NCBI GenBank assembly: GCA_016870355.1
Contig: VGBR01000002.1
Coordinates: 216,982 to 280,981, forward strand
From: Actinomycetota bacterium
GTDB taxonomy: Bacteria > Actinomycetota > Acidimicrobiia > IMCC26256 > PALSA-555
Length of the DNA: 64,000 bases
Reading direction: 5' to 3'
Shown: positions 1 through 64,000 of the stretch, piece after piece
Numbering within the stretch: the stretch's first letter is position 1
Layout: every line of letters begins with the position of its first letter
Notes under the pieces: generated by a model
Told to the model about the DNA's origin: nothing
The model's input: only the letters and a program-made list of their open reading frames with translations
The model's database searches: none
Program-made: the position numbers and the translations under genes

Positions 1-2
1 CG

Positions 3-404
3 AACGCGATCGAGCGCGGCGACATCCCCGAAGCGATGGCCGTCGTGCAGCGACTGCTCACCACCACGAGCCCGTCACAACCGAAGCCGCTCCATCCGCT
101 GGAGGTGATGGGCTTCCTGCACGGCCACTACCGACGCTTGCTGCGACTCGATGATCCAGAGATCCGTGGCAATGACGCGGCCGCGGCGGCACTGGGTGGC
201 CGCATGAACCCACGCGCGGCGGGCTTCCGCTTGCGGCAGGCGCGTGCGCTGGGGACCGACGGTCTCCGACAGGCGTTCGACCACCTCAGTCGAGCGGACC
301 TCGACCTCAAGGGTGACCGCGCGATCCCAGGTGACGCGGTGATGGCGGTGCTGGTGGCTCGCCTCGCGGCATTGACGACTCGCGCCGCCGCGCGCCGTAC
401 CTAG
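3..404 (+). CDS. holA: DNA polymerase III delta subunit, C-terminal part (5' end outside window)
   Basis: The open frame enters from the left edge and gives about 133 residues. They match the C-terminal domain of the clamp-loader delta subunit: an all-helical stretch with [10 protein letters not shown], then a conserved end with SRADLDLKG about 30 residues before the stop. Delta opens the sliding clamp for loading on DNA. The first ATG in view (36) is internal, because the frame continues upstream with family-like sequence. The stop TAG (402-404) shares two bases with the stop of the convergent rpsT, an arrangement often seen for holA and rpsT. The assignment rests on the C-terminal pattern and on gene order. 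Confidence 0.82.
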
Positions 405-661
405 GCCTTCTTCGCCGCTCGCTTCATGAGGCGCGAAGTGCGCCGGGCGGCCTGGTTCTTGTGGATGCGGCCCCGGGCCGCCGCCTTGTCGAGGCGCTTC
501 TGCGCGAGGCGGGTCTGATCCGCGGCTTCGCCGCTCCCCGAGTCGACGGCGGTGCGAGCCGACTTCACGCGGCTCTTCAGCTCGGAGCGCACTGCCTTGT
601 TCCGGTCGCGGCGCTTCTCGTTCTGCCGGTTCCGCTTGATCTGGCTCTTGATGTTCGCCAT
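401..661 (-). CDS. rpsT: 30S ribosomal protein S20
   Basis: An 86-residue basic protein starting [18 protein letters not shown], with the three-helix pattern of S20 and a lysine/arginine-rich tail ([11 protein letters not shown]). S20 binds 16S rRNA early in 30S assembly. The length is normal for the family. The ATG lies at 659-661. The gene is convergent with holA (the stops overlap in the palindrome CTAG at 401-404) and divergent from lepA. A TAGCGT -10-like box on the minus strand at 700-705 would give a leader of about 35-40 bases. Confidence 0.97.
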
Positions 662-756
662 GGGTGAGAGATGCGCTCCGTCGAGTTCGGGACCGGACCA
701 CGCTAGCAGGCACGCTGCGAAGCCCCCGCAGCGACCTCTGCGAGACTGAACGCCTC

Positions 757-2541
757 ATGTCGTCGCTCGAGCGCTTCCGCGCCTTGTCAATCATCGCCCA
801 CATCGACCACGGGAAGTCCACGCTGGCTGACCGGATCCTCGAGCTGTGCGGCGCGGTCGACCCGCGGGACATGCGCGAGCAGTACCTCGACACGATGGAC
901 CTCGAGCGCGAGCGCGGCATCACCATCAAGGCCCAGAACGTGCGCCTCACCTGGAAGGACCACGTGCTGCATCTCATCGACACGCCTGGTCACGTCGACT
1001 TCTCGTACGAGGTGTCGCGCAGCCTCGCCGCGTGCGAAGGGGCGATCCTGCTCGTGGACGCGAGCCAGGGGATCGAGGCCCAGACGCTGGCCAATTGCTA
1101 TTCCGCGCTCGAGGCCGACCTGACGATCGTGGCTGCCCTCAACAAGATCGACCTTCCCCAAGCAGAGCCCGACAAGCGGGCTGAAGAGGTCGAGCGCGTC
1201 CTGGGTATTCCGGCCGACGACATCCTGCGCATCTCAGCCAAGACGGGCGAGGGCGTCGCCGACCTGCTCGACGCAGTTGTTGACCGCGTGCCGGCGCCCG
1301 AGGGCGATCCCGACGCACCGCTGCGCGCGCTGCTCTTCGACTCGTATTACGACCCGTACCGCGGTGTTGTGAGCGCGATGCGCGTGTTCGACGGCACGCT
1401 TGTGAGTGGCTCCAAGCTCCGCTTCCTTCAGACCGGCGCCACGCACGACGCTGAAGAGATCGGAGTCCGACTCCCAGCTCCGAAGCCGGTGCCATCGCTC
1501 GGTCCGGGTGAGGTCGGTTACCTCATCGCGGGCATCAAGGACGTGGGTGAAGCCCGTGTCGGTGAGACGGTCACCGCCGCGGCCCGTCCGGGTGACGCGC
1601 TCCCCGGCTATCGCGACCCGAAGCCCATGGTGTTCTGCGGCCTGTACCCCATGGTCGGCGACGAGTACGGCGACCTGCGTGACGCGCTCGAGAAGCTTCG
1701 GCTCAACGACGCGTCGTTCACGTACGAGCCCGAGACGTCGGGCGCGCTCGGATTCGGCTTCCGCTGCGGCTTCCTCGGGTTGCTGCACATGGAGATCGTG
1801 CGCGAGCGGCTGGAGCGGGAGTACGACCTGTCGCTGGTCGCGACGGCACCGAATGTGGAGTACCTCGCCAACCTGCACACGGGTGGCGTCGAGATCGTCG
1901 ACAACCCATCGTCGCTGCCCAACAGCAACGAGGTCGACACGATCGAGGAGCCGTTCGTCAACATCACGGTGCTGACCCCGACGGAGTTCGTCGGCTCGGT
2001 GATGGATCTGACCCAGGCGCGCAGGGGCGAGATGACGAAGATGGAGTACCTCTCCGAGGACCGCGTCGAGCTCATCTACGCGATCCCGCTCGCGGAGATC
2101 GTCATGGACTTCTTCGACCAGCTGAAGTCGCGCACCCGCGGTTACGCGAGCCTCGACTACGAACCGGCGGAGTACCGACGCTCGGATCTCGTGAAGGTCG
2201 ACGTGCTGCTCAACGCGGTGCCGGTCGACGCGTTCTCGACGATCGTGCACCGCGACAAGTCCTACGACTACGGCCGCCGAATGACGCAGAAGCTGCGCGA
2301 GCTGATCCCGCGTCAGCTGTTCGACGTGCCGATCCAGGCCGCGATCGGTGGCCGCATCATCGCCCGCGAGACGGTGAAGGCACGGCGCAAGGACGTGATC
2401 GCCAAGTGCTACGGCGGTGACATCACCCGCAAGCGCAAGCTCCTCGAGCAGCAGAAGGCCGGCAAGCGCAAGATGAAGCAGATCGGCCGCGTCGAAGTCC
2501 CCCAAGAAGCGTTCGTCGCCGCCCTCCGTCTCGACGAGTAG
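757..2541 (+). CDS. lepA: Elongation factor 4 (LepA), ribosome-associated GTPase
   Basis: A 594-residue translational GTPase. The G1 loop [13 protein letters not shown] lies near residue 15. [21 protein letters not shown] (G3) and NKID (G4) follow, and the LepA-specific C-terminal domain ends in a basic tail with [18 protein letters not shown]4 acts on the ribosome during initiation and back-translocation. The frame is open from 664, but the ATG at 757 gives the family N-terminus ([20 protein letters not shown]) and the usual length of about 600, so that start is preferred. Its stop is directly followed by the stop of a convergent minus-strand frame. Confidence 0.97.
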
Positions 2542-3024
2542 TCAGCGACGGCTGCGCGTGCGCGTTCGAGCGCGGGTGCGTGGGCCAGGGGCCAGATCGC
2601 CGGCGTAGGAGTAGGCAGCGCGGGCCCAGCCGCGGACGCGACTGAGGCCATCACGCGGTGGCATGTCAGTGAGCCACGGGTCGATGTCGACCCAGTCGCC
2701 GGTCAAGCCGCGGTGGCCTCATTCGCTGCGCACGACCGCGGTGTGCACGTGTGTTGGCAGCCGAAACGAGATCCAGCTCTGCCCGCCGGCGACCGCGAAC
2801 ACCACGTCGCCAGGATGCACCAGCAGCGGGATGCCCATCACGTAGCGCGACTTCGTCCCAGGAAGCTGGTCGGCCAGCTCGTGCAATCGGTCGAAGAGCT
2901 CGGGGTGACACCGCTGGGAGTCAGGGGGCATCCGTCGGCGCATCCACAGCCGCCCGGCGGGACGCTGCGTCGCCTCACGGAGCCACGAGGTCACGGTGGC
3001 GTTGGCAGGGGTCGCGAGGCGCAC
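2542..3024 (-). pseudogene. Conserved-looking small protein interrupted by an in-frame TGA
   Basis: A minus-strand frame starts at GTG 3022-3024 and runs 101 codons to a TGA at 2719-2721. It then stays open in the same frame for 58 more codons to a second TGA at 2542-2544. Both halves look protein-like. The first ends with PGDVVFAVAGGQSWISFRLP and the second contains GDWVDIDPWLTDMPPRDGL followed by a basic tail. The second stop abuts the lepA stop, as expected for the original gene end. I do not recognise the family. The internal TGA may be a mutated TGG (Trp) codon or a base-calling error; selenocysteine is possible but unsupported. Confidence 0.55.
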
Positions 3025-3119
3025 GGGGGCAGGCTAGAGGAGCCCACACAGAGTGGGGGTGGTCGGCACCGTGGTGCGCACCCCATCCAGCAGCCCCTGA
3101 TGCGCCGAACAAGGGAATC

Positions 3120-3714
3120 GTGACCGGAAGACCTCCAGAGCGTCAGCGACGCCCAGCTCGTCGTCGCCATTGGGCGCTTCCACCAACCAGCGCTCGCCGA
3201 GGCCTATCGGCGGCATGCGGGCGCCGCGTTCGGGCTTGCGCTGCGCATCCTTCGCGCCCGACCGCTCGCCGAAGACGTGATCCAAGAGGTGTTCCTCCGA
3301 CTCTGGAACGAGCCGGAGAAGTTCGATCCGGCCAGAGGCACGCTGCGCGCCTTCTTGCTTGCGCAGACCCACGGGCGCAGCGTCGATCTCGTGCGCGCAG
3401 AGTCGGCGCGCCGACGACGCGAGGAGCGGCAAGCCGCGCAGGAGCCAGTGATCCACGACGACATCGAGCGCGAGGTCGAGCAGCTCACGCTCGCTGAGAA
3501 CGTGCGCGTCGCGCTCTTGGACCTCAGCGAGTCGGAGCGTGCGGCGATCGAGCTTGCGTGCTTCGGCGGACACTCGTACCGCGAAGTCGCGGAGCTGCTG
3601 GGCGAGCCAGAGGGCACCGTGAAGAGCCGCATCCGCGCCGGCTTGGGCAGATTGCGCACGACGCTCGTCGCGAGCGGTGCCACGAACGAGGGGGGACCAT
3701 GGCTCGAGAGCTGA
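3120..3714 (+). CDS. ECF-type RNA polymerase sigma factor, start region probably frameshifted
   Basis: Region 2 (RILRARPLAEDVIQEVFLRLW, then FDPARGTLRAFLLAQTHGRSVDLVR) and region 4 (LSESERAAIELACFGGHSYREVAELLGEPEGTVKSRI) are clear. The product would direct RNA polymerase under control of the anti-sigma factor encoded just downstream, with which it overlaps by 16 bases. The coding frame is open back only to a stop at 3121-3123, and no ATG, GTG or TTG precedes the GTG at 3277, which would cut into region 2. Starting at GTG 3120 and dropping one base near 3141 gives a family-like N-terminus (MTGRPPEVSDAQLVVAIGRF). A one-base insertion or error is therefore likely. The visible open part is 3124-3714. 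Confidence 0.8.
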
Positions 3715-4454
3715 CCCCCCGTGAGCTCGACGAGCTGCTCGGTGCCTATGCGCTCGATGCCATCGATGGCGACGAGCGCGACCAGATCGAGGCTTGGCTC
3801 GCGCGCACACCTGATGCGCGCGAGGAGCTCGCTGCACTCCGTGAGACGGCGGCGCTGCTCACGCAGCCACTGACCGAGGCGCCCCCTGGTGTGTGGGCTC
3901 GCATCGAGGAGGCGCTGACGGTCGCGCCACCACCGCTGCAGCTGTCGAACCATCGGCGCCGCATCGCGGTGCGGATGATGGCGGCGCTCGTCGCTGCGAG
4001 TGCGGCCGCCGCGACCATCACGGCCGTGGTGCTGTCGAACGAGATGTCGGAGCAAGAGGACCGGTTGGCCACAGTGACGCGCAGCGTGCGCAAGGACGGG
4101 ATGAGTCGCGCGGCGATGGCCGCGCTCGCCGACCCGACCGCTCGCACGCTGTTCCTGGAGTCGTCCGTCGACGCCGCGCGAGCGACGTTGGTGACGATGC
4201 CCGACGGCGAGGGCTTCCTCACGGAGGTGCATCTGCCGCGGCTCGAGTCCGGGCAGACGTACCAGCTCTGGGCGATCACCGGGACGGGCGCTGAGAAGGT
4301 GATGGTGTCGGCCGGGGTGCTCGGCCGCGATGTCGACGTGGCTGGGTTCCGTGCCCCACGCGATGCTGAGGGCTTCGCCATCACCGCAGAGCCCACGTCG
4401 GGCAGCAAGGCCCCGCACGGTCAACCGGTCGTGGAGGGCACCTTTTCCGGGTGA
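3699..4454 (+). CDS. Anti-sigma factor, RskA-like
   Basis: A 251-residue single-pass membrane protein. The cytoplasmic N-terminus (ELDELLGAYALDAIDGDERD, then ARTPDAREELAALRETAALL) resembles the anti-sigma domain that grips an ECF sigma factor. A hydrophobic helix at about residues 90-115 is followed by an extracytoplasmic RskA-type domain with GQTYQLWAI near residue 190. The start ATG at 3699 follows a purine-rich site (GAGGGGGGA) and overlaps the sigma gene, as is usual for such pairs. It probably holds the upstream sigma factor inactive until an envelope or redox signal triggers proteolysis. The signal is not visible in the sequence. Confidence 0.85.
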   Translation: MARELTPRELDELLGAYALDAIDGDERDQIEAWLARTPDAREELAALRETAALLTQPLTEAPPGVWARIEEALTVAPPPLQLSNHRRRIAVRMMAALVAASAAAATITAVVLSNEMSEQEDRLATVTRSVRKDGMSRAAMAALADPTARTLFLESSVDAARATLVTMPDGEGFLTEVHLPRLESGQTYQLWAITGTGAEKVMVSAGVLGRDVDVAGFRAPRDAEGFAITAEPTSGSKAPHGQPVVEGTFSG

Positions 4455-4481
4455 CCGCGCGGCGCCGACGCAGAGCGGAGG

Positions 4482-4540
4482 CGCTCGCCAGCGAGCGAAC
4501 GGCAGCGAGGCGGGTACCCCGCCTCGCAGAGAGCGAGTGA
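4482..4540. repeat. Hairpin repeat family C, copy 1
   Basis: The gap between the anti-sigma gene and hrcA holds two hairpins. One has arms CGCTCGC/GCGAGCG (4482-4497). The other has a perfect 10-bp stem GCGAGGCGGG/CCCGCCTCGC with loop TAC (4505-4527), followed by GAGCGAGTGAG. A second copy with the same stem length, TAC loop and GAGCGAGCG-type tail lies at 55208-55263. No T-run follows, so a simple Rho-independent terminator is not clear. Confidence 0.45.
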
Positions 4541-4546
4541 GGGCTT

Positions 4547-4573
4547 TTGGCACTCGATAACATCGAGTGCCAA
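4547..4573. promoter_or_regulatory. CIRCE operator (HrcA binding site)
   Basis: A perfect inverted repeat: TTGGCACTC, nine bases, GAGTGCCAA. This is the CIRCE layout (consensus arms TTAGCACTC and GAGTGCTAA with a 9-base spacer), with one symmetrical substitution in each arm. It lies 39 bases upstream of hrcA, so HrcA most likely represses its own operon with dnaJ and releases it on heat shock. Confidence 0.95.
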
Positions 4574-4592
4574 CCGAGCCTCCACCCAGCCT

Positions 4593-4611
4593 GGGGGCGA
4601 GCGGAGCCCCC
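4593..4611 (+). promoter_or_regulatory. Hairpin enclosing the hrcA ribosome binding site
   Basis: Arms GGGGGC and GCCCCC enclose the loop GAGCGGA and end one base before the hrcA ATG. The Shine-Dalgarno-like GCGGAG sits in the loop and the right arm, so folding should limit ribosome access. Control of translation by temperature is a hypothesis only. Confidence 0.45.
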
Positions 4612-4612
4612 C

Positions 4613-5632
4613 ATGGAGCAACCAGAGCTCGACGAGCGAAAGGCCGCCATCCTCAGGGCCGTCGTCGAGGAGTACGTCGAGACGGCTCAACCCGTGGGCT
4701 CGCAGTCGATCGCCAAGGCCAGCGGCCTCGGGGTGTCGAGCGCCACCGTGCGCAACGAGCTGACTGTCCTCGAGCGCGAGGGCTACCTCCGGCAGCCGCA
4801 CACCTCGGCGGGCCGTGTGCCCACCGACCTCGGCTACCGCTTCTTCGTCGACCGTTACGCACCCACCGGCGGGTTGCCGCCGTTGCAGAAGCGTGTCGTG
4901 TCGGACTTCTTCGCGTCCGCGCATCAGGCTCTCGAAGACCTGCTGCACGAGACGAGCCACCTGTTGGCGCGCGTGAGCAGTCACGCGGCAATGGTGATGG
5001 CGCCAGAGGCGGATGCGGCAGTCGTGAGAAGTGTGCAGCTCGTGCCCCTCCAACCGCGCGTCGCGCTTCTCGTCACCGTCCTCTCGAACGGTGCCGTGGA
5101 GAAGCAGACGCTCCATCTCGACGACGACACCGACGACGCCCGTCTGCAGGCCGCGGGCGCCGCGCTCGACGCCAGCCTCCGTGGCAGCGCGTGGGTGCGG
5201 TTGCCCGATGCACCGACGAGTGGTGATCCTGCGACCGACACCGTCGTGCAGGTGGCTCATCAAGCGCTCGTGGGGCAGGCCGCCGAGACCGCACCCGAGC
5301 CGCTCTACGTCGGCGGAGTGAGTCGGCTCGCGGCCGAGCACGAAGCGTTCGCGACAACGGAGAGCGCAGCCCGACTGCTCGAGATGCTCGAGCACCAGGT
5401 GGTCGTGGTATCGCTCGTACGCGAGCTCCTCGACCGCGGCCTCATGGTGAGCATCGGCTCCGAGAACCGGCTCGACGAGCTGCGCGACTGCTCCATCGTC
5501 CTCGCGCCGTACGAGGCCGAAGGGGGCGCGGGCGGCATCGTCGGTGTCCTCGGTCCCACCCGGATGGACTACCGGCACGCGTTGGCCGCGGTCACTGCGG
5601 TGTCGCAGCAGCTCGGCCGGCATCTCTCGTGA
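4613..5632 (+). CDS. hrcA: Heat-inducible transcription repressor HrcA
   Basis: A 339-residue protein with an N-terminal winged helix (ILRAVVEEYVETAQPVGSQS, then GVSSATVRNELTVLEREGYL and HTSAGRVPTDLGYRFFVD). A GAF-like dimerisation domain follows, and the C-terminus is family-typical (GPTRMDYRHALAAVTAVSQQ). HrcA represses class I heat-shock genes through CIRCE, and a CIRCE element stands just upstream. The frame is open from 4547, but that would start inside the operator. ATG 4613 gives the family start and is preferred. The stop overlaps the dnaJ start (GTGA), so the two genes are translationally coupled. Confidence 0.96.
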   Translation: MEQPELDERKAAILRAVVEEYVETAQPVGSQSIAKASGLGVSSATVRNELTVLEREGYLRQPHTSAGRVPTDLGYRFFVDRYAPTGGLPPLQKRVVSDFFASAHQALEDLLHETSHLLARVSSHAAMVMAPEADAAVVRSVQLVPLQPRVALLVTVLSNGAVEKQTLHLDDDTDDARLQAAGAALDASLRGSAWVRLPDAPTSGDPATDTVVQVAHQALVGQAAETAPEPLYVGGVSRLAAEHEAFATTESAARLLEMLEHQVVVVSLVRELLDRGLMVSIGSENRLDELRDCSIVLAPYEAEGGAGGIVGVLGPTRMDYRHALAAVTAVSQQLGRHLS

Positions 5633-6738
5633 GCCGCGATCTGTACGAGGTCCTCGGCGTCAACCGGTCTGCCACCGAAGACGACATCAAGCGCGCGTAT
5701 CGCGACCTCGCGCGCAAGTACCACCCCGACTCCGGACACAACGATCCCAAAGCCGAGGAGCGCTTCAAGGAGGCGTCGCTCGCGTACGAGACGCTGCGCG
5801 ACCCGGAGCGCCGTCGGCGCTACGACCTGTTCGGCGAAGGCGCAGGTCGTCCCGGCGCGGCAGGCGCGCCGGGTGAGGCGTTCGGGTTCGGTGACCTGTT
5901 CGACGCGTTCTTCGGCGGCGATCCGTTCGGCACCCGCCGCGGTGCTGGCCCCACCCGCGGTCCCGACGCCGAAGCCATCGTGGAGCTCACGCTCGAGGCT
6001 GCTGCGTTCGGAACGACCCACACCATCGAAGCCCGGCTGCCCGTCGAGTGCAGCCGTTGCGACGGCTCAGGCTGTGAGCCGGGCACCCATCCGAGCCGTT
6101 GCGACGCCTGCAGCGGCACGGGTGAGGTGCGCCAGGTGCGTCGGTCGATCCTCGGGCAGATCGTGACCGCCGCGCCCTGCGGCGTGTGCGACGGCACTGG
6201 GCGAAGGATCCTCTCGCAGTGCAAGGACTGCCGCGGCGACGGCCGAGTGCAGGCCAGCCGCACGATCGACGTCGAGGTGCCCGCCGGGGTCGATGACGGG
6301 CAGCGACTCCGACTCGCCGGTCGCGGTCCTGCCGCGGCGCGCGGCGGTGCGCCCGGCGACCTGTACGTCACCGTGCGGGTCGCACCACACGAGCACTTCG
6401 AACGCCACGGCGACGACTTGCTCCACCCCCACGCGGTGTCCGTTGCACAAGCAAGCCTCGGCGCGCTCCTCGCGATCCCCACGCTTGACGGGTCCACAGA
6501 GCTCACGGTCCCACCAGGGACGCAACCGGGGCAGATCTTCCGCGTGAAGGGCGCCGGCGTGCCGTCACTGCGTGGTCGTGGGCGCGGCGATCTCCTCGTG
6601 CGCGTCGACGTCGAAGTCCCCACGCGGCTCTCCGACGAAGAGGCCGCGCTGCTGCACCAGCTCGCCGAGCTGCGCGGTGAAGACGTCGCGCCACCCGAGA
6701 AGGGGCTCGGTTCGCGCATCCGCTCCGCGTTCCGCTAG
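5629..6738 (+). CDS. dnaJ: Chaperone protein DnaJ
   Basis: A 369-residue class I DnaJ. The J domain is at residues 1-65 with the catalytic HPD in RKYHPDSGHNDP. A Gly/Phe-rich linker follows (GEAFGFGDLFDAFFGGDPFG). The four zinc-binding repeats are CSRCDGSG, CDACSGTG, CGVCDGTG and CKDCRGDG, and a C-terminal substrate-binding domain completes the protein. DnaJ stimulates the DnaK ATPase and delivers unfolded clients. The GTG start overlaps the hrcA stop, placing the gene under the same CIRCE operator. Neither dnaK nor grpE is in this window, so this is the hrcA-linked dnaJ typical of actinobacteria. Confidence 0.96.
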   Translation: MSRDLYEVLGVNRSATEDDIKRAYRDLARKYHPDSGHNDPKAEERFKEASLAYETLRDPERRRRYDLFGEGAGRPGAAGAPGEAFGFGDLFDAFFGGDPFGTRRGAGPTRGPDAEAIVELTLEAAAFGTTHTIEARLPVECSRCDGSGCEPGTHPSRCDACSGTGEVRQVRRSILGQIVTAAPCGVCDGTGRRILSQCKDCRGDGRVQASRTIDVEVPAGVDDGQRLRLAGRGPAAARGGAPGDLYVTVRVAPHEHFERHGDDLLHPHAVSVAQASLGALLAIPTLDGSTELTVPPGTQPGQIFRVKGAGVPSLRGRGRGDLLVRVDVEVPTRLSDEEAALLHQLAELRGEDVAPPEKGLGSRIRSAFR

Positions 6739-6744
6739 ACGCAC

Positions 6745-7536
6745 ATGGCGTCACTCAAGTTGGCATGGGCGGCGCGCGAACACGCGGCGGCGCATGTGCT
6801 CGTCGACGGCATGCTGAGCGAGTCGTTGCAGATCGGCGGTGACGACGCGCACCACTTGGCGCGAGTGCGTCGTTTGCGCGCGGGCGAGCGCGTCACGGTG
6901 TCTGACGGCAGTGGCCGGTGGCGGCCGTATCGCATAGTCGCCGTGACCCGGTCGGACCTGACCCTCGAAGGTGATGGCTCGATGCGAATGGAGCCCGGTC
7001 TCCTGCCCCGGCTGCACGTCGCCTTCGCCCTGACCAAGGGGCAGAAGCCAGAGACCGTTGTTGCACGTCTCACTGAGCTCGGAGTCGACGAGATCACACC
7101 ACTGCTCGGTGGGCGATCGGTGGTCCAGTGGGACACGGCGCGGATTGCGACCGCGGCCGACCGGTTCGGCCGGGTCGCTCGCGAGGCTGCGTTGCAGTCT
7201 CGCCGGACGCGCCTCCCGCGAATCGGTGATCCCATGCCCCTTGAGCACCTGCGAGGCGTCGCGGGCGTAGTCCTTGCTCACCCCGATGGAGGACCCGCCG
7301 AGGATCTTCCAGAGCCCGGCGACAAGGGATGGACCCTCGTGGTCGGGCCCGAAGGGGGCCTCGCCGACGAGGAGCTCGAGGCCATGGAAGACGCCCCTCG
7401 GCTGGCCCTCGGTCCCCATGTGCTGCGCGCCGAGACGGCGGCAGTGGCGGGCGCCGCCGTCTTGACCGCCGGTCGGCGTCCGAGCCACGCTGTCCCCAAG
7501 GCAGGGGTCCCGCCGGCGGGGGGTCACGGAGGGTGA
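6745..7536 (+). CDS. rsmE: 16S rRNA (uracil-1498-N3)-methyltransferase
   Basis: A 263-residue SPOUT-class methyltransferase that methylates U1498 of 16S rRNA using S-adenosylmethionine. An N-terminal PUA-like part contains DDAHHLARVRRLRAGERVTV. The C-terminal knot holds LTELGVDEITPLLGGRSV, the cofactor-binding VVGPEGGLADEELE and the end LGPHVLRAETAAVAGAAVL. The ATG lies six bases after the dnaJ stop. It belongs to the hrcA-dnaJ-rsmE run seen in many Gram-positive genomes. The C-terminal tail after about residue 245 is Pro/Gly-rich and not conserved. Confidence 0.94.
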   Translation: MASLKLAWAAREHAAAHVLVDGMLSESLQIGGDDAHHLARVRRLRAGERVTVSDGSGRWRPYRIVAVTRSDLTLEGDGSMRMEPGLLPRLHVAFALTKGQKPETVVARLTELGVDEITPLLGGRSVVQWDTARIATAADRFGRVAREAALQSRRTRLPRIGDPMPLEHLRGVAGVVLAHPDGGPAEDLPEPGDKGWTLVVGPEGGLADEELEAMEDAPRLALGPHVLRAETAAVAGAAVLTAGRRPSHAVPKAGVPPAGGHGG

Positions 7537-7557
7537 GCGTCTCGCCGCCATTTTTGG

Positions 7558-7563
7558 TACGCT
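7558..7563 (+). promoter_or_regulatory. -10 box TACGCT upstream of the bldD-like gene
   Basis: TACGCT fits the TANNNT pattern that recurs before many genes here. It lies 34 bases before the GTG at 7598, leaving a short leader with a purine-rich TTGGGGAGAG as a possible ribosome site. No convincing -35 element is seen. Confidence 0.45.
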
Positions 7564-7597
7564 CCGCGCGGGGTTTGTTGAGGTTGGGGAGAGCAGG

Positions 7598-8086
7598 GTG
7601 AGCCGAACGAGCGCTCAGATCGGTGAGCGGTTGCGGGCGATTCGGCGTCAGCAGGGGTTGTCCTTGCACGACGTGGAAGCCCGCTCCGGGCAGGAGTTCA
7701 AGGCCTCCGTGCTGGGGGCCTATGAGCGGGGGGAACGAGCACTGTCGGTAGGCCGCCTCATGCGGCTGGCCGAGCTCTACGACGTCCCCGCCGATCAGCT
7801 GCTGCCCAAAGACGGGACGGTCGAGGTCGAGATCGACCTCACCCGGGCAGAGACCACGCCGGCGAACATGACGCTCGACCTGGTGCGTCTCAACCAGCTC
7901 GAGCACCCCGACGCTGCGGTGCTCTCCCGCTATGCAGCCACCATCCAGCGCCAGCGTGAGGACTTCAACGGCCGCATGCTCACCATCCGTCGCGACGACG
8001 TGCGCGTCCTCGCCGCGGTGCTCGGGCGCAAGCCCGAGGAGTTCAGCGACCACCTGCAGCAGCTGGGCCTGCGCGTCGGCTCATAG
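7598..8086 (+). CDS. BldD-like transcription regulator with a c-di-GMP binding signature
   Basis: A 162-residue protein. The N-terminal XRE-type helix-turn-helix (LRAIRRQQGLSLHDVEARSG, then YERGERALSVGRLMRLAELY) is followed by a C-terminal domain with DLVRLNQLEHPDAAVLSRYA. That layout and length match BldD, the actinobacterial master regulator whose C-terminal domain dimerises on tetrameric cyclic di-GMP. The known ligand motif RXD-X8-RXXD is present (RED, eight residues, RRDD at about residues 125-138). It has its own promoter and sits between rsmE and phoH. The ligand is inferred from the motif; target genes are unknown. Confidence 0.82.
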   Translation: MSRTSAQIGERLRAIRRQQGLSLHDVEARSGQEFKASVLGAYERGERALSVGRLMRLAELYDVPADQLLPKDGTVEVEIDLTRAETTPANMTLDLVRLNQLEHPDAAVLSRYAATIQRQREDFNGRMLTIRRDDVRVLAAVLGRKPEEFSDHLQQLGLRVGS

Positions 8087-8116
8087 CTCCCTGATGCTGC
8101 GCCTCTGGGGCGCCAC

Positions 8117-8122
8117 TACCCT
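8117..8122 (+). promoter_or_regulatory. -10 box TACCCT, leaderless start of phoH
   Basis: TACCCT ends nine bases before the GTG at 8132, so transcription should begin at or very near the start codon. No Shine-Dalgarno sequence fits in between. Confidence 0.55.
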
Positions 8123-8131
8123 TGGCGCGCC

Positions 8132-9094
8132 GTGTCCGCACCGTCTTCGACGCAGCTGAAGGTCCTGGTTCCTGGCAACCACCTGATGGTGGATCTGCTG
8201 GGCCAGCGCGATGAGCTGCTCAAGCTCGTCGAGGCGGCCTTCCCCGTCACCATCCATGTGCGCGGGAACGAGATCACCGTCACCGGCGAGGCAGAGGATG
8301 CCGAACGGGTCGGTCGTCTCTTCGAGGAGCTCGTGCTGCTGCTGGAGCGCGGTCAGACGTTCGATCGAGATGGCATCGGTCGCACCATCGAGATGCTCAA
8401 GGCTGATCAGCGCCCGTCGGAAGTGCTCGCGACCGAGGTGCTCAAGGGTCGCAAGCCGGTGCGACCGAAGACCGCAGGTCAGAAGCGCTATGTCGACGCC
8501 GTTGCCGCGAACACCGTCACCTTCGCGATCGGTCCCGCGGGTACGGGCAAGAGCTACCTTGCCGTCGCGCTCGCGGTGCAGGCACTGCAAGCCAAGGAAG
8601 CCAACCGGATCATCCTCACTCGGCCCGCAGTCGAGGCCGGCGAGCGACTCGGCTTCCTACCCGGCGACATGCTGGCGAAGGTCGACCCGTACATGCGGCC
8701 CCTCTATGACGCGCTCTACGACATGCTCGACCCCGAAGTCGTCGCTCGGCTCATGGACCGCGGGACGATCGAGGTCGCTCCGCTCGCATTCCTGCGCGGC
8801 CGCACGCTCAACGACTCGTTCATCATCCTCGACGAGGCGCAGAACACGACGCCCGAGCAGATGAAGATGTTCCTCACGCGGCTCGGCTTCGGCTCGAAGG
8901 TCGTGGTCACCGGTGACGTCACCCAGATCGACCTGCCGGAAGGGCGCGGCCGCTCGGGGCTGCTCGCGGTGCGCGACATCCTCACCGACATCGAGGGGTT
9001 GGCGTTCGTCGAGCTCGATCGCGGCGACGTCGTCCGGCACCGCATCGTGCAGGACATCGTGCACGCCTACGAGCGAGCCGCCGAGACCCGTTGA
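8132..9094 (+). CDS. phoH: PhoH-like ATPase
   Basis: A 320-residue PhoH2-type P-loop protein. An N-terminal KH-like part (residues 1-110) precedes Walker A in AIGPAGTGKSYLAVALAVQA (about residue 132) and Walker B in IILDEAQNTTPEQMKMFL, followed by TGDVTQIDLPEGRGRSGL. These proteins bind and hydrolyse ATP and are linked to RNA metabolism. The gene precedes ybeY, the widespread phoH-ybeY pairing. The GTG start at 8132 is supported by the -10 box nine bases upstream. Confidence 0.93.
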   Translation: MSAPSSTQLKVLVPGNHLMVDLLGQRDELLKLVEAAFPVTIHVRGNEITVTGEAEDAERVGRLFEELVLLLERGQTFDRDGIGRTIEMLKADQRPSEVLATEVLKGRKPVRPKTAGQKRYVDAVAANTVTFAIGPAGTGKSYLAVALAVQALQAKEANRIILTRPAVEAGERLGFLPGDMLAKVDPYMRPLYDALYDMLDPEVVARLMDRGTIEVAPLAFLRGRTLNDSFIILDEAQNTTPEQMKMFLTRLGFGSKVVVTGDVTQIDLPEGRGRSGLLAVRDILTDIEGLAFVELDRGDVVRHRIVQDIVHAYERAAETR

Positions 9095-9104
9095 TCGAGA
9101 CCTG

Positions 9105-9656
9105 GTGACCCCATCACCTTCCGCGCCGGTCTTCGGCGCCGACGAGCAGGACGCGGTGACGGTCGATGTCCTGCGCTTCGTGCGACTCGCCCAGCTCGTG
9201 CTGCGCGAGGAGCGCGCGCCCACGGAGGCCGAGGTCTCCGTCATCTTCGTGAACGAGGAAGCGATCGCCGATCTCAACCGGCGCTTCCTCGACGAGGCCG
9301 GTCCCACCGATGTGCTCGCGTTTCCCCTCGATGACGACGCGCCGCCGAGCGGCCGGCAACCCGACGAGGGTGGGCGCGGCCCGGGCGCTCCACCCGATGG
9401 CACCGACATCCCGGTGATCCTCGGCGACGTCGTGGTCTGCCCGGCCGTGGCGGAGCGCAACGCCGCCGAACATGGCCGCGCCGTCGACGACGAGCTGGCG
9501 CTCCTGGTCGTCCATGGGGTGCTCCATCTGCTCGACTACGACCACGCCGAGCCGGAGCAAGCCGACCGGATGCAGCGGCGTGAGCGCGAGCTGCTCGACC
9601 GCTTCGCAGCGTCCGAGCACGAACCAGGAGAGCCAGGAGAGGATGTCGGCCGATGA
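9105..9656 (+). CDS. ybeY: Endoribonuclease YbeY
   Basis: A 183-residue metallo-endoribonuclease for 16S rRNA 3' maturation and ribosome quality control. The zinc motif is visible in VVHGVLHLLDYDHAEPEQAD (three histidines), and the upstream conserved part is IADLNRRFLDEAGPTDVLAF. A Pro/Gly-rich stretch before VILGDVVVCP makes it somewhat longer than average. GTG 9105 was chosen because the open frame upstream of it lies inside phoH. The stop TGA (9654-9656) overlaps the ATG of the first family B unit, a junction that would otherwise couple it directly to the CorC-like gene. Confidence 0.93.
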   Translation: MTPSPSAPVFGADEQDAVTVDVLRFVRLAQLVLREERAPTEAEVSVIFVNEEAIADLNRRFLDEAGPTDVLAFPLDDDAPPSGRQPDEGGRGPGAPPDGTDIPVILGDVVVCPAVAERNAAEHGRAVDDELALLVVHGVLHLLDYDHAEPEQADRMQRRERELLDRFAASEHEPGEPGEDVGR

Positions 9657-9775
9657 GACGCAGCGGAGCCGTGGGCGGACGCCCGGGACGGCGTAGCGGA
9701 GTCGACCCAGACCGATGAGACGCAGCGGAGCCGTGGGCGGACGCCCGGGACGGCGTAGCGGAGTCGACCCAGGCC
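9652..9775 (+). repeat. Two tandem 62-bp family B hairpin units
   Basis: Two head-to-tail units, 9652-9713 and 9714-9775, differ at a single base (9711 versus 9773). Each has a flank GACGCAGCGGA, outer arms GCCGT/ACGGC, inner arms GGGC/GCCC, loop GGAC, a GGG bulge and a right flank GTAGCGGAGTCGACC. A third copy before recO keeps the loop, bulge and flanks but has different, still paired, arms. The units sit exactly at the ATGA junction of ybeY and the next gene. Confidence 0.9.
9653..9718 (+). CDS. 21-codon open frame in family B unit 1, coupled to ybeY
   Basis: ATG 9653 overlaps the ybeY stop (ATGA), and the frame ends at TGA 9716-9718, which overlaps the ATG of the next unit. The peptide would be Arg/Gly-rich (MRRSGAVGGRPGRR...). 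It may only carry ribosomes through the repeat to the next gene. No peptide function is claimed. Confidence 0.3.
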   Translation: MRRSGAVGGRPGRRSGVDPDR

Positions 9776-9780
9776 GATGA
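9715..9780 (+). CDS. 21-codon open frame in family B unit 2, coupled to the CorC-like gene
   Basis: It has the same layout as the preceding unit. ATG 9715 overlaps the stop of unit 1, and its own stop TGA 9778-9780 overlaps the ATG (9777) of the transporter gene. The chain of ATGA overlaps keeps translational coupling from ybeY onward despite the inserted repeats. Confidence 0.3.
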   Translation: MRRSGAVGGRPGRRSGVDPGR

Positions 9781-11072
9781 GTGGCACCGACTGGCTGATC
9801 CTGGTCGCTGTCGTCCTCCTCTTCCTGTTCTCGGTGTTCCTCGCGGTTGCCGAGACGGCGTTCGTGCGGATGAACCGCATTCGGGCGATCACGCTTGCCG
9901 AGGAGGGGAAGAAGGGTGCGGCCCGGCTGGCCGAGATGCTGGAGCGGCCGGAGCAGACGCTGAACGCGATCCTTCTCTTCGTGCTCGTGTCGCAGCTCAC
10001 GAGCGCGTCGCTGCTCGGAATCCTGCTCGACGGCCAGTTCGGTGGGTTGGGAGTCGCGATCGGCCTCGTCCTCCAGATCGTCGTGTTCTTCGTGATCGGT
10101 GAGGTGGCGCCCAAGACGTACGCGGTGCAGCACACCGACCGGGCCGCACTGCTTGCGTCTCCGTTCCTGCACGCGATCACGTGGTTCAAGCCGCTCCACT
10201 TCTTGTCGCGCGGTCTGATCGGGCTCGCGAACGTCTTGCTCCCCGGCCGCGGTCTGAAGCAGGGACCGTTCGTCACCGAAGAAGACCTCCGCACGATGGC
10301 CGACGTGGCCGCCGACGAGCAGGCGATCGAGCGCGAGGAACGAAAGCTGATCCACTCGATCTTCGAGTTCGGCGACGCGGTCGTGCGCGAGGTGATGAAG
10401 CCACGCCCCGACATGGTCGCCATCGAGGCCGACGCGACGGTCGAAGAGGGCATCGAGCGGGCCATCGGTGGCGGCTTCTCGCGCATCCCCGCCTACGAAG
10501 AGACCACCGACAACATCGTCGGCCTCGTGTACCTCAAAGACCTCGTCGGTCGAGCGCGTGCGGGTGGAGGCAAGGAGCCAGTGCGCGCCTCGCTGCGTAC
10601 AGCAGTGTTCGTCCCGGAGACCAAGCGTCTGGCCGAGCTGCTGCGCGACATGCAGAGCAGGAAGTTCCACATGGCGATCGTCGTCGACGAGCACGGCGGC
10701 ACCGCCGGGCTGGTCACGCTGGAAGACCTGCTCGAGGAGATCGTCGGCGAGATCGTCGACGAGTACGACGTCGAAGAGCCCGGGGTCGTCCGACTGCCCG
10801 ACGGCACCGTGCGGGTGCCGGGCAACCTCTCCATCGACGACCTCTCCGAAGAGCTGGGTACCGAGCTGCCCGACGAGGAGTGGGACACCGTGGGCGGACT
10901 GGTCCTCAACCTCATGGGGCATGTGCCCGAGCCGCGCGAGAAGGTGCGCTTCCAGGGCTTCGAGTTCACGACCGAGCGCGTGCAGGGCCGGCGCATCGCG
11001 TCGGTGCGCATCAAGCGCCTCGCCGTTCCTCCCAAGGAGGCGGAGGAAGCGGACGCGACCCAGTCGTCGTGA
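9777..11072 (+). CDS. CNNM/CorC-HlyC family transporter-associated membrane protein
   Basis: A 431-residue protein. A DUF21 (CNNM) transmembrane domain at residues 1-180 starts with LILVAVVLLFLFSVFLAVAE. Two CBS domains follow (from about 200, with VMKPRPDMVAIEADATVEEG and later MAIVVDEHGGTAGLVTLEDL), and then a CorC_HlyC domain (LPDGTVRVPGNLSIDDLSEE). Members are linked to magnesium or cobalt efflux. The gene lies between ybeY and era, its usual place in actinobacteria. The ATG directly follows the second family B unit, whose GCGGAG may act as ribosome site, and the stop overlaps the era start. Confidence 0.9.
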   Translation: MSGTDWLILVAVVLLFLFSVFLAVAETAFVRMNRIRAITLAEEGKKGAARLAEMLERPEQTLNAILLFVLVSQLTSASLLGILLDGQFGGLGVAIGLVLQIVVFFVIGEVAPKTYAVQHTDRAALLASPFLHAITWFKPLHFLSRGLIGLANVLLPGRGLKQGPFVTEEDLRTMADVAADEQAIEREERKLIHSIFEFGDAVVREVMKPRPDMVAIEADATVEEGIERAIGGGFSRIPAYEETTDNIVGLVYLKDLVGRARAGGGKEPVRASLRTAVFVPETKRLAELLRDMQSRKFHMAIVVDEHGGTAGLVTLEDLLEEIVGEIVDEYDVEEPGVVRLPDGTVRVPGNLSIDDLSEELGTELPDEEWDTVGGLVLNLMGHVPEPREKVRFQGFEFTTERVQGRRIASVRIKRLAVPPKEAEEADATQSS

Positions 11073-12007
11073 CCGCGAGTCCCGGATCCCAGGGTCCAGC
11101 AGCTGAGGGCTTTCGATCGGGGTTCGTCACGATCGTCGGGCGCCCGAACGTCGGGAAGTCGACCCTCGTCAACCAGCTCGTCGGCACCAAGGTCGCCATC
11201 ACGTCCGCGAAGCCACAGACGACTCGCACCACCATTCGTGGTGTCCGCACCACGTCGTCATCCCAGATCGTCTTCCTCGACACACCCGGACTGCACAAGC
11301 CACGCACCGCGCTCGGGGAACGAACCAACGAGCGTGCTCGCGCGTCACTCGACGAAGTTGACGCGATCTGCGTCGTGATCGACGCGAGTGAGCCGATCGG
11401 TCGGGGCGACGGCTTCGTGTGCGAGCTCGCGCACGCCGCGGCGTCGCCCGTCGTGCTCGTGGTCAACAAGATCGATGCCGCGAACAAGGCCGCGATCGCG
11501 AGCCACCTCGCAAGTGCCGCGGCCGAGCTTGGTGACTTCGACGCGTTCGTGCCGGTGTCGGCGCGCACCGGCGAAGGCGTCGCCGCGCTCCTCTCGGAGC
11601 TCGAACCCCGGCTGCCGGAAGGTCCGCAGTACTACCCCGAAGGTGTCGTGACCGATCAGCCCGAGCTCTTCATCGCCGCCGAGCTGCTGCGCGAGCAGCT
11701 GCTGCGCGTGACGAGAGATGAGGTCCCGCACTCGATCACGGTGGAGGTGGAGCCGATCGACGACCTCGACGACGATCGCCGTCACCCCGATGACGTGCTC
11801 CGGCTCCGAGCGGTGGTGCGAGTCGAGCGGGACTCGCAGAAGGGGATCGTGATCGGCCGGGACGGGTCGGTCCTCAAGGACGCGGCGACCGCCGCCCGCC
11901 ACGAGCTCGAGGCGCTCCTCGGGACGCGGGTCTTCCTCGAGACCGCGGTCCGGGTGGATCGCGACTGGCAGCGCCGCCCCCACGCGCTCGACCGCCTGGG
12001 CTACTGA
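11069..12007 (+). CDS. era: GTPase Era
   Basis: A 312-residue GTPase for 16S rRNA and 30S maturation. G1 is in GRPNVGKSTLVNQL, the switch region in SAKPQTTRTTIRGV, G3 in FLDTPGLHKPR and G4 in VVNKIDAANK. A C-terminal KH domain carries GIVIGRDGSVLKDAATAARH. GTG 11069 overlaps the preceding stop (GTGA) and gives a family-like start after a short, poorly conserved lead. The stop is followed at once by an unusual C-rich tract and a family A repeat. Confidence 0.96.
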   Translation: MTASPGSQGPAAEGFRSGFVTIVGRPNVGKSTLVNQLVGTKVAITSAKPQTTRTTIRGVRTTSSSQIVFLDTPGLHKPRTALGERTNERARASLDEVDAICVVIDASEPIGRGDGFVCELAHAAASPVVLVVNKIDAANKAAIASHLASAAAELGDFDAFVPVSARTGEGVAALLSELEPRLPEGPQYYPEGVVTDQPELFIAAELLREQLLRVTRDEVPHSITVEVEPIDDLDDDRRHPDDVLRLRAVVRVERDSQKGIVIGRDGSVLKDAATAARHELEALLGTRVFLETAVRVDRDWQRRPHALDRLGY

Positions 12008-12033
12008 CCCGCCCCCGCCCCCCCGCCCCCCCC
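12008..12033. other. C-tract ladder, possible G-quadruplex on the minus strand
   Basis: Runs of 3, 5, 7 and 8 cytosines are separated by single guanines directly after the era stop. The complementary strand meets the four-run pattern for a G-quadruplex with one-base loops. The run lengths may vary between cells or assemblies. Confidence 0.6.
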
Positions 12034-12043
12034 GTGTGCCGCT

Positions 12044-12121
12044 GCGAGCGGCCGCGGCGCACGTATCGTGCGACGCAGCGAGTGGGGCCCGAGCGGCCGG
12101 GCGCGCAGCGCCAAGAGCGGG
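12044..12121 (+). repeat. Family A three-hairpin repeat, copy A1 (era-ctaC gap)
   Basis: Hairpin 1 has arms GCGGCGCACG/CGTGCGACGC with loop TAT (12054-12076). Hairpin 2 is GGCC, CGAGC, GGCC (12086-12098). Hairpin 3 is GGCGC, GCA, GCGCC (12100-12112). The copy ends AAGAGCGGGG. Relative to other copies the loop-closing pairs of hairpin 1 are changed on both sides, so pairing is kept except for one mismatch. Confidence 0.85.
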
Positions 12122-12129
12122 GGGTTGGT

Positions 12130-12160
12130 TTGCTGATCCTGAAGAACCCGGCGGTAGAGT
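12130..12160 (+). promoter_or_regulatory. Possible ctaC promoter
   Basis: TTGCTG (12130-12135) and TAGAGT (12155-12160) with a 19-base spacer resemble a weak sigma-A promoter. It would give a leader of about 50 bases ending in GGGGAAG just before the ctaC ATG. Confidence 0.4.
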
Positions 12161-12215
12161 GCCGACGCGCTCGGGGGTCGGGCGCATTGGCCAAGGTTCA
12201 CCGACACCGGGGAAG

Positions 12216-13403
12216 ATGAGGCTGCAGCGCACGCGCCGGGAGCTCCACACGCGATGGTGGATCCCGGCGCTCGCGACCCTGGCGTTGGTCCTGACCGCGT
12301 GCTCCACCGAGTCGGGCCCGGAGAACCGCCAGAACCCGCTGCGTCCCAAGGGCGAGTACGCGGAGAAGATCGACGACCTCTTCGGCCCGGTGTTCTGGGT
12401 CTCGGTCGTCATCGGAGTGCTGGTCGTCGCAGCCACGGTGTTGGTCGCGGTGAAGTTCCGGACGCGCAAGGGCGAGGATGTGCGTCCCAAGCAGACCCAC
12501 GGCAGCACCCCGCTCGAGATCGGCTGGACGATCCTCCCGGCCGTCATCCTCCTCGCCGTCGCCGTCCCGACGGTGAGCACGATCTTCAGCCTCGACGAGG
12601 AGCCGATCAACCCCGTCGAGGTCACCGCGGTCGCCAAGCAGTGGTGGTGGCAGTTCGACTACCCGCGCGACGACAACGGCAAGAAGGTCGTGACGGCCAA
12701 CGACATGCACATCCCCGTCGATCGCGACGTGCTCGTCACCCTTACCGCATGTGACGAGTCGTTGCCGAACACCGTGGGTACCGAGACCCCAGGATGCAAC
12801 GTGCTGCACAGCTTCTGGGTGCCCGAGCTCGCCGGGAAGCGCGACGTCGTCCCGGGACGCGAGAACCAGCTGAAGATCCGGGCCGACGAGGAGGGCGTGT
12901 ACGTGGGGCAGTGCGCGGAGTACTGCGGGTTGTCGCACGCGAACATGAAGTTCCGCGTGATCGCACAGAGCGAGTCGGAGTACCAGGCCTGGCTCGAAGC
13001 CCAGCGCGCAGACGCCGAGGTCGCACTCGACGACTCGAGCGACGTGGAAGAGCTCTTCACCGCCAAGTTCCAGTGCACCAACTGCCACACCTCGGAGGAC
13101 TCGAGCCTCAGCACCTACGGCCCGAACCTCACGCACTTCGCGAGCCGCGAGGTGTTCGCGAGCGGCTACTACGAGCTCACGCGGGAGCGGCTCATCGAGT
13201 GGTTGCTCGACGCCCCGTCGCTCATCCCGATGCAGTCCGACGACTGTCGCCTCGGCTCGCCGGGCAGCGTGGAAGGTGCGATCTGCGTCGGCATGCCATC
13301 GTTCACGAAGAACCCGCCGGAGGGCGCTGACGGGCAGCGCTTCCCGGCGATGAAGCATGAAGAAGCCGAGATCCTGGCCGACTACCTACTCTCGTTGACG
13401 TGA
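12216..13403 (+). CDS. ctaC: Cytochrome c oxidase subunit II with fused cytochrome c domain (caa3 type)
   Basis: A 395-residue lipoprotein precursor. The signal ends in LVLTAC (lipobox). Two transmembrane helices follow (about 60-85 and 105-130), with PLEIGWTILPAVILLAVAVP leading the second. The copper-A site is complete: LHSFWVPELAGKRD, then GQCAEYCGLSHANM with two Cys, His and Met. The last 120 residues carry a heme c motif FQCTNCHTSED and a distal methionine region (GMPSFTKNP), so it can take electrons directly from a c-type cytochrome or quinol-cytochrome complex. The frame is open from 12036, but ATG 12216 follows GGGGAAG and gives a proper signal peptide. Confidence 0.96.
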   Translation: MRLQRTRRELHTRWWIPALATLALVLTACSTESGPENRQNPLRPKGEYAEKIDDLFGPVFWVSVVIGVLVVAATVLVAVKFRTRKGEDVRPKQTHGSTPLEIGWTILPAVILLAVAVPTVSTIFSLDEEPINPVEVTAVAKQWWWQFDYPRDDNGKKVVTANDMHIPVDRDVLVTLTACDESLPNTVGTETPGCNVLHSFWVPELAGKRDVVPGRENQLKIRADEEGVYVGQCAEYCGLSHANMKFRVIAQSESEYQAWLEAQRADAEVALDDSSDVEELFTAKFQCTNCHTSEDSSLSTYGPNLTHFASREVFASGYYELTRERLIEWLLDAPSLIPMQSDDCRLGSPGSVEGAICVGMPSFTKNPPEGADGQRFPAMKHEEAEILADYLLSLT

Positions 13404-13413
13404 CGAACGAGAG

Positions 13414-13493
13414 GCGAGCGCCCGCGGCGCAGGTACCCTGCGCCGCAGTGAGCTGTGGCCCGAGCGGCCCGGCCCGCAGGGCCGAGAGCGGGA
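13414..13493 (+). repeat. Family A repeat, copy A2 (ctaC-ctaD gap)
   Basis: Hairpin 1 is a perfect 10-bp stem (GCGGCGCAGG/CCTGCGCCGC, loop TAC, 13424-13446). Hairpin 2 is GGCC, CGAGC, GGCC. Hairpin 3 is CGGCCC/GGGCCG with loop GCA (13470-13484). It ends GAGAGCGGGA, which supplies a ribosome site five bases before the ctaD ATG. Confidence 0.9.
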
Positions 13494-13497
13494 GAAG

Positions 13498-15462
13498 ATG
13501 ACGACCGTGGCTGGCGCGCTGACGACGGTGAAGCGGCGGCCGCTGCTGCTGCGTCGACCGACCAAGACCACTGGCGCCTTCTCGTGGTTCACCACGATCG
13601 ACCACAAGAAGATCGGCATCATGTACTGCGCCACCGCGATGCTCTTCTTCCTCGTCGGTGGACTCGAGGCGCTGCTGATCCGTCTCCAGCTCGCCGGACC
13701 GAATGGCACCGTCGTCACTGCCGCGCAGTACAACGAGCTGTTCACGATGCACGGCACCACCATGGTCTTCCTCGTGGGCATGCCGATGGCAGTCGGCATC
13801 GCGAACTACTTCGTGCCGATCATGATCGGCGCCCGCGACGTCGCGTTCCCGCGCTTGAACGCGTTCGGGTTCTACGTCGTCGTCGCCGGCGGCATCTTCC
13901 TGTACTCGAGTTGGATTCCCGGCATCAACGGCGTGCCCAACGGCGGGTGGTTCGGCTACACCCCGCTCACCGACACGCCGCTCACCGCCGGGTTCCTCCC
14001 CGGGCGCGGCCCCGACTTCTGGACCGTCGGTGTCGTCATGCTCGGGATCGGGTCCACGACGTCCGCGATCAACTTCATCGTCACCATCCTCAACCTGCGA
14101 GCGCCGGGCATGACCCTCATGCGCATGCCGGTGTTCGTGTGGATGATGCTCGTCGTCGCGTTCCTCACCGTGTTCGCGATGCCGATCATCACGGTCGCGC
14201 TGATCATGGTCTTCTTCGACCGCAACTACGGCTCGCTGTTCTTCCAAGCCTCGGCCGGCGCCGATCCGCTGCTGTATCAGCATCTCTTCTGGCTGTTCGG
14301 CCATCCCGAGGTGTACATCCTGATCCTGCCCGGCATGGGCATCGTGTCGGAGATCCTGCCGGTGTTCTCGCGCAAGCCCTTGTTCGGGTACTCGGTCGTG
14401 GTGTTCTCGGGGATCGCGATCGGTTTCCTCGGCTGGGGCGTGTGGGCACACCACATGTTCGCCACGGGGCTCGGTCCGGTCGCGATCTCAGCCTTCGGCG
14501 TGTCGACGATGCTCATCGCGGTTCCCACCGGCGTGAAGATCTTCAACTGGTTGTCCACGGTGTGGCGTGGCGCAGTCCGTCTCACCACCGCCATGCTCTT
14601 CGCGCTCGGCTTCATCGCGATGTTCACGATCGGTGGCCTCTCTGGGGTGCTGCACTCCGTGGTGCCGTCGGACACCCAGCAGACTGATACCTACTTCGTC
14701 GTGGCGCACTTCCACTACGTGCTCTTCGGCGGTCTGTTGTTCGGGGTGTTTGGTGGCTTCTACTACTGGCTCCCGAAGGTGTACGGCCGGATGCTCGATG
14801 AGCGCGTCGGGAAGATCAACTTCTGGACGATGCTGATCGGGTTCAACCTCACGTTCTTCCCGATGCACTTCGTCGGTCTCTACGGGATGCCGCGTCGCAC
14901 CTACCGGTACGACGCAGGGCTCGGTTGGGACGCCTGGAACCTCGTCGAGACGATTGGCGCGTTCGTCATCGCCGTCTCGACCCTGATCTTCCTCGCCAAC
15001 ATCATCGTGTCGATCATGCTGAAGCGTGGCGCCGTCGCTGGCGACGACCCGTGGGACGGCCGCACCCTCGAATGGACGACGACCTCACCGCCGCCGGACT
15101 ACAACTTCGCCGACATCCCCGAGATCGAGGGGCGCGACGCGCACTGGCACCACAAGTACACCGAGGACGAAGAGGGACGGCTCATGCCGTTGCCGAGCGG
15201 TGGCGCCGCCGCCGCAGCGGAGGGCGACGGCCATCACGACGGCATCCACATGCCCTCACCGTCGATCTACCCGTTGATCACGGGCCTCGGCTTGCTCCCG
15301 CTCGGCTACGCCGCCGTGTACCACAGCTTCGCGTGGCTCGGTGTGGGCGTGGTCGTGCTCCTGTACGGCCTGTACGCCTGGGCGATCGAACCAGGCACGG
15401 AACCAGACGAGTCCGACCATGGCGGCGGGGCGCCGGCGCGCGTTCCCGAGCCGGTGCACTGA
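13498..15462 (+). CDS. ctaD: Cytochrome c oxidase subunit I
   Basis: A 654-residue heme-copper oxidase subunit with 12 core helices and an extra C-terminal membrane segment after a charged loop. Heme a ligand His is in FTMHGTTMVFLVGMP. The copper-B and Tyr crosslink motif is HLFWLFGHPEVYILILPGMG (GHPEVY, the A1-type proton channel glutamate). Further copper-B histidines are in WAHHMFATG, and the heme ligands in VVAHFHYVLFGG. K-channel residues in AVPTGVKIFNWL are present. It reduces oxygen to water with proton pumping. The ATG lies directly behind repeat A2. Confidence 0.97.
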   Translation: MTTVAGALTTVKRRPLLLRRPTKTTGAFSWFTTIDHKKIGIMYCATAMLFFLVGGLEALLIRLQLAGPNGTVVTAAQYNELFTMHGTTMVFLVGMPMAVGIANYFVPIMIGARDVAFPRLNAFGFYVVVAGGIFLYSSWIPGINGVPNGGWFGYTPLTDTPLTAGFLPGRGPDFWTVGVVMLGIGSTTSAINFIVTILNLRAPGMTLMRMPVFVWMMLVVAFLTVFAMPIITVALIMVFFDRNYGSLFFQASAGADPLLYQHLFWLFGHPEVYILILPGMGIVSEILPVFSRKPLFGYSVVVFSGIAIGFLGWGVWAHHMFATGLGPVAISAFGVSTMLIAVPTGVKIFNWLSTVWRGAVRLTTAMLFALGFIAMFTIGGLSGVLHSVVPSDTQQTDTYFVVAHFHYVLFGGLLFGVFGGFYYWLPKVYGRMLDERVGKINFWTMLIGFNLTFFPMHFVGLYGMPRRTYRYDAGLGWDAWNLVETIGAFVIAVSTLIFLANIIVSIMLKRGAVAGDDPWDGRTLEWTTTSPPPDYNFADIPEIEGRDAHWHHKYTEDEEGRLMPLPSGGAAAAAEGDGHHDGIHMPSPSIYPLITGLGLLPLGYAAVYHSFAWLGVGVVVLLYGLYAWAIEPGTEPDESDHGGGAPARVPEPVH

Positions 15463-15470
15463 GGTCAGCG

Positions 15471-16130
15471 ATGGCGACGATCGAGCAGACGACCGAGATC
15501 GGGGCACCCGCGCATCGCGGTGCGTCGCCGGGTCACGACCCGCATGCGACGGCCACCGGGGTGCCCAACACCAAGCTGGCGATGTGGATCTTCCTCGCGT
15601 CGGACTGCCTCTTCTTCGGAGCGTTCATCGCGACGTACCTGCTCTACCGAGGTCGCGACAAGGTCGGCCCCGGGCCCAAGGAGCTGTTCGACATCCCGTT
15701 CACGTCGGCGACCTCGTTCATCCTCCTCATGAGCTCGCTCACGATGGTGCTCGCGCTCGCGGCCATCCAGCGCGGAGACGAGCGCCGGCTGCGGATCTGG
15801 CTGTTGGCCACCGCGTTGCTCGGCGCCACGTTCATCGCCGGTCAGGTGTTCGAGTTCACCGAGTTCAACCACGAAGGGCTCAACCTGAACACGAACCTGT
15901 TCGGGTCGACCTTCTTCATCCTCACCGGCTTCCACGGCGCGCACGTGACCGCCGGGATCATCTGGCTCATGTCGCTCTGGGGGATGGCATCGCAGGGCCG
16001 TCTGAAGCAGGGTGACTCGGAGAAGGTCGAGATCGCCGGCCTCTACTGGCACTTCGTCGATGTCGTGTGGATCGTGATCTTCACCGTGATCTACCTGGTG
16101 CCGCAGCCCGCGGCGCCTGGCGGCGGATGA
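15471..16130 (+). CDS. ctaE: Cytochrome c oxidase subunit III
   Basis: A 219-residue membrane protein with five helices typical of actinobacterial subunit III. The start is soluble and histidine-containing, then KLAMWIFLASDCLFFGAFIA, FHGAHVTAGIIWLMSLWG and GLYWHFVDVVWIVIFTVIYL, which includes the conserved HFVD. Subunit III stabilises the catalytic core of the oxidase. ATG 15471 follows GAGGTCAGCG after the ctaD stop. The stop overlaps the next start (ATGA). Confidence 0.95.
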   Translation: MATIEQTTEIGAPAHRGASPGHDPHATATGVPNTKLAMWIFLASDCLFFGAFIATYLLYRGRDKVGPGPKELFDIPFTSATSFILLMSSLTMVLALAAIQRGDERRLRIWLLATALLGATFIAGQVFEFTEFNHEGLNLNTNLFGSTFFILTGFHGAHVTAGIIWLMSLWGMASQGRLKQGDSEKVEIAGLYWHFVDVVWIVIFTVIYLVPQPAAPGGG

Positions 16131-16546
16131 CCGAGCCGACCCCTGAAACGGGACTCGCGCGTCTCGAGGAGGCGGAGGCTGAGGTGAGCGGCCGCGACGC
16201 AGGTACCCTGCGTCGCAGCGAACCGGGGCCCGAGCGGCCCGGCCCGCAGCGCCGAGAGCGGGAAGTTCGACCGCACCCCACACCGCTCCAGTACGTGCTC
16301 ATCGCGGTGATCCTGTGCGTGGTCACGGCAATCGAGATCGCGGTCTCCTACACCGAAGGCGACATCCCCGACGCGCTCATCGTCGTGCTGCTGATGGGCA
16401 TGGCCGTCTTGAAGTTCGCGCTGGTCGCGGCGTGGTTCATGCACCTGCGCACCGACCTCCCGATCTTCCGGCGCTTCTTCGTGCTCGGGATCATCCTCGC
16501 GATGATCGTGTACGTGATCGCGCTGGCGACCCTCAACGTCTTCTGA
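16127..16546 (+). CDS. ctaF: Cytochrome c oxidase subunit IV-like protein with a family A repeat inside the gene
   Basis: A 139-residue protein. Residues 48-139 form three membrane helices (YVLIAVILCVVTAIEIAVSY, LIVVLLMGMAVLKFALVAAW, VLGIILAMIVYVIALATLNV) with MHLRTDLPIFRR between the last two, the pattern of caa3 subunit IV/COX4. ATG 16127 overlaps the ctaE stop. Residues of about 20-46 (GRDAGTLRRSEPGPERPGPQ...) are encoded by repeat A3 and are charged and proline-rich, unlike the rest. The insert of about 81 bp keeps the reading frame, so the subunit may be functional with a longer cytoplasmic N-terminus. Confidence 0.85.
   Translation: MTEPTPETGLARLEEAEAEVSGRDAGTLRRSEPGPERPGPQRREREVRPHPTPLQYVLIAVILCVVTAIEIAVSYTEGDIPDALIVVLLMGMAVLKFALVAAWFMHLRTDLPIFRRFFVLGIILAMIVYVIALATLNVF
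16184..16264 (+). repeat. Family A repeat, copy A3, inside the ctaF coding region
   Basis: Hairpin 1 has arms GCGACGCAGG/CCTGCGTCGC with loop TAC (16194-16216). The G-C pair found in A2 is here A-T on both sides. Hairpin 2 is GGCC, CGAGC, GGCC. Hairpin 3 is CGGCCC, GCA, GCGCCG with one mismatch. The length is 27 codons. Confidence 0.9.
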
Positions 16547-16551
16547 CCGAC

Positions 16552-17445
16552 ATGGCGGTGCTGGCTCACGGCGCGGGGAACGTCGCCGACTGGCATCCGC
16601 ACCCCGACATCTGGCTGCTCGTCGCGGTGATCACCGTCGGCTACTGGCTGATCGTGCGGCACGTCGGTCCGCGCTGCGTCCGCGCCGGCGAATCGCCGGT
16701 GACGCGCTTGCAGGTGGTGTGCTTCGGTCTCGGGGTCGCCGCGCTGTGGGTCGCGGCGGACTGGCCGGTGCACGACGTCGCCGAGGGCTCGACGTACAGC
16801 GTGCACATGGTGCAGCACTTGCTGATCTCGATGGTGGCGACGCCGTTGCTGCTGCTGGGTACACCGGGGTGGCTCGCCCGTTGGATGCTCCGCCCGCCCG
16901 GCCCGCTGTTCCGAGCGACGCGGTCGCTGTCGCGCTTCCTGCCCGCGCTCATCATCTTCAACCTGGTGCTGGTGCTCACGCACTGGCCCGTGCTCGTGAA
17001 CGAGAGCATCGCATCCCACCCGCTCCACTTCGCGGTGCACGTGCTGATCTTCGTCTCGTCGCTGGTCGTGTGGATGCCGGTGCTGAGCCCACTCCCCGAG
17101 ATCCCGCGGCTCGCACCACCGACGCGAGCCGTGTTCCTCTTCTTGCAGTCGATCGTGCCGACGATCCCGGCCTCCTTCCTCACCTTCGGTCAGACGCCGC
17201 TGTACCGGGTCTACGAAGGGCTGCCGCACATCTGGGGGCTGTCGACGCTCGAAGACCAGCAGACGGCGGGACTCATCATGAAGCTCGGGGCCGGATCCTT
17301 GCTGTGGTTGCTCATCGCCGTAATCTTCTTCAAGTGGGCGGCCGACGAGGACCGACGCAACGAGCCCAGGCAGATCCGTCGCGAGCTCGAGCGTGAGCTC
17401 GAGCAGATGCGCACCGCAGGCGCCGAGCAAGGCATGAGTCGATGA
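16552..17445 (+). CDS. ctaG: CtaG-family (caa3_CtaG) membrane protein
   Basis: A 297-residue protein with about seven membrane helices. Conserved parts are YSVHMVQHLLISMVATPLLL, THWPVLVNESIASHPLHFAV and a C-terminal helix ending IAVIFFKWAADEDRR, matching the caa3-type CtaG family linked to copper insertion or assembly of cytochrome oxidase. The histidines of HMVQHLL and HFAVHVL are candidate copper ligands. The ATG lies five bases after the subunit IV stop. This CtaG is unrelated to the Cox11-type protein of the same name. Confidence 0.88.
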   Translation: MAVLAHGAGNVADWHPHPDIWLLVAVITVGYWLIVRHVGPRCVRAGESPVTRLQVVCFGLGVAALWVAADWPVHDVAEGSTYSVHMVQHLLISMVATPLLLLGTPGWLARWMLRPPGPLFRATRSLSRFLPALIIFNLVLVLTHWPVLVNESIASHPLHFAVHVLIFVSSLVVWMPVLSPLPEIPRLAPPTRAVFLFLQSIVPTIPASFLTFGQTPLYRVYEGLPHIWGLSTLEDQQTAGLIMKLGAGSLLWLLIAVIFFKWAADEDRRNEPRQIRRELERELEQMRTAGAEQGMSR

Positions 17446-18224
17446 CCACGACCGAGACCGACGTCCTGTCCGAAGAGGCCGAAGAGCAGCCGCCCGCGGC
17501 CGACGCGGGCGACGCCACATCGGACGCTCCCCCCGAGCCCCCCGCGCTCGACGGCGGCGCGCCCACGCGCAACGAGCCATTGTGGACGCGCGGCATCCTC
17601 CCGCTCGCGCTACCGATCCTCTCCGGGCTGGCGATCGCGGTGTGGGTGATCAACCTCTCCCGCTCGTTCCTCGCGGGTGGCAAGAACGGCGCACTCATCA
17701 TCGTCATGATCGTGACCATCTCGATCATGGCTGGTGCCGCGCTCATGTCGGCCGCGAGCCGACTCCGCACCGGATCGAGCGTGATGCTCGTGTCGACGCT
17801 GCTGATGATCGTCGTGACGGCCGGGATCATCACCGTCGGCACGACCGAGAACGAAGAAGGCGGCGAGGCGTCCGGCTACACGCCCCCAGCAGGGCCACCG
17901 GTCGCGCAGCTCGCGGTGCAAGCCAATGCGAACACGACCTTCGATGACACCGAGTACACGGTCGACGCCGCCGGGATCATCGGCGTGGTGTACGACGGCG
18001 CCCCCGGCCACAACCTGCTGTTCGACCTCCCTGAGCTCTCGGGTTTCATTCTGAAGACCCCTGGTCCCGAGCGGAGCAAGGTCGAGCTCGAGCCGGGTGA
18101 GTACACGATCTACTGCTCCATCCCCGGCCACCGAGCGCAAGGCATGGAGGCCAGCGTCATCGTCCTGGAGGGTCCGCCGCCGGGCGAGGCACCACCACCG
18201 CCAACGACCACTTCTTCACCGTAA
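17442..18224 (+). CDS. Membrane-anchored cupredoxin
   Basis: A 260-residue protein. An acidic N-terminus (residues 1-50) is followed by three hydrophobic helices (about 52-72, 82-105, 110-132) and a C-terminal plastocyanin-like domain. Type 1 copper ligands are visible: His in APGHNLLFDL, then Cys, His and Met in IYCSIPGHRAQGM. The domain probably faces the outside and passes electrons, either as donor to the adjacent oxidase or as a copper carrier. The start overlaps the ctaG stop by four bases. The Pro/Thr-rich end overlaps the convergent kinase gene by 68 bases. Confidence 0.8.
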   Translation: MTTTETDVLSEEAEEQPPAADAGDATSDAPPEPPALDGGAPTRNEPLWTRGILPLALPILSGLAIAVWVINLSRSFLAGGKNGALIIVMIVTISIMAGAALMSAASRLRTGSSVMLVSTLLMIVVTAGIITVGTTENEEGGEASGYTPPAGPPVAQLAVQANANTTFDDTEYTVDAAGIIGVVYDGAPGHNLLFDLPELSGFILKTPGPERSKVELEPGEYTIYCSIPGHRAQGMEASVIVLEGPPPGEAPPPPTTTSSP

Positions 18225-19065
18225 GTCGCGCCGGCAGCGGGCCGACGCGTTCGCCGCTGGCCCACAGATCCAGTCCCGAATCCGGCGCGGCGACCTCGAC
18301 CGACTCTCCTCGCATCGTCGTCACCTTGTCGAGCGACGTGTGCGTGCCCTTGAACACCCGCGGGAACCGACGCAACAGCTCGAGCTTTGGCCCGTCTTCC
18401 ACGATGCAGACATCGAGAAGGCCGTCATCGACCGCGGCATCGGGTGTGATCATCATCCCGCCCGCGTACCAGCGCGTGTTGCCCACCGCGACGAGCCATG
18501 CCTTGCCTTCCCACACCGTGGCGTCCGCGCAGACGCGCATCGGAACCGGTCGGTACGAGGCGAGGGTTCGAAGCATCGCGAGCACATAGAGCGGGGTGCC
18601 GCTCACCCAGCGCACTTCGTTGGCCCAGCGGTTGGCTTCGCCGTCGAAGCCGGCATTGGCCACGGTCGTGAAGATCGTGTCGGTGCCGTCCGCCGCCGCA
18701 GCGCGGCCGAGATCGATTCGGGTCGTGACGCCGGCATCGAGAAGAGTGATCGCGTCGAGCGGAGTGCGCGAGTCGATCCCGAGATGACGGGCCAGGTCGT
18801 TCCCCGCACCCGTGGGAACGATCGCCAGTGGCGCGTCTTCAGCTGCGGCGATCGCGGCAAGCGCACTCACGGTCCCGTCGCCACCGCATGCAACGACGCC
18901 CTCCCCGCGACCGAATGCGTCGCGTGCGGCACGCTGCCCGTCGGCGGTGTCGTGCGAGACGTGCACGGTCACGTCGTGCTCCGCGAAGGTGCGCTCGAGC
19001 TGGGGCAGGAGCTTGCGGGTGCGCCCCCGCCCCGCGGTCGGGTTCACCATCGCCGTCCAGCGCAC
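18157..19065 (-). CDS. Diacylglycerol/lipid kinase family protein
   Basis: A 302-residue protein with the DAGK catalytic fold: VNPTAGRGRTRKLLPQLE at the start, the nucleotide loop VVACGGDGTVSALAAI, then AIVPTGAGNDLARHLGI. The C-terminal beta-sandwich includes ISPDAAVDDGLLDV-like sequence (ITPDAAVDDGLLDVCIVED). These enzymes phosphorylate diacylglycerol or related lipids using ATP. GTG 19065 follows a minus-strand TACGAT box by eight bases. Its 3' end runs 68 bases into the convergent cupredoxin gene, so no separate terminator fits between them. Confidence 0.9.
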   Translation of the reverse strand: MRWTAMVNPTAGRGRTRKLLPQLERTFAEHDVTVHVSHDTADGQRAARDAFGRGEGVVACGGDGTVSALAAIAAAEDAPLAIVPTGAGNDLARHLGIDSRTPLDAITLLDAGVTTRIDLGRAAAADGTDTIFTTVANAGFDGEANRWANEVRWVSGTPLYVLAMLRTLASYRPVPMRVCADATVWEGKAWLVAVGNTRWYAGGMMITPDAAVDDGLLDVCIVEDGPKLELLRRFPRVFKGTHTSLDKVTTMRGESVEVAAPDSGLDLWASGERVGPLPARLTVKKWSLAVVVPRPAADPPGR

Positions 19066-19073
19066 GGCGCGGG

Positions 19074-19089
19074 ATCGTACCGGTAGCGT
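19074..19089. promoter_or_regulatory. Back-to-back -10 boxes of the lipid kinase and uppS
   Basis: TACGAT on the minus strand (19079 to 19074) lies eight bases before the kinase GTG. TAGCGT on the plus strand (19084-19089) lies seven bases before the uppS ATG. Both fit leaderless starts from a 31-base divergent gap. Confidence 0.55.
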
Positions 19090-19096
19090 GCGCGCA

Positions 19097-19834
19097 ATGA
19101 CCGCCGCGGCCGATCTCGACGCGTCACGGATCCCTCGTCACGTCGCGATCGTCATGGACGGCAACGGCCGTTGGGCGAAGCGGCGCGGGCTCAAGCGCAC
19201 CGACGGTCACGCGGCCGGTGAAGAAGCGCTGTTCGACACCGTCGAAGGTGCGTTGGAGATCGGCCTCAAGTGGATGACCGTGTTCGCGTTCTCTACCGAG
19301 AACTGGCGTCGTCCGCTCGACGAAGTCCGGTTTCTGATGCGGTTCAACGAGTCGTTGCTGCTGCGTCGCCGTGACGATCTCAACGAGCGCGGCGTCCGTG
19401 TGCGCTTCATCGGCCGGCGCGGGGGACGCGTGCCCAAGCGCGTGCTGCGACACATCGAGGACACCGAAGCGCTCACGCACAGCAACCGACGCATGACCTT
19501 GACGTTCGCGTTCAACTACGGCGGGCGGGCAGAGCTCGTCGACGCCATCCGGTCGATCGCAACCGAGGCGCGGGCCCGGAAGCTCGACCCCGCCAAGGTG
19601 GACGAGAAGGTCATCGCTCGCCACATGTACGCCGCGGACATGCCTGACCCTGACCTGCTCGTGCGAACGTCGGGGGAGTACCGCATCTCCAACTACCTCC
19701 TGTGGCAGCTGGCGTACGCCGAGCTCGTGTTCACCGACACGTTGTGGCCCGACTTCCGCCGGGCCGACCTGTTCGCCGCGGTGCAGGAGTTCCAGCAACG
19801 AGAGCGCCGCTTCGGAGCAATCGAGGGAGCCTGA
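19097..19834 (+). CDS. uppS: Isoprenyl transferase (undecaprenyl diphosphate synthase type)
   Basis: A 245-residue cis-prenyltransferase. The phosphate-binding HVAIVMDGNGRWAKRRGL lies near the N-terminus, FAFSTENWRRP follows, and the C-terminal motifs are LTFAFNYGGRAELVDA and PDLLVRTSGEYRISNYLLWQ. It condenses isopentenyl diphosphate to build the carrier lipid for cell wall synthesis. ATG 19097 follows a -10 box at a leaderless distance and gives the family start; the longer open frame upstream overlaps the divergent gene. Confidence 0.95.
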   Translation: MTAAADLDASRIPRHVAIVMDGNGRWAKRRGLKRTDGHAAGEEALFDTVEGALEIGLKWMTVFAFSTENWRRPLDEVRFLMRFNESLLLRRRDDLNERGVRVRFIGRRGGRVPKRVLRHIEDTEALTHSNRRMTLTFAFNYGGRAELVDAIRSIATEARARKLDPAKVDEKVIARHMYAADMPDPDLLVRTSGEYRISNYLLWQLAYAELVFTDTLWPDFRRADLFAAVQEFQQRERRFGAIEGA

Positions 19835-19864
19835 GGGGCACAGGCAGGATCACACGGCTGTAGT

Positions 19865-19870
19865 TACACT
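19865..19870 (+). promoter_or_regulatory. -10 box TACACT before the recO leader frame
   Basis: TACACT ends six bases before ATG 19877, the start of a 21-codon frame that runs through the family B repeat and overlaps the recO start. Confidence 0.5.
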
Positions 19871-19876
19871 CCTGTG

Positions 19877-19942
19877 ATGCAGGAGACGAAGCGGAGGCGT
19901 GGCCGGACGGCCGGGACGCCGGAGCGGAGTCGACCAGTGTGA
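19877..19942 (+). CDS. 21-codon leader frame coupled to recO
   Basis: ATG 19877 lies at a leaderless distance from TACACT, and the frame ends at TGA 19940-19942, overlapping the recO GTG (19939) by four bases. The length equals that of the two frames in the ybeY repeats, although the peptide (MQETKRRRGRTAGTPERS...) is read in a different phase of the repeat. It may deliver ribosomes to recO. No peptide role is claimed. Confidence 0.35.
   Translation: MQETKRRRGRTAGTPERSRPV
19885..19937 (+). repeat. Family B hairpin repeat, recO copy
   Basis: Left flank GACGAAGCGGA, outer arms GGCGT/ACGCC, inner arms GGCC/GGCC, loop GGAC, bulge GGG, right flank GGAGCGGAGTCGACC. Both stems differ from the 9652-9775 copies by changes on both sides that keep pairing. 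It ends two bases before the recO GTG and supplies GCGGAG as a ribosome site. Confidence 0.88.
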
Positions 19943-20658
19943 GTCGCCTCTATCGCGATCAGGGCGTCGTGCTGCGCACGATCAAGCTCGGCGAGGCCGA
20001 CCGCATCGTGAGCTTCATGACCCAGGGCAACGGGAAGGTCCGCGCGGTGGCCAAGGGCGTCCGCCGGCCGGGGAGTCGGTTCGGGGCTCGGCTCGAGCCC
20101 ACCACCCACGTGGTGTTCCAGTGCTACCGGGGCCGCGAGCTCGACGTCGTCACCCAGGTCGAGACCATCGACGCGAACCGGCAGCTGCGCGACACCTACG
20201 CCGCGCTCACCCACGCCATCTCGATGCTGGAGGCCGTCGACCAGGTCGCGCAGGAGCGAGAGCGCAACGTCGGCCTGTACCGCATGCTGGTCGGCGCGCT
20301 GAAGACGTTGGCCACCCAGCCGTCGCCCATGGTGAGCGCCGCCTTCTTCTGGAAGCTGCTCTCGCTCGAGGGCTTCCACCCCGCGCTCGATGCGTGCGCG
20401 CGCTGCGGTGCACGGGAGCCCTTCGTCGCGTTCGACCTGGACGACGGCGGGGTGCTGTGCGAGCCGTGCGGTCGGCACGGTGGGCGTCGCATCACGCCCG
20501 AGGCGCTCGATGTGGTCGGGCGCGTGGTCGGCGGCGGGCTCAACGGCGTGCTGTCGTCGCCACCGCCACCACCGCTGCTCCACGAGATCGAGCGGCTCGC
20601 CATCGCCGCCCTCGAGCACCAATCCGAACGCCGACTGAAGTCCGCAGCCCTCTTGTGA
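19939..20658 (+). CDS. recO: DNA repair protein RecO
   Basis: A 239-residue protein. The N-terminal OB fold includes [20 protein letters not shown] and [21 protein letters not shown] helical part follows, then a zinc-binding module with two CxxC pairs (CARCG and CEPCG). RecO anneals SSB-coated DNA and helps load RecA in RecFOR repair. GTG 19939 is preceded by the family B hairpin and overlaps the stop of the leader frame. Its neighbours uppS and glyS are usual for actinobacteria. Confidence 0.94.
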
Positions 20659-20683
20659 CGGGGAGGCCACCAGGGCCTCCCAG

Positions 20684-20689
20684 TACGAT
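20684..20689 (+). promoter_or_regulatory. -10 box TACGAT, leaderless start of glyS
   Basis: TACGAT ends nine bases before ATG 20699. No ribosome binding site is visible in between. Confidence 0.5.
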
Positions 20690-20698
20690 CGTGTGCTC

Positions 20699-22027
20699 AT
20701 GGCCAAGCAAGATCTGATGGATCGCGTCGTCAACCTGTGCAAGCGGCGCGGGTTCATCTTCCCGTCGAGCGAGATCTACGGCGGCTTCCGCTCGACGTGG
20801 GACTACGGGCCGCTCGGTGTGCTGCTGAAGCGCAACGTGAAGGACCAGTGGTGGCGATCGATGGTCCAGCTGCGCGACGACATCGTGGGGCTCGACGCGG
20901 CCATCCTCATGGCTCCCAAGGTCTGGGAGGCGAGCGGCCACCTCGCCACGTTCACCGACCCGCTCGTCGACTGTCGCAACTGCAAGGAGCGGTTCCGCGC
21001 CGACCACCTGCCGGAGTCTGGTGCGTGCCCCAACTGCGGCGCGAAGGACTCGTTCACCGAGGCGCGCCAGTTCCACCTGATGTTCAAGACGTTCGTGGGC
21101 CCCGTCGAGGACGACGCATCGGTCGCCTACCTGCGACCGGAGACGGCGCAGGGCATCTTCGTGAACTACGCGAACGTGCAGACGACGTCGCGCCGGAAGC
21201 TGCCGTTCGGAGTGGCGCAGATCGGCAAGTCGTTCCGCAACGAGATCACGCCAGGAAACTTCATCTTCCGGACTCGTGAGTTCGAACAGATGGAGATGGA
21301 GTTCTTCGTGCCGCCCGAGGACAGTCCGCGCTGGTACGAATACTGGTGCCAGGAGCGGCTGCGATGGTTCACCGATCTCGGCGTGCCCGAGTCGAAGCTG
21401 CGTCTGCGACCGCACGACACCGAAGAGCTGTCGCACTACTCACAGGGCACGTCCGACGTCGAGTTCGAATATCCGTGGGGATGGGGTGAGCTCGAGGGGA
21501 TCGCGAACCGCGGTGACTTCGACCTCGCTCAGCACGCCAAGTTCTCGGGTGAGGAGCTCGTCTACTTCGACCAAGAGAGCGACCGGCGCTACGTGCCGCA
21601 CGTGATCGAGCCCGCTCTCGGCGCCGACCGCGCGCTGCTGGCGTTCCTCCTTGCCGCCTACGACGAGGACGAAGCTCCCGACGAGAAGGGCAAGCTCGAG
21701 AAGCGCACCGTGCTCCGCTTCGACCCGCGCCTGGCGCCGATCAAGGCTGCGGTGCTGCCCCTCTCCAAGCAGGAGAAGCTCGTGCCGGTCGCCCGGGAGG
21801 TGGCCGGCCTGCTGCGCCCGCACTTCCAGATCGATGTCGATGCGGCAGGATCGATCGGGCGCCGCTACCGTCGGCAGGACGAGATCGGCACGCCCGCATG
21901 CGTGACGGTCGACTTCGAGACCCTCGACGACCGGGCGGTGACCGTGCGGGACCGTGACTCCATGAAGCAGGATCGCGTGTCGATCGACGCCCTCGTCGCG
22001 TACCTCCAGGAGCGCATGGCAGCGTGA
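20699..22027 (+). CDS. glyS: Glycine--tRNA ligase (single-chain, class II)
   Basis: A 442-residue alpha2-type glycyl-tRNA synthetase. The start is family-typical ([20 protein letters not shown], then [13 protein letters not shown]). A zinc-binding insert has CRNCKERF and [10 protein letters not shown]. Motif 2 is in [20 protein letters not shown], and motif 3 is followed by a C-terminal anticodon-binding domain. It charges tRNA-Gly. ATG 20699 is preferred over GTG 20693 because of the -10 box spacing and the start [11 protein letters not shown]. The stop overlaps the next gene (GTGA). Confidence 0.96.
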
Positions 22028-23124
22028 GCGAAGACCTGACCCACTACGACGTGCTCGGTGTCGAGCCTTCGGCCGACAAGGACGCCGTCCGCGACGCCTA
22101 CCAGGCCCGGCTGGCCGAGGTGCACGCCGACGTCCAGCGCGAGCAGTCGAACAAGAAGCCCGACCAGACCTCGATCGACGGCTTCCGGCGTGAGGAGGCC
22201 AGCATCCGCGGCGCGTGGGGGGTGCTGAGCGATCCGTACCAGCGGGGTCGCTACGACGCCACGCTCGAGATGGGTGGCGCGGCCGTCGACGACGCCGCGT
22301 CCGAGGACGCGGTGGCCGAGGACCGCACCCCGGCCCGTGCGACCGCGCGCAACCGGGGCGACCGCCAGCCGTACCAGCGAGCACCGGGCATGTTCTCGCC
22401 CGAGCCGCTCCCCAAGCCCGCGTCCTGGCCGGCCAACGTGCAGCCTCCGCCGTCCCGAGCGCGTTCGATCGCGATGATCATCGACCTCGTCGTCCTGTTC
22501 TTCTTGTTCAACGGACTCTCGGTTGCGGGCCGCGCGTACGTCGACGACCAGTACCCGAAAGAGACGAAGCGTCTCGAGCACATCGTCGATTGCTACGACG
22601 AGATGAACGCCGAAGCAGACCGTGATCGCACGACGATCGCACGGATCGAGCGGGTCGAGGGCAACCGAGACTGTCGCCAGTCGAACGTGAGCTTCGCGAC
22701 CGGTGAGAGCAACGTCGAAGACCGGCTCGACAAGAACACCGACAAGCTGACCGACAAGTACAGCGATGTCGACAAGAACCGGGCCGGCGGTCAGATCGTG
22801 GTGCAGCTGCTGCTGATCCTGGTGTTGCTCCTCTACCTGGTGCCTTCGAGTGTCATCAGCGGGCGCACGCTCGGGAAGAAGCTGATGCAGATCCGTGCGG
22901 TGAACCAGGACGGCTCGCGGCTTCGTCTGCGCGGCGCAATGCTCCGGTACGCGCTGCCGGTCGTCGCCGGCATGATGCTGTCGACGTTCTTGGGCGCGGC
23001 GATGCCGGGTCTTCAGTCGTTCGCGTTCATCATCGTGCTGTTCGTCGTGATGAGCTGGCCGCGCAACCCGAACCTTCAGGGCATGCACGACCGCTTCGCC
23101 AAGACGATCGTCGTCGACGGCTAG
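22024..23124 (+). CDS. Degenerate J-domain fused to an RDD membrane protein
   Basis: A 366-residue protein. Residues 1-80 form a J-like domain ([20 protein letters not shown], later [20 protein letters not shown]), but the catalytic HPD reads HAD (EVHADVQRE) and an insert follows. Residues 80-140 are a charged, proline-rich linker. From 145 an RDD-type membrane domain begins ([20 protein letters not shown]), with an extracellular charged loop and [20 protein letters not shown] before the last helices. Without HPD it is unlikely to activate DnaK. A membrane scaffold or transport role is possible. It is coupled to glyS by a GTGA overlap. Confidence 0.78.
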
Positions 23125-23154
23125 CTGGGGGGCGAGGTCGGTCTCGCCCTCCGT

Positions 23155-23160
23155 TACGCT
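23155..23160 (+). promoter_or_regulatory. -10 box TACGCT upstream of ppdK
   Basis: TACGCT lies 34 bases before GTG 23195, the same spacing as before the bldD-like gene. The leader holds CAGGGAGCGG as a ribosome site. Confidence 0.45.
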
Positions 23161-23194
23161 CGTCAGTTCCGGACACGCAGGGAGCGGCCTTCAG

Positions 23195-25810
23195 GTGAAG
23201 TACGTCCACGCCTTCGAGGAAGGCTCGAAGGAGCAGAAGTACCTGCTCGGCGGCAAGGGAGCCAACCTCGCCGAGATGACGAACCTCGGGCTGCCCGTGC
23301 CGCCTGGCTTCACGATCACCACCGACGCGTGCAAGGCGTACATGGGTGGCGGCGACACGCTGCCCGATGGGCTCATGGACGAGGTCGCCAAGGCGCGCGA
23401 CGCACTCGAGCAGAAGATGGGCAAGCGCCTCGGCGACGAGGCCGACCCCTTGCTCGTGTCGGTGCGGTCGGGTGCGCCGTTCTCGATGCCCGGGATGATG
23501 GACACGGTCCTCAACCTCGGCCTCAACGACGTGTCGGTGAACGGCCTCGCGAAGCAGACCGACAACGAGCGCTTCGCCTTCGACTCGTATCGCCGGTTCG
23601 TGCAGATGTTCGGCAAGATCGTGCTCGACATCGACGGTGAGCGCTTCGAGAAGGCGCTCGAAGAGCTGCGGCACGAGCGCGGCGTCGAGACCGATCCTCA
23701 GCTGTCGGCCGACGACCTGCGCGGACTCGTCGAGACGTTCAAGGGCATCGTCAAGGTCGAGGCCGGTCTCGACTTCCCGCAAGATCCGCAAGAGCAGCTG
23801 CGCTACGCGATCGAGGCCGTCTTCAAGTCGTGGAACGGCGAGCGCGCCAAGATCTACCGGCGGATGGAGAGCATCCCCGACGACCTCGGCACCGCGGTCA
23901 ACGTCCAGACGATGGTGTTCGGCAACAAGGGCGACGACTCCGGCACCGGCGTCGCATTCACGCGTGACCCGGCGACGGGCGAGGCGCGTCCGTACGGTGA
24001 CTTCCTCCGCAACGCGCAGGGCGAGGATGTGGTCGCCGGCATCCGGGTCACCGAGCCGCTCGACGCGATGGGCAAGGTCTTTCCACAACCGCACGAGCAG
24101 CTGCTCGCCACGATGTCGACGCTCGAGCGGCACTACCGCGACATGTGCGACATCGAGTTCACGATCGAGCAGGGGCGGCTGTTCATCCTCCAGACGCGCG
24201 TGGGCAAGCGCACGGCGGCGGCGGCGCTCCAGATGGCCGTCGACATGGAGTCCGAAGGCATGATCGACAAGCAAGAAGCGGTGCTGCGGGTGCAACCCGA
24301 CCAGCTCGATCAGCTGCTGCACCCGCAGTTCGACCCCAAGGCGTCCTACACCGCGATCGCCAAGGGTCTCAACGCCTCGCCGGGCGCGGCGGTCGGCAGG
24401 GTGTACTTCACGGCCGACGACGCCGAGGCGAAGCACGAGGCGGGCGAGGCCGTGATCCTCGTGCGCCCCGAGACCTCACCCGACGACCTCCACGGGATGA
24501 TCGCCGCCGAAGGCATCCTCACGTCGCGCGGTGGTCTCGTGAGCCACGCGGCGGTCGTCGCTCGTGGGATGGGTACGCCTGCGGTGTGTGGCGCGGCCGA
24601 GCTCGACATCGACGTTGCCGCGAAGCAGTTCAAGGTCGGGAAGACCGTCGTGAACGAAGGCGACGTCATCTCGATCAACGGTACGACGGGCGAGGTCGTC
24701 GTCGGCGCGGTGGCGGTGATCACGCCCGAGCCCACCGGCCCGTTCGACACGATCCTCGGTTGGGCCGACGAGTTCCGCCGCCTGCGGGTGCGCACGAACG
24801 CCGACCTGCCGCACGACGCCGAGGTCGCTCGCAGGTTCGGCGCCGAAGGCATCGGGCTGTGCCGCACCGAGCACATGTTCTTGGGCGACCGCTTGCCGCT
24901 CGTGCAGCGGTTCATCCTCGCCGGGAGCGAGGAGGAGGAGCACGAAGTGCTGGGTGAGCTCGGCGCGCAGCAGAGGCACGACTTCGTCGGGATCCTCGAG
25001 GCGATGGACGGGCTGCCCGTCACCGTTCGGCTGCTCGACCCTCCGCTGCACGAGTTCCTGTCCGACATCGAGGATCTGCTGATCCGCGATGCGAAGGGCG
25101 AGCTGGACGACAAGGGCAAGCAGCTCCTGCACGCCGCACACCAATGGCGTGAGTCGAACCCGATGCTCGGCACGCGCGGTGTGCGACTGGCGGTCATCAA
25201 GCCTGGGCTCTACCGCACACAGGTGCGCGCGCTGCTCGAAGCCGCGGCCGAGCGCAAGCAGGCGGGCGGCAACCCGCTCGTCGAGATCATGATCCCGTTG
25301 TCGGTGTCGGAGCCGGAGCTCGAGCTGGCGGTGGGATGGGTGCGTGAGGTGGCCGGTGAGCTCGGCGTCAGCGACTACCTCGTCGGCACCATGGTCGAGA
25401 CGCCGCGGGCGTGCCTGGTGGCCGACGAGATCGCCACCACCGCCGAGTTCTTCTCGTTCGGCACCAACGACCTCACCCAGATGGTGTTCGGGTTCTCACG
25501 CGACGACGTCGAGGGTCGCTTCATGTCGGAATACCTGGAGCTCGGTCTCCTGGCGGCGAACCCGTTCGAGACGATCGACTTCGACGGTGTCGGCGACGTG
25601 ATGCGCACCGCCGTCGAGAAGGGGCGCGGCGCCCGGGCCGATCTCAAGCTCGGGATCTGTGGCGAGCACGGCGGTGACCCGAAGTCGGTCGTGTTCTGCC
25701 ACGAGCTCGGCCTCGACTACGTGTCGTGCTCGCCGTACCGCGTGCCGATCGCGCGCCTCGCGGCGGCGCACGCGGTGCTCGGTGCCGGTGGCCCCGGCAC
25801 CACCGCGTAA
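23195..25810 (+). CDS. ppdK: Pyruvate, phosphate dikinase
   Basis: An 871-residue enzyme interconverting pyruvate, ATP and phosphate with PEP, AMP and diphosphate. The N-terminal ATP-grasp part starts KYVHAFEEGSKEQKYLLGGK and contains SVRSGAPFSMPGMMDTVLNL. The central swivelling domain has the phospho-histidine in GGLVSHAAVVARGMGTPAVC (family usually GGMTSHAAVVAR). The C-terminal TIM barrel has FGTNDLTQMVFGFSRDD and the catalytic Cys in ICGEHGGDP. The length is normal. Most likely it serves gluconeogenesis or PEP recycling. No PPDK regulatory protein gene is adjacent. Confidence 0.95.
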   Translation: MKYVHAFEEGSKEQKYLLGGKGANLAEMTNLGLPVPPGFTITTDACKAYMGGGDTLPDGLMDEVAKARDALEQKMGKRLGDEADPLLVSVRSGAPFSMPGMMDTVLNLGLNDVSVNGLAKQTDNERFAFDSYRRFVQMFGKIVLDIDGERFEKALEELRHERGVETDPQLSADDLRGLVETFKGIVKVEAGLDFPQDPQEQLRYAIEAVFKSWNGERAKIYRRMESIPDDLGTAVNVQTMVFGNKGDDSGTGVAFTRDPATGEARPYGDFLRNAQGEDVVAGIRVTEPLDAMGKVFPQPHEQLLATMSTLERHYRDMCDIEFTIEQGRLFILQTRVGKRTAAAALQMAVDMESEGMIDKQEAVLRVQPDQLDQLLHPQFDPKASYTAIAKGLNASPGAAVGRVYFTADDAEAKHEAGEAVILVRPETSPDDLHGMIAAEGILTSRGGLVSHAAVVARGMGTPAVCGAAELDIDVAAKQFKVGKTVVNEGDVISINGTTGEVVVGAVAVITPEPTGPFDTILGWADEFRRLRVRTNADLPHDAEVARRFGAEGIGLCRTEHMFLGDRLPLVQRFILAGSEEEEHEVLGELGAQQRHDFVGILEAMDGLPVTVRLLDPPLHEFLSDIEDLLIRDAKGELDDKGKQLLHAAHQWRESNPMLGTRGVRLAVIKPGLYRTQVRALLEAAAERKQAGGNPLVEIMIPLSVSEPELELAVGWVREVAGELGVSDYLVGTMVETPRACLVADEIATTAEFFSFGTNDLTQMVFGFSRDDVEGRFMSEYLELGLLAANPFETIDFDGVGDVMRTAVEKGRGARADLKLGICGEHGGDPKSVVFCHELGLDYVSCSPYRVPIARLAAAHAVLGAGGPGTTA

Positions 25811-25828
25811 CGCCAGAGCTCTCGACTC

Positions 25829-26305
25829 ATGGACGCGGCGGAGATCACGGCGTTCCTCGACGAGATCGCGTCGAAGGTCACCGAGTACATGAAGATCGAG
25901 GAGGCATCTCCGGAGGGCGCCCGCATCCGGATGCTGGCGGCGCCGGAGCAGCTACGGCCTGGCGGCATCGTGAGTGGCCCGTCTTTGATGACGTTGGCCG
26001 ACTTCGCCGTCTGGGTGCCGGTGCTCGCCGCGATCGGTCCCGAGCCCTACACGACCACGGTCAACCTGAACATCCACTTCTTGCGCCGGGTCCCGCCCGG
26101 CGACGTCATCGCCGAGACCCGCTTGCTCAAGGTCGGCAAGCGCCTCGCGACCGGTGACGTCGTCATGTACGCCGACGGCGACCCCGATCCGGTGGCCCAG
26201 GCCACGGTCACCTACACGATCCCGTCGGTCCGCTGGACCGGCGGCGACGCGCCCAGGTGGGGCGAGTCCGGCGGGGAGGGCGGGCACCCCAATGCGAGCA
26301 TGTGA
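25829..26305 (+). CDS. PaaI-like hotdog-fold thioesterase
   Basis: A 158-residue protein with the hotdog pattern of the PaaI/4HBT group: LRPGGIVSGPSLMTLADFAV (helix over the sheet with Gly and Asp), TVNLNIHFLRRVPPGDVIAE and VAQATVTYTIPS. Such proteins hydrolyse acyl-CoA thioesters; the substrate cannot be told. The ATG lies 18 bases after the ppdK stop, so the genes may be co-transcribed. A dyad with arms of 11 bp covers its stop codon and the following bases. Confidence 0.78.
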   Translation: MDAAEITAFLDEIASKVTEYMKIEEASPEGARIRMLAAPEQLRPGGIVSGPSLMTLADFAVWVPVLAAIGPEPYTTTVNLNIHFLRRVPPGDVIAETRLLKVGKRLATGDVVMYADGDPDPVAQATVTYTIPSVRWTGGDAPRWGESGGEGGHPNASM

Positions 26306-26342
26306 CGTTTCTGCTACCTGAGCGGTGTTGGAACGTCACGTG
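26299..26342 (+). terminator. Stem-loop after the thioesterase gene
   Basis: Arms CATGTGACGTT (26299-26309) and AACGTCACGTG (26332-26342) pair with one wobble around a 22-base loop. There is no T-run, so it could also be an operator for the downstream dgt gene. Confidence 0.35.
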
Positions 26343-26385
26343 CTCGGGTCGGAGCCTGGTCACGGTCGATGTCACACCCTGCCGG

Positions 26386-26391
26386 TACCCT
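26386..26391 (+). promoter_or_regulatory. -10 box TACCCT, leaderless start of dgt
   Basis: TACCCT ends seven bases before ATG 26399 and lies downstream of the other candidate ATG (26369). It therefore supports 26399 as the start. Confidence 0.5.
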
Positions 26392-26398
26392 CGAAGCC

Positions 26399-27475
26399 AT
26401 GGACGTCGAACTCGAACTTCAAGTCCGGCGGGCGCATCCCGACGCCGACGCCTTCGTCGGCGGACCGTTGCGGACTCGTGAGGAGCGCGAAGCCGCGCTC
26501 GACGCGTCGCTCGCGCCGGGCGCCACCCGACCCGTCGGTGCGGGGGAGCGAGCGCGGCCCGAGGAGCCCGACCGGTATCGCCTCTGCTTCGAGCGCGACC
26601 TCGACCGGATCAAGCACTCGCGGCCGTGGCGGCGCCTCGCCGGCAAGTGCCAGGTGTTCATCGCGCCGGCCGACGACCACCTGCGCACCCGTCTCACGCA
26701 CGCGGTCGAGGTTGCCCAGGTCGCGGTCGGCATCGCCCGCGCCGCCAACCTCTGCCTGGCGCTCACCGAGTCGATCGCGATCGCGCACGACTGTGGGCAT
26801 GGCCCCGCCGGGCACGCGTCCGAGGGTGCGTTCTCCCCGTACCTCCCAGAGACCGGCTACGACCACGCGGTCTACGGCGCGGACGTCACGCTCGCGGAGC
26901 TGAACCTCTGCGCGCCAACCCTCGACGGCGTCCGCAACCACTCGTGGCGGCGGCCCTCCCCCTCGACGCCCGAAGGTGAGGTGGTGGCATGGGCCGACCG
27001 CATCGCCTACGTCTGCCACGACTTCGAGGACGCGGTGCGCGCCGGGATCCTCGAGTCCGACGACCTGCCGATCGAAGTGCGCCAGGTCGTCGGCACGAAG
27101 CGGTCCGACCAGATCGAGACGTTCGTGGTCGCGGTGTTGCACGCGATCGAGCAGACCGGGCGCGTCGGCATGACCGAGCCCGCCGCGGGGGCGCTCGCCG
27201 CCTTTCGCGAGTTCAACTTCGAGCGCATCTACCTGCGGCCCGCGGCAGTGCGGCAGGCCGAGCGCGTCGTGCGTCTGCTCCAAGGTCTGGTGGACCACTT
27301 CGCCGACGCGCCCCGTAGCCTGCCCGAGCCCGAGGGCCTCGTCGTGGCGCCCGGTTCTCCCGAGGCCGCTGCACTCGCGGTCCGGTACGTGAGCGGCATG
27401 ACCGACCGGTACGCGCTCGGCCTCGGCGTCGAGCTCCTCGGGTGGGACCCGGCCGACCTGCCCCGCGGGGTCTAG
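26399..27475 (+). CDS. dgt: Deoxyguanosinetriphosphate triphosphohydrolase-like protein
   Basis: A 358-residue HD-domain phosphohydrolase. Metal-binding motifs are in RTRLTHAVEVAQVAVGIARA, then SIAIAHDCGHGPAGHASEGA (HD) and a later VVAWADRIAYVCHDFEDA. These enzymes split dNTPs into nucleosides and triphosphate. The position directly before dnaG is usual for actinobacteria. ATG 26399 was chosen over 26369 because the -10 box lies between them. The stop is directly followed by the start of the next gene. Confidence 0.92.
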   Translation: MDVELELQVRRAHPDADAFVGGPLRTREEREAALDASLAPGATRPVGAGERARPEEPDRYRLCFERDLDRIKHSRPWRRLAGKCQVFIAPADDHLRTRLTHAVEVAQVAVGIARAANLCLALTESIAIAHDCGHGPAGHASEGAFSPYLPETGYDHAVYGADVTLAELNLCAPTLDGVRNHSWRRPSPSTPEGEVVAWADRIAYVCHDFEDAVRAGILESDDLPIEVRQVVGTKRSDQIETFVVAVLHAIEQTGRVGMTEPAAGALAAFREFNFERIYLRPAAVRQAERVVRLLQGLVDHFADAPRSLPEPEGLVVAPGSPEAAALAVRYVSGMTDRYALGLGVELLGWDPADLPRGV

Positions 27476-27922
27476 GTGGCGCCACGGTCAGCAGCGGAGC
27501 GCAAGGCCGACACGCTGCGGTTGCTCCAGACCGAAGAAGACGCATGGTTCGCCACGGCTGGCGACGACGGCCAGCCCGTGCTCGTCCCGCTGAGCCTCTG
27601 TTGGGACGGAGACCTCCTCACGATGACCACCACCAAGACCTCGCCGACGGTCCGGAACGCGGCCGCGTCCGGTCGGGCCCGTGTCGCCGTCGGCGCCACT
27701 CGCGACGTCGTGATGATCGATGGTGCCGTAAAGGTGCTCCCCATCGCTGGCGTGCCCACGTCGGTGACCACCGCCTTCGTCGAACGAACCGGGTGGGACC
27801 CGGCCCACAACGATGGCGAGTGGGTCTACCTGCGGATCCGTCCGCAGCGGATCCAGGCGTGGCGCGAGGCCGACGAGATCGCCGGTCGGACGATCATGCG
27901 CGACGGGCGCTGGCTCGTCTGA
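27476..27922 (+). CDS. Pyridoxamine 5'-phosphate oxidase-fold protein, probably flavin or F420 binding
   Basis: A 148-residue split-barrel protein: EEDAWFATAGDDGQPVLVPL, TKTSPTVRNAAASGRARVAV and a C-terminal YLRIRPQRIQAWREADEIAG. This pattern matches small PNPOx-like proteins that bind FMN or F420. The substrate is unknown. GTG 27476 abuts the dgt stop, so the two are likely co-translated. Another protein of this fold lies at 56028-56444. Confidence 0.72.
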   Translation: MAPRSAAERKADTLRLLQTEEDAWFATAGDDGQPVLVPLSLCWDGDLLTMTTTKTSPTVRNAAASGRARVAVGATRDVVMIDGAVKVLPIAGVPTSVTTAFVERTGWDPAHNDGEWVYLRIRPQRIQAWREADEIAGRTIMRDGRWLV

Positions 27923-27936
27923 ACCGTCCCGGCACG

Positions 27937-27942
27937 TAGCCT
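27937..27942 (+). promoter_or_regulatory. -10 box TAGCCT, leaderless start of dnaG
   Basis: TAGCCT ends eight bases before ATG 27951, with no ribosome site in between. Confidence 0.5.
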
Positions 27943-27950
27943 GACCCGCG

Positions 27951-29792
27951 ATGGGGATCGTCGACGAGGACATCGCTCGGGTCCGGGACTCGACCGATCT
28001 CGTCTCGCTGGTCGGTGAGCAGGTCGCGCTCAAGCGCGTCGGTCAGCGCTACGTCGGCCTCTGCCCGTTCCACCAGGAGAAGACCCCGTCCTTCGGTGTC
28101 AACGCCGGAATGGGACTGTGGAAGTGCTTCGGTTGCGGCAAGTCGGGTGACGCGATCACCTGGGTGCGTGACACCGAGCATCTCGACTTCGTCGAAGCGG
28201 TCGAACGGCTCGCGCAGCGCGCCGGCATCCAGCTGCGCTACGACGACCGCAATCAGCAGAAGGACCGGTCGCGCAAGGGACGGCTGAGTGAAGCAGTCGG
28301 CGCGGCGATCGAGTTCTACCACCGGCTGCTGCTGGAAGCGCCCGAAGGCGGGGGAGCGCGCCGCTACCTGCGCAGCCGCGGGTTCGACGGCGACGCGGCG
28401 CGGCAGTTCCTGCTGGGATGGGCACCCGACGGATGGGATGGCCTGAGTCGCTGGCTGCAGCAGGAGAAGAAGCTCTCGCGCGACGACATCAAGGACGCCG
28501 GCCTCGCGTTCGTGAACAAGGCGAACAAGCTCCAGGACCAGTTCCGGGCGCGACTCATGTTCCCGATCCACGACGCGCGCGGTGAACCGGTCGGGTTCGG
28601 CGGACGTTCGCTCACCGACGATGGACCCAAGTACAAGAACTCGCCCGAGAGCGCGGTGTACCAGAAGTCGCGCCTGCTCTACGGGCTGCACTGGGCCAAG
28701 GAGGCGATCGTCGCCCGGGGTGACGTCGTCATCTGCGAGGGCTACACCGACGTGATGGCGTACGCGCTGGCCGGTCATCCCAACGCGGTCGCCACGTGTG
28801 GCACCGCGCTGGCCGACGACCACGTGAAGCTTCTGAAGAACCTGACGCGCAACGTCACGTTGGCCTACGACGCCGACAGTGCGGGGCAGAGCGCGGCCGA
28901 GCAGTGGTACCGCTGGGAGCAGACCTTCGACCTGTCGGTCCGGGTCGCCGACCTCCCGCCCGGCCAGGACCCAGGCGACCTCTGGAACCAGGATCGGCCT
29001 CGCCTCGAGGCTTCACTTGAGGGAGCGAAGCCCTTCATGCGGTTCCGACTCGACCGGGCACTGGGATCGGCCGATCTCACCACCCACGAGGGCAAGGGCC
29101 GGGCCGCGGCGACTGCCGCTGCCATCGTGGCGGACCACCCGAGCGAGCTGGTGCGGGACCAGTACGTCATGGAGCTCGCCGGTCGCCTCCAGATCGACGT
29201 CGACACGCTGCGCGGGGAGGCGGCGCGAGCGAAGGATCGGCCGCGTGAACAACGTCCGACGCGACGCGACGAGCCCCCGCCCGACGACGGCGACGCGGCC
29301 GCGCCGCCAGCACCGCTCGTCATCGATAGACGGGAGTCAGATCTGCTGTGGTGGGTGATCCATGAACCAGAGCTCGTCACAGACTGGCTCGATGTTCATC
29401 TCTTGATGGACCCCACGATTCGCGAGGCGTATGTCGGACTCACTGAAGCGCATGATTTCCACGAGGCGCTCGGAAGTGTCAGTGAGCCAGCGCGTGAGGT
29501 ACTGGAGCGTCTCGCGGTCGAGGAGCCTTCTTCGAAGGATGAGCCGCAGGTGGTCGCGATCAAGCTCATGGTGAGCACAGTGCGAGAGGTCGCGGAAATG
29601 ATTGCAAAGAGACTTCTGGCGAACGATGACTTGCTGGTTGACGAATTCAACCGTGCGCTTTCGGAATTGAGGGGTGCCGAAGGGTTAGGAAATTGGAACG
29701 AAGCGCGTGAGGCGGTAGACCCATTGCTAGGGTTGATCTTGAAGGAACGAGCACGAGCATCCGCGACGGAGATGGTGGAGCAGGGAGCGTGA
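27951..29792 (+). CDS. dnaG: DNA primase
   Basis: A 613-residue primase. The zinc-binding domain is [18 protein letters not shown] with [15 protein letters not shown]. The RNA polymerase core includes [20 protein letters not shown], and the Toprim domain has [20 protein letters not shown] and [20 protein letters not shown]. The C-terminal helicase-interacting region follows a Pro-rich linker. It makes RNA primers for replication. The last 150 codons drop to about 52-55% GC by line counts and include a TTA leucine codon (29685), unlike the rest. The stop overlaps the rpoD start (GTGA). Confidence 0.96.
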
Positions 29793-31102
29793 CCGAACCC
29801 AACATCGCGGCGTTCGATAGTGACGACACCGCTGCGATCGATGAGCTCATCGCGAGGGTGGCTGACCGCGGGTACGTGACCTCGCTCGAGATCTTCACCG
29901 CACTTCCCACTCTCGAACCTGACACCGAAGAGCTCGCGGCGATCTACGAGCGCTTCGAAGGCCAGGGCATCGAAGTCGTCGAAGAAGTCATCGAAGAGCT
30001 CCAGCGCGAGGACGCGCAGCGCGTCGAGGAGCCTGCGTCTGAACGTGGACGGACGCGTCACGGCGACGCACCGCGCAGCACGATCACGCGCCCCGTTGAC
30101 GCCGCGAGCCGTCCTCGGGTGCGCCGCAGTGCCGCCGAGCGCCTCGACGCACCCGAAGGCGCGCGTGATCGGGGCGAGTCGGGGAGCTTCGACCCGGTGC
30201 GGATGTACCTCAAGGAGATCGGCAAGGTCCGGCTGCTGACGGCCGACGACGAGAAGAGCCTGGCCCGGCGGATCGAGGCCGGGCTCCAGGCCGCAGAACG
30301 GCTAGAGGCCGCGGCCGACGAGGGCATGCCCGCGGAGAAGCTCGCCAACGAGCAGGCCATCGTCGAGGACGGCGAGCTCGCCCGGCGCCAGCTCACCGAG
30401 GCGAACCTCCGCCTCGTCGTCTCGATTGCCAAGCGCTACGTGGGCCGCGGGATGGTGCTCCTGGATCTCGTGCAGGAAGGCAACCTCGGTCTGATGCGAG
30501 CGGTCGAGAAGTTCGACCACACCAAGGGCTTCAAGTTCTCGACGTACGCCACGTGGTGGATCCGCCAAGCGATCACGCGGGCGATCGCCGATCAGGCGCG
30601 GACAATCCGCATTCCGGTGCACATGGTCGAGACGATGAACAAGGTGCTGCGAATCCAGCGGGCGATGCTCCAAGAGCTGGGTCGGGAACCCACGGTCGAA
30701 GAGGTGGCGCTCAAGGTCGACATGACGCCAGACAAGGTCCGCGAGATCCAGCGCATCTCTCAGGAGCCACTCTCCCTCGAGACACCCGTCGGCGAAGAGG
30801 ACGACAGCTACCTCGGCGACTTCGTGGCCGACGAGAGCGCGGTCTCGCCCGACTCCGCGGCTGAGCGCGAGCGCCTGAAGGTCGAGATCGAGATGGCGCT
30901 GAACGAGCTCAAAACGCGGGAGCAACAGGTGATGCGATTGCGCTTCGGTCTCGATGACGGTCAGGTGCGCACGCTCGAGGAGGTGGGTCGCGAGTTCGGT
31001 GTCACTCGCGAACGGATCCGCCAGATCGAGTCCAAGACGATCTCGAAGCTGAAGCACCCCACTCGTTCACAACGACTTCGCGACTTCCTCGAAGAGGCAT
31101 GA
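29789..31102 (+). CDS. rpoD: RNA polymerase primary sigma factor (SigA/RpoD)
   Basis: A 437-residue group 1 sigma-70 factor. A region 1.1-like part is followed by region 1.2 ([20 protein letters not shown]), region 2 ([20 protein letters not shown], then [20 protein letters not shown]), region 3 ([20 protein letters not shown]) and region 4.2 ([20 protein letters not shown]). It reads the -10 boxes noted throughout this window. GTG 29789 overlaps the dnaG stop; the dnaG-rpoD order is widely conserved. Confidence 0.97.
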
Positions 31103-31121
31103 CGCCCGCTCGGTAGCGGAG

Positions 31122-31127
31122 TACCGT
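31122..31127 (+). promoter_or_regulatory. -10 box TACCGT, leaderless start of a secreted-protein gene
   Basis: TACCGT ends six bases before GTG 31134. Confidence 0.5.
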
Positions 31128-31133
31128 CGCCCC

Positions 31134-32246
31134 GTGAGGCGGCGCGGGTGGGGTCAGGCGCAGTGGTGGCGCCGGTTGCTCGGCTCGGTCACGGTCGTTG
31201 CCTTGCTCGGCGCGCCCGGCGCCGGTGCGTCGACCGAACGGTCCGGGGCTTCCGGCCGCGAGAGCGTGCCTGGGTCGCCTGCCTTCGCCGACGGCGAGTG
31301 GGTCGGCAACCTCATCGGTGGGACGCAGGCCACCTTGGACGGTGGCGGGGGTTCGAGCTACGGGGCGGGGCTGTTCATGCTCACTGTCGAGGGCGGCACG
31401 ATCGTCGCGGGTGCGGTCGACGTGAGCGTTGCCGTCGGCTTCTCCGTGCCGCCCGCGTCCACCGAGGGCACGATCACCGGGAGCGGAACGATGAGCGGCG
31501 CTGCCGATGCACCGCTGGTGGAGATCAGCGGGCGCTTCCGCGGAACGGTGACAGTCCCAGGTCAGACGATCTCGGTGGATCAGCCGATCGCGCCGTCAGC
31601 ACTGTTCCTCACGATCCTGTCGGCGACGTGCTCGGTGGTGATCGGCACCCTCGAGCCAGATGCGCGTGCCGTGCTCGAGGCAAGCGGCTTCAACGTGTCG
31701 TATCTCACGTCGCAGTGGATCGCCACGCGCACCCGGGCGAGCGGTCGCGAGCGCGCCGAGGACTTCGGCGACCGCGTCGTGGGCCTGATGGTCGAACGGG
31801 ACCAGATCATGGCCGACGCCGCCGACGGCACGTTCGACGCCGACCGCATCATCGGCCTGCTGCGACGCGCCGAACGCATCGAGGTCGGCATTCCCCGAGC
31901 CGGGCGTTGCAGCGCCACCGACGTCGATGCGTTCCTCGGGGCCGGCGCCCTCGTCGTGCGCGATCTCCTCGAGTTGATCGCTGGCAACCCGGACCTCTTC
32001 GGTGCGGCGGAGCTGATGGCCGCGATCGAGGCGGCGGTGCGCACCGGGCTGGCCGCCGACCCCGATACCGCAGAGCTGATGGACCAGCTGCGCGACGTCG
32101 TGCGGGCCCTGATCGATCGGGCCATCCGCGAGGGCGATTCCGTGGCGTTGGGGCTGCTCGGACACGCGGCTTCGATCATGGGCTGGTCCGACGAGGCCGC
32201 GGCCGCGGCCGACGCGCTCACCGGCGCGCCGGAGGACGGCGGATGA
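31134..32246 (+). CDS. Secreted protein of unknown function
   Basis: A 370-residue protein not recognised as a known family. A basic start and hydrophobic stretch (RLLGSVTVVALLGAPGAGAS) form a signal peptide with a likely cleavage site near residue 33. Residues 50-190 are Gly/Ser/Thr/Val-rich and probably beta-sheet. Residues 190-370 are charged and helical, with few cysteines. It is expressed from its own leaderless promoter and overlaps the next secreted protein gene by four bases (ATGA), suggesting the two act together at the cell surface. Confidence 0.7.
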   Translation: MRRRGWGQAQWWRRLLGSVTVVALLGAPGAGASTERSGASGRESVPGSPAFADGEWVGNLIGGTQATLDGGGGSSYGAGLFMLTVEGGTIVAGAVDVSVAVGFSVPPASTEGTITGSGTMSGAADAPLVEISGRFRGTVTVPGQTISVDQPIAPSALFLTILSATCSVVIGTLEPDARAVLEASGFNVSYLTSQWIATRTRASGRERAEDFGDRVVGLMVERDQIMADAADGTFDADRIIGLLRRAERIEVGIPRAGRCSATDVDAFLGAGALVVRDLLELIAGNPDLFGAAELMAAIEAAVRTGLAADPDTAELMDQLRDVVRALIDRAIREGDSVALGLLGHAASIMGWSDEAAAAADALTGAPEDGG

Positions 32247-32656
32247 GCCGGCTCGGTCGCGCGCTGCTGGCCGCGCTCGTGCTGGCCGCCGTCCTCGGGG
32301 CGCCACGCGCGTCGGGGGCGGAGCCTGCTCCCTCGCGTCATCCCTTCGACGCCCTTGAGCTACCCGGCGTCGAGAAGATGGGCATCAGCGTTAGCCGCGG
32401 CGAACGCCCGCGGTTCACGTGGAAGACGGTCGATGGCGCGCTCGAGTACGCGCTGGTCGTGCAGACGCTGAACGGCGAGCCGTACTGGGCCTGGCGCGGG
32501 ACGTCGACGAAGGTGTTCCTCGGTGGTGAGCGGAGGCGACCAGCGAACGCGGCCGGCCCAGTGCTCACGCGTGCGGCGCAGTACCAGGTGACGGCGTTCG
32601 ACGCTGAGCTCCGCATCGTCGGCGCGAGCGAATGGCGGGTGGTGGCTCCGCACTGA
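32243..32656 (+). CDS. Small secreted protein of unknown function
   Basis: A 137-residue protein. The signal peptide (GRALLAALVLAAVLGAPRAS) is followed by a compact domain with PRFTWKTVDGALEYALVVQT and TRAAQYQVTAFDAELRIVGA, which resembles a fibronectin-like or carbohydrate-binding beta-sandwich. ATG 32243 overlaps the preceding stop. It is coupled to the larger secreted protein and likely a partner of it. The family is not recognised. Confidence 0.68.
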   Translation: MSRLGRALLAALVLAAVLGAPRASGAEPAPSRHPFDALELPGVEKMGISVSRGERPRFTWKTVDGALEYALVVQTLNGEPYWAWRGTSTKVFLGGERRRPANAAGPVLTRAAQYQVTAFDAELRIVGASEWRVVAPH

Positions 32657-32682
32657 ACGGTGCCGACGTCAGCGGTGCTGCC

Positions 32683-32688
32683 TACCAT
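32683..32688 (+). promoter_or_regulatory. -10 box TACCAT of the tRNA(CAT) gene
   Basis: TACCAT lies six bases before the first base of the tRNA. Confidence 0.5.
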
Positions 32689-32694
32689 GCCGCC

Positions 32695-32767
32695 GGGGCC
32701 GTAGCTCAGTGGTCAGAGCAGGGGACTCATAATCCCTCGGTCGAAGGTTCGATCCCTTCCGGCCCCA
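32695..32767 (+). tRNA. tRNA with anticodon CAT (elongator Met or Ile2)
   Basis: 73 bases fold into a full cloverleaf: acceptor GGGGCCG/CGGCCCC, D-arm GCTC/GAGC, anticodon stem GGGGA/TCCCT with loop CTCATAA, T-arm GAAGG/CCTTC with TTCGATC, discriminator A. No CCA is encoded. The paired 5' end is unlike initiator tRNA. Whether the C34 is modified by TilS (reading AUA as Ile) cannot be settled by eye; the short D-loop is reminiscent of Ile2. Confidence 0.93.
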
Positions 32768-32837
32768 CTCCTCCCACAACGATCTCGGACTTCTGACACG
32801 ACCTCGAATGCCATGCATGACCCTGATTCGGCGGTCG

Positions 32838-34286
32838 CTAGAGCCCGCCGCCCCGCCAGGGTCCCCAGATCGCGTAGGTGCGGCTCGGCGGAGGGTCGTC
32901 GGCCCGGAAGCCCGTCCCGAGCGTGTTGGCGAACAGGTACTTCCGGTCGGGGCTCCAGCACGTGCCCGCCCACTCGGCGGAGTCGTTCAGGTTCGCGGCG
33001 AGGTCGAACACGCTCCCGTCGACGGTGAGCCCCCGCAGGTGTTGCACGGGCGAGGACTGGCCCGGGAGCGTGACGGGAGTGTCCTCGCACACCACGATCC
33101 CACCGCGGGGGGAGACCACGACGTTGTCGGGATACGACATCACCGTCGCGTCGGGTACCTCGAACACCAACGACAGCTGCCCGCGGCTGTGGCCGCGCGG
33201 TTCGTAGGCCCACACCTGGCCCTGGGCCGCGTCGCCGCCGTCGGTAGACACGAAGTAGACCACCCCGTCGGCGAACGCGCAGCCCTCGAGTCGCCGGAAG
33301 ATCGCGCCACCCTTGCTGAGGCCCTCCTCGTACACCGCTTTCCCGCCTGCGGGCGGGTCGGGCTCCTCGATGTCGACCCATTCCGCGTCGAGCGTTGCGA
33401 TCGGGTCCTGACCGGTGCGGGTGTCGTAGCCATCGCTGCCCGCCACCTTGAGCATCTGGAGACTGCCGGCCTCGAGGTTCGGCCGGCGTCCACCACGCGC
33501 GGGTCGGTCGGGGACGAAGCGGAAGAAGCCGGAGTCACCATTGTCCTCGGTCTCATAGACGATGCCGGTGCGTGGGTCGACGCAGGCGGCCTCGTGACTG
33601 AAGCGCCCGAGCAGCCGGAGCGGCTCCGGGTCGACGGGTCCGTTCGCCGCGGCGGGGACCTCGAACACATAGCCGTGCGACGCGCCGAAGTCGGGTGCCC
33701 CGACTGTGGTCTCCTCGCACGACAGCCAGCTCCCCCAGGGCGTCACGCCCCCGGCACAGTTCGTGTGCGTGCCGCTCAGGCTCACGAAGTCACGCACGAC
33801 CTCGGGCACGCCGTCCGAGCCGAAGGCGATCTCGAGGGTCGTCGTGCCACCGCCCGCCAGCTCGTCGTACGCGTTCGTCGTCGAGAGGGCCGGTACGGTC
33901 CCGGCGCCATCACGCACCTCGTGGTTCCGCACGAGCCGCACTCGCCCGCGCCGAGCGGGGAACGCGCCCATGCCGTCATGCCCGTAGGGAGTCGGGCTGC
34001 CGTCGCTCATCGGGGTGCCAGCCACACCGAAGATCGCGTACTCGAACCCCTCGGGGAGCGAGAGCCAGGCCACCTCGGGGTCGACGCCCACGGCCGACAC
34101 CGGCGGCTTCGCGACGAGTGGCCCGTAGCCCGGCCCCGGCGAGGGCGAGCCACTCGGGGCCGCGGCGGCGAGCCGGCGTCCGAGCGAGTCGACGAACGGC
34201 CCCGACAGCGCGACGCCTGCGGTCACCAGCAGCGATCTGCGCAAGAACACACGCCGGTCGAGCACCGGGCGATCCGAACCAGGCAT
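32838..34286 (-). CDS. PhoX-like (DUF839) secreted alkaline phosphatase, Tat-exported
   Basis: A 482-residue protein. The Tat signal has DRRVFLRRSLLVTAG (RR motif plus hydrophobic stretch). The mature part matches the PhoX/DUF839 beta-propeller: VRLVRNHEVRDGAGTVPALS, GGVTPWGSWLSCEETTVGAP, GRFSHEAACVDPRTGIVYET and later VVVSPRGGIVVCEDTPVTLP. PhoX enzymes are calcium- and iron-dependent phosphomonoesterases. The frame is open further upstream (to 34355), but ATG 34286 gives a normal Tat signal. No phosphate-box sequence was identified upstream. Confidence 0.87.
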   Translation of the reverse strand: MPGSDRPVLDRRVFLRRSLLVTAGVALSGPFVDSLGRRLAAAAPSGSPSPGPGYGPLVAKPPVSAVGVDPEVAWLSLPEGFEYAIFGVAGTPMSDGSPTPYGHDGMGAFPARRGRVRLVRNHEVRDGAGTVPALSTTNAYDELAGGGTTTLEIAFGSDGVPEVVRDFVSLSGTHTNCAGGVTPWGSWLSCEETTVGAPDFGASHGYVFEVPAAANGPVDPEPLRLLGRFSHEAACVDPRTGIVYETEDNGDSGFFRFVPDRPARGGRRPNLEAGSLQMLKVAGSDGYDTRTGQDPIATLDAEWVDIEEPDPPAGGKAVYEEGLSKGGAIFRRLEGCAFADGVVYFVSTDGGDAAQGQVWAYEPRGHSRGQLSLVFEVPDATVMSYPDNVVVSPRGGIVVCEDTPVTLPGQSSPVQHLRGLTVDGSVFDLAANLNDSAEWAGTCWSPDRKYLFANTLGTGFRADDPPPSRTYAIWGPWRGGGL

Positions 34287-34376
34287 CGTCACTCCCTTCG
34301 TGTCGCGCCCGACGCTATGCCAGGCCGCCTGTGTCACGCGCCGCCCGGCAGACAACGCCGCGCACGGTCGCGACGT

Positions 34377-35567
34377 TCATCGTGCAGCACCGCGCAAGGC
34401 CGCGGCGAGGTTCCCGCGCTGCTTCACCACGACGTCGTCGAGGCCGAGCCAGTCGGTCATCGCGCGGAGCTCGCCCGCGAGCCGCGCGGCGACCTCCTTC
34501 TTGTCGACGCCGGGCTCCGCCCACGCCGCCTGCACGAGGAGCTGTGACTTGGTCCGTTCCGCCTTGAGGTCGACCCGCCCGACGTAGCGGTCACCCAGCA
34601 GGAACGGGAGCACGTAGTACCCGTAGGTGCGCTTCGGCGGTGGCACGTAGATCTCGATCCGGTACTCGAAGCCGTACAGCCGCTCGATGCGGCTGCGCTC
34701 CCACATCACCGAGTCGAACGGGGAGACCAACGCGCAGGCATCGACCCGACGCGGGAGCTTCGCGTCCGGGTGTCGATAGGCAGGGTCCTTCCAGCCGTCG
34801 ATGGTCACCCGTTCCAGCAGACCGGATCCCGCCATCTCCTCGAGGAGCGCGCGCGTCGGCGTGATCGGGAATCGGAAGTAGTCGGCGAGATCTCCGGCGG
34901 TGCCCACGCCGTGCGCGCGGGCGGCCCACTCGAGCAGAGCGACCATCGCATCCGCGGGCGTCGGGGTGGGCATCGCGAGCACCGCGGCGGACAGCACGTG
35001 GGCCGGGTCGCAGTACACCTTCTCGAAGTTCCCGCGCCGGAACGCCCCGACGCGGCCCCGGTAGTAGAGGTGCTCCAGCGAGCGCTTCGTGTTGCCCCAG
35101 CCCCACCACGGTCCCTTGTTCGAGGAGCCGTCGAGCTCGCGGGCGCTCAGCGGTCCTCGTTCCATGACCGTCGTGTGGATCTCGTCGATCAGCTTCTGCT
35201 GCTCGACGGACCATCTCCGCATCTCGCTCCATTGGTGGTCACCCGACATGCGGAACCGGAACAGTGGGTGGAGCTCGGCGTGCACCAGCGACGCCTCGTG
35301 ACCCCAGTACTCGAACGCCTCTTGGTCCTCGTAGACGTAGGTGTCCAGCAAGGTTCGGTCATATGGCCCGAGTCGCGAGAAGAACGGCAAGTAGTGCGCC
35401 CGCACCAGGACGTTCACCGAGTCCATCTGCACCGCGCCGAGCCGCTCGAACACCTTCCGAAGGTGTCGTGCGGTGACTCGACCAGCCGGACGAGGCTCCG
35501 AATATCCCTGCGCGGCGAGCGCGATGCGCCGCGCCTCGTCGACGGAGAGGGTGGTGCGCCGGGTCAC
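34377..35567 (-). CDS. YcaQ-type winged-helix DNA glycosylase
   Basis: A 396-residue protein of the YcaQ/AlkX family, three winged helices plus a catalytic part. Seen are SVDEARRIALAAQGY, LGAVQMDSVNVLVRAHYLPF and FEYWGHEASLVHAELHPLFR, then WSVEQQKLIDEIH. The Q-x-D motif in VQMDSVNVL matches the family's catalytic loop. Known members unhook interstrand crosslinks and remove bulky alkylated bases. It lies beside alkA and ogt on the same repair island. GTG 35567 follows a minus-strand TACGGT box by six bases. Confidence 0.85.
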   Translation of the reverse strand: MTRRTTLSVDEARRIALAAQGYSEPRPAGRVTARHLRKVFERLGAVQMDSVNVLVRAHYLPFFSRLGPYDRTLLDTYVYEDQEAFEYWGHEASLVHAELHPLFRFRMSGDHQWSEMRRWSVEQQKLIDEIHTTVMERGPLSARELDGSSNKGPWWGWGNTKRSLEHLYYRGRVGAFRRGNFEKVYCDPAHVLSAAVLAMPTPTPADAMVALLEWAARAHGVGTAGDLADYFRFPITPTRALLEEMAGSGLLERVTIDGWKDPAYRHPDAKLPRRVDACALVSPFDSVMWERSRIERLYGFEYRIEIYVPPPKRTYGYYVLPFLLGDRYVGRVDLKAERTKSQLLVQAAWAEPGVDKKEVAARLAGELRAMTDWLGLDDVVVKQRGNLAAALRGAAR

Positions 35568-35573
35568 GCAGGG

Positions 35574-35579
35574 ACCGTA
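35574..35579 (-). promoter_or_regulatory. -10 box TACGGT, leaderless start of the YcaQ-type gene
   Basis: On the minus strand TACGGT ends six bases before GTG 35567, directly after the alkA stop. The glycosylase gene may thus be expressed on its own as well as with alkA. Confidence 0.45.
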
Positions 35580-35585
35580 TCGACC

Positions 35586-36933
35586 TCAGCGCTGCCAGAG
35601 ACGAAGCGCGGCGTACGCACGCCAGGGATGCCACGCCTCGGCTCGGTGCTCGGCATCGACCGCGCTCACCCCGTCGAGTGCCTTGCGCAGTCCGAGGTCG
35701 CCGGCCGGGAAACGCGTCGGCGTAGCCGAGTCGCAGTGCCAGGTACTGCGCGGTCCAGGCACCGATGCCGGGGAGCTCGACGAGGTCGTGCTCGAGCTCT
35801 GTGAGGGAAAGTGACCCGTCGAGCACGATCTTCCCGTCGGCAACGGCTCCGGCAAACGCTCGCACCGCATCGGCGCGCTGACGCGGGACGGGGAGCTCGG
35901 CGTCGGCGAGCGCCTCGGGTGGCGGGAACCGGAGGCTCAAGCCGAGGGCTTCGAGTCCTTCGGCACGCGAGCCGTGCGCGGCGACGATCTTGCCGATGGT
36001 GCGGGTCGCGCCCGCAACACTGACTTGCTGCCCGACGATCGCGCGCACGCCGGCCTCGAACGGATCCCAACACCCGGGGACGCGCACGCCCTCGGGCCAG
36101 GGGGTCAACGTCCGGTCCTGCCCGAGCGTGGGCACGACGTCTTGGGGGTCGTGATCGAGGTCGAAGAGCCGGCGGATCCGCGCGACGTGATGGATGAGTC
36201 CGTCCCAGGTGGAGAGGTGGAAGCGAGCGACGAGGTGGTCGACCTCGCGGCGAACCTCGACCGCCCCGGTCATCCCGTCGACCTCGATGGTTCGGCGGTA
36301 CACGCTGTCATCGACCGATTCGACGCCGGGGATCGCTCGGAGCGCGAGGAAGGACAGCAGTGCGTCCCAGTCCAGTGGTGGGTGGAACGTGAGACGGGTG
36401 TCGAGGCCGCCGTCGGCGACGAGGCGGTCCGAACGGCGGCGACGGGCCCGGAGCTGGGTCGGCGGCGCGTGGAAGATGTCGTGCATCACCCTCGACATCT
36501 GGCGGACCGAGCCGAAGCCGGCCGCGAACGCGATGTCATTGATGGAGAGGTCGCTGTCGTCGAGCAGCCGGCGAGCGAAGTGCGCACGCCGGGAGCGAGC
36601 CACCTGATCGGGGGTGGCGCCCACGTGCTCGAGGAAGAGGCGGCGGAGGTGGCGGCTGCTCACGCCGAGGCGTCGGGCGAGGTCCGCTTCGAGCTCCTCG
36701 TCGAGCGCGCCGTCGACGATGAGGCGCACGGCCCGGCACACGAGCTCGGGGCCGTGCACCCAGGGATCGGCGTGATGGCTCCGGTACGGGCGGCACCGCA
36801 AGCAGGCGCGGAACCCGTCCGCCTCGGCCGCGGCCGCGCTCTCGTACTCGACGACGTTGGCCGGGTTGGGTGATGCGGGGCAGCCGACCGGCTGGCAGTA
36901 GATCCCCGTGGTCCGGACGGCCGACACAGGCAT
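35586..36933 (-). CDS. alkA: Ada/AraC-AlkA fusion, DNA-3-methyladenine glycosylase II, one-base frameshift near the end
   Basis: The fusion consists of an Ada-type zinc module (TTGIYCQPVGCPASPNPANV and FRACLRCRPY, four Cys), an AraC-like helix-turn-helix (LGVSSRHLRRLFLEHVGATP, then INDIAFAAGFGSVRQMSRVM), an AlkA N-domain and an HhH-GPD glycosylase domain (PFEAGVRAIVGQQVSVAGAT, VELPGIGAWTAQYLALRLGY). It should sense methyl damage and excise alkylated bases. Around 35707-35709 the minus strand has CCC where removal of one C restores the usual ending (FPAGDLGLRKALDGV... to the stop at 35586). As written the frame instead runs antisense into the next gene. The extent given follows the corrected ending (about 448 residues). 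Confidence 0.85.
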
Positions 36934-36936
36934 GTG

Positions 36937-36982
36937 ATCGTTGTACCTGATGTCGGAACCGCAGTTCGGACAGATCCGGACA
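36937..36982 (-). promoter_or_regulatory. alkA promoter/operator, shared with ogt
   Basis: On the minus strand: TGTCCGGATCTGTCCG (a direct repeat of TGTCCG with 10-bp period), 21 bases, TACAACGAT, then CAC and the alkA ATG. The same elements with the same spacing precede ogt. Direct half-sites 10 bp apart suit an AraC-type regulator such as the Ada domain of alkA itself; that link is inference. Confidence 0.6.
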
Positions 36983-36994
36983 GGGCCGAGGCCG

Positions 36995-37040
36995 TGTCCG
37001 GATGTGGCCGAGAAACGACGGCTTCGTCCGGTAGAACGGT
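36995..37040 (+). promoter_or_regulatory. ogt promoter/operator, shared with alkA
   Basis: TGTCCGGATGTGGCCG (36995-37010), 21 bases, TAGAACGGT (37032-37040), then CAC and the ogt ATG. It mirrors the alkA arrangement, with 12 bases between the two operator copies. Confidence 0.6.
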
Positions 37041-37043
37041 CAC

Positions 37044-37523
37044 ATGCACTTCACTGCGATCGAGACCCCGCTCGGACTCATGGAGATCGGTGTCGACGAC
37101 GACGCGCTGGTCGCGCTCGACTTCGTCGACGACACCGACGCGCCGAGGACCCAACGCCACGCCATCGCCGCCGCGGTGCGCGCGTACTTCCACGGCGACC
37201 TCGGAGCCATCGAGCACCTGAAGGTCCGGTTCGACCACGGCACCCCCTTCCAGCAGCAGGTGTGGCGCGCGCTGCGCACCATCCCGCTCGGCGAGACGAT
37301 CAGCTACGCCGAGCTCGCGCGACGCGTCGACCGTCCGTCCGCCTTCCGCGCGGTTGGTTCCGCGAACGGTCAGAACCCGATCGCGGTCGTCGTGCCGTGC
37401 CATCGAGTGATCGCCGCCGACGGCACGCTCGGTGGCTACGGCGGCGGGCTCGACAAGAAGCGGTGGCTCCTCGCCCACGAAGGTGTCGAGGTGCCCGCCG
37501 AGCGCGTCCGCCGCTCCGCGTAG
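37044..37523 (+). CDS. ogt: Methylated-DNA--protein-cysteine methyltransferase
   Basis: A 159-residue suicide repair protein that takes O6-methyl groups from guanine. The active site PCHRVIAADGTLGGYGGGLD contains the acceptor Cys, and the helix-turn-helix before it contains GTPFQQQVWRALRTIPLGET and SYAELARRVDRPSAFRAVGS. The length fits the Ogt class. It is divergent from the Ada/AlkA fusion with a shared operator pattern. Its 3' end is overlapped antisense by the next gene for about 220 bases. Confidence 0.94.
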   Translation: MHFTAIETPLGLMEIGVDDDALVALDFVDDTDAPRTQRHAIAAAVRAYFHGDLGAIEHLKVRFDHGTPFQQQVWRALRTIPLGETISYAELARRVDRPSAFRAVGSANGQNPIAVVVPCHRVIAADGTLGGYGGGLDKKRWLLAHEGVEVPAERVRRSA

Positions 37524-38334
37524 GGTCAGGCGCCTGGAACCGGCGCGCGAGCCCGAGCGCGAGCCAGGGCTTGCGACCCCACGCGAACATCTGCCCACGG
37601 GCGATCGCGGTCCACTGGCTGGCGCGCTGGTAGAAGACGAGGAGCACCGGGCCCGGTGCGGCCGAGATGATGGCGTCGGGTGACCACGGTCCGTCCGGGT
37701 CCGTCGTGAGCACGCCGTCGTCGAACCGCCACCGGTGCACACCTTGGCCGCGCAGGCGGATCTCGTAGCTCGCGGTGTGACCAGCCGACGCCTCCTCGTC
37801 GAGCCATGCCGGCAGCAACGGGGCGAGGCCGCGTAGCGCCAGCTCGACGTCGCGGCCGGGGATGTCCCAGCCAACGCCGACCGCACCGGCCAGATCCCAT
37901 CCGTGAACGTTGAGCTCCCCGATGACGAGGCCCATGGCCTCCACCGAGTTCGCGCGGGAGCCGGCATGGAACGCGAAAGGTGGCTCGCCGGCGCCGACCG
38001 CCCGCACGTGCGCGGCGAACTCGCGGCTCGACGAGCGCAGCAGCTCGACGAGGTCGTCGAGCGGACGGTCCCGCAACGCGACGACGTTGCCCGCATTGAC
38101 GTCGGCCATCCCGGCGGCATGGGTCGTGAACACCGACGTGCCCAGGTGACCTCCGAGGTAGTAGCCGGGTGCGAACGCCATGTGCGCGGCGAGGTCGTGC
38201 ACGGTCCATTCGGGTGCAGTCGGGATGCGGCGAGTGTGGTCGACCACCTGCGCGAACACGTCCGTGACACGATCGACGGCCGCGAGCATCACGTCGGCCA
38301 TCTCGTCGGCATCGATGACGGGCGCGGTGGTCAT
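37300..38334 (-). CDS. Maleylpyruvate isomerase/DinB-like family protein, overlong 3' end
   Basis: A 344-residue frame. Residues 1-160 match the mycothiol-dependent maleylpyruvate isomerase N-terminal fold: PTAPEWTVHDLAAHMAFAPG (helix with His) and LVIGELNVHGWDLAGAVGVG. Residues 160-270 include YEIRLRGQGVHRWRFDDG and a WSPDAIISAAPGPVLLVFYQ stretch. After about residue 270 the frame lacks a stop and runs antisense through the end of ogt as Arg-rich sequence, which is unlikely to be native. The natural end is probably near 37525, so a lost stop or small indel is suspected. ATG 38334 was chosen over the Arg-rich upstream extension. The substrate is unknown. Confidence 0.65.
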   Translation of the reverse strand: MTTAPVIDADEMADVMLAAVDRVTDVFAQVVDHTRRIPTAPEWTVHDLAAHMAFAPGYYLGGHLGTSVFTTHAAGMADVNAGNVVALRDRPLDDLVELLRSSSREFAAHVRAVGAGEPPFAFHAGSRANSVEAMGLVIGELNVHGWDLAGAVGVGWDIPGRDVELALRGLAPLLPAWLDEEASAGHTASYEIRLRGQGVHRWRFDDGVLTTDPDGPWSPDAIISAAPGPVLLVFYQRASQWTAIARGQMFAWGRKPWLALGLARRFQAPDPTRSGGRARRAPRHLRGRGATASCRARRRSHRACRRRRSLDGTARRPRSGSDRSRNQPRGRRTDGRRVARARRS

Positions 38335-38435
38335 CGGGGCGCTCGCGGCATGCCGCACAAAGGGCTGTCGGTCATCCTCGTTCCGACGACGACGCGCGGG
38401 TTCAGCTGGCCGTGTTCGTGACAGCGCGCGGACGA

Positions 38436-38924
38436 TCAGGCGATCGGCTCGCCATCGGCGCCGACGGCGTGCCACACGCCGCCGACCCCATGGCCGGTGG
38501 TGTCGCCCGCGGCAACGTCACCCGAGTACCGATAGAGAAGGTGGCCGTTGTACGCAACCTGGCTTTGCGCCCCGATCTCGAGCAGCGAGGCGTCCAGACC
38601 CTTGCCGGCCTTGAGCTTCTTGGCCGTCAGGTGCGGCCACGCCGACTCGCATCCGCCGGTGCAGTTGCTCGCATCGATGTTCGTGCCGTCGGGGTCGAAC
38701 AGGTAGAGCGTGAAGCCTTTGGAGTTGACGAGGATCTCACCGAGCTCCGAGTCGGCGATCTGCACGGTTGGCTTCTTCTTTTTCTTCTTGTCGGCCGCGG
38801 CGCTCTGGCGCGACTCCGACGTGCTGGCCATGGCGGCCGCGGGCGCGGCGATGGCCACGCCCAGCGCCAGCAGCGAGATGAGCAGAACACGGCGAAGCGT
38901 TGGAGTGGGCATCAGAACCCCCAT
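38436..38924 (-). CDS. Secreted COG4315-type (PF03640 repeat) lipoprotein-like protein
   Basis: A 162-residue secreted protein. The signal peptide includes RRVLLISLLALGVAIAAPAA. A lysine run (DKKKKKKPTV) follows, and then two PF03640-type repeats: NSKGFTLYLFDPDGTNIDAS with CTGGCESAWPHL, and AQSQVAYNGHLLYRYSGDVA. This pattern is common in actinobacterial surface proteins of unknown role. The two Cys in CTGGC may form a disulfide. A second ATG at 38912 is an equally plausible start. Confidence 0.78.
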   Translation of the reverse strand: MGVLMPTPTLRRVLLISLLALGVAIAAPAAAMASTSESRQSAAADKKKKKKPTVQIADSELGEILVNSKGFTLYLFDPDGTNIDASNCTGGCESAWPHLTAKKLKAGKGLDASLLEIGAQSQVAYNGHLLYRYSGDVAAGDTTGHGVGGVWHAVGADGEPIA

Positions 38925-38993
38925 GTCGGCGGCGTTGCCAGAGACTACGGCCGAGCGCAGTCGATGGATTGGCGGATCGGGATGGGCAGGTCG

Positions 38994-39203
38994 TCAGTTC
39001 GACGACGGCGGCGCCACGCCTTCGAACGCATCGGGTTCGGCTACGTCTCGTAGCCGCTCGATGCCGAGCTCGACGGCAGCCCGCACCTTCTCGGCCGGTG
39101 CCACCTGATCCAGCCACGAGCGGATCTGCTCGTAGCGCTCCCGCCCAGCCTTCGAGCCGAAGTAGTACCCGACGGCGAACCCGACCACCAACCCCGTGCG
39201 CAT
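38994..39203 (-). CDS. Small YtxH-like membrane protein
   Basis: A 69-residue protein. A single hydrophobic helix with glycine spacing (GLVVGFAVGYYFGSKAGRER) is followed by an amphipathic, charged helix (AEKVRAAVELGIERLRDVAE). This is the YtxH-type layout linked in other bacteria to stress, with no defined biochemical role. ATG 39203 is preferred; the longer open frame upstream overlaps the divergent gene and is not family-like. Confidence 0.6.
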   Translation of the reverse strand: MRTGLVVGFAVGYYFGSKAGRERYEQIRSWLDQVAPAEKVRAAVELGIERLRDVAEPDAFEGVAPPSSN

Positions 39204-39242
39204 CTTCACGACCACTTCTCTAGCACTGTCACACCCCACAAA

Positions 39243-39248
39243 TACGGT
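39243..39248 (+). promoter_or_regulatory. -10 box TACGGT, leaderless start of the HTH/LAGLIDADG-like gene
   Basis: TACGGT ends seven bases before ATG 39256 and thus favours that start over the upstream ATG at 39196. Confidence 0.5.
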
Positions 39249-39255
39249 CCGCCCC

Positions 39256-40083
39256 ATGGGATACCGAGGCAAGGTCAAGGAACAAGAAGAGGCCCGCCGC
39301 CTCCGAGCACAGAACCTCACGATCATCCAGATCGCCGAGCTGCTGGGCGTCTCCAAGAGCAGCGTGTCCCTCTGGGTCAGAGACGTTCCCTTCACCGCCA
39401 GCAAGAAGCGGTGGGGACCGAACCGTCGCCCGAATCCGCAGAGCCAACGAAAGCAACGCCAGATCGAAGCACTGAACCAAGCTGGGATTGATCGAATCGG
39501 TCACCTTGGCGAGGCATCGTTCTTTGTTGCGGGAATCGCTCTCTACGCGGGCGAAGGAGCGAAGACGGACGGTGCGGTGAACTTCGCGAACAGCGACCCT
39601 CAGATGATGCAGTTCTTCTGCGCCTGGTTGCGGCGCTACTTCATCATCGACGAGTCTCGGCTGCGAGCAAACGTGTACCTCCACGAGGGTCTTGACCTTG
39701 AGGCAGCCGAGCAGCATTGGTCCGCGCTCACGAACATTCCGCGCTCACAGTTCACCAAGCCATATCGAGCGGTGCCTGACCCGAGCATCCGGAGGAACAA
39801 GCACGAACATGGCTGTGGGTACGTGAACTACAGCTGTGTGCGCACACATCGAGAAGTAATGGGGCTCGTTCGCGCTTTGCTATCGTCGGAGGCGTATTCC
39901 GGGGTAGCTCAATTGGTGGAGCAGCGCGCTGTTAACGCGACGGTCGAGGGTTCGAGCCCCTCCCCCGGAGCTGTCAACCAAGATCCAACACCGCCGACGC
40001 GCTCGCGTCGGCGGTTGCGCGTAGCGGCGCGTACGCGCGCACGAGCGCTGCGTCCGGTGCCGTGCGCGACTCGATCGCGTTGA
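39256..40083 (+). CDS. HTH protein with LAGLIDADG-like domain, frame runs through tRNA-Asn
   Basis: A 275-codon frame. Residues 10-45 form a resolvase-like helix-turn-helix (LTIIQIAELLGVSKSSVSLW). Residues 88-130 read FFVAGIALYAGEGAKTDGAV then FANSDPQMMQFFCAWLRRYF, a G-x-x-x-YAGEG pattern reminiscent of LAGLIDADG-type DNA-binding domains. Residues 165-205 are conserved-looking (KPYRAVPDPSIRRNKHEHGC). The native protein probably ends near residue 213. From residue 215 the frame reads the tRNA-Asn gene on the same strand (VAQLVEQRAVNATVEGSS) and then low-complexity sequence. The function is not known; relation to homing-type enzymes is inference. Confidence 0.6.
   Translation: MGYRGKVKEQEEARRLRAQNLTIIQIAELLGVSKSSVSLWVRDVPFTASKKRWGPNRRPNPQSQRKQRQIEALNQAGIDRIGHLGEASFFVAGIALYAGEGAKTDGAVNFANSDPQMMQFFCAWLRRYFIIDESRLRANVYLHEGLDLEAAEQHWSALTNIPRSQFTKPYRAVPDPSIRRNKHEHGCGYVNYSCVRTHREVMGLVRALLSSEAYSGVAQLVEQRAVNATVEGSSPSPGAVNQDPTPPTRSRRRLRVAARTRARALRPVPCATRSR
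39881..39886 (+). promoter_or_regulatory. -10 box TATCGT of tRNA-Asn
   Basis: TATCGT lies 11 bases before the tRNA 5' end, inside the 3' part of the preceding open frame. The tRNA therefore probably has its own promoter. Confidence 0.45.
39898..39970 (+). tRNA. tRNA-Asn (GTT)
   Basis: A 73-base cloverleaf: acceptor TCCGGGG/CCCCGGA, D-arm GCTC/GAGC, anticodon stem GCGCG/CGCGA (last pair G-A mismatch) with loop CTGTTAA (anticodon GTT), T-arm GAGGG/CCCTC with TTCGAGC, discriminator G. No CCA is encoded. It lies entirely inside the open frame of the preceding HTH gene. Confidence 0.96.
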
Positions 40084-41389
40084 GATGATCCAGGTCATGC
40101 GACTCACCCATCGCAGAACTGACAACCAGGCGCGCACCAACTGACGCGGCGTCATCGAGCGCGCGACGCACCACCGGGCGGTCGCACACCGACGCCACGA
40201 CCGTTCGCCACAGCTCATCGCCGGCGCCGCCGCCCGCCAGGGCCAGCACTTCGGCATCCGGGATGATCAGCTCCACACACCGCGCCACGTCGAACGCGAT
40301 TCCTTCGACGATGGCACGGCAGAGCTCCGCCGGACCGTGTGCCTCGGTGAGCCCGAGGAACGCGGCATGCACGTCGGCGCGCCACCACGGCGCTCGGGCA
40401 CCGGCGAGCCAGGGGAGGGCGACGAGCCCGTTCGCACCTGGCGGCACTGCTGCAGCGGCGGCCAGGAGGTCGTCGTGCGATCGACCGGTCAACGATGCGA
40501 GCCATCCGATCGCTGCGCCGGCCGCAGAGAGTCCGGCTTCGACGACGAAGCCGCCGAGCGCGCCGCGCGACACCTGCGCGACCGTGGGCAACCCGTTCGC
40601 AGGTCCCGAGTGCGGCACTGACACGTTGGCGGTCGTGCCCCACGACACCATCGGGGTGCGCGGCGACGCCCCGACACCGAGCACCTCACACGCGCGGTCA
40701 CCCGCACCCATCACGACCTGCACGCCGGTCGGCAGACCGAGGTCGGTGGCAACGTCGGGAAGCACTTCGCCAGCCACGCGTGACGACAGCACGATCTCGG
40801 GGAGACGTTCGCGGTAGCGCTGCACGGCTTCGGGACGCCACCAACCGCCGAGCTCACACAGGCCGGTGCGCGACGCAAGCGTCTCGTCAGTGACGACCGC
40901 GCCCGTCAAGCGGGCGACGACGAGATCGCGGGGTGCGAGAATCCAACGCGCGGAGCCGAAGAGATCCGGATCGTGGTCGACGAACCAGGCGAGCTTGGCC
41001 GCATGCGCGCCGGCGCCCGCGACCACACCGGTTCGGGAGCGGAACAGATCGGGATCACCGAGTGACGGGACCTGCTCCTCCGCGCGACGGTCCGACCAAA
41101 GAATCCCTGGCGTCAATGGATCGAGCTGCTCGTCGACGAGTGCGAACGTCTCTCGAGCGGCGGAGAAGCCGATGGCTTCGACGCGCGAGAACGGATCGGG
41201 TGCCGCGGCGCGTACCTCGGCGCACGCGGCAACCGTCGACGCCCACCACTCTTCGGGGTCCTGCTCCGCGAGGCCAGGCGCGGGATGCACGGTGGTGATC
41301 GGTGCCCGTGCGAACGCCGCGAGCACGTCGTCGGACCACAACGCGACTTTGGTCGCGCTGGTGCCGAGGTCGATCGTGAGAACGATCAC
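39974..41389 (-). CDS. FGGY-family carbohydrate kinase
   Basis: A 471-residue sugar kinase. The N-terminal ATP/sugar motif is [17 protein letters not shown], then WWASTVAACAEVRAAAPDPF, IGFSAARETFALVDEQLDPL and the C-terminal VLALAGGGAGDELWRTVVAS signature. The group includes xylulokinase and related pentulose or polyol kinases; the exact sugar cannot be named. GTG 41389 overlaps the stop of the upstream dehydrogenase gene, forming a two-gene minus-strand operon that probably degrades an imported sugar or sugar acid. Confidence 0.85.
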   Translation of the reverse strand: MIVLTIDLGTSATKVALWSDDVLAAFARAPITTVHPAPGLAEQDPEEWWASTVAACAEVRAAAPDPFSRVEAIGFSAARETFALVDEQLDPLTPGILWSDRRAEEQVPSLGDPDLFRSRTGVVAGAGAHAAKLAWFVDHDPDLFGSARWILAPRDLVVARLTGAVVTDETLASRTGLCELGGWWRPEAVQRYRERLPEIVLSSRVAGEVLPDVATDLGLPTGVQVVMGAGDRACEVLGVGASPRTPMVSWGTTANVSVPHSGPANGLPTVAQVSRGALGGFVVEAGLSAAGAAIGWLASLTGRSHDDLLAAAAAVPPGANGLVALPWLAGARAPWWRADVHAAFLGLTEAHGPAELCRAIVEGIAFDVARCVELIIPDAEVLALAGGGAGDELWRTVVASVCDRPVVRRALDDAASVGARLVVSSAMGESHDLDHLNAIESRTAPDAALVRAYAPLRATADASASAVLDLG

Positions 41390-42270
41390 ATGCCGGCGAG
41401 CTGGCGCACGACCTTGGTGAGCGCGGAGAAGTCCTCGCGGCCGTAGCCCGCTTCGCTTGCGGCACCGAGGATCTGACGCACGACGCCCGACGTCAGCAGT
41501 GGCGTGCGCGCCTTGGCCGCGTACCCAATCGCGAGGTCGAGATCCTTGGCCATGAGATCGGTCATGAAGCCGGGTGCCCAACCGTTCGATGCAGGGCTGT
41601 CAGGCACCACGCCCTCGGCGGGCAAGCGCGTCCGCACCGCTACGCAGTCGCCCGTCGAATGGGTCAACACCTCGTACAGCTGGGCGAGATCGACGCCCGC
41701 CTTCGTGGCCATGACCGTCGCCTCGGCGGTCGCGAGCATCTGCGCGGCATAGATGAGGTTGTTGCAGAGCTTCACGACCTGCCCCATGCCCGGACCGCCG
41801 ACGTGCACGATCAGGCCGGCGAAGGGTTCGAGTGCCGGTCGCGCCGTCTCGAGCACGCCCGCGTCGCCGCCGACCATCAAGGTCAACGTGCCCTTCTGCG
41901 CCCCGACTGTGCCGCCCGACAGCGGCGCCTCGAGGTAGCCGGCACCCGTCGCGGTGACGCGCTCGTGCTGCGCCCGCTCGACCTCGGGGTCGATCGTGGA
42001 GGTGTCGACCACGATCTTGCCGTCACCGAAGGCGGGCATCGCGGCGTCGACCACTTCGATGACTTCCGGAGAGTTCGGTACGCACAGGATCGTCACATCG
42101 CTTGCGTCTACGACACCGCGTGGACCATCACCTTCGGTCGCACCGAAGCCAAGTGCGGCATCAATCGGCCCGCGACTGCGTGACGCAACGGTGACCTCGT
42201 GGCCGGCATCGACGAGATGGCGCGTCATCGGGAGACCCATCGCGCCGAGTCCGATGAACCCGATTCGCAT
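41386..42270 (-). CDS. NAD(P)-dependent beta-hydroxyacid dehydrogenase
   Basis: A 294-residue enzyme of the 3-hydroxyisobutyrate / tartronate semialdehyde reductase (GarR) family. The Rossmann start is [20 protein letters not shown], the substrate signature is [20 protein letters not shown], and the catalytic Lys is in [20 protein letters not shown]. It oxidises or reduces a short beta-hydroxyacid. It precedes the sugar kinase with overlapping start and stop. The leader carries GAGAGGAG about ten bases before the ATG, and a TAGCGT box lies 30 bases upstream. Confidence 0.88.
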
Positions 42271-42300
42271 GTCCGAGGCTCCTCTCGCTGCTCGGGGCGC

Positions 42301-42310
42301 ACGCTACCGT
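42301..42310. promoter_or_regulatory. Overlapping divergent -10 boxes (dehydrogenase and transporter)
   Basis: The minus strand reads TAGCGT (42306 to 42301) toward the dehydrogenase gene. The plus strand reads TACCGT (42305-42310) toward the transporter, ten bases before ATG 42321. The two boxes share two bases, so the operons may compete for polymerase. Confidence 0.5.
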
Positions 42311-42320
42311 GAGCGCCCTC

Positions 42321-44552
42321 ATGGCCGAGGGTGGGCAACAGGCAGACAAGAGTCAGCCGCTCCTCTCGTTCGCGGTTCCGGAAGACCTGCTGCGCGAAGC
42401 GGTTGCGGCGAGCAACGCAGAGGACGTCGTTGCCGACATGCAGCTCATGCCGGGTGTCGGCGAAGGCAAGCCGCCGCCGATCTTCGCGATCTTCCGCAAG
42501 TTCGGTTGGGCGCCGGTCACCTACCTCACGCTCGCGGCGTTCGTGGTCGCCGTCCTCGACAACGGGCTGACAGGCACGCTCGCGCCCGACATCCAGGACT
42601 CGTTCCGCGTCAACGACGCCGAGCTCGGCGCCGCCATCTTCGTGGCGTCTGCCGCGCAGATCGGGATCGGGCTGCCGATCGCGCTCTGGAGCGACCGAGG
42701 CAGCCGGGTGAAGGTCGCCGCCTTCTGCCTGCTGGTGTTCGCGATCGCAGTGCCGATCCAGGGTCTGGTCGAGAGCATCTGGCTGTACGCGCTGCTGGGG
42801 ATCTTCGCCGCGTTCGGCAAAGCACCGAACAACACCACGCACCTCTCGTACCTGTCAGACCACTATCCGCCCGAGGCGCGCGCTCGCGTGCAGGCCTATC
42901 AGCGCGGCCATGAGCCGGTCGCCCGCACGCTCGGGCTCGGCATCATGGGTGGCGTCGCGGCGGCGTCCGGATCGTGGCGATGGGCGACGCTGCTCGCGCT
43001 GTTCGCGATCCCTGTGGCGCTCCTCATCACGCGACTGAAGGAGCCCAAGCGCGGTCAGCACGAGTCGAGCCACATCCTCGAATCGTCGGGTCTCGACATC
43101 GGCGAGCACCCCGAGGGCGCGCCGCGGGTGTTGCTCGGCGCGGCGGTGCAGCGGCTTCAGCGGATCCGCAGCCTCTACTTCCAGCTGATGGCGGTGGCCG
43201 TGCTCGGCTTCGTCGGACTCGGCATCCCGCTCTTCGGTGCGCTGTATCTGGACCGCGAGTGGAACCAGGGCACCGCCGACCGCACGCTCATCTACACGAT
43301 CATCGGGCTGTCGGCGTTCTTCGTGATCCCGGTCGCCGGCTTCGTCGGTGACCGCATGTTCCGTCGTCGCCCGGAGTCGGTGCTGTACCTAGGCGGCGGT
43401 TGCCTCATCGCCTTCGGTGCCATCTACGTGGCGTCGCTGTACGCACCCGAGCTCTGGATGGTCGTGCTCGGATGGTTCGTCGCCGAGTGCATGCTCGCTC
43501 CGCTCGGCACAGCGATCTTCCAGACCGTTGCCGCCACGGTCCCTGCCGACATGCGAACACTCGGCTTCGCGCTCTTCGGCGTGTACGGATTGGTGGTCGG
43601 CGGATTCGCGGGCGCCGTCGTGCTCGGAGCGATCAGCAACGCGGCCGGCCACTCCGACGGGCCACGTGTCGCGCTCACCGTCATGGGCCCCGTGTGCGCG
43701 CTCGGTGGCGTGTTGCTGATGCTCGGCGCGCGTTGGGTGCGACGCGACATCACCCTCGTGATTGAAGACGTGCTCGAGCGGTACCAAGAAGGGCAGCGGC
43801 GCAAGGCCGGTGGCGTGATCCCGGCACTCCAGATCCACAATCTCGACTTCGCGTACGGCAGCCAACAAGTGCTGTTCGACATCGACCTCGAGGTGCACGA
43901 AGGCGAGATCGCCGCGCTCCTCGGCACCAACGGAGCCGGCAAGAGCACGTTGCTCCGGGCTGTGGCGGGGCTCGACCACCCGACACGCGGCACGATCCGC
44001 CTCTTCGGTACCGCAAGCACCTGGCTCGAAGCCGAGCAGGTACTCGACATGGGCTGCGGCATGTTGGTCGGCGGCAAGATGACGTTCCCCACGTTGTCGG
44101 TGCGCGAGAACCTCCGTCTTGCCGCGTTCTCGTTCCGCAAGGACCGCGCCCGAGCCGACGCCGCGATGGAGGAAGCACTCGCCGCGTTCCCCGCACTCGA
44201 GACGCGCATCGATCAACGGGCGGGCGCGCTCTCCGGCGGTGAGCAGCAGATGCTCGCGCTGGCGCGGGTGCTGCTCACGCGTCCTCGACTCCTCATGATC
44301 GACGAGCTGACGCTCGGTCTCGCACCCAAGATGGTCGAAGACCTCATCGGCATCGTGCGTCGCGTCAACGCGCAGGGCACGACGGTGCTCTTGGTGGAGC
44401 AGAGCGTGAACCTCGCCCTCAGCCTCGCCGATCACTCGTTCTTCATCGAGCGCGGCGAGATCCGCTTCGACGGGCGCACCGCGGACCTGTTCGAACGCGA
44501 CGACCTGTTGCGGCCGGTGTTCCTCGGGTCGGTCGATCTCTCCGCGACCTGA
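42321..44552 (+). CDS. MFS permease fused to a LivF-type ABC ATPase
   Basis: A 743-residue fusion. Residues 1-55 form a soluble lead. Residues 65-480 are a 12-helix major facilitator domain with the loop 2-3 motif in LWSDRGSRVKVAAFCLLVFA and a second half starting FQLMAVAVLGFVGLGIPLFG. From about 500 there is a complete LivF-like ATPase with Walker A LLGTNGAGKSTLLRAVAGLD, signature ALSGGEQQMLALARVLLTRP and Walker B RLLMIDELTLGLAPKMVED. It heads an operon with LivHM, LivG and LivK genes, so the ATPase half probably serves that importer. GTG 42309 overlaps the -10 box, so ATG 42321 was chosen. Confidence 0.88.
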   Translation: MAEGGQQADKSQPLLSFAVPEDLLREAVAASNAEDVVADMQLMPGVGEGKPPPIFAIFRKFGWAPVTYLTLAAFVVAVLDNGLTGTLAPDIQDSFRVNDAELGAAIFVASAAQIGIGLPIALWSDRGSRVKVAAFCLLVFAIAVPIQGLVESIWLYALLGIFAAFGKAPNNTTHLSYLSDHYPPEARARVQAYQRGHEPVARTLGLGIMGGVAAASGSWRWATLLALFAIPVALLITRLKEPKRGQHESSHILESSGLDIGEHPEGAPRVLLGAAVQRLQRIRSLYFQLMAVAVLGFVGLGIPLFGALYLDREWNQGTADRTLIYTIIGLSAFFVIPVAGFVGDRMFRRRPESVLYLGGGCLIAFGAIYVASLYAPELWMVVLGWFVAECMLAPLGTAIFQTVAATVPADMRTLGFALFGVYGLVVGGFAGAVVLGAISNAAGHSDGPRVALTVMGPVCALGGVLLMLGARWVRRDITLVIEDVLERYQEGQRRKAGGVIPALQIHNLDFAYGSQQVLFDIDLEVHEGEIAALLGTNGAGKSTLLRAVAGLDHPTRGTIRLFGTASTWLEAEQVLDMGCGMLVGGKMTFPTLSVRENLRLAAFSFRKDRARADAAMEEALAAFPALETRIDQRAGALSGGEQQMLALARVLLTRPRLLMIDELTLGLAPKMVEDLIGIVRRVNAQGTTVLLVEQSVNLALSLADHSFFIERGEIRFDGRTADLFERDDLLRPVFLGSVDLSAT

Positions 44553-44560
44553 CCGACTCG

Positions 44561-46537
44561 ATGCACACGTTCGCGGTCGCCGGGATCGAGCTCGACACCT
44601 TCACCGTCGTCCAGGGCGCGATCCAAGGACTGCTGTACGGGTTGCTCGCGCTCGGGCTCGTCCTTCTCTACCGCACCACTCGAGTCGTCAACTTCGCCCA
44701 CGGTCAGCTCGGTGTGGTGATCGCGGTGTTCATGCTCAAGCTCACCGACGAGCTCGAAATCCCGTACCTGCCGTCGCTGCTGGTCTGTCTCGCGTTCGCG
44801 GCAGGGCTCGGTGCGCTCTCTGAGATGACCCTCCGCCGGCTCTTCAAGCGACCGCGAGTGCTCGTGATGGTCGCGACGATCGGGCTGGCCGAGGTGCTCT
44901 ACCTGCTCTCGTTGCTCCGCATCTTCTCGCCCAAGCAGACCAACGTTCCGTTCCCCGTCCCGATCGACTGGGAGATCCACATCGGCGACGGGATCATCCC
45001 GCCCGAGAGCGTGCTCACGTTGATCGTCGCGCCACTCGTCGCGATCGGGCTCGCCGCGTTCCTCCGGTTCTCGCCGTGGGGTCTGGCGATGCGGGGGATG
45101 GCCGAGAACACAGATTCGGCCCGACTCTCGGGTGTGTGGGTGAAGCGGATGTCGACCCTCGCCTGGGCGATCGCAGGCCTGCTGTCGGCAATCACCGCCA
45201 TCCTCTATTCCCCTGGGCGCACGTCGACGCTCAGCGAAGCGCTTCCGCCCGGGGTGCTCCTCCGTGCGCTCGCGGCCGCGCTCATCGCGTCGATGACGAG
45301 CTACACGATCGCCTTCGCGGCCGGGATCGCCATCGGAATCATCGAGCAGATCGCAACCTTCAACCTCGTCACAGACCTGCACAGCACCGCGTACATCACA
45401 CTCTGCTTGTTCCTCTTGATCCTGCTCGCGCTTGCGGTCCAGGTCGGTCGCCTCCGGCGGGACCCGCGCACCGAGGAACGATCGTCCTGGGTGCTCGGTG
45501 GTGAGTCTGGTCGAGCGCGTGCGGATGCGACGAGGCGATGGGTCGGTCGGGGAGGGGTCACGATCGCGCTCCTACTGGGCGCGGGCTTGCCGTTCATGGT
45601 GTCGGAGGGCCGCTCACTCACCTTGTCCTTCGTGTTCATCTATGCGGTCATCGCCCTCTCGATGGTGGTGCTCACCGGTTGGGCTGGGCAGGTGTCGCTC
45701 GGTCAGTTCGGGCTCGTGGCCGTCGGTGCAATCGTCGCCGCGCGCTTGCCCGACATGTCGACCATCCTGCTCCTGGTTGTCGCGGGACTCATCTCCTCCG
45801 TCGTCGCGGTGGTCGTCGGCCTTCCCGCGTTGCGCATCCGTGGCGTGTACCTCGCCGTCACGACATTGGGGTTCGCGCTCTTCATGCAGGTCACCGTGCT
45901 CCCGAACCCGTGCTGGACCCTCCCATTCACCGACACCGACGTGTGCACCGGCCTTCCTGACCAGTTCTCCACGTACCTCGACCGACCGGATCTGTTCGGG
46001 ATGTCGCTCACCAACACCCGCGACTTCGCACTCTTCGCGCTTGGTGTCCTCATCGTCGTGCTGTTGATCGTGCGCACCTGGAGAGACCGCGGCATCGCCC
46101 GACGCCTGATCGCGGTGCGCGACAACGAGACCGCCGCGGCCGCGATGGGCACACCAGTCGTGCGCACGAAGCTCCTAGCGTTCGCGCTCTCTGGCTTCCT
46201 CGCCGGCGTCGCCGGCGCGTGCTTCGCGTTCGCACAGCAGCGCTTCTCCGCGGGCGAGAACTTCGGACCGAAGGAGTCGATCCTCGTCCTCTCGATGGCG
46301 GTGGTCGGCGGGCTTGGGTCTGTGCCGGGAGCGGTGCTTGCAGCCGTCTACCTCGTCGGGCTGCCGTTCTTGCTCGGCTCGACGGGCACCGTGCAGTTCA
46401 TCACCAGCGGGTTTGGCGTCCTTGCGTTCCTGCTCTACCTCCCGGGTGGCCTCGGCGCTGTCGCCTGCCATACGGGCGACCTGGTCGCGAAGCTCATCCA
46501 ACGAACCCGCGCCGAACCAACCGGAGCCGACGCATGA
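44561..46537 (+). CDS. Fused LivH-LivM permease of a branched-chain-type ABC importer
   Basis: A 658-residue protein joining both permeases. Residues 15-290 are LivH-like (VVQGAIQGLLYGLLALGLVL, TTRVVNFAHGQLGVVIAVFM, SPWGLAMRGMAENTDSARLS). A linker of about 40 residues follows. Residues 330-640 are LivM-like (FVFIYAVIALSMVVLTGWAG, VSLGQFGLVAVGAIVAARLP, then LIAVRDNETAAAAMGTPVVR). The HAAT family moves hydrophobic amino acids but also urea, amides and other small solutes, so the substrate is open. ATG 44561 lies eight bases after the previous stop. Confidence 0.9.
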   Translation: MHTFAVAGIELDTFTVVQGAIQGLLYGLLALGLVLLYRTTRVVNFAHGQLGVVIAVFMLKLTDELEIPYLPSLLVCLAFAAGLGALSEMTLRRLFKRPRVLVMVATIGLAEVLYLLSLLRIFSPKQTNVPFPVPIDWEIHIGDGIIPPESVLTLIVAPLVAIGLAAFLRFSPWGLAMRGMAENTDSARLSGVWVKRMSTLAWAIAGLLSAITAILYSPGRTSTLSEALPPGVLLRALAAALIASMTSYTIAFAAGIAIGIIEQIATFNLVTDLHSTAYITLCLFLLILLALAVQVGRLRRDPRTEERSSWVLGGESGRARADATRRWVGRGGVTIALLLGAGLPFMVSEGRSLTLSFVFIYAVIALSMVVLTGWAGQVSLGQFGLVAVGAIVAARLPDMSTILLLVVAGLISSVVAVVVGLPALRIRGVYLAVTTLGFALFMQVTVLPNPCWTLPFTDTDVCTGLPDQFSTYLDRPDLFGMSLTNTRDFALFALGVLIVVLLIVRTWRDRGIARRLIAVRDNETAAAAMGTPVVRTKLLAFALSGFLAGVAGACFAFAQQRFSAGENFGPKESILVLSMAVVGGLGSVPGAVLAAVYLVGLPFLLGSTGTVQFITSGFGVLAFLLYLPGGLGAVACHTGDLVAKLIQRTRAEPTGADA

Positions 46538-47346
46538 CCACGGCCGCGAAGCTCACGCTCGACGATGTCGCCGTCTGGTTCGGCGGTGTCCACGCAGTCG
46601 ACGGCGTGTCGCTCGTCATCGAGCCTGGCGAGATCGTCGGGCTCATCGGACCCAACGGATCTGGCAAGACCACGCTGCTCGACGCGATCTCCGGTCAGCG
46701 CCGTCCGACTCGCGGCACAGTGACACTCGACGACGAGGCGATGACGGGCCTGCTCCCCGAAGCTCGTGCGAAGCGCGGCATGGTCCGCTCGTTTCAGGAC
46801 TGCCGGCTGTACCCGGAGCTCACCGTCGAAGAGACGTTGCTGGTATCAGAGGACGCGCGTCGCCGCGTCGGCCTGCTGTCGACGACGCTCCACGCTCCGT
46901 GGGCCCGGCGATCGGAGCGAGCCAAGCGCGCCGCGGTCGGAGAGGTGATCGAGGCCTTCGGCCTCGAAAGGTTCCGACACCACCGCACGCAAGAGCTCTC
47001 GACCGGCACCCGACGCGTCGTCGACTTGGCGGCGATCGTTCTCGCCGAGCCGCGCCTGCTCCTACTCGACGAACCCACCGCGGGGATCGCACAGCGCGAA
47101 GCCGAGGCCTTCGCGCCGCTGTTGCGCAACATCCACGAGGTGACCGGCGCGACGATCGTGCTCGTCGAGCACGACGTGCCGCTCGTCTTCTCGCTGGCGT
47201 CGCAGGTCATCGTCATGGAGACCGGACGCGTCGCGAGCGCGGGCACGCCGGACGTCGTGCGGGCGGACCCAGCAGCCGTCGCCGCGTACCTCGGGGCGAG
47301 CCCCGAGGCCCTCGCGAGAAGTGGCAGGCTGTCGAGCGCCGACTGA
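46534..47346 (+). CDS. LivG-like ABC transporter ATPase
   Basis: A 270-residue ATPase. Walker A is in GLIGPNGSGKTTLLDAISGQ, the Q-loop in VRSFQDCRLYPELTVEETLL and Walker B in PRLLLLDEPTAGIAQREAEA. The signature LSTGTRRVVDLA is weaker than the usual LSGGQ type. It would pair with the LivF half of the MFS fusion to power import through the fused permease. ATG 46534 overlaps the permease stop (ATGA). Confidence 0.9.
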   Translation: MTTAAKLTLDDVAVWFGGVHAVDGVSLVIEPGEIVGLIGPNGSGKTTLLDAISGQRRPTRGTVTLDDEAMTGLLPEARAKRGMVRSFQDCRLYPELTVEETLLVSEDARRRVGLLSTTLHAPWARRSERAKRAAVGEVIEAFGLERFRHHRTQELSTGTRRVVDLAAIVLAEPRLLLLDEPTAGIAQREAEAFAPLLRNIHEVTGATIVLVEHDVPLVFSLASQVIVMETGRVASAGTPDVVRADPAAVAAYLGASPEALARSGRLSSAD

Positions 47347-47381
47347 CGTGGGCGTCAGGGTCGGCACGACGGGGGTGAAGG

Positions 47382-48869
47382 ATGCGGAGTGAAGCCAAGC
47401 GGCATCGAGGGTCGGCGATCGCGTTCCTCGCGGCGGTTGCACTCCTCGTCGCGGTAGCCGTGCCCGCAGCTGGCGCGGCGCGCCGCGGCGGCAGTGGCGG
47501 CGGGATCAACAGCGTCGAGCCCGTCACCGACGGCGTCACGAAGAGCTCGGTCACGATCGTGTTCCCGGTCGTCGATCTGAGCGCGGCGAGCGGATCCGCC
47601 GGCCTCCAGTACATCTCCGACGAGAAGGACCCGCTCGGCATCCACACCTATGTGCGCGCATTCAACGAAGCCGGTGGTGTGAACGGCCGGAAGATCAAGC
47701 CGAAGATCGTGAAGTTCAACCCGCTCAAGCCGTCCGAGATGCGCGCCCTGTGCAAGGACTGGACGACCAGCGGAGAAGTGTTCGCAGTACTCGACACCGG
47801 AAAGTGGCACGGCGACAACCAGCTCTGCATCACCGAAGAAGGTCAGCTGCCGCTCATCTCGTCGTGGACGACCGTCACTGAGTGGACCGACCGTGGTGCG
47901 CCGTACCTGTGGTGGCTCGGGCCGGACCAAGCCGACATCCTTCGCAACCTCGTGGCGTGGGGCGCTGACGAAGGGCTGCTCACGGAAGATCGGAGCTTCG
48001 CCGTCATCTCAGGTGACCGCGCTGGCGATCAGCTCGCGGTCGAGGACTACCTCTTGCCGGCGCTCGAGGAGCGCGGACTCGAACCCGCGCTCACCGCGAC
48101 GATCACCGCCAACATCGACGATCCGACCACTGCCGCCAGTCAGGCCGGCGCCGTCGTGCGGCGCCTCAACAGCGATGGCATCGACGTCGTCATCCCGCTG
48201 CTCTCGGTGTTCCCTGGGTTCCAGAGCTTCGTGAGCCTGGCGAAGAGCCAGGACTACGCGCCGGCCGTGCTGCTGTCGGACTACGAGCAGAGCGTGAACG
48301 TCGCGCTCGGGTTGGCCGAGAGCCTGTACCCAGACCAGATGAGCGGACAGCGCGGGCCGACCGTCTACACGCTGAGCAATGAAGACGACGACCGACCCGA
48401 CGGTGACGTCGTGCTCGAGGACAACGGCGCGCCCGTCGGCGAGGGCTACACGCCTGAAGCGCTCGCGTGCTGGCAGACGTACCAGGAGCAGAACCCAAAC
48501 CGGCTCGAGAAGTTCCCGTACATCGAGGCGCAAGGGCCGACGATGCGGTGGTGCGACGCGATCAACGTGCTGAAGGAAGCAATGGAGATCGCGGGACCGA
48601 AGCTGAACCGCAAGACGTTCATCCAGGCGCTCAGCGAGATGCAGGACTTCCCCGTCGCGCTGACCCAAACGATCACATGGGGGCCGAACGACTTCTCGGG
48701 TCCGTCGACGTTCCGTGTCGTCTCGCCGACCGCCAACGTCAAGACGATCGAAGGCAACAAGTGTCCGCCGCGGCACAGCTCGTATGACGACACCCCGGGC
48801 GATCCGGAGAACAAGTTCCACGGCTCGTGCTGGGTGCTCATCGAGGACTGGCAGCCGCTCCAGACGTGA
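47382..48869 (+). CDS. LivK-like substrate-binding protein
   Basis: A 495-residue periplasmic-type binding protein. A signal peptide (FLAAVALLVAVAVPAAGAAR) precedes a two-lobed fold with VTIVFPVVDLSAASGSAGLQ, THPYVRAFNEAGGVNG-like IHTYVRAFNEAGGVNGRKIK and FVSLAKSQDYAPAVLLSDYE. It is larger than average LivK (about 370), with insertions near the C-terminus and several Cys. It should capture the ligand outside the cell and deliver it to the LivHM permease. It is the last transport gene of the operon and is coupled to the ThuA-like gene by overlap. Confidence 0.85.
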   Translation: MRSEAKRHRGSAIAFLAAVALLVAVAVPAAGAARRGGSGGGINSVEPVTDGVTKSSVTIVFPVVDLSAASGSAGLQYISDEKDPLGIHTYVRAFNEAGGVNGRKIKPKIVKFNPLKPSEMRALCKDWTTSGEVFAVLDTGKWHGDNQLCITEEGQLPLISSWTTVTEWTDRGAPYLWWLGPDQADILRNLVAWGADEGLLTEDRSFAVISGDRAGDQLAVEDYLLPALEERGLEPALTATITANIDDPTTAASQAGAVVRRLNSDGIDVVIPLLSVFPGFQSFVSLAKSQDYAPAVLLSDYEQSVNVALGLAESLYPDQMSGQRGPTVYTLSNEDDDRPDGDVVLEDNGAPVGEGYTPEALACWQTYQEQNPNRLEKFPYIEAQGPTMRWCDAINVLKEAMEIAGPKLNRKTFIQALSEMQDFPVALTQTITWGPNDFSGPSTFRVVSPTANVKTIEGNKCPPRHSSYDDTPGDPENKFHGSCWVLIEDWQPLQT

Positions 48870-49561
48870 CCCACTCCCTCCTGTTCGTCACACAGGTCGC
48901 GCCGTATTCGGACGGGCCGGCCGGTGTGCACGGTGTGCTCGATCAGGCCGCGGTCGGCGTCGCCGAGGTCGCCGAGCTCAACGGGTGCACACCCCAGCGC
49001 GTCGACGACGTGCGAGAGCTCGACCCCGGTGTGCTGGCAGCGGCGCGTGTGCTCGCGCTCTTCACGATTGGCGAGACGCCGTGGAGTGACGTCCAGCGAT
49101 CCGTGATCCTGGAGCGACTCCGCTCGGGTGAGCTCGCCGTGCTCGCGATCCATTCGGCCACCGACTCGTGTTACGGCTGGGACGAGTACGGCGCGGTGGT
49201 CGGCGCGCGCTTCGACGGTCACCCATGGACACAAGACGTCGACCTGGACGTCGTCGAACCCGACCATCCCGCGACCCACCACCTCGGTGGCACATGGCGC
49301 TGGCGTGACGAGGTGTACCAGTTCCGTGATCTTCGTCCCGACGCGCGCGTCCTGCTGCGAGTGCCCGACGACCAGTTGGATCTCTCTGCGCCGGGCGCGA
49401 AGCGACCCGACTTCGGCTTCCCGCTCGCGTGGTGCTTCACAGAAGGCCGCGGACGCGTGTCGTCGACGAGCCTCGGGCACTTCCCCAGTGCATGGGAGAG
49501 TCCGGCGTACTTGCGCCACCTGTCGGGATCCCTGGCCTGGGCGCTCGGCGACGGCGGCTGA
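48866..49561 (+). CDS. ThuA-like domain protein
   Basis: A 231-residue protein with the class I glutamine amidotransferase-like fold of ThuA: TPWSDVQRSVILERLRSGEL, LAVLAIHSATDSCYGWDEYG (the HSATD part corresponds to the family's H-x-G/A motif), VGARFDGHPWTQDVDLDVVE and AWCFTEGRGRVSSTSLGHFP. ThuA proteins take part in sugar catabolism, known for trehalose and 3-keto-sugar routes. GTG 48866 overlaps the LivK stop, so the imported ligand may be a carbohydrate or glycoside. Confidence 0.8.
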   Translation: MTHSLLFVTQVAPYSDGPAGVHGVLDQAAVGVAEVAELNGCTPQRVDDVRELDPGVLAAARVLALFTIGETPWSDVQRSVILERLRSGELAVLAIHSATDSCYGWDEYGAVVGARFDGHPWTQDVDLDVVEPDHPATHHLGGTWRWRDEVYQFRDLRPDARVLLRVPDDQLDLSAPGAKRPDFGFPLAWCFTEGRGRVSSTSLGHFPSAWESPAYLRHLSGSLAWALGDGG

Positions 49562-49565
49562 CCGC

Positions 49566-50573
49566 ATGGCGAAGGCCCGCAACTTCTCGCCGTGGGCGTA
49601 CTGGATGCTCCGGCTCCAATCAGACCGCGCCACCGACCCGTGCCCGGTCGAAGACCCGTCCGCCCTGGCTGATTGGCGCGAGCGCGCACGGGCGCGGCTG
49701 CGCGACCTGCTCGGTCCGGAACCGGAGCGCATTCCGCTCGACCTGGAAGTGCGCGATTCGACGGACTGCGGGACATACCGCCGCGACTCGATCGTGTTCG
49801 ACAGCGAAGCCGCGATGTCCGTGCCTGCGTTCCTCCTCGTTCCGCACGACCGTCAGCACCCGGGCTCGGCCGTGCTCGCGGTGCACGGCCATGGACCGGG
49901 GAAGTCGGAGATCTGTGGGATCGACGGCGAGGAAGGCGGTGACTACGCCCACCAGCTCGCGGAGCTCGGGTACGTCGTGCTTGCACCCGACCTCCGCTGC
50001 TTCGGAGAGCGCGCGGATTGGGCTCCTCCGGACAAGTACCTCTGTGACCTCAACCTCGTGCACGCGCACGCGGCCGGAGCCAACCCGCTTGCGCAGAACC
50101 TCTGGGACCTCGCGCGAGCGCTCGATGTGTTGGGTGAGGATCCTCTTGTCGATCCGACGCGCATCGGCGTGGCGGGCTTCTCGTACGGCGCGACGATGAC
50201 GCTGTTCCTCACCGCAACGGACGAGCGGGTTCGGGCTGCAGTGGTCAGCGGCTACTTCAACGCGTGGTCTGCGGCGCATGAAGTGCCGTGGAACCTTTGC
50301 GGGTCGCAAGTCCTCTCAGGGATGCTCACTGCGATCGAGCACGTCGACCTCGGTGCGCTGGCTGCGCCGCGCGCGCTGCTGGTGGAATCGGGCACCGAGG
50401 ATCTGATCTTCCCTGTTGATGCCGCGCGCACCGAGATGGCTCGCCTCAAGTCCGTCTACGACGCATTCGGCGAGGCCGACGCGCTCGAGCACGCGGTGTT
50501 CGATGGAGGGCACGAATGGCACGGTGGTCTGGTCGAGGGATTCCTTGCCCGACACCTCGGCCCCGCCGCGTAG
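49566..50573 (+). CDS. Alpha/beta hydrolase (acetyl-xylan/dienelactone hydrolase-like)
   Basis: A 335-residue hydrolase. The oxyanion region is SAVLAVHGHGPGKSEICGID, the nucleophile elbow GVAGFSYGATMTLFL (G-F-S-Y-G), the acid in LLVESGTEDLIFPVDAARTE and the histidine in FDGGHEWHGG. No signal peptide is seen, so it is cytoplasmic. It ends the transporter operon five bases behind the ThuA-like gene. It probably deacylates or de-esterifies the imported compound; the substrate is unknown. Confidence 0.82.
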   Translation: MAKARNFSPWAYWMLRLQSDRATDPCPVEDPSALADWRERARARLRDLLGPEPERIPLDLEVRDSTDCGTYRRDSIVFDSEAAMSVPAFLLVPHDRQHPGSAVLAVHGHGPGKSEICGIDGEEGGDYAHQLAELGYVVLAPDLRCFGERADWAPPDKYLCDLNLVHAHAAGANPLAQNLWDLARALDVLGEDPLVDPTRIGVAGFSYGATMTLFLTATDERVRAAVVSGYFNAWSAAHEVPWNLCGSQVLSGMLTAIEHVDLGALAAPRALLVESGTEDLIFPVDAARTEMARLKSVYDAFGEADALEHAVFDGGHEWHGGLVEGFLARHLGPAA

Positions 50574-50581
50574 GGTCACCG

Positions 50582-50655
50582 TTCCCGCTCTCGACGCTGC
50601 GCGTCGGGCCGCTCGGGCCACGGCTACCTGCGGCGCAGGGTACCTGCGCCGCGGT
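50582..50655 (-). repeat. Family A repeat, copy A5 (inverted, upstream of ridA)
   Basis: On the minus strand hairpin 1 is the perfect GCGGCGCAGG/CCTGCGCCGC stem (50630-50652), hairpin 2 is GGCC, CGAGC, GGCC, and hairpin 3 is CGACGC/GCGTCG with loop GCA, ending GAGAGCGGGA. Hairpin 3 has two base pairs changed on both sides compared with A2. It faces copy A4 across the ridA gene. Confidence 0.9.
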
Positions 50656-50658
50656 CGG

Positions 50659-50664
50659 TAGCCT
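50659..50664 (+). promoter_or_regulatory. -10 box TAGCCT, leaderless start of ridA
   Basis: TAGCCT ends six bases before GTG 50671 and lies just outside the A5 repeat. Confidence 0.5.
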
Positions 50665-50670
50665 CCGGCT

Positions 50671-51132
50671 GTGTTCGAGGACCGTCTGGCTGAGCTGGGG
50701 ATCGCGCTTCCTGGCCCGTTCCCACCCCACGATCCACTCGATGCCGTGGTCCTGCACAGGGGGACAGCGCGCACATCAGGTCAGCTGCCGCGCGACGCCG
50801 CGGGCAACGTCCGCACGGGCATTCTCGGGAGCGAGATCACACCGGGGGCGGGAGCCGAGTGTGCCGCGTTGTGCGTGCTCAACGCGCTGTCCGTCTTGCG
50901 CGAAGCGCTGGGGTCGCTTGACGCGATCGATCGGATCCTCACGATGACCGTCTTCATCGCCTGCGCTCCCAACTTCGTCGAGCAACCCGCGGTCGCCGAC
51001 GGCGCCAGCAAGGTGCTCGACAGCATCTTCGGACTTGCGGGACGTCATTCCCGGTCGGCGATCGGCGTAGCGGCTCTCCCGCGTGGCGCCTCCGTCGAGA
51101 TCGAGCTCACCGTCGGACTCAAGGATGCGTAA
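50671..51132 (+). CDS. RidA/YjgF-family protein
   Basis: A 153-residue protein of the YjgF/YER057c/UK114 superfamily: VVLHRGTARTSGQLPRDAAG, CAALCVLNALSVLREALGSL, TMTVFIACAPNFVEQPAVAD and HSRSAIGVAALPRGASVEIE. The RidA active-site arginine and the final glutamate region are recognisable (RSAIGVAALPRGASVEIE). Classic RidA deaminates reactive enamines or imines formed by PLP enzymes; this longer subgroup is less studied. The gene is flanked on both sides by family A repeats in opposite orientation and has its own leaderless promoter. Confidence 0.83.
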   Translation: MFEDRLAELGIALPGPFPPHDPLDAVVLHRGTARTSGQLPRDAAGNVRTGILGSEITPGAGAECAALCVLNALSVLREALGSLDAIDRILTMTVFIACAPNFVEQPAVADGASKVLDSIFGLAGRHSRSAIGVAALPRGASVEIELTVGLKDA

Positions 51133-51133
51133 G

Positions 51134-51213
51134 GCGAGCGACCGCGGCGCAGGTACCCTGCGTCGCAGCGAGCCGGGGCCCGAGCGGCCTGGCGCTCTGC
51201 GCCAAGAGCGGGA
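51134..51213 (+). repeat. Family A repeat, copy A4 (ridA-GH4 gap)
   Basis: Hairpin 1 is GCGGCGCAGG/CCTGCGTCGC with loop TAC and one G-T wobble (51144-51166). Hairpin 2 is GGCC, CGAGC, GGCC. Hairpin 3 is TGGCGC/GCGCCA with loop TCT (51190-51204), ending AAGAGCGGGA, whose purines lie about six bases before the next ATG. The copy starts two bases after the ridA stop. Confidence 0.9.
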
Positions 51214-51219
51214 AGCTTG

Positions 51220-52596
51220 ATGGCACCGCGCATCACGATCATCGGTGGCGGCAGCTACCAATGGGTGCCGAAGCTGCTCGTAGACATCGCGAACACGCCG
51301 CTGCTGCACGGTGCCGAGATCGTCATCGAGGACATCGATCCCGCGCCGGTGCCGCGCATGGTCGAGCTGGTCAAGCACGTCGCGGAGGTGCGCGGCATCG
51401 GGTTGACGGCAACCGGCACCACGAACCAACGCGAAGCGCTCGAGGGCGCCGACTATGTGGTGGTGAGCATCTCCACCGGCGGCTTCGAGGCCATGCGTCA
51501 CGACATCGAGATCCCCGAGCGCTATGACATCCGTCAGTCCGTGGGCGACAGCGTGGGTCCGGGCGGAATCGTGCGCGCGCTTCGCAACATCCCGGTGTTC
51601 CTCGACATCGCTCGCGACATGGAGGAGCTGTGTCCGGACGCATGGCTGCTCAACCTCACGAACCCGATGACCTCGATCTGTCGCGCGGTGACGCGTGAGT
51701 CGTCCATCACGACCATCGGCTTGTGCCACGAGGTCACGATCGCTCAGTTCACGCTCAGCCTCTTGCTCGACGCGAGCTTCATGGACATCACGCCGACGGT
51801 CGCGGGTGTGAACCATCTTCCGTTCATCAGCACCCTTGACGTCGCCGGTGAAGACGGGCTTGAGAAGCTCCGCGACCTCGTCGCCCACGCCGACGAACGC
51901 GGCAGCGAACCACTCGCGATGGCTTTTCCGGAGGGGTTGGGTCACGAGAAGGTCTCCGAAGGAGGCGAGTGGACCAAGGGCGACCTCCTTCACCAGAACC
52001 AGGTGAAGCTCGAGCTGTTCCGCCGGTTCGGCGTGCTCCCCGCAGCCGGCGATCGGCACCTCGTCGAGTTCTTCCCGAACTTCCTCACCGAAGCAGCTCA
52101 GTGGGGCGAACGGTGGGGCGTGTCGCTCACGTCGATCGCGGATCGCGAGTGGTGGCAGGGGCGTCACATCGCGGACTTCGAGGAGATGCTGACGTCGTCC
52201 GAGGTGTCGAACATGCCGTCGGGCGAGATGGTCGCGGCGATCATCCAGTGCCACATGCTTGGCATGCCAGGCTGGTTCCCGCTCAACATCCCGAACCAGG
52301 GCCAGGTCGCAGATCTCCCACCCGACGTGGTGGTCGAGAGCATGGGTGTCGTCGACGCCGACGGCCCGCGCGGACGTGACGAAGTCGCGCTGCCGCCCGC
52401 GATGGCGGCCGAGCTCCGCCAGGTGTCTGCTGCGCAGGAGCTCACTGTCGAAGCCGCGATCAGTGGACGGCGCGACGCGGTGTTCGAAGCGATGATGACC
52501 GACCCGCTCGCCAGTCGCATCGACTATGACGCGCTCGGGCGCATGACTGACGAGATGCTCACGGCCACGAAGCCCTGGCTGCCCCAGTTCGCGTGA
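51220..52596 (+). CDS. Glycoside hydrolase family 4 (NAD+/Mn-dependent glycosidase)
   Basis: A 458-residue GH4 enzyme. The Rossmann start is ITIIGGGSYQWVPKLLVDIA, and VVVSISTGGFEAMRHDIEIP and QSVGDSVGPGGIVRALRNIP follow. The sugar-site Asn is in LLNLTNPMTSICRAV, and metal ligands Cys and His are in GLCHEVTIAQFTL and GVNHLPFISTLD. GH4 enzymes act by oxidation at C3 and elimination, with alpha- or beta-specific members for galactosides, glucosides and glucuronides. The specificity is not clear. ATG 51220 sits just behind repeat A4 and seems to use its purine end as ribosome site. The stop overlaps the deaminase gene. Confidence 0.9.
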   Translation: MAPRITIIGGGSYQWVPKLLVDIANTPLLHGAEIVIEDIDPAPVPRMVELVKHVAEVRGIGLTATGTTNQREALEGADYVVVSISTGGFEAMRHDIEIPERYDIRQSVGDSVGPGGIVRALRNIPVFLDIARDMEELCPDAWLLNLTNPMTSICRAVTRESSITTIGLCHEVTIAQFTLSLLLDASFMDITPTVAGVNHLPFISTLDVAGEDGLEKLRDLVAHADERGSEPLAMAFPEGLGHEKVSEGGEWTKGDLLHQNQVKLELFRRFGVLPAAGDRHLVEFFPNFLTEAAQWGERWGVSLTSIADREWWQGRHIADFEEMLTSSEVSNMPSGEMVAAIIQCHMLGMPGWFPLNIPNQGQVADLPPDVVVESMGVVDADGPRGRDEVALPPAMAAELRQVSAAQELTVEAAISGRRDAVFEAMMTDPLASRIDYDALGRMTDEMLTATKPWLPQFA

Positions 52597-53354
52597 GGGA
52601 CCTCGCGCTGGAAGTCCGCGTGCACGCGGATTCGGATGCAGTCGGCATCGCGGCCGCGGATGACGCGGCTCGCGCCATCGCTGATGCGGTTGCCAATCGC
52701 GGCGTTGCGAACGTCATGTTCGCGAGTGGGAACTCCCAGCTCGCCTTCCTCGAAGTGCTGACCGGTCGTAGCGATGTGGACTGGAACCGTCTCGTCGGCT
52801 TCCACATGGACGAATACGTCGGCATCGACGGTGAGCATCCGGCGTCCTTCCGGCGCTACATGGGCGAGCGAATCGTCGGCGCGGTCCACCCATCTGCCTT
52901 TCACGAGATCCATGGCGACGCCGCCGACGTGGGCGCCGAGTGCCAGCGATACGCCGCGCTCCTCGCCGACCATCCCCTTGATCTCTGCTGTCTGGGCATC
53001 GGCGAGAACGGACACCTCGCGTTCAACGATCCACCCGTCGCCGACTTCGAGGATCCGCTCGACGTCAAGGTCGTCGAGCTCGACGACGCGTGTCGGCGGC
53101 AGCAAGTCGGTGAAGGCCACTTCGCGTCGATCGACGCGGTTCCCGCAACGGCGATCACGGTCACGATCCCCGCGCTCCTGCGCGCTCGCACCGTGCTGGC
53201 GATCGTGCCGGAAGCCCGCAAGCGCGAGTCCGTCCGACGCGCGCTCACCGGCCCAGTCGAAGAGGCGTGTCCAGCGTCGATCCTCCAGACGAAGGGCAAC
53301 GTGACGTTGCACCTCGATGTCGAGTCCGCGGCCGACCTGGAGCTCTCGAAGTGA
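52593..53354 (+). CDS. Glucosamine-6-phosphate deaminase-like isomerase (NagB family)
   Basis: A 253-residue sugar-phosphate isomerase/deaminase: VMFASGNSQLAFLEVLTGRS, VGFHMDEYVGIDGEHPASFR, LCCLGIGENGHLAFNDPPVA and FASIDAVPATAITVTIPALL. The family's DEY and GENGH motifs are intact. It should convert glucosamine-6-phosphate to fructose-6-phosphate and ammonia, or act on a related amino sugar. The start overlaps the GH4 stop (GTGA), indicating an amino-sugar route downstream of the glycosidase. No NagA gene is adjacent. Confidence 0.88.
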   Translation: MRDLALEVRVHADSDAVGIAAADDAARAIADAVANRGVANVMFASGNSQLAFLEVLTGRSDVDWNRLVGFHMDEYVGIDGEHPASFRRYMGERIVGAVHPSAFHEIHGDAADVGAECQRYAALLADHPLDLCCLGIGENGHLAFNDPPVADFEDPLDVKVVELDDACRRQQVGEGHFASIDAVPATAITVTIPALLRARTVLAIVPEARKRESVRRALTGPVEEACPASILQTKGNVTLHLDVESAADLELSK

Positions 53355-54013
53355 GCACGTCACCCGAGCTCGAGGTCCTCACGTTCCCGAGCCTCGCCGA
53401 GCTGAAGCGGCGGCTTCCGCGACTGCTCGTGGGGATCGCCGTCATCTCGGTCGGGATCTCGCTCGTGCTCGACGCTCGCCTCGGCGTCAGCCCGTGGGAC
53501 GTGCTGCACCAAGGGCTGAGCGATGCGTCGGGCTTGTCCTTCGGCACGATCGTCGTGCTGGTGGGTCTGGTCGTGCTGCTCGTGTGGATCCCGATCCGGC
53601 AGCGCTTCGGGATCGGCACGGTCATCAACACGCTTTCCATCGGGTTCATCGTCGACGCGACCCGTGACTTGGTTCCCCACGTGGATGAGCCCGCGCTCCG
53701 CTGGTTGATGCTCGTCGGCGGGATCGTGATCGCCAGCGTTGGGGTGGGGCTCTACATCGGTGCGGGGCTCGGTCCCGGTCCGCGCGATGGCTTGATGACC
53801 GGCATCGCAGCGAAGGGGTATCCGCTCTGGATCGTTCGCACGGTGATCGAGCTGCTCGCGCTCGGCGCCGGTTGGGCAATGGGTGGCGACGTCGGTGCCG
53901 GCACCGTGCTGTTCGCGTTCAGCATCGGTCCGCTTGGTCACTGGTTCCTGAAGCGGCTCCACCTCGGCGTCGGCGGCGTCGACCCGGACCCACAGGCGGC
54001 GGTCGGGGAGTGA
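53351..54013 (+). CDS. YczE/YitT-like integral membrane protein
   Basis: A 220-residue protein with five to six membrane helices: LLVGIAVISVGISLVLDARL, GVSPWDVLHQGLSDASGLSF, WLMLVGGIVIASVGVGLYIG and GAGLGPGPRDGLMTGIAAKG. The paired G-x-SPWD/GxGPRDGL motifs are typical of YczE proteins, whose function is not settled. GTG 53351 overlaps the deaminase stop, so it is co-expressed and may transport or regulate the amino-sugar route. Confidence 0.8.
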   Translation: MSTSPELEVLTFPSLAELKRRLPRLLVGIAVISVGISLVLDARLGVSPWDVLHQGLSDASGLSFGTIVVLVGLVVLLVWIPIRQRFGIGTVINTLSIGFIVDATRDLVPHVDEPALRWLMLVGGIVIASVGVGLYIGAGLGPGPRDGLMTGIAAKGYPLWIVRTVIELLALGAGWAMGGDVGAGTVLFAFSIGPLGHWFLKRLHLGVGGVDPDPQAAVGE

Positions 54014-54020
54014 GCGCACG

Positions 54021-54980
54021 GTGAGCGTGCGTGTGGGTGTGATCGGCACCGGCTTCGGTGCACGGGTCGCGGCGCCGGTGTTCTCGTCGACGCCGGGTTG
54101 CGAGGTCGTCGATGTGGTGTCGGCGCGTGACGACGCTGCCGTGGCCACGATGTGTGATCGCGCCGATCTGGATCTGGTCTCGATCCACTCACCGCCGTTC
54201 TTGCACCTTGCGCATGTGCGGCGGGCACTGGTCAACGGTCACGCCGTGCTCTGCGACAAGCCGTTCGGTGTGGACGCGACGCAGTCCGAGGCGATGCTCG
54301 GCGCGGCGGAGGCGGCCGAGTGCCTCCACCTGGTCAACTTCGAGTTCCGCTACGAGCCGATGCGCGAGCTGCTGCGAGCGCTGGTCGCCGAGGGCGCCAT
54401 CGGCACGCCGGAACACATCGGATGGACGCATGTCACGTCCGGATCGCGCGTCCCGATGCGCAAGCACGGCTGGTTGTTCGAACGAGCGAACGGTGGCGGG
54501 TTTGTGGGCGCGTGGGGTTCACATGCGGTCGACACCTTGCGGGTGATGTTCGGCGAGGTGATCACAGCAGCCGGTGACTGTCGCACGACGATCCCGGAAC
54601 GCACCGATGCCGACGGCGCGGTGCACGCGTGCGACGCCGAGGACGGGTTCTCGGCATGGCTCATCCTCAGCGGGGGAGTGACCGCCACGATCGACGCGAC
54701 GTTCGCGGCTAGCGCCTCGTTGGCTCCGCGGCTAGTCGTCGCGGGAAGTGAGGGCGTGCTGGAGTGCGTCGGTGACGCCAAGCTCACGCTTCGCCGCAGT
54801 GACGGAACCCGCGAAGAGCACGAGCAGCCGCGCGCCGACGGCGATCCTCATCTCGTACCGATGCAACGCTTCGCGGCTGTGGTGCGCGACGCAGTCGAAG
54901 CCGGCGTCGCGCCAGCCGGCAGCCCAACGTTCGTCGACGGCCTCGCTTGCGCAAGGGTCCTCGACGCGATCCGCGCTTGA
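54021..54980 (+). CDS. Gfo/Idh/MocA-family oxidoreductase
   Basis: A 319-residue NAD(P)-dependent oxidoreductase. The Rossmann start is VRVGVIGTGFGARVAAPVFS, with DLVSIHSPPFLHLAHVRRAL and the catalytic-type Lys in AVLCDKPFGVDATQSEAM. The C-terminal alpha/beta domain includes ANGGGFVGAWGSHAVDTLRV, where a His is in the usual place. The substrates are sugars, inositols or their keto forms. It closes the GH4-deaminase-YczE operon and, with ThuA nearby, fits a 3-keto-sugar type route (inference). Confidence 0.86.
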   Translation: MSVRVGVIGTGFGARVAAPVFSSTPGCEVVDVVSARDDAAVATMCDRADLDLVSIHSPPFLHLAHVRRALVNGHAVLCDKPFGVDATQSEAMLGAAEAAECLHLVNFEFRYEPMRELLRALVAEGAIGTPEHIGWTHVTSGSRVPMRKHGWLFERANGGGFVGAWGSHAVDTLRVMFGEVITAAGDCRTTIPERTDADGAVHACDAEDGFSAWLILSGGVTATIDATFAASASLAPRLVVAGSEGVLECVGDAKLTLRRSDGTREEHEQPRADGDPHLVPMQRFAAVVRDAVEAGVAPAGSPTFVDGLACARVLDAIRA

Positions 54981-55031
54981 CCCTATTTGGTCGATTTGCA
55001 ACCCCTGGAGCTATCGATCGACCAGATAGGG
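54981..55031. terminator. Bidirectional stem-loop between convergent genes
   Basis: Arms CCCTATTTGGTCGAT (54981-54995) and ATCGACCAGATAGGG (55017-55031) pair over 15 bp with one G-T wobble around a 21-base loop. The left arm begins one base after the oxidoreductase stop, and the right arm ends just before the stop of the minus-strand zinc-ribbon gene. AT content is higher than in the surrounding DNA. Confidence 0.6.
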
Positions 55032-55032
55032 A

Positions 55033-55188
55033 TTAGGGGCCGGCGTTGGCAGCGGCGGTGAAGAGGCGGTCCCAGCCGGTGAGGTCGTGGCCGAGTGCGG
55101 CGAGTGCGATGGTCACGTCGGCCTCGGCGCATTCCGAGCAGAACCGGGCCCCCGCCGGCACGCTCGTCCCGCACGCGGGGCAGTCCAC
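55033..55188 (-). CDS. 51-residue zinc-ribbon protein
   Basis: A small minus-strand gene. GTG 55186-55188 starts MDCPACGTSVPAGARFCSEC, a four-cysteine zinc ribbon (CPAC and CSEC). A 30-residue helical tail with HDLTGWDRLFTAAANAG follows, ending at TAA 55033-55035. It has no membrane segment, and its function is unknown; such ribbons often bind nucleic acid or partner proteins. Coding is supported by the intact cysteine spacing and the terminator-like dyad at its end. Confidence 0.6.
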   Translation of the reverse strand: MDCPACGTSVPAGARFCSECAEADVTIALAALGHDLTGWDRLFTAAANAGP

Positions 55189-55207
55189 GCTCGAAGCCTA
55201 GGAGCAG

Positions 55208-55263
55208 CCGAGCGTTCCGTAGGACGCCGCCGGGTACCCCGGTGGCGAGCGAGCGCGACCATG
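55208..55263. repeat. Hairpin repeat family C, copy 2
   Basis: A 10-bp stem CGCCGCCGGG/CCCGGTGGCG with one G-T wobble and loop TAC, followed by AGCGAGCGCG. It shares stem length, the GGG-TAC-CCC core and flanking CGAGCG words with 4482-4540. It fills the gap between the zinc-ribbon gene and the pterin dehydratase gene; the rest of that gap shows no other feature. Confidence 0.4.
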
Positions 55264-55313
55264 AAGGCGGCTTGCGTTGGAATTGCCCTCACCCCACGGC
55301 GGAGAATGCACCC

Positions 55314-55604
55314 ATGGCAACCCTCTCGGACGACGACGTGAGCGCAGGCCTGAGCGGGTTGACCGACTGGCGGCGAGACGGCGACGAGATCGTGCGTGAC
55401 GTCGAGTGCCCGTCGTTCTCCGAGGCGATCAGCTTCGTGACCCGCATCGCGGATCTCGCCGAGGCGGCGAACCATCACCCCGACATCGACATCCGATACC
55501 ACAAGCTCCGCATCGCGCTCACCTCACACGATGCTGGCGGCCTCACCCAGCGCGACCTCGATCTCGCCGCGCAGATCGACGCCACCGCTCCCGCATCGGG
55601 CTGA
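55314..55604 (+). CDS. 4a-hydroxytetrahydrobiopterin dehydratase-like (PCD/DCoH) protein
   Basis: A 96-residue protein with the full PCD signature EAANHHPDIDIRYHKLRIAL, TSHDAGGLTQRDLDLAAQID. It dehydrates pterin carbinolamine during cofactor recycling; in bacteria lacking aromatic hydroxylases a role in molybdopterin metabolism has been proposed, which would suit the molybdenum genes downstream. GGCGGAG lies about ten bases before ATG 55314. The frame upstream of that ATG is not family-like. Confidence 0.9.
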   Translation: MATLSDDDVSAGLSGLTDWRRDGDEIVRDVECPSFSEAISFVTRIADLAEAANHHPDIDIRYHKLRIALTSHDAGGLTQRDLDLAAQIDATAPASG

Positions 55605-55607
55605 CTC

Positions 55608-56027
55608 GTGCTCACGGCCGTCGTCGGGATCGTCGTCGGGCTGCTCGTGCTGGCCTTCGTGGTCGCGGTCACGCTCGACAAGGGACCACCGCCCGCAGAC
55701 GTCGCGTTCGCGTACGAGCAGGCGTGGGACCACCTCGACTTCTCGTCGCTGTGGGCGCTGTCAGCCGACGAGCTGCGTGACGGGCTGGACCGCAAGGCGT
55801 TCGTCGCGGCGAAGGAAGCGGCGTACGCGCAGCGCCGCGGCCTCGGTCACCTCGCCCGATCCATCAGTGTCGAGGAGATCGGCGTGCACGGCGGAACCGC
55901 CGTCGCACATACCAAGGTCGACCTGCACGACGGCGACACCGCGCGCCACGAGGTGCACCTCGCACACCGCGCCGGCCGCTGGGTCGTCACCGAGTACCAC
56001 CTGCGGGCTGACGCAGCCTCTACGTAG
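55608..56027 (+). CDS. Small membrane-anchored protein, possibly NTF2-like
   Basis: A 139-residue protein. An N-terminal membrane anchor (VVGIVVGLLVLAFVVAVTLD) precedes a soluble domain with ADVAFAYEQAWDHLDFSSLW, FVAAKEAAYAQRRGLGHLAR and AGRWVVTEYHLRADAAST, resembling NTF2/SnoaL-like folds. The function is unknown. GTG 55608 lies four bases after the previous stop. The stop TAG (56025-56027) directly abuts the stop of the convergent gene. Confidence 0.62.
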   Translation: MLTAVVGIVVGLLVLAFVVAVTLDKGPPPADVAFAYEQAWDHLDFSSLWALSADELRDGLDRKAFVAAKEAAYAQRRGLGHLARSISVEEIGVHGGTAVAHTKVDLHDGDTARHEVHLAHRAGRWVVTEYHLRADAAST

Positions 56028-56444
56028 CTACGTCGCGGACCAGCCGACCCACTTGTTGATGTCGACGACGAGTGCGGGGCCGGGGAGTCGGTGCATCCCG
56101 TACTGGCCGCGGTACTTCATGTACATCGGCTCCATGAGCGGCTCGAACTCAGGACGGTCGCGTGGCACGATCCACGCTTGACCGTCGATCCTCACCCACC
56201 AGAGCTGTGACCAGTCCTCGTCGTACTGATCGACCAGCAGGCTGACGGCAGGGCAGCCGAGTACGTTGCTGATGCGGCGCAGCGCGTTGGTGGACTTCGG
56301 CTTGTGGTCGATGACCGTGATCAGCTGATCGCCTTCGAGTGCGAAGCAGACGGGCACGACGTGGGGTTGCCCGGAATGGTCGACCGTGGCGAGGCGGGCG
56401 ACTCGGGCTTGGGCGACGCGCCGACGCATCGAAACCTTGTCCAC
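56028..56444 (-). CDS. PPOX-class F420-dependent oxidoreductase-like protein
   Basis: A 138-residue split-barrel protein: QARVARLATVDHSGQPHVVP, ITVIDHKPKSTNALRRISNV and QLWWVRIDGQAWIVPRDRPE, which match the Rv0121-like group of F420-binding PPOX proteins. The cofactor is inferred; the substrate is unknown. GTG 56444 follows a minus-strand TACCGT box by eight bases and is preferred; ATG 56429 is the alternative. It is divergent from mobA. Confidence 0.78.
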   Translation of the reverse strand: MDKVSMRRRVAQARVARLATVDHSGQPHVVPVCFALEGDQLITVIDHKPKSTNALRRISNVLGCPAVSLLVDQYDEDWSQLWWVRIDGQAWIVPRDRPEFEPLMEPMYMKYRGQYGMHRLPGPALVVDINKWVGWSAT

Positions 56445-56452
56445 AGAGCACG

Positions 56453-56462
56453 ACGGTACCGT
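56453..56462. promoter_or_regulatory. Palindromic divergent -10 element ACGGTACCGT
   Basis: The 10-bp palindrome contains TACCGT on both strands. The plus box ends seven bases before the mobA GTG (56470), and the minus box ends eight bases before the GTG (56444) of the oxidoreductase gene. One site thus seems to drive two leaderless genes. Confidence 0.55.
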
Positions 56463-56469
56463 CTTGTGC

Positions 56470-57048
56470 GTGAGAATTGGTGGCCTTCTGCTCACGGGTG
56501 GGGAAAGCAGACGTCTCGGCTTTGCCAAGCACGAGGTACGTGTCCACGGGGAGCGGTTGGCCGATCGCAGCGCGCGAGTGCTCGCACATGCGTGTGATCC
56601 AGTGCGCGAAGTCGGGCCGGGCGTGACCGATCTGGTCGCAGTCCGAGAAGACCCGCCAGGCAGTGGGCCGCTCGCGGCACTGCACGCGGGCGCCGACGCG
56701 CTGCGCATCGACGGGCACGACGGGCCCGTCATCCTCCTCGCGGTCGACCTCCCCTTCGTCGATGAGCGATTGCTTGGCTGGTTGGCAGCGCATCCAGCAT
56801 CGGGAAGCGTCGTGCCGCGTGTGGCCGGCGCCGCGCAATCAGTCTGCGCACGCTTCGCACCCAGTGCGCTGATGACAGCGAGTGAGCTGGTCGCTGCCGG
56901 TGTCCGCTCGATGCACGCGCTGCTCGACGAGATCGAGATCACCTATGTCGACGAGGCCGACTGGGGCGTGGCGTGCGACGCACGCGCGTTCACCGACATC
57001 GACACTCCGCAAGACCTCGCCGCGCTCGAACAGCAGAGGAGGCAGTAG
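56470..57048 (+). CDS. mobA: Molybdenum cofactor guanylyltransferase
   Basis: A 192-residue nucleotidyltransferase. The N-terminal motif is GLLLTGGESRRLGFAKHEV (family L-x-G-G-x-S-R-R-x-G-x-x-K), followed by DPPGSGPLAALHAGADALRI, ILLAVDLPFVDERLLGWLA and a C-terminal DEADWGVACDARAFTDIDTP. It attaches GMP to molybdopterin, giving the dinucleotide cofactor used by formate dehydrogenase-type enzymes. The neighbours fdhD and the YdeP-type oxidoreductase gene fit that role. The fdhD -10 box starts inside its stop codon. Confidence 0.9.
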   Translation: MRIGGLLLTGGESRRLGFAKHEVRVHGERLADRSARVLAHACDPVREVGPGVTDLVAVREDPPGSGPLAALHAGADALRIDGHDGPVILLAVDLPFVDERLLGWLAAHPASGSVVPRVAGAAQSVCARFAPSALMTASELVAAGVRSMHALLDEIEITYVDEADWGVACDARAFTDIDTPQDLAALEQQRRQ

Positions 57049-57051
57049 CCT
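57046..57051 (+). promoter_or_regulatory. -10 box TAGCCT, leaderless start of fdhD
   Basis: TAGCCT begins with the mobA stop codon and ends seven bases before GTG 57059. Confidence 0.45.
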
Positions 57052-57058
57052 CGACCGC

Positions 57059-57901
57059 GTGCATGAAGCTCCGGTACGGCGCGCCACGACGTCAGTGCGC
57101 GTGCGGGCCATTGACGGCACGCAGGTCGACGATCGACCGGATCGACTCGCGACCGAAGAGCCGATGGAGATCCGCATCCAGGGGCCGGGCGGCGCTGCGC
57201 AACCGGTCGCGGTCACGATGCGTACGCCAGGGAATGACTTCGAGCTCGCGGTCGGCTTCCTCCTGACCGAAGGCGTGCTCGACGATCCCGACGACGTGGC
57301 GTCGGTGGCCTACTGCCTCGAGGGGAGCGGTGCCCAGCAGTACAACGTCGTCACCGTCACGACCCGCCGGTCGGTACGTGACGACATCGTGCAACGCCCG
57401 TTCGCGGTCGGTTCGAGCTGCGGGGTGTGCGGGAAGGCAACTCTCGACGAGGTCGAGGTGCGGTGCCCGCCGGTCGCGTCGGGCCCCATCGTCCGCCGAT
57501 CGGTGCTCGCCGAGCTGCCCGCGAAGCTGCGCGCCGAGCAAGCGGTCTTCGACTCCACCGGTGGGCTGCATGCGGCGGCGTGCTTCGCCGTCGACGGCAC
57601 GTTGGTGGCGCTGCGCGAAGACGTGGGGCGTCACAACGCCGTCGACAAGCTCGTCGGCCACGCGGCGATGAGCGAGCAGCTGCCGATGAGCGACTCGATC
57701 CTCATGGTCTCGGGGCGCGTGAGCTTCGAGATCGTGCAGAAGGCCGCGGTCGCTCGCATCCCGATCTTGTGCGCGGTGTCCGCGCCTTCGAGCCTCGCGA
57801 TCGAGGCCGCCGAGCGGTTCGGGCAGACCGTGATCGGGTTCCTGCGCGATGACCGCTGCAACCTCTATTGCGGCGACGCCCGCGTCGACATCACCGCGTA
57901 G
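57059..57901 (+). CDS. fdhD: Formate dehydrogenase sulfurtransferase FdhD
   Basis: A 280-residue protein. The conserved parts are LATEEPMEIRIQGPGG, MRTPGNDFELAVGFLLTEGV, the catalytic CGVCG in SSCGVCGKATLDEV, FDSTGGLHAAACFAVDGTLV, EDVGRHNAVDKLVGHA and a C-terminal APSSLAIEAAERFGQTVIGF. FdhD passes sulfur from a cysteine desulfurase to the molybdenum cofactor of FdhF-type enzymes. It directly precedes such an enzyme gene. GTG 57059 is at a leaderless distance from TAGCCT. Confidence 0.95.
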   Translation: MHEAPVRRATTSVRVRAIDGTQVDDRPDRLATEEPMEIRIQGPGGAAQPVAVTMRTPGNDFELAVGFLLTEGVLDDPDDVASVAYCLEGSGAQQYNVVTVTTRRSVRDDIVQRPFAVGSSCGVCGKATLDEVEVRCPPVASGPIVRRSVLAELPAKLRAEQAVFDSTGGLHAAACFAVDGTLVALREDVGRHNAVDKLVGHAAMSEQLPMSDSILMVSGRVSFEIVQKAAVARIPILCAVSAPSSLAIEAAERFGQTVIGFLRDDRCNLYCGDARVDITA

Positions 57902-57911
57902 GCCGAAGGTC

Positions 57912-60155
57912 ATGGCCTGGCCGGGATCGGCGCGCATCAAGGGTCCGCGTCGACCGCGGCGCGCCCTGTGGGTCGGCTTCAAGCCGTATGGGCTCGGTGA
58001 GACCCGTCCGAACGCCTACACCGAGATCCTCCGCACGATCTGGGAGAACCGCGGACGACTTCGCTACGCGTGGCGCATCCTTCGACGCGGTGTGTGCGAC
58101 GGGTGCGCGCTGGGTGTCGCGGGGTTCCACGACTGGACGCTCTCCGGGGTGCACCTGTGCGCGACCCGGTTGCGCTTGCTCCGTTTCAACACGATGCGCG
58201 CGCTCAACCCGTCGGCGCTGGCCGACGTCGACGCGCTCCGCGCCCGATCGAGTGCGGATCTGCGCGATCTCGGCCGTCTGGCCCACCCGATGCTCCGTCG
58301 GCGGGGGGAGCCAGGCTTCTCCACCATCACTTGGGACGCCGCGCTCGACGTGCTTGCGGATTCGATCCGACGGTCAACGCCCGACCGATTGGCGTTGTAT
58401 CTGACCGCACGCGGGTTGACGAACGAGACCTACTACACCGCGCAGAAGCTCATGCGGTTCCTCGGCACGAACAACATCGACAACGCCGCACGGGTCTGTC
58501 ACGCACCGTCGACCGTCACGCTGAAGCGCACCATCGGCGTCGGCGCAACGACCTGCTCGTACACCGATGTGATCGCCAGCGACCTCATTGTGCTGTTCGG
58601 TGCCAACGTTGCCAACGCGCAGCCAGTGTTCATGAAGTACTTGTATCTGGCGCGCAAGCGTGGCGCGCAGGTCGTCGTCGTCAACCCGCTGCGTGAGCCT
58701 GGTCTCGAGCGCTACTGGGTGCCGAGCAACGTCGAGAGTGCCATGTTCGGCACCCGCATGGCCGACGAGTTCGTGCCGGTGCACACCGGCGGTGACATCG
58801 CATTCATCAACGGCGTGCTCAAGCTTCTGGTCGAGCGAGATGGCATCGATCGCGTCTTCGTGCGCGACCACACGACCGGCTTCGAGGACCTCGTCGCGTC
58901 GCTCGACGCGCAGCCGTTCGAGGAGCTCGAACGACGGTCGGGGATCACGAAGGCGCAGATGGAGTCATTCGCCGACCGGTACATGGCGGCCAAGAGCGCG
59001 GTGCTGGTGTGGTCGATGGGTGTCACCCAACACGAGCACGGCGTCGACAACGTCGCGGCCATCGTCAACCTGGCGCTCGTGCGTGGCAACGTCGGTCGTC
59101 GGGGTGCTGGGCTCATGCCCATCCGCGGCCACTCCGGTGTGCAGGGGGGTGCCGAGATGGGCGCGTACGCCACTGCGCTGCCCGGTGGCGGTCCAATCGA
59201 CGAGAGCGCGGCAGCCGCGCTCTCGGCGCAGTACGGCTTCGACGTGCCGACGACCCCGGGGTTGACCGCCGAAGCGATGCTCGAAGCCGCCGAGCGCGGT
59301 GATCTCGACGTGCTGTGGTCGAGCGGCGGCAACTTCCTCGAGGTGCTACCAGATCCCGATCGAGTCGAAGCAGCGATGGCTCGTGTGCCGTTGCGCGTCC
59401 ACCAGGACATCGTCGTATCGAGCCAGATGCTCGTCGACGGTGACGCCGTCCTGCTTCTGCCCGCGCGCACGCGTTACGAGCAACGCGACGGAGGCACGTC
59501 GACGACGACGGAACGGCGCGTGGCGTTCAGCCCCGAGGTGCCAGGACCACGACCGGGGGAGGCGCGCAGCGAATGGGAGATCTTCTCCGACGTTGCTCGC
59601 CGCGTTGACCCCAAGCGTGGACAGCTTGCGGCTTTCGACACGGGGGAGGAGATTCGCGCCGAGATCTCACGCATAGTCCCGTCCTACGCGGGCGTCGATG
59701 AGCTGGCCAACACCGGTGACACCGTGCAATGGGGTGGTCCGATGCTGTGCGCCGACGGGCAGTTCCCGACCCCCGATGGACGGGCGCACTTCATGCCGGT
59801 GGCACCCCCGCAGCGCGCGCTCGAGCACGGCAAGCTCCGGCTCTCGACCCGCCGGGGCAAGCAGTTCAACACCATGGTGATCTCGGATCACGACGCCCTC
59901 ACCGGCATGGACCGGGACGCAGTCGTGCTCGCGTCCGCCGATGCCGACCGGCTCGGCGTCGGCCACGGCGATGCCGTGGTCGTTCGATCCGCGCACGGCG
60001 AGCTGCGCGGCCGTGCTCATCTCGCGCCGATCGCGCCGGGAAACGTCCAGGTCCTCTTCCCCGAGGGGAATGTGCTGCTCGGGTTGGGCCGTCGCGATCC
60101 GGAATCGGGCGTGCCTGACTACAACGCCGACGTGGAAGTGGTCGCGGCATCGTGA
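57912..60155 (+). CDS. FdhF/YdeP-type molybdopterin oxidoreductase
   Basis: A 747-residue enzyme of the formate dehydrogenase-like YdeP group. Cysteines for an iron-sulfur site are in RRGVCDGCALG and GVHLCATRL. The molybdenum ligand is probably Cys in NAARVCHAPSTVTLKRT, not selenocysteine. Molybdopterin-binding parts include LIVLFGANVANAQPVFMKYL, RGHSGVQGGAEMGAYATALP and a C-terminal LRLSTRRGKQFNTMVISDHD. The substrate is unknown; formate is only one possibility for this group. ATG 57912 lies 11 bases after the fdhD stop. The upstream extension of the frame overlaps fdhD and is rejected. Confidence 0.87.
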   Translation: MAWPGSARIKGPRRPRRALWVGFKPYGLGETRPNAYTEILRTIWENRGRLRYAWRILRRGVCDGCALGVAGFHDWTLSGVHLCATRLRLLRFNTMRALNPSALADVDALRARSSADLRDLGRLAHPMLRRRGEPGFSTITWDAALDVLADSIRRSTPDRLALYLTARGLTNETYYTAQKLMRFLGTNNIDNAARVCHAPSTVTLKRTIGVGATTCSYTDVIASDLIVLFGANVANAQPVFMKYLYLARKRGAQVVVVNPLREPGLERYWVPSNVESAMFGTRMADEFVPVHTGGDIAFINGVLKLLVERDGIDRVFVRDHTTGFEDLVASLDAQPFEELERRSGITKAQMESFADRYMAAKSAVLVWSMGVTQHEHGVDNVAAIVNLALVRGNVGRRGAGLMPIRGHSGVQGGAEMGAYATALPGGGPIDESAAAALSAQYGFDVPTTPGLTAEAMLEAAERGDLDVLWSSGGNFLEVLPDPDRVEAAMARVPLRVHQDIVVSSQMLVDGDAVLLLPARTRYEQRDGGTSTTTERRVAFSPEVPGPRPGEARSEWEIFSDVARRVDPKRGQLAAFDTGEEIRAEISRIVPSYAGVDELANTGDTVQWGGPMLCADGQFPTPDGRAHFMPVAPPQRALEHGKLRLSTRRGKQFNTMVISDHDALTGMDRDAVVLASADADRLGVGHGDAVVVRSAHGELRGRAHLAPIAPGNVQVLFPEGNVLLGLGRRDPESGVPDYNADVEVVAAS

Positions 60156-60892
60156 CGGCCGACGATCTGCTCGAGATCTTCGGTGCGGCGGCGGACGCGC
60201 AGGCCGCTGCGGTAGCTCCGCTCGAAGGCAAGGTCCGTCGCGCCCGCACTGAGCGCGCGGGGCAGTACGCGCTCGACGTCGTCGCCGACGCGGCCGTGCT
60301 CGCCGCACTCGCGCCTGCCGGTGCCCACGTGCTCAGCGAGGAGTCCGGATGGACCGGACCGGAGCATGCCGCGGTCACGATCGTGGTCGACCCGGTCGAC
60401 GGCTCGACGAACTGCGCCCGTCAGATCCCCTACTGGGCAATCTCGCTTTGCGCGCTGGACGCGGACGGACTCTGGTGCGCGCTGGTCGCCAACCAGGCAA
60501 CCGGGGAGCGCTTCACGGCTGTGCGCGGCGGGGGAGCGTGGTGTGACGGTCGACCGGTGAAGCCGTCGATGGTCACCCGGCCAGAAGACAGCGTGATGGC
60601 GCTCGCCGGCATCCCGAAGCACATCTTGCCGTGGAAGCAGTTCCGTGCCCTTGGTTCGGGCGCGCTCACGCTGTGCGATGTCGCCGACGGGCGGGTGGAC
60701 GGGTTCGTCGACTCGTACGCCGCGCACGCGCCATGGGACTACCTCGGTGGTCTGCTCGTGTGCCAGGAAGCGGGCGCAGTCGTCGTCGACGCGCAGGACC
60801 GACCGCTCCTCACTATTGACGCGGATGCGCGTCGGGCGATGCTGGCCGCGTCGACACCCGAGCTTCTCGACGCGATGCGCGGCGCGTGGTGA
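60152..60892 (+). CDS. Inositol monophosphatase-family phosphatase (paralogue 1)
   Basis: A 246-residue member of the IMPase superfamily. Metal-binding motifs are HVLSEESGWTG and IVVDPVDGSTNCARQIPYWA, and the C-terminal WDYLGGLLVCQEAGAVVVDA supplies the third aspartate. The usual fourth residue region is shortened at the N-terminus. It may act on inositol phosphates, fructose-1,6-bisphosphate, histidinol phosphate or PAP. GTG 60152 overlaps the oxidoreductase stop, and its own stop overlaps the second paralogue. Confidence 0.85.
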   Translation: MTADDLLEIFGAAADAQAAAVAPLEGKVRRARTERAGQYALDVVADAAVLAALAPAGAHVLSEESGWTGPEHAAVTIVVDPVDGSTNCARQIPYWAISLCALDADGLWCALVANQATGERFTAVRGGGAWCDGRPVKPSMVTRPEDSVMALAGIPKHILPWKQFRALGSGALTLCDVADGRVDGFVDSYAAHAPWDYLGGLLVCQEAGAVVVDAQDRPLLTIDADARRAMLAASTPELLDAMRGAW

Positions 60893-61677
60893 GCGACTCG
60901 CTCGATCTCGACCATCTGCTCGACGTCGCCATCGACGCCGCGCATGCCGGCGGCCGCGTCGTGTTCGACGCGTTCGGCACCCAGCGCGAGGTCATCGAGA
61001 AGGGCCCTGGCGACTGGGTCAGCGCCACGGACATGGCGAGCGAGCGGACAGTGCGCGAGGCGCTGCTGGCCGCGGTGCCCGACATCCCGGTCGTGGGGGA
61101 GGAAGAAGGTGGTGAGCGGGCGTCCGTCGCGTGGCTGGTTGACCCGCTCGACGGCACCGCCAACTTCTTGCACGGATTCGCGGTCGTCAGCGTGTCGGTG
61201 GCGCTCGTGGCTGACGGTGCACCCGTCGTCGGTGCCGTGCACGCGCCGATGCTTGGTGACACGTACGCGGCTCGCACCGGAGGTGGGGCGACACGGAACG
61301 GCGCGCGGATCTCCGTCAGCACGCGCCCAGAGACCGAGGCCATCTGCGCCACCGGCTTCCCGTTCCGGAAGAAGCGTGAGCGCCTCGACGAGTACTTCCC
61401 GGTCTTCGAGCGGGCGCTCCGCGCGTTCGAAGACCTGCGCCGAGCCGGTGCCGCGAGCCTCGATCTCGCCTGGACCGCGGCGGGCGTGTTCGACGGCTAT
61501 TTCGAGCAAGCACTCGGCCCATGGGACGTGGCCGCCGGCGCGCTGTTGGTACGCGAAGCCGGCGGTGTCGTCACCGACTGGGCCGGTGACGGCACCGCCT
61601 GGCTCACAAGTGGCGACGTGGTCGCGGCGCCGCCGGCGATCCACGAGCAGCTCCTCGCCCTCGTGCACGACCAGTGA
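60889..61677 (+). CDS. Inositol monophosphatase-family phosphatase (paralogue 2)
   Basis: A 262-residue IMPase: DWVSATDMASERTVREAL, DIPVVGEEEGGERASVAWLV, DPLDGTANFLHGFAVVSVSV and the C-terminal GPWDVAAGALLVREAGGVVT. All metal ligands appear intact and the layout is that of SuhB-type inositol-1-monophosphatase. In actinobacteria this step feeds inositol to mycothiol and phosphatidylinositol. GTG 60889 overlaps the previous stop. The two tandem, clearly diverged copies suggest different substrates. Confidence 0.88.
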   Translation: MSDSLDLDHLLDVAIDAAHAGGRVVFDAFGTQREVIEKGPGDWVSATDMASERTVREALLAAVPDIPVVGEEEGGERASVAWLVDPLDGTANFLHGFAVVSVSVALVADGAPVVGAVHAPMLGDTYAARTGGGATRNGARISVSTRPETEAICATGFPFRKKRERLDEYFPVFERALRAFEDLRRAGAASLDLAWTAAGVFDGYFEQALGPWDVAAGALLVREAGGVVTDWAGDGTAWLTSGDVVAAPPAIHEQLLALVHDQ

Positions 61678-61687
61678 TCTCGTTCTG

Positions 61688-61724
61688 GCGTCGCTGACAT
61701 ACCTCTGCGGTACGTCAGCGACGC
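61688..61724. terminator. Strong bidirectional terminator
   Basis: Arms GCGTCGCTGAC and GTCAGCGACGC pair over 11 bp, continuing with TACC/GGTA after one mismatch, around loop TCTGC. It sits between the convergent phosphatase and YHYH genes, 10 bases from each stop. Confidence 0.8.
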
Positions 61725-61734
61725 AAGAAGGGGC

Positions 61735-62742
61735 TTAGGCGCCGGGCGGACGGCCGCCGCCTGGGGGAGGCGGCATCATCCCTGACTGCTGTCCGGTCGG
61801 TGCACCCTGTCCTTGCTGGTCCGTGCCACCTTGCGGGTTACCGCCGCCGCCTTGAGCACCGCTTGATGGCGTGCCCATGTAGCAACCAACCGTGTACGGG
61901 TAGTCGACGGTTGCGTGGTAGTGGTAGATCTCCTGCACTTTGCCGTTGAACTTCACCTCGTGCGTGTGCCCGTGGCACTCGTCGAGGTCGGCACTGAAGA
62001 GCTCTTCGCCATCTTCACCGCGGTTGCCGTAGATCCCGAACCCGTCGAGCGCCCAGCCGACGAGCTTCGAGTGGCCGGTGCTGCTGTCGAGGTCCTCGAG
62101 CACACAGTCGGACACCGAGTGGTAGTGGTACACGCCGCTCTGCTGCGGGTGCCCGTCGCACGCGTCCTGCACTTCGTACGCCACGGCGTCACGCCCACCG
62201 GCGTCGACTGCGTTGAAGACCAGCACGCCCGACTTCAGGATCCCGACCTCACCACCGGCGCACGACGGCTCGTCCGCGAGCTCCGGCGTTGCGTCGAGCT
62301 CGAACGTGAAGTCCTGGGCCGAGATCGAGTTCGGGTTCCGGTCCACCGAGTACGCGTCGTCGTCCTGCGACACGGGGAACTCCCCGGTCGTGTGGTTCGT
62401 CGGCGTGTCGGTGGTGGAGATCGTCCGTGTGGCGCCGTCACGGGTGACGCTGAACTCGGAGTCGGGCCACTCGACGTCGCCGTCGACCGTGTACTTCGCC
62501 GTCGCGTCCCAGGTGCCGTCGCCGTTGAACCACGGTCCCTCGGTCTGGGCGCCGCCACCGTTGAAGGTGGTCTGACACGACCACAGCCCACCGACGGTGG
62601 GCTCGGTGACCGTCTCGCCGACGGGCAGCGACGTGAGATCGGTGTCCTCGTCGGAGCTGTTGCCATGAGCGGCGACTGGGGCAGCCATCGCGACGCTCAG
62701 CGCCGCCACCGCCAGCCCGGTCCGCAGGAGTCGTCCGCGCAT
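61735..62742 (-). CDS. Secreted YHYH-domain protein
   Basis: A 335-residue secreted protein. A signal peptide (TGLAVAALSVAMAAPVAAHG) is followed by the YHYH domain with GVYHYHSVSDCVLEDLDSST, KLVGWALDGFGIYGNRGEDG, DLDECHGHTHEVKFNGKVQE and IYHYHATVDYPYTVGCYMGT. The C-terminal 45 residues are Gly/Gln/Pro-rich. The role of YHYH proteins is unknown; the many histidines suggest metal binding. ATG 62742 is preceded by AGAAGGAGAAGAGG, a strong ribosome site. The frame upstream of it is not signal-like. Confidence 0.82.
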   Translation of the reverse strand: MRGRLLRTGLAVAALSVAMAAPVAAHGNSSDEDTDLTSLPVGETVTEPTVGGLWSCQTTFNGGGAQTEGPWFNGDGTWDATAKYTVDGDVEWPDSEFSVTRDGATRTISTTDTPTNHTTGEFPVSQDDDAYSVDRNPNSISAQDFTFELDATPELADEPSCAGGEVGILKSGVLVFNAVDAGGRDAVAYEVQDACDGHPQQSGVYHYHSVSDCVLEDLDSSTGHSKLVGWALDGFGIYGNRGEDGEELFSADLDECHGHTHEVKFNGKVQEIYHYHATVDYPYTVGCYMGTPSSGAQGGGGNPQGGTDQQGQGAPTGQQSGMMPPPPGGGRPPGA

Positions 62743-62868
62743 CCTCTTCTCCTTCTCTGGGTTCGGGCCTGTCCCGGGTGTCCAAGCACCAAGGTGCCAT
62801 CCCCACCTGAAAAGTTCCTGGGAACCGGCTGGACACCGCCACGGAGTCAAGAACCCGCTCGTGGGGTG

Positions 62869-64000
62869 TCAGACGCTGAGGCCGAGGGCGGCTTTGGGGT
62901 TCTTGACCGACCGGCGGAGGTGGGCGACCTCGTCGCCGAACGCGCAGTACACGGCGTCGGTCACCTCGAGCACGCGCTGCTCGGCATCGACGTAGCCGGC
63001 GAGGCCGTTGGCGACGACGACCATCGTCAGCCCGAGGTTGGGATCGGCGAGCCCGCGCGACGACGCCATGCCGCCGTGTCCGAATGCGCGCCGGGTGGTT
63101 CCGCCGCTGAAGTCGACCTGCACCCCGAGCCCCCACGGGATGTTCGTGCGGAAGGTCTGATCACGCACCCCCCAGCGGTGGATCGCGCGCATCACCTCGA
63201 CGGTGCGCGGCTCCAGGATCGACGGACCGAACCCGAGCAGCGACTCGTAGAACCGCCCGAGCTCTCGCGCGGGCCCACGCATCCCACCCGCGGGCTCGAC
63301 CTTCGCGATGTGCCAAGGCTCGTTGTGCCACTGCTCGATGTGGTACTCGGCCATGAAGAAGCTGCCGTCTTCATCGATCGACGGGAACCGGTGACCGCTC
63401 CACATGACCGGCACGATGCGGTCGCCATACTTGCGTTGGCGTTCGACGGGGATGCCGAGGTGCGTATCGTGCATCCCGAGCGGATCGAGCACCTCATCGC
63501 GCAGGTACGCGTCGATCCGTCGACCATCGATCGCCTCCACGACTGCGCCGAGCACGCGCCAGCCGCTCGCAGGGTGATAGCCCGCGGCGGTGCCCGGCTC
63601 CCACAGCGCGGGTGCGGCGATCGTCGCCGCCACGGCTTCTTCCCAGGTGACGTCGGTGTCGTACGTCGGGTCACCCGGCATCGGGAAGCCACTCGTGTGG
63701 GTCAGCACGTGCCGCAGCGTGCAGCGCTCCTTGCCGTTGCCCCACCCGTCGAGGTACTTGCTGACGAGATCGTCGAGGTCGAGGCGGCCCTGCTCCCAGA
63801 GCTGGAGCACGGCGACGACGGTCAGCGGCTTGCCCGAGCTGTACCAGAGCATCACGTCGTCGGTGCGCAGCGGGCGCCCCGGCGGCGCCTCGCCGACCGC
63901 CGCATCGAGCAGGATCTCCCCATTGCGGGAGACATAGACCTGGGCCCCGTCGTGCCAGCCCTTCGTGCGTTGGTCCTCGAGGAGATCGAGGACCCGGGGG
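62869..64000 (-). CDS. Beta-lactamase-fold serine hydrolase (5' end beyond window)
   Basis: At least 377 residues of a class C beta-lactamase/esterase-type protein; the gene start lies beyond base 64000. The visible N-terminal part includes RTKGWHDGAQVYVSRNGEIL and the nucleophile motif in MLWYSSGKPLTVVAVLQLWE (S-S-G-K, SxxK). TLRHVLTHTSGFPM, GWRVLGAVVEAIDGRRIDAY (Tyr region) and AFGHGGMASSRGLADPNLGL (HGG, the KTG equivalent) follow. The substrate is unknown; many relatives are esterases rather than lactamases. The 126-base gap to the next gene shows only the ribosome site of the YHYH gene. Confidence 0.85.
   Translation of the reverse strand, partial: PRVLDLLEDQRTKGWHDGAQVYVSRNGEILLDAAVGEAPPGRPLRTDDVMLWYSSGKPLTVVAVLQLWEQGRLDLDDLVSKYLDGWGNGKERCTLRHVLTHTSGFPMPGDPTYDTDVTWEEAVAATIAAPALWEPGTAAGYHPASGWRVLGAVVEAIDGRRIDAYLRDEVLDPLGMHDTHLGIPVERQRKYGDRIVPVMWSGHRFPSIDEDGSFFMAEYHIEQWHNEPWHIAKVEPAGGMRGPARELGRFYESLLGFGPSILEPRTVEVMRAIHRWGVRDQTFRTNIPWGLGVQVDFSGGTTRRAFGHGGMASSRGLADPNLGLTMVVVANGLAGYVDAEQRVLEVTDAVYCAFGDEVAHLRRSVKNPKAALGLSV

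Follow-up and report, generated by a model that had tools for sequence, protein, structure and literature searches.

The two near-identical units that separate ybeY from a corC-like gene in a freshwater Acidimicrobiia bacterium (genome G000, 2.8-Mb) are members of an unrecorded, order-restricted family of repeats, and the element is mobile. Direct observation covers how the element is built, that it moves and duplicates its target, where and in which orientation it lies, and how reading frames overlap at it; these findings are probably best explained by a non-autonomous mobile hairpin, which inserts in the sense orientation at translation-initiation sequences, duplicates its target and couples the following gene to a short leader.

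In the window, that is, the whole 64,000-nt stretch of DNA analysed, all the features concerned lie on the + strand. The ybeY gene (9105..9656; Pfam YbeY, 3.6e-35) ends in a TGA at 9654-9656, which overlaps the start of a first leader frame, and is followed by two direct repeats of 62 nt each (9650-9711 and 9712-9773), identical at 61/62 positions, and then by the corC-like gene (9777..11072), with CNNM, CBS and CorC_HlyC domains according to Pfam; both the units and their neighbours are as originally predicted. Each repeat holds a 53-nt core hairpin running from GAGACG to GTCGACC (9655..9707 and 9717..9769), the two cores being identical and each detected by cmsearch with 82.4 bits (E 1.7e-19). 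The proposed chain of 21-codon frames is also present: the first (9653..9718) runs from the ATG at 9653 to the TGA at 9716-9718, with an ATGA overlap at both ends, and the second (9715..9780) from the ATG at 9715 to the TGA at 9778-9780, whose stop overlaps the corC ATG (ATGA, 9777-9780). The duplicated target appears as a left copy GGCCGATGAG (9648..9657), a middle copy GACCGATGAG with one mismatch (9710..9719) and a right copy GGCCGATGAG (9772..9781), the latter spanning the corC start codon, at the place where the empty junction of relatives has its ATGA. A Shine-Dalgarno-like GGAG (9760..9763) lies in the 3' arm of the second copy, inside the predicted hairpin. The second unit probably arose from the first by tandem duplication. 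A third copy (19883..19935; 81.3 bits, E 3.4e-19) precedes recO, identified by Pfam, and its leader frame (19877..19942) runs from the ATG at 19877 to a TGA overlapping the recO GTG (GTGA, 19939-19942). By covariance model the window contains exactly three copies (E<=3.4e-19), the next candidate having E 0.19, while a search of positions 9000-10500 against Rfam gave no relevant match up to E = 5.

In most copies the core measures exactly 53 nt, and it follows the pattern GA-GAC-GNA-GC-GNA-arm-GGTC-GGAY-GACC-GGG-arm-GNA-GC-GGA-GTC-GA-CC. As a whole it forms one imperfect palindrome, with three outer pairs, two further pairs, a 5-pair variable arm, the GGG bulge, a 4-pair arm and the GGAY loop. 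The conservation of the GGAC loop and GGG bulge, noticed beforehand together with changed arms in the recO copy (19883-19935), is real. The covariation is overwhelming (0/500 shuffles). Pairing is kept in 99.3% of cells, where shuffles reach 83.7%, and double changes number 59 against 16; for 87 copies, most of which come from other genomes, the figures are 98.6% against 81.7% and 175 against 45, although this alignment was fitted to the covariance model and leans towards it. The unpaired positions are conserved as strongly as the paired ones: in two places GNA lies opposite GNA, and GA lies opposite GA, which we take to be the pattern expected of sheared G-A motifs, with a free middle base. 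The folding energy is unremarkable for the GC content when compared with shuffled GC-rich DNA (z -0.7 and +0.4), a point against the preferred explanation; the structural evidence is carried by the covariation. Between same-gene copies of different species, which may be independent insertions, 14 pair changes are compensatory, 8 are one-sided and 6 break the pair. The possibility of 3' arms templated by the target, suggested by L223, L214 and L205, was set aside, since the same arm pairs are ordinary variants elsewhere (L156 and L219 each combine GAGCTG with AAGC), and what look like stops are the NAG position of the element itself.

BLAST of the ybeY-corC locus against the host genome pointed to about 20 places. 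With a covariance model built from 32 copies, 37 were found in G000, 42, 21 and 15 in the other three genus members, 54 and 34 in two genomes of a different family, and smaller numbers in several further genomes. Besides G000, ten relatives carry copies, all from one Acidimicrobiia order, while many other families of that order had no match to the model. The same model found nothing in 295 other sampled Actinomycetota genomes, scoring being confined to the best candidates of each. A pattern search gave 50 matches compared with 4 in a control. A strict pattern, scanned over GTDB genomes, matched only actinobacterial MAGs, mostly labelled Acidimicrobiia, and it had no match in viral contigs. One MAG labelled Bifidobacterium breve (CAMDCC01, L188-L190) carries the element and matches G002, of the host's genus; its label is probably wrong. 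Tandem copies occur at corC, cysN and nuoJ.

Several other repeats and neighbourhoods were observed alongside these copies. On contig C10 of G000, to the right of an element pair (L002), two full units are followed by a head-to-tail array of 33-nt partial units (ACGGCGGAGCGGAGTCGTGCTCGGACGAGCGGG), a local expansion that is open in frame. In another family, copies and triple tandems stand directly before a tRNA-like sequence (CCGGGTAGCTCAGTCGGC; L202 of G014 and L211 of G029). The orthologous copies L039 and L158, of G000 and G001, precede a short frame starting GTGATCTTYGCCGACGACCAGTT and then a second frame, which is possibly prfB with its programmed frameshift. Finally, outside the window, G000 has a second repeat between genes, about 90 nt long (L308-L337), in which a hairpin such as CGGGTGTGGCTTTGCCACCCCG precedes a mini hairpin of 24 nt, GAGACGnAGCYTGCGGAGTCGACC (36 matches, 0 in the control); its arms covary (GAC/GTC, GCC/GGC, GGC/GCC), both orientations occur, and its outer palindrome is common to the 53-nt element.

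Mobility is seen most directly in filled and empty sites, which differ at about ten loci overall, some of whose gene names were read from sequence and not by profile search. The expectation that removal of the units would restore a direct overlap is borne out at the ybeY-corC junction, which is empty and shows a direct ATGA in five of the nearest relatives (G001, G002, G003, G005 and G008). The acyl-CoA dehydrogenase gene is filled in G000 and empty in G001 (TTCATGACG); tig-clpP is filled in G001 and empty, with GTGA, in G000 and G002; hisC is filled in G000 and empty, with ATGA, in G002; nuoI-nuoJ holds two copies in G001 and is empty, with ATGA, in G002; and rpmC-rpsQ is filled in G001 and empty, with TGATG, in G002. 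Moreover, recO is filled in G000 and G002 and empty in G001, argG is filled in G001 and empty in G000 and G002, and nuoJ and rpsQ of G000, as well as gyrA and hupB of G001, are also empty. The methylmalonyl-CoA mutase gene (mcm) of G000 carries an in-frame insert of ~20 residues, absent in G001, G002 and G012. Elements inserted into elements were found at ilvN of G002 and at L177, L241 and L243. In addition, flanking direct repeats scoring >=7 surround 14/98 single copies, compared with 1.6 expected (0/500 permutations), mostly at a shift of 9-12 nt; the duplications measure about 9-10 nt. A clear duplication is still visible in only about a fifth of single copies, which counts against the preferred explanation, and the statistic draws on this minority. 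Empty sites, nested copies and duplications beyond chance nevertheless confirm the unit as a mobile element. In G003, the C-terminus of ybeY is a short coding tandem repeat (GATGCTGCCCAGGCTGATGTTGCC; L084) just before the ATGA overlap with corC.

The copies are far from randomly placed, a finding that would have gone the other way had the link to gene starts been fortuitous: among the genus copies, 61/91 end 0-30 nt before a called start codon, in the sense orientation, the gene calls being based on simple codon usage in draft genomes with uncertain starts, and 77/78 of those outside genes are on the same strand as the next gene (p 5e-22). The upstream gene is divergent in 26. Against the preferred explanation, 15/46 copies outside genes in G014/G029 and other families oppose the next gene. 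The downstream genes are diverse and unrelated housekeeping genes. In the right flanks, G stands at +9 in 79% and GGA at +9 in 25/97, with GGA or GGAG found at +6, +8 or +9. The duplications end in GAG, and the duplicated target usually carries GGAG or ATGGAG, so that a ribosome site or a start codon is rebuilt on both sides. Where a ribosome site is duplicated (AAGGAGGAG, GAGGAG), one copy stays with the gene; with a duplicated start such as CTGATGGAG the leader is opened by the left copy and the gene is started by the right one. At argG of G001, the leader now begins in the equivalent of the native start region, and the junction carries a new ATGA start. Further sites are the Shine-Dalgarno sequences of genes with a divergent upstream neighbour, positions inside coding sequences (23/149 copies), where in-frame copies use several reading frames, and positions after stop codons.

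The original prediction held that the element inserts at coupled junctions and preserves their coupling. Coupling is indeed kept or created at many sites, but the junction as such is not the target: copies also lie at Shine-Dalgarno sites next to divergent neighbours, inside mcm, after stops and, ahead of tRNA-like sequence, in G014/G029. What these sites share is a duplicated target resembling GGAG or ATGGAG. The initiation signal itself describes the target better than a coupled junction does, although where the copies lie and which way they point could be the outcome of selection acting on random insertions and not of target choice. As regards coupling, a copy was counted when a frame was open through the element and overlapped the called start by 4 or 1 nt. 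Such a frame ends on the start codon in 39/64 copies, compared with 71/210 control genes, which means that coupling is preserved or created. Where the upstream gene is divergent or far, the frame ends on the called start in 16/29 cases against 15/85 controls (Fisher p 2e-4); in operon settings the values are 23/35 and 56/125 (Fisher p 0.036). At the orthologous cysN, recO and hpt sites, two species retain both the leader and its overlap despite different stop and start codons. The overlaps at element junctions take the forms ATGA, GTGA, TGATG, TAATG and TAGTG, and some copies at ribosome sites have no overlap.

The sequence of events proposed is as follows. In single-stranded form the element would fold as one long hairpin, and an enzyme supplied in trans may recognise this folded strand. 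Insertion would add about 52 nt and duplicate a target of about 9-10 nt, usually ending in GGAG or ATGGAG, which would leave a Shine-Dalgarno sequence or a start codon on both sides, the gene retaining an adjacent start signal. The old upstream signal would open a short leader frame, or the upstream gene would read on, through the element to the start codon. A ribosome passing through the element would open the hairpin and then reinitiate, so that insertion would cost the host little. Leader translation is presumed here, and coupling may buffer expression. With somewhat less than even confidence, a more specific version can be put forward, in which the target is the initiation signal (Shine-Dalgarno GGAG or ATGGAG), rebuilt on both sides, the element spreads as a translated, self-melting leader, and the mover reads a folded single strand with repeated GNA/GNA sheared G-A motifs.

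Among the other explanations, the one least improbable, though still unlikely, is that of insertion almost anywhere, without target preference, followed by purifying selection that keeps those copies preserving frame, orientation and start signals. It would account for in-frame coding copies in several frames and for survivors biased to harmless sites; selection alone predicts neither GGA/GGAG at the fixed right-flank offsets (+6, +8, +9) nor duplications ending in GAG. A cis-regulatory RNA in 5' leaders, whose hairpin hides the ribosome site while a regulon is controlled through a protein or ligand bound at the invariant GGAY loop and the GGG bulge, seems improbable. The siting just before start codons, the GGAG in the 3' arm, the invariance of loop and bulge, and the 14 compensatory compared with 6 broken pair changes among same-gene copies across species all speak for it; the diversity of the housekeeping targets, presence and absence that differ among sister species, and the existence of tandem, nested and in-frame coding copies speak against it, and the mix of downstream genes led to rejection of a regulon.

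The short imperfect palindrome with its bulge, the GGAG before the inner hairpin and the covariation at single-strand level are also features to be expected of a REP family moved via single-stranded DNA by a RAYT (IS200/IS605-like) transposase. This origin is nonetheless very improbable, given that no Y1 transposase (Y1_Tnp, PF01797) was found in G000-G003, G012, G014, G016 and G029, that target duplications are present, that the tandems are direct and not head-to-head dimers, and that copies are start-proximal, whereas REPs lie downstream of genes (PMC3733652). Reverse transcriptase (PF00078) is likewise absent from most element-bearing genomes, and the lack of a candidate enzyme also counts against the preferred explanation. 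Finally, a tandem duplication confined to ybeY-corC, with any likeness elsewhere due to chance, would suit the 61/62 identity of the window units and has practically no chance of being correct: it is already refuted by the genome-wide copies, with 37 dispersed over G000 (E to 1e-18) and the excess of pattern matches over the control.

The mobile hairpin inserted at initiation sequences would provide an independent example, from beyond the mycobacteria, of how a small mobile repeat limits damage by translational coupling. It ties the coupling principle to a testable mechanism, namely duplication of a ribosome site or start codon plus a hairpin opened by the passing ribosome, and the filled and empty sites in sister species make a long-standing guess about mycobacterial interspersed repetitive units (MIRUs) directly testable. 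Further, the family points to a mobilising enzyme, and gene starts and N-termini in element-bearing genomes can be misannotated.

Different known systems share part of these features. REP/REPIN sequences with RAYT (PMC3733652, PMC8266576) are also short imperfect palindromes with single-strand structure, occasional stop-codon provision and intragenic copies. The present element is longer (53 nt, as opposed to a 20-40 nt palindrome), has target duplications and no RAYT found, and lacks a GTAG/CGTC tag at the hairpin foot, its core starting with GAGACG and ending with GTCGACC, with GGAG only before the inner hairpin; moreover, it is sense and 5' of genes (61/91 <=30 nt before the start), whereas REPs are mainly downstream, at the 3' side. 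Rickettsia palindromic elements (RPE) are likewise palindromic inserts in frame inside coding genes (PMC10969869), but they measure about 150 bp, and most copies here are at starts, with coding insertions in the minority. Bacterial MITEs (ERIC, RUP, BOX and others) resemble the family in being non-autonomous and dispersed and in duplicating about 9-10 nt of target (here 14/98 compared with 1.6 expected); they differ in that the element appears to have no terminal inverted repeats of the double-stranded type and carries conserved G-A mismatches inside its palindrome. No parent insertion sequence was identified with the profiles PF01797 and PF00078.

The closest parallel is found in the MIRUs, short repeats, both scattered and in tandem, that sit at start codons (Supply et al. 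1997, PMID 9426136), of 40-100 bp and with 41 loci in M. tuberculosis (PMC2734929). Their internal small frame overlaps the start of the next gene by 4 nt, and the idea of insertion at start codons with ribosomes handed on, together with the same proposed benefit, is known from them (PMC12548453). The 62-nt unit falls within the 40-100 bp range, is dispersed and partly tandem, and has a small frame with the -4 nt overlap in the window copies and many others, though not in all; the overlaps also include TGATG, TAATG and TAGTG, and some copies lie at ribosome sites without an overlap or inside genes. The host belongs to another bacterial class, Acidimicrobiia. In addition, the core is a long imperfect palindrome forming a strongly covarying hairpin, whereas MIRUs, as Supply and colleagues described them in 1997, are reportedly without dyad symmetry. 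The coupling principle is that of the MIRUs; the novelty lies in the family itself, in its structure and order-restricted spread, and in the evidence that duplication of the target rebuilds the start signal.
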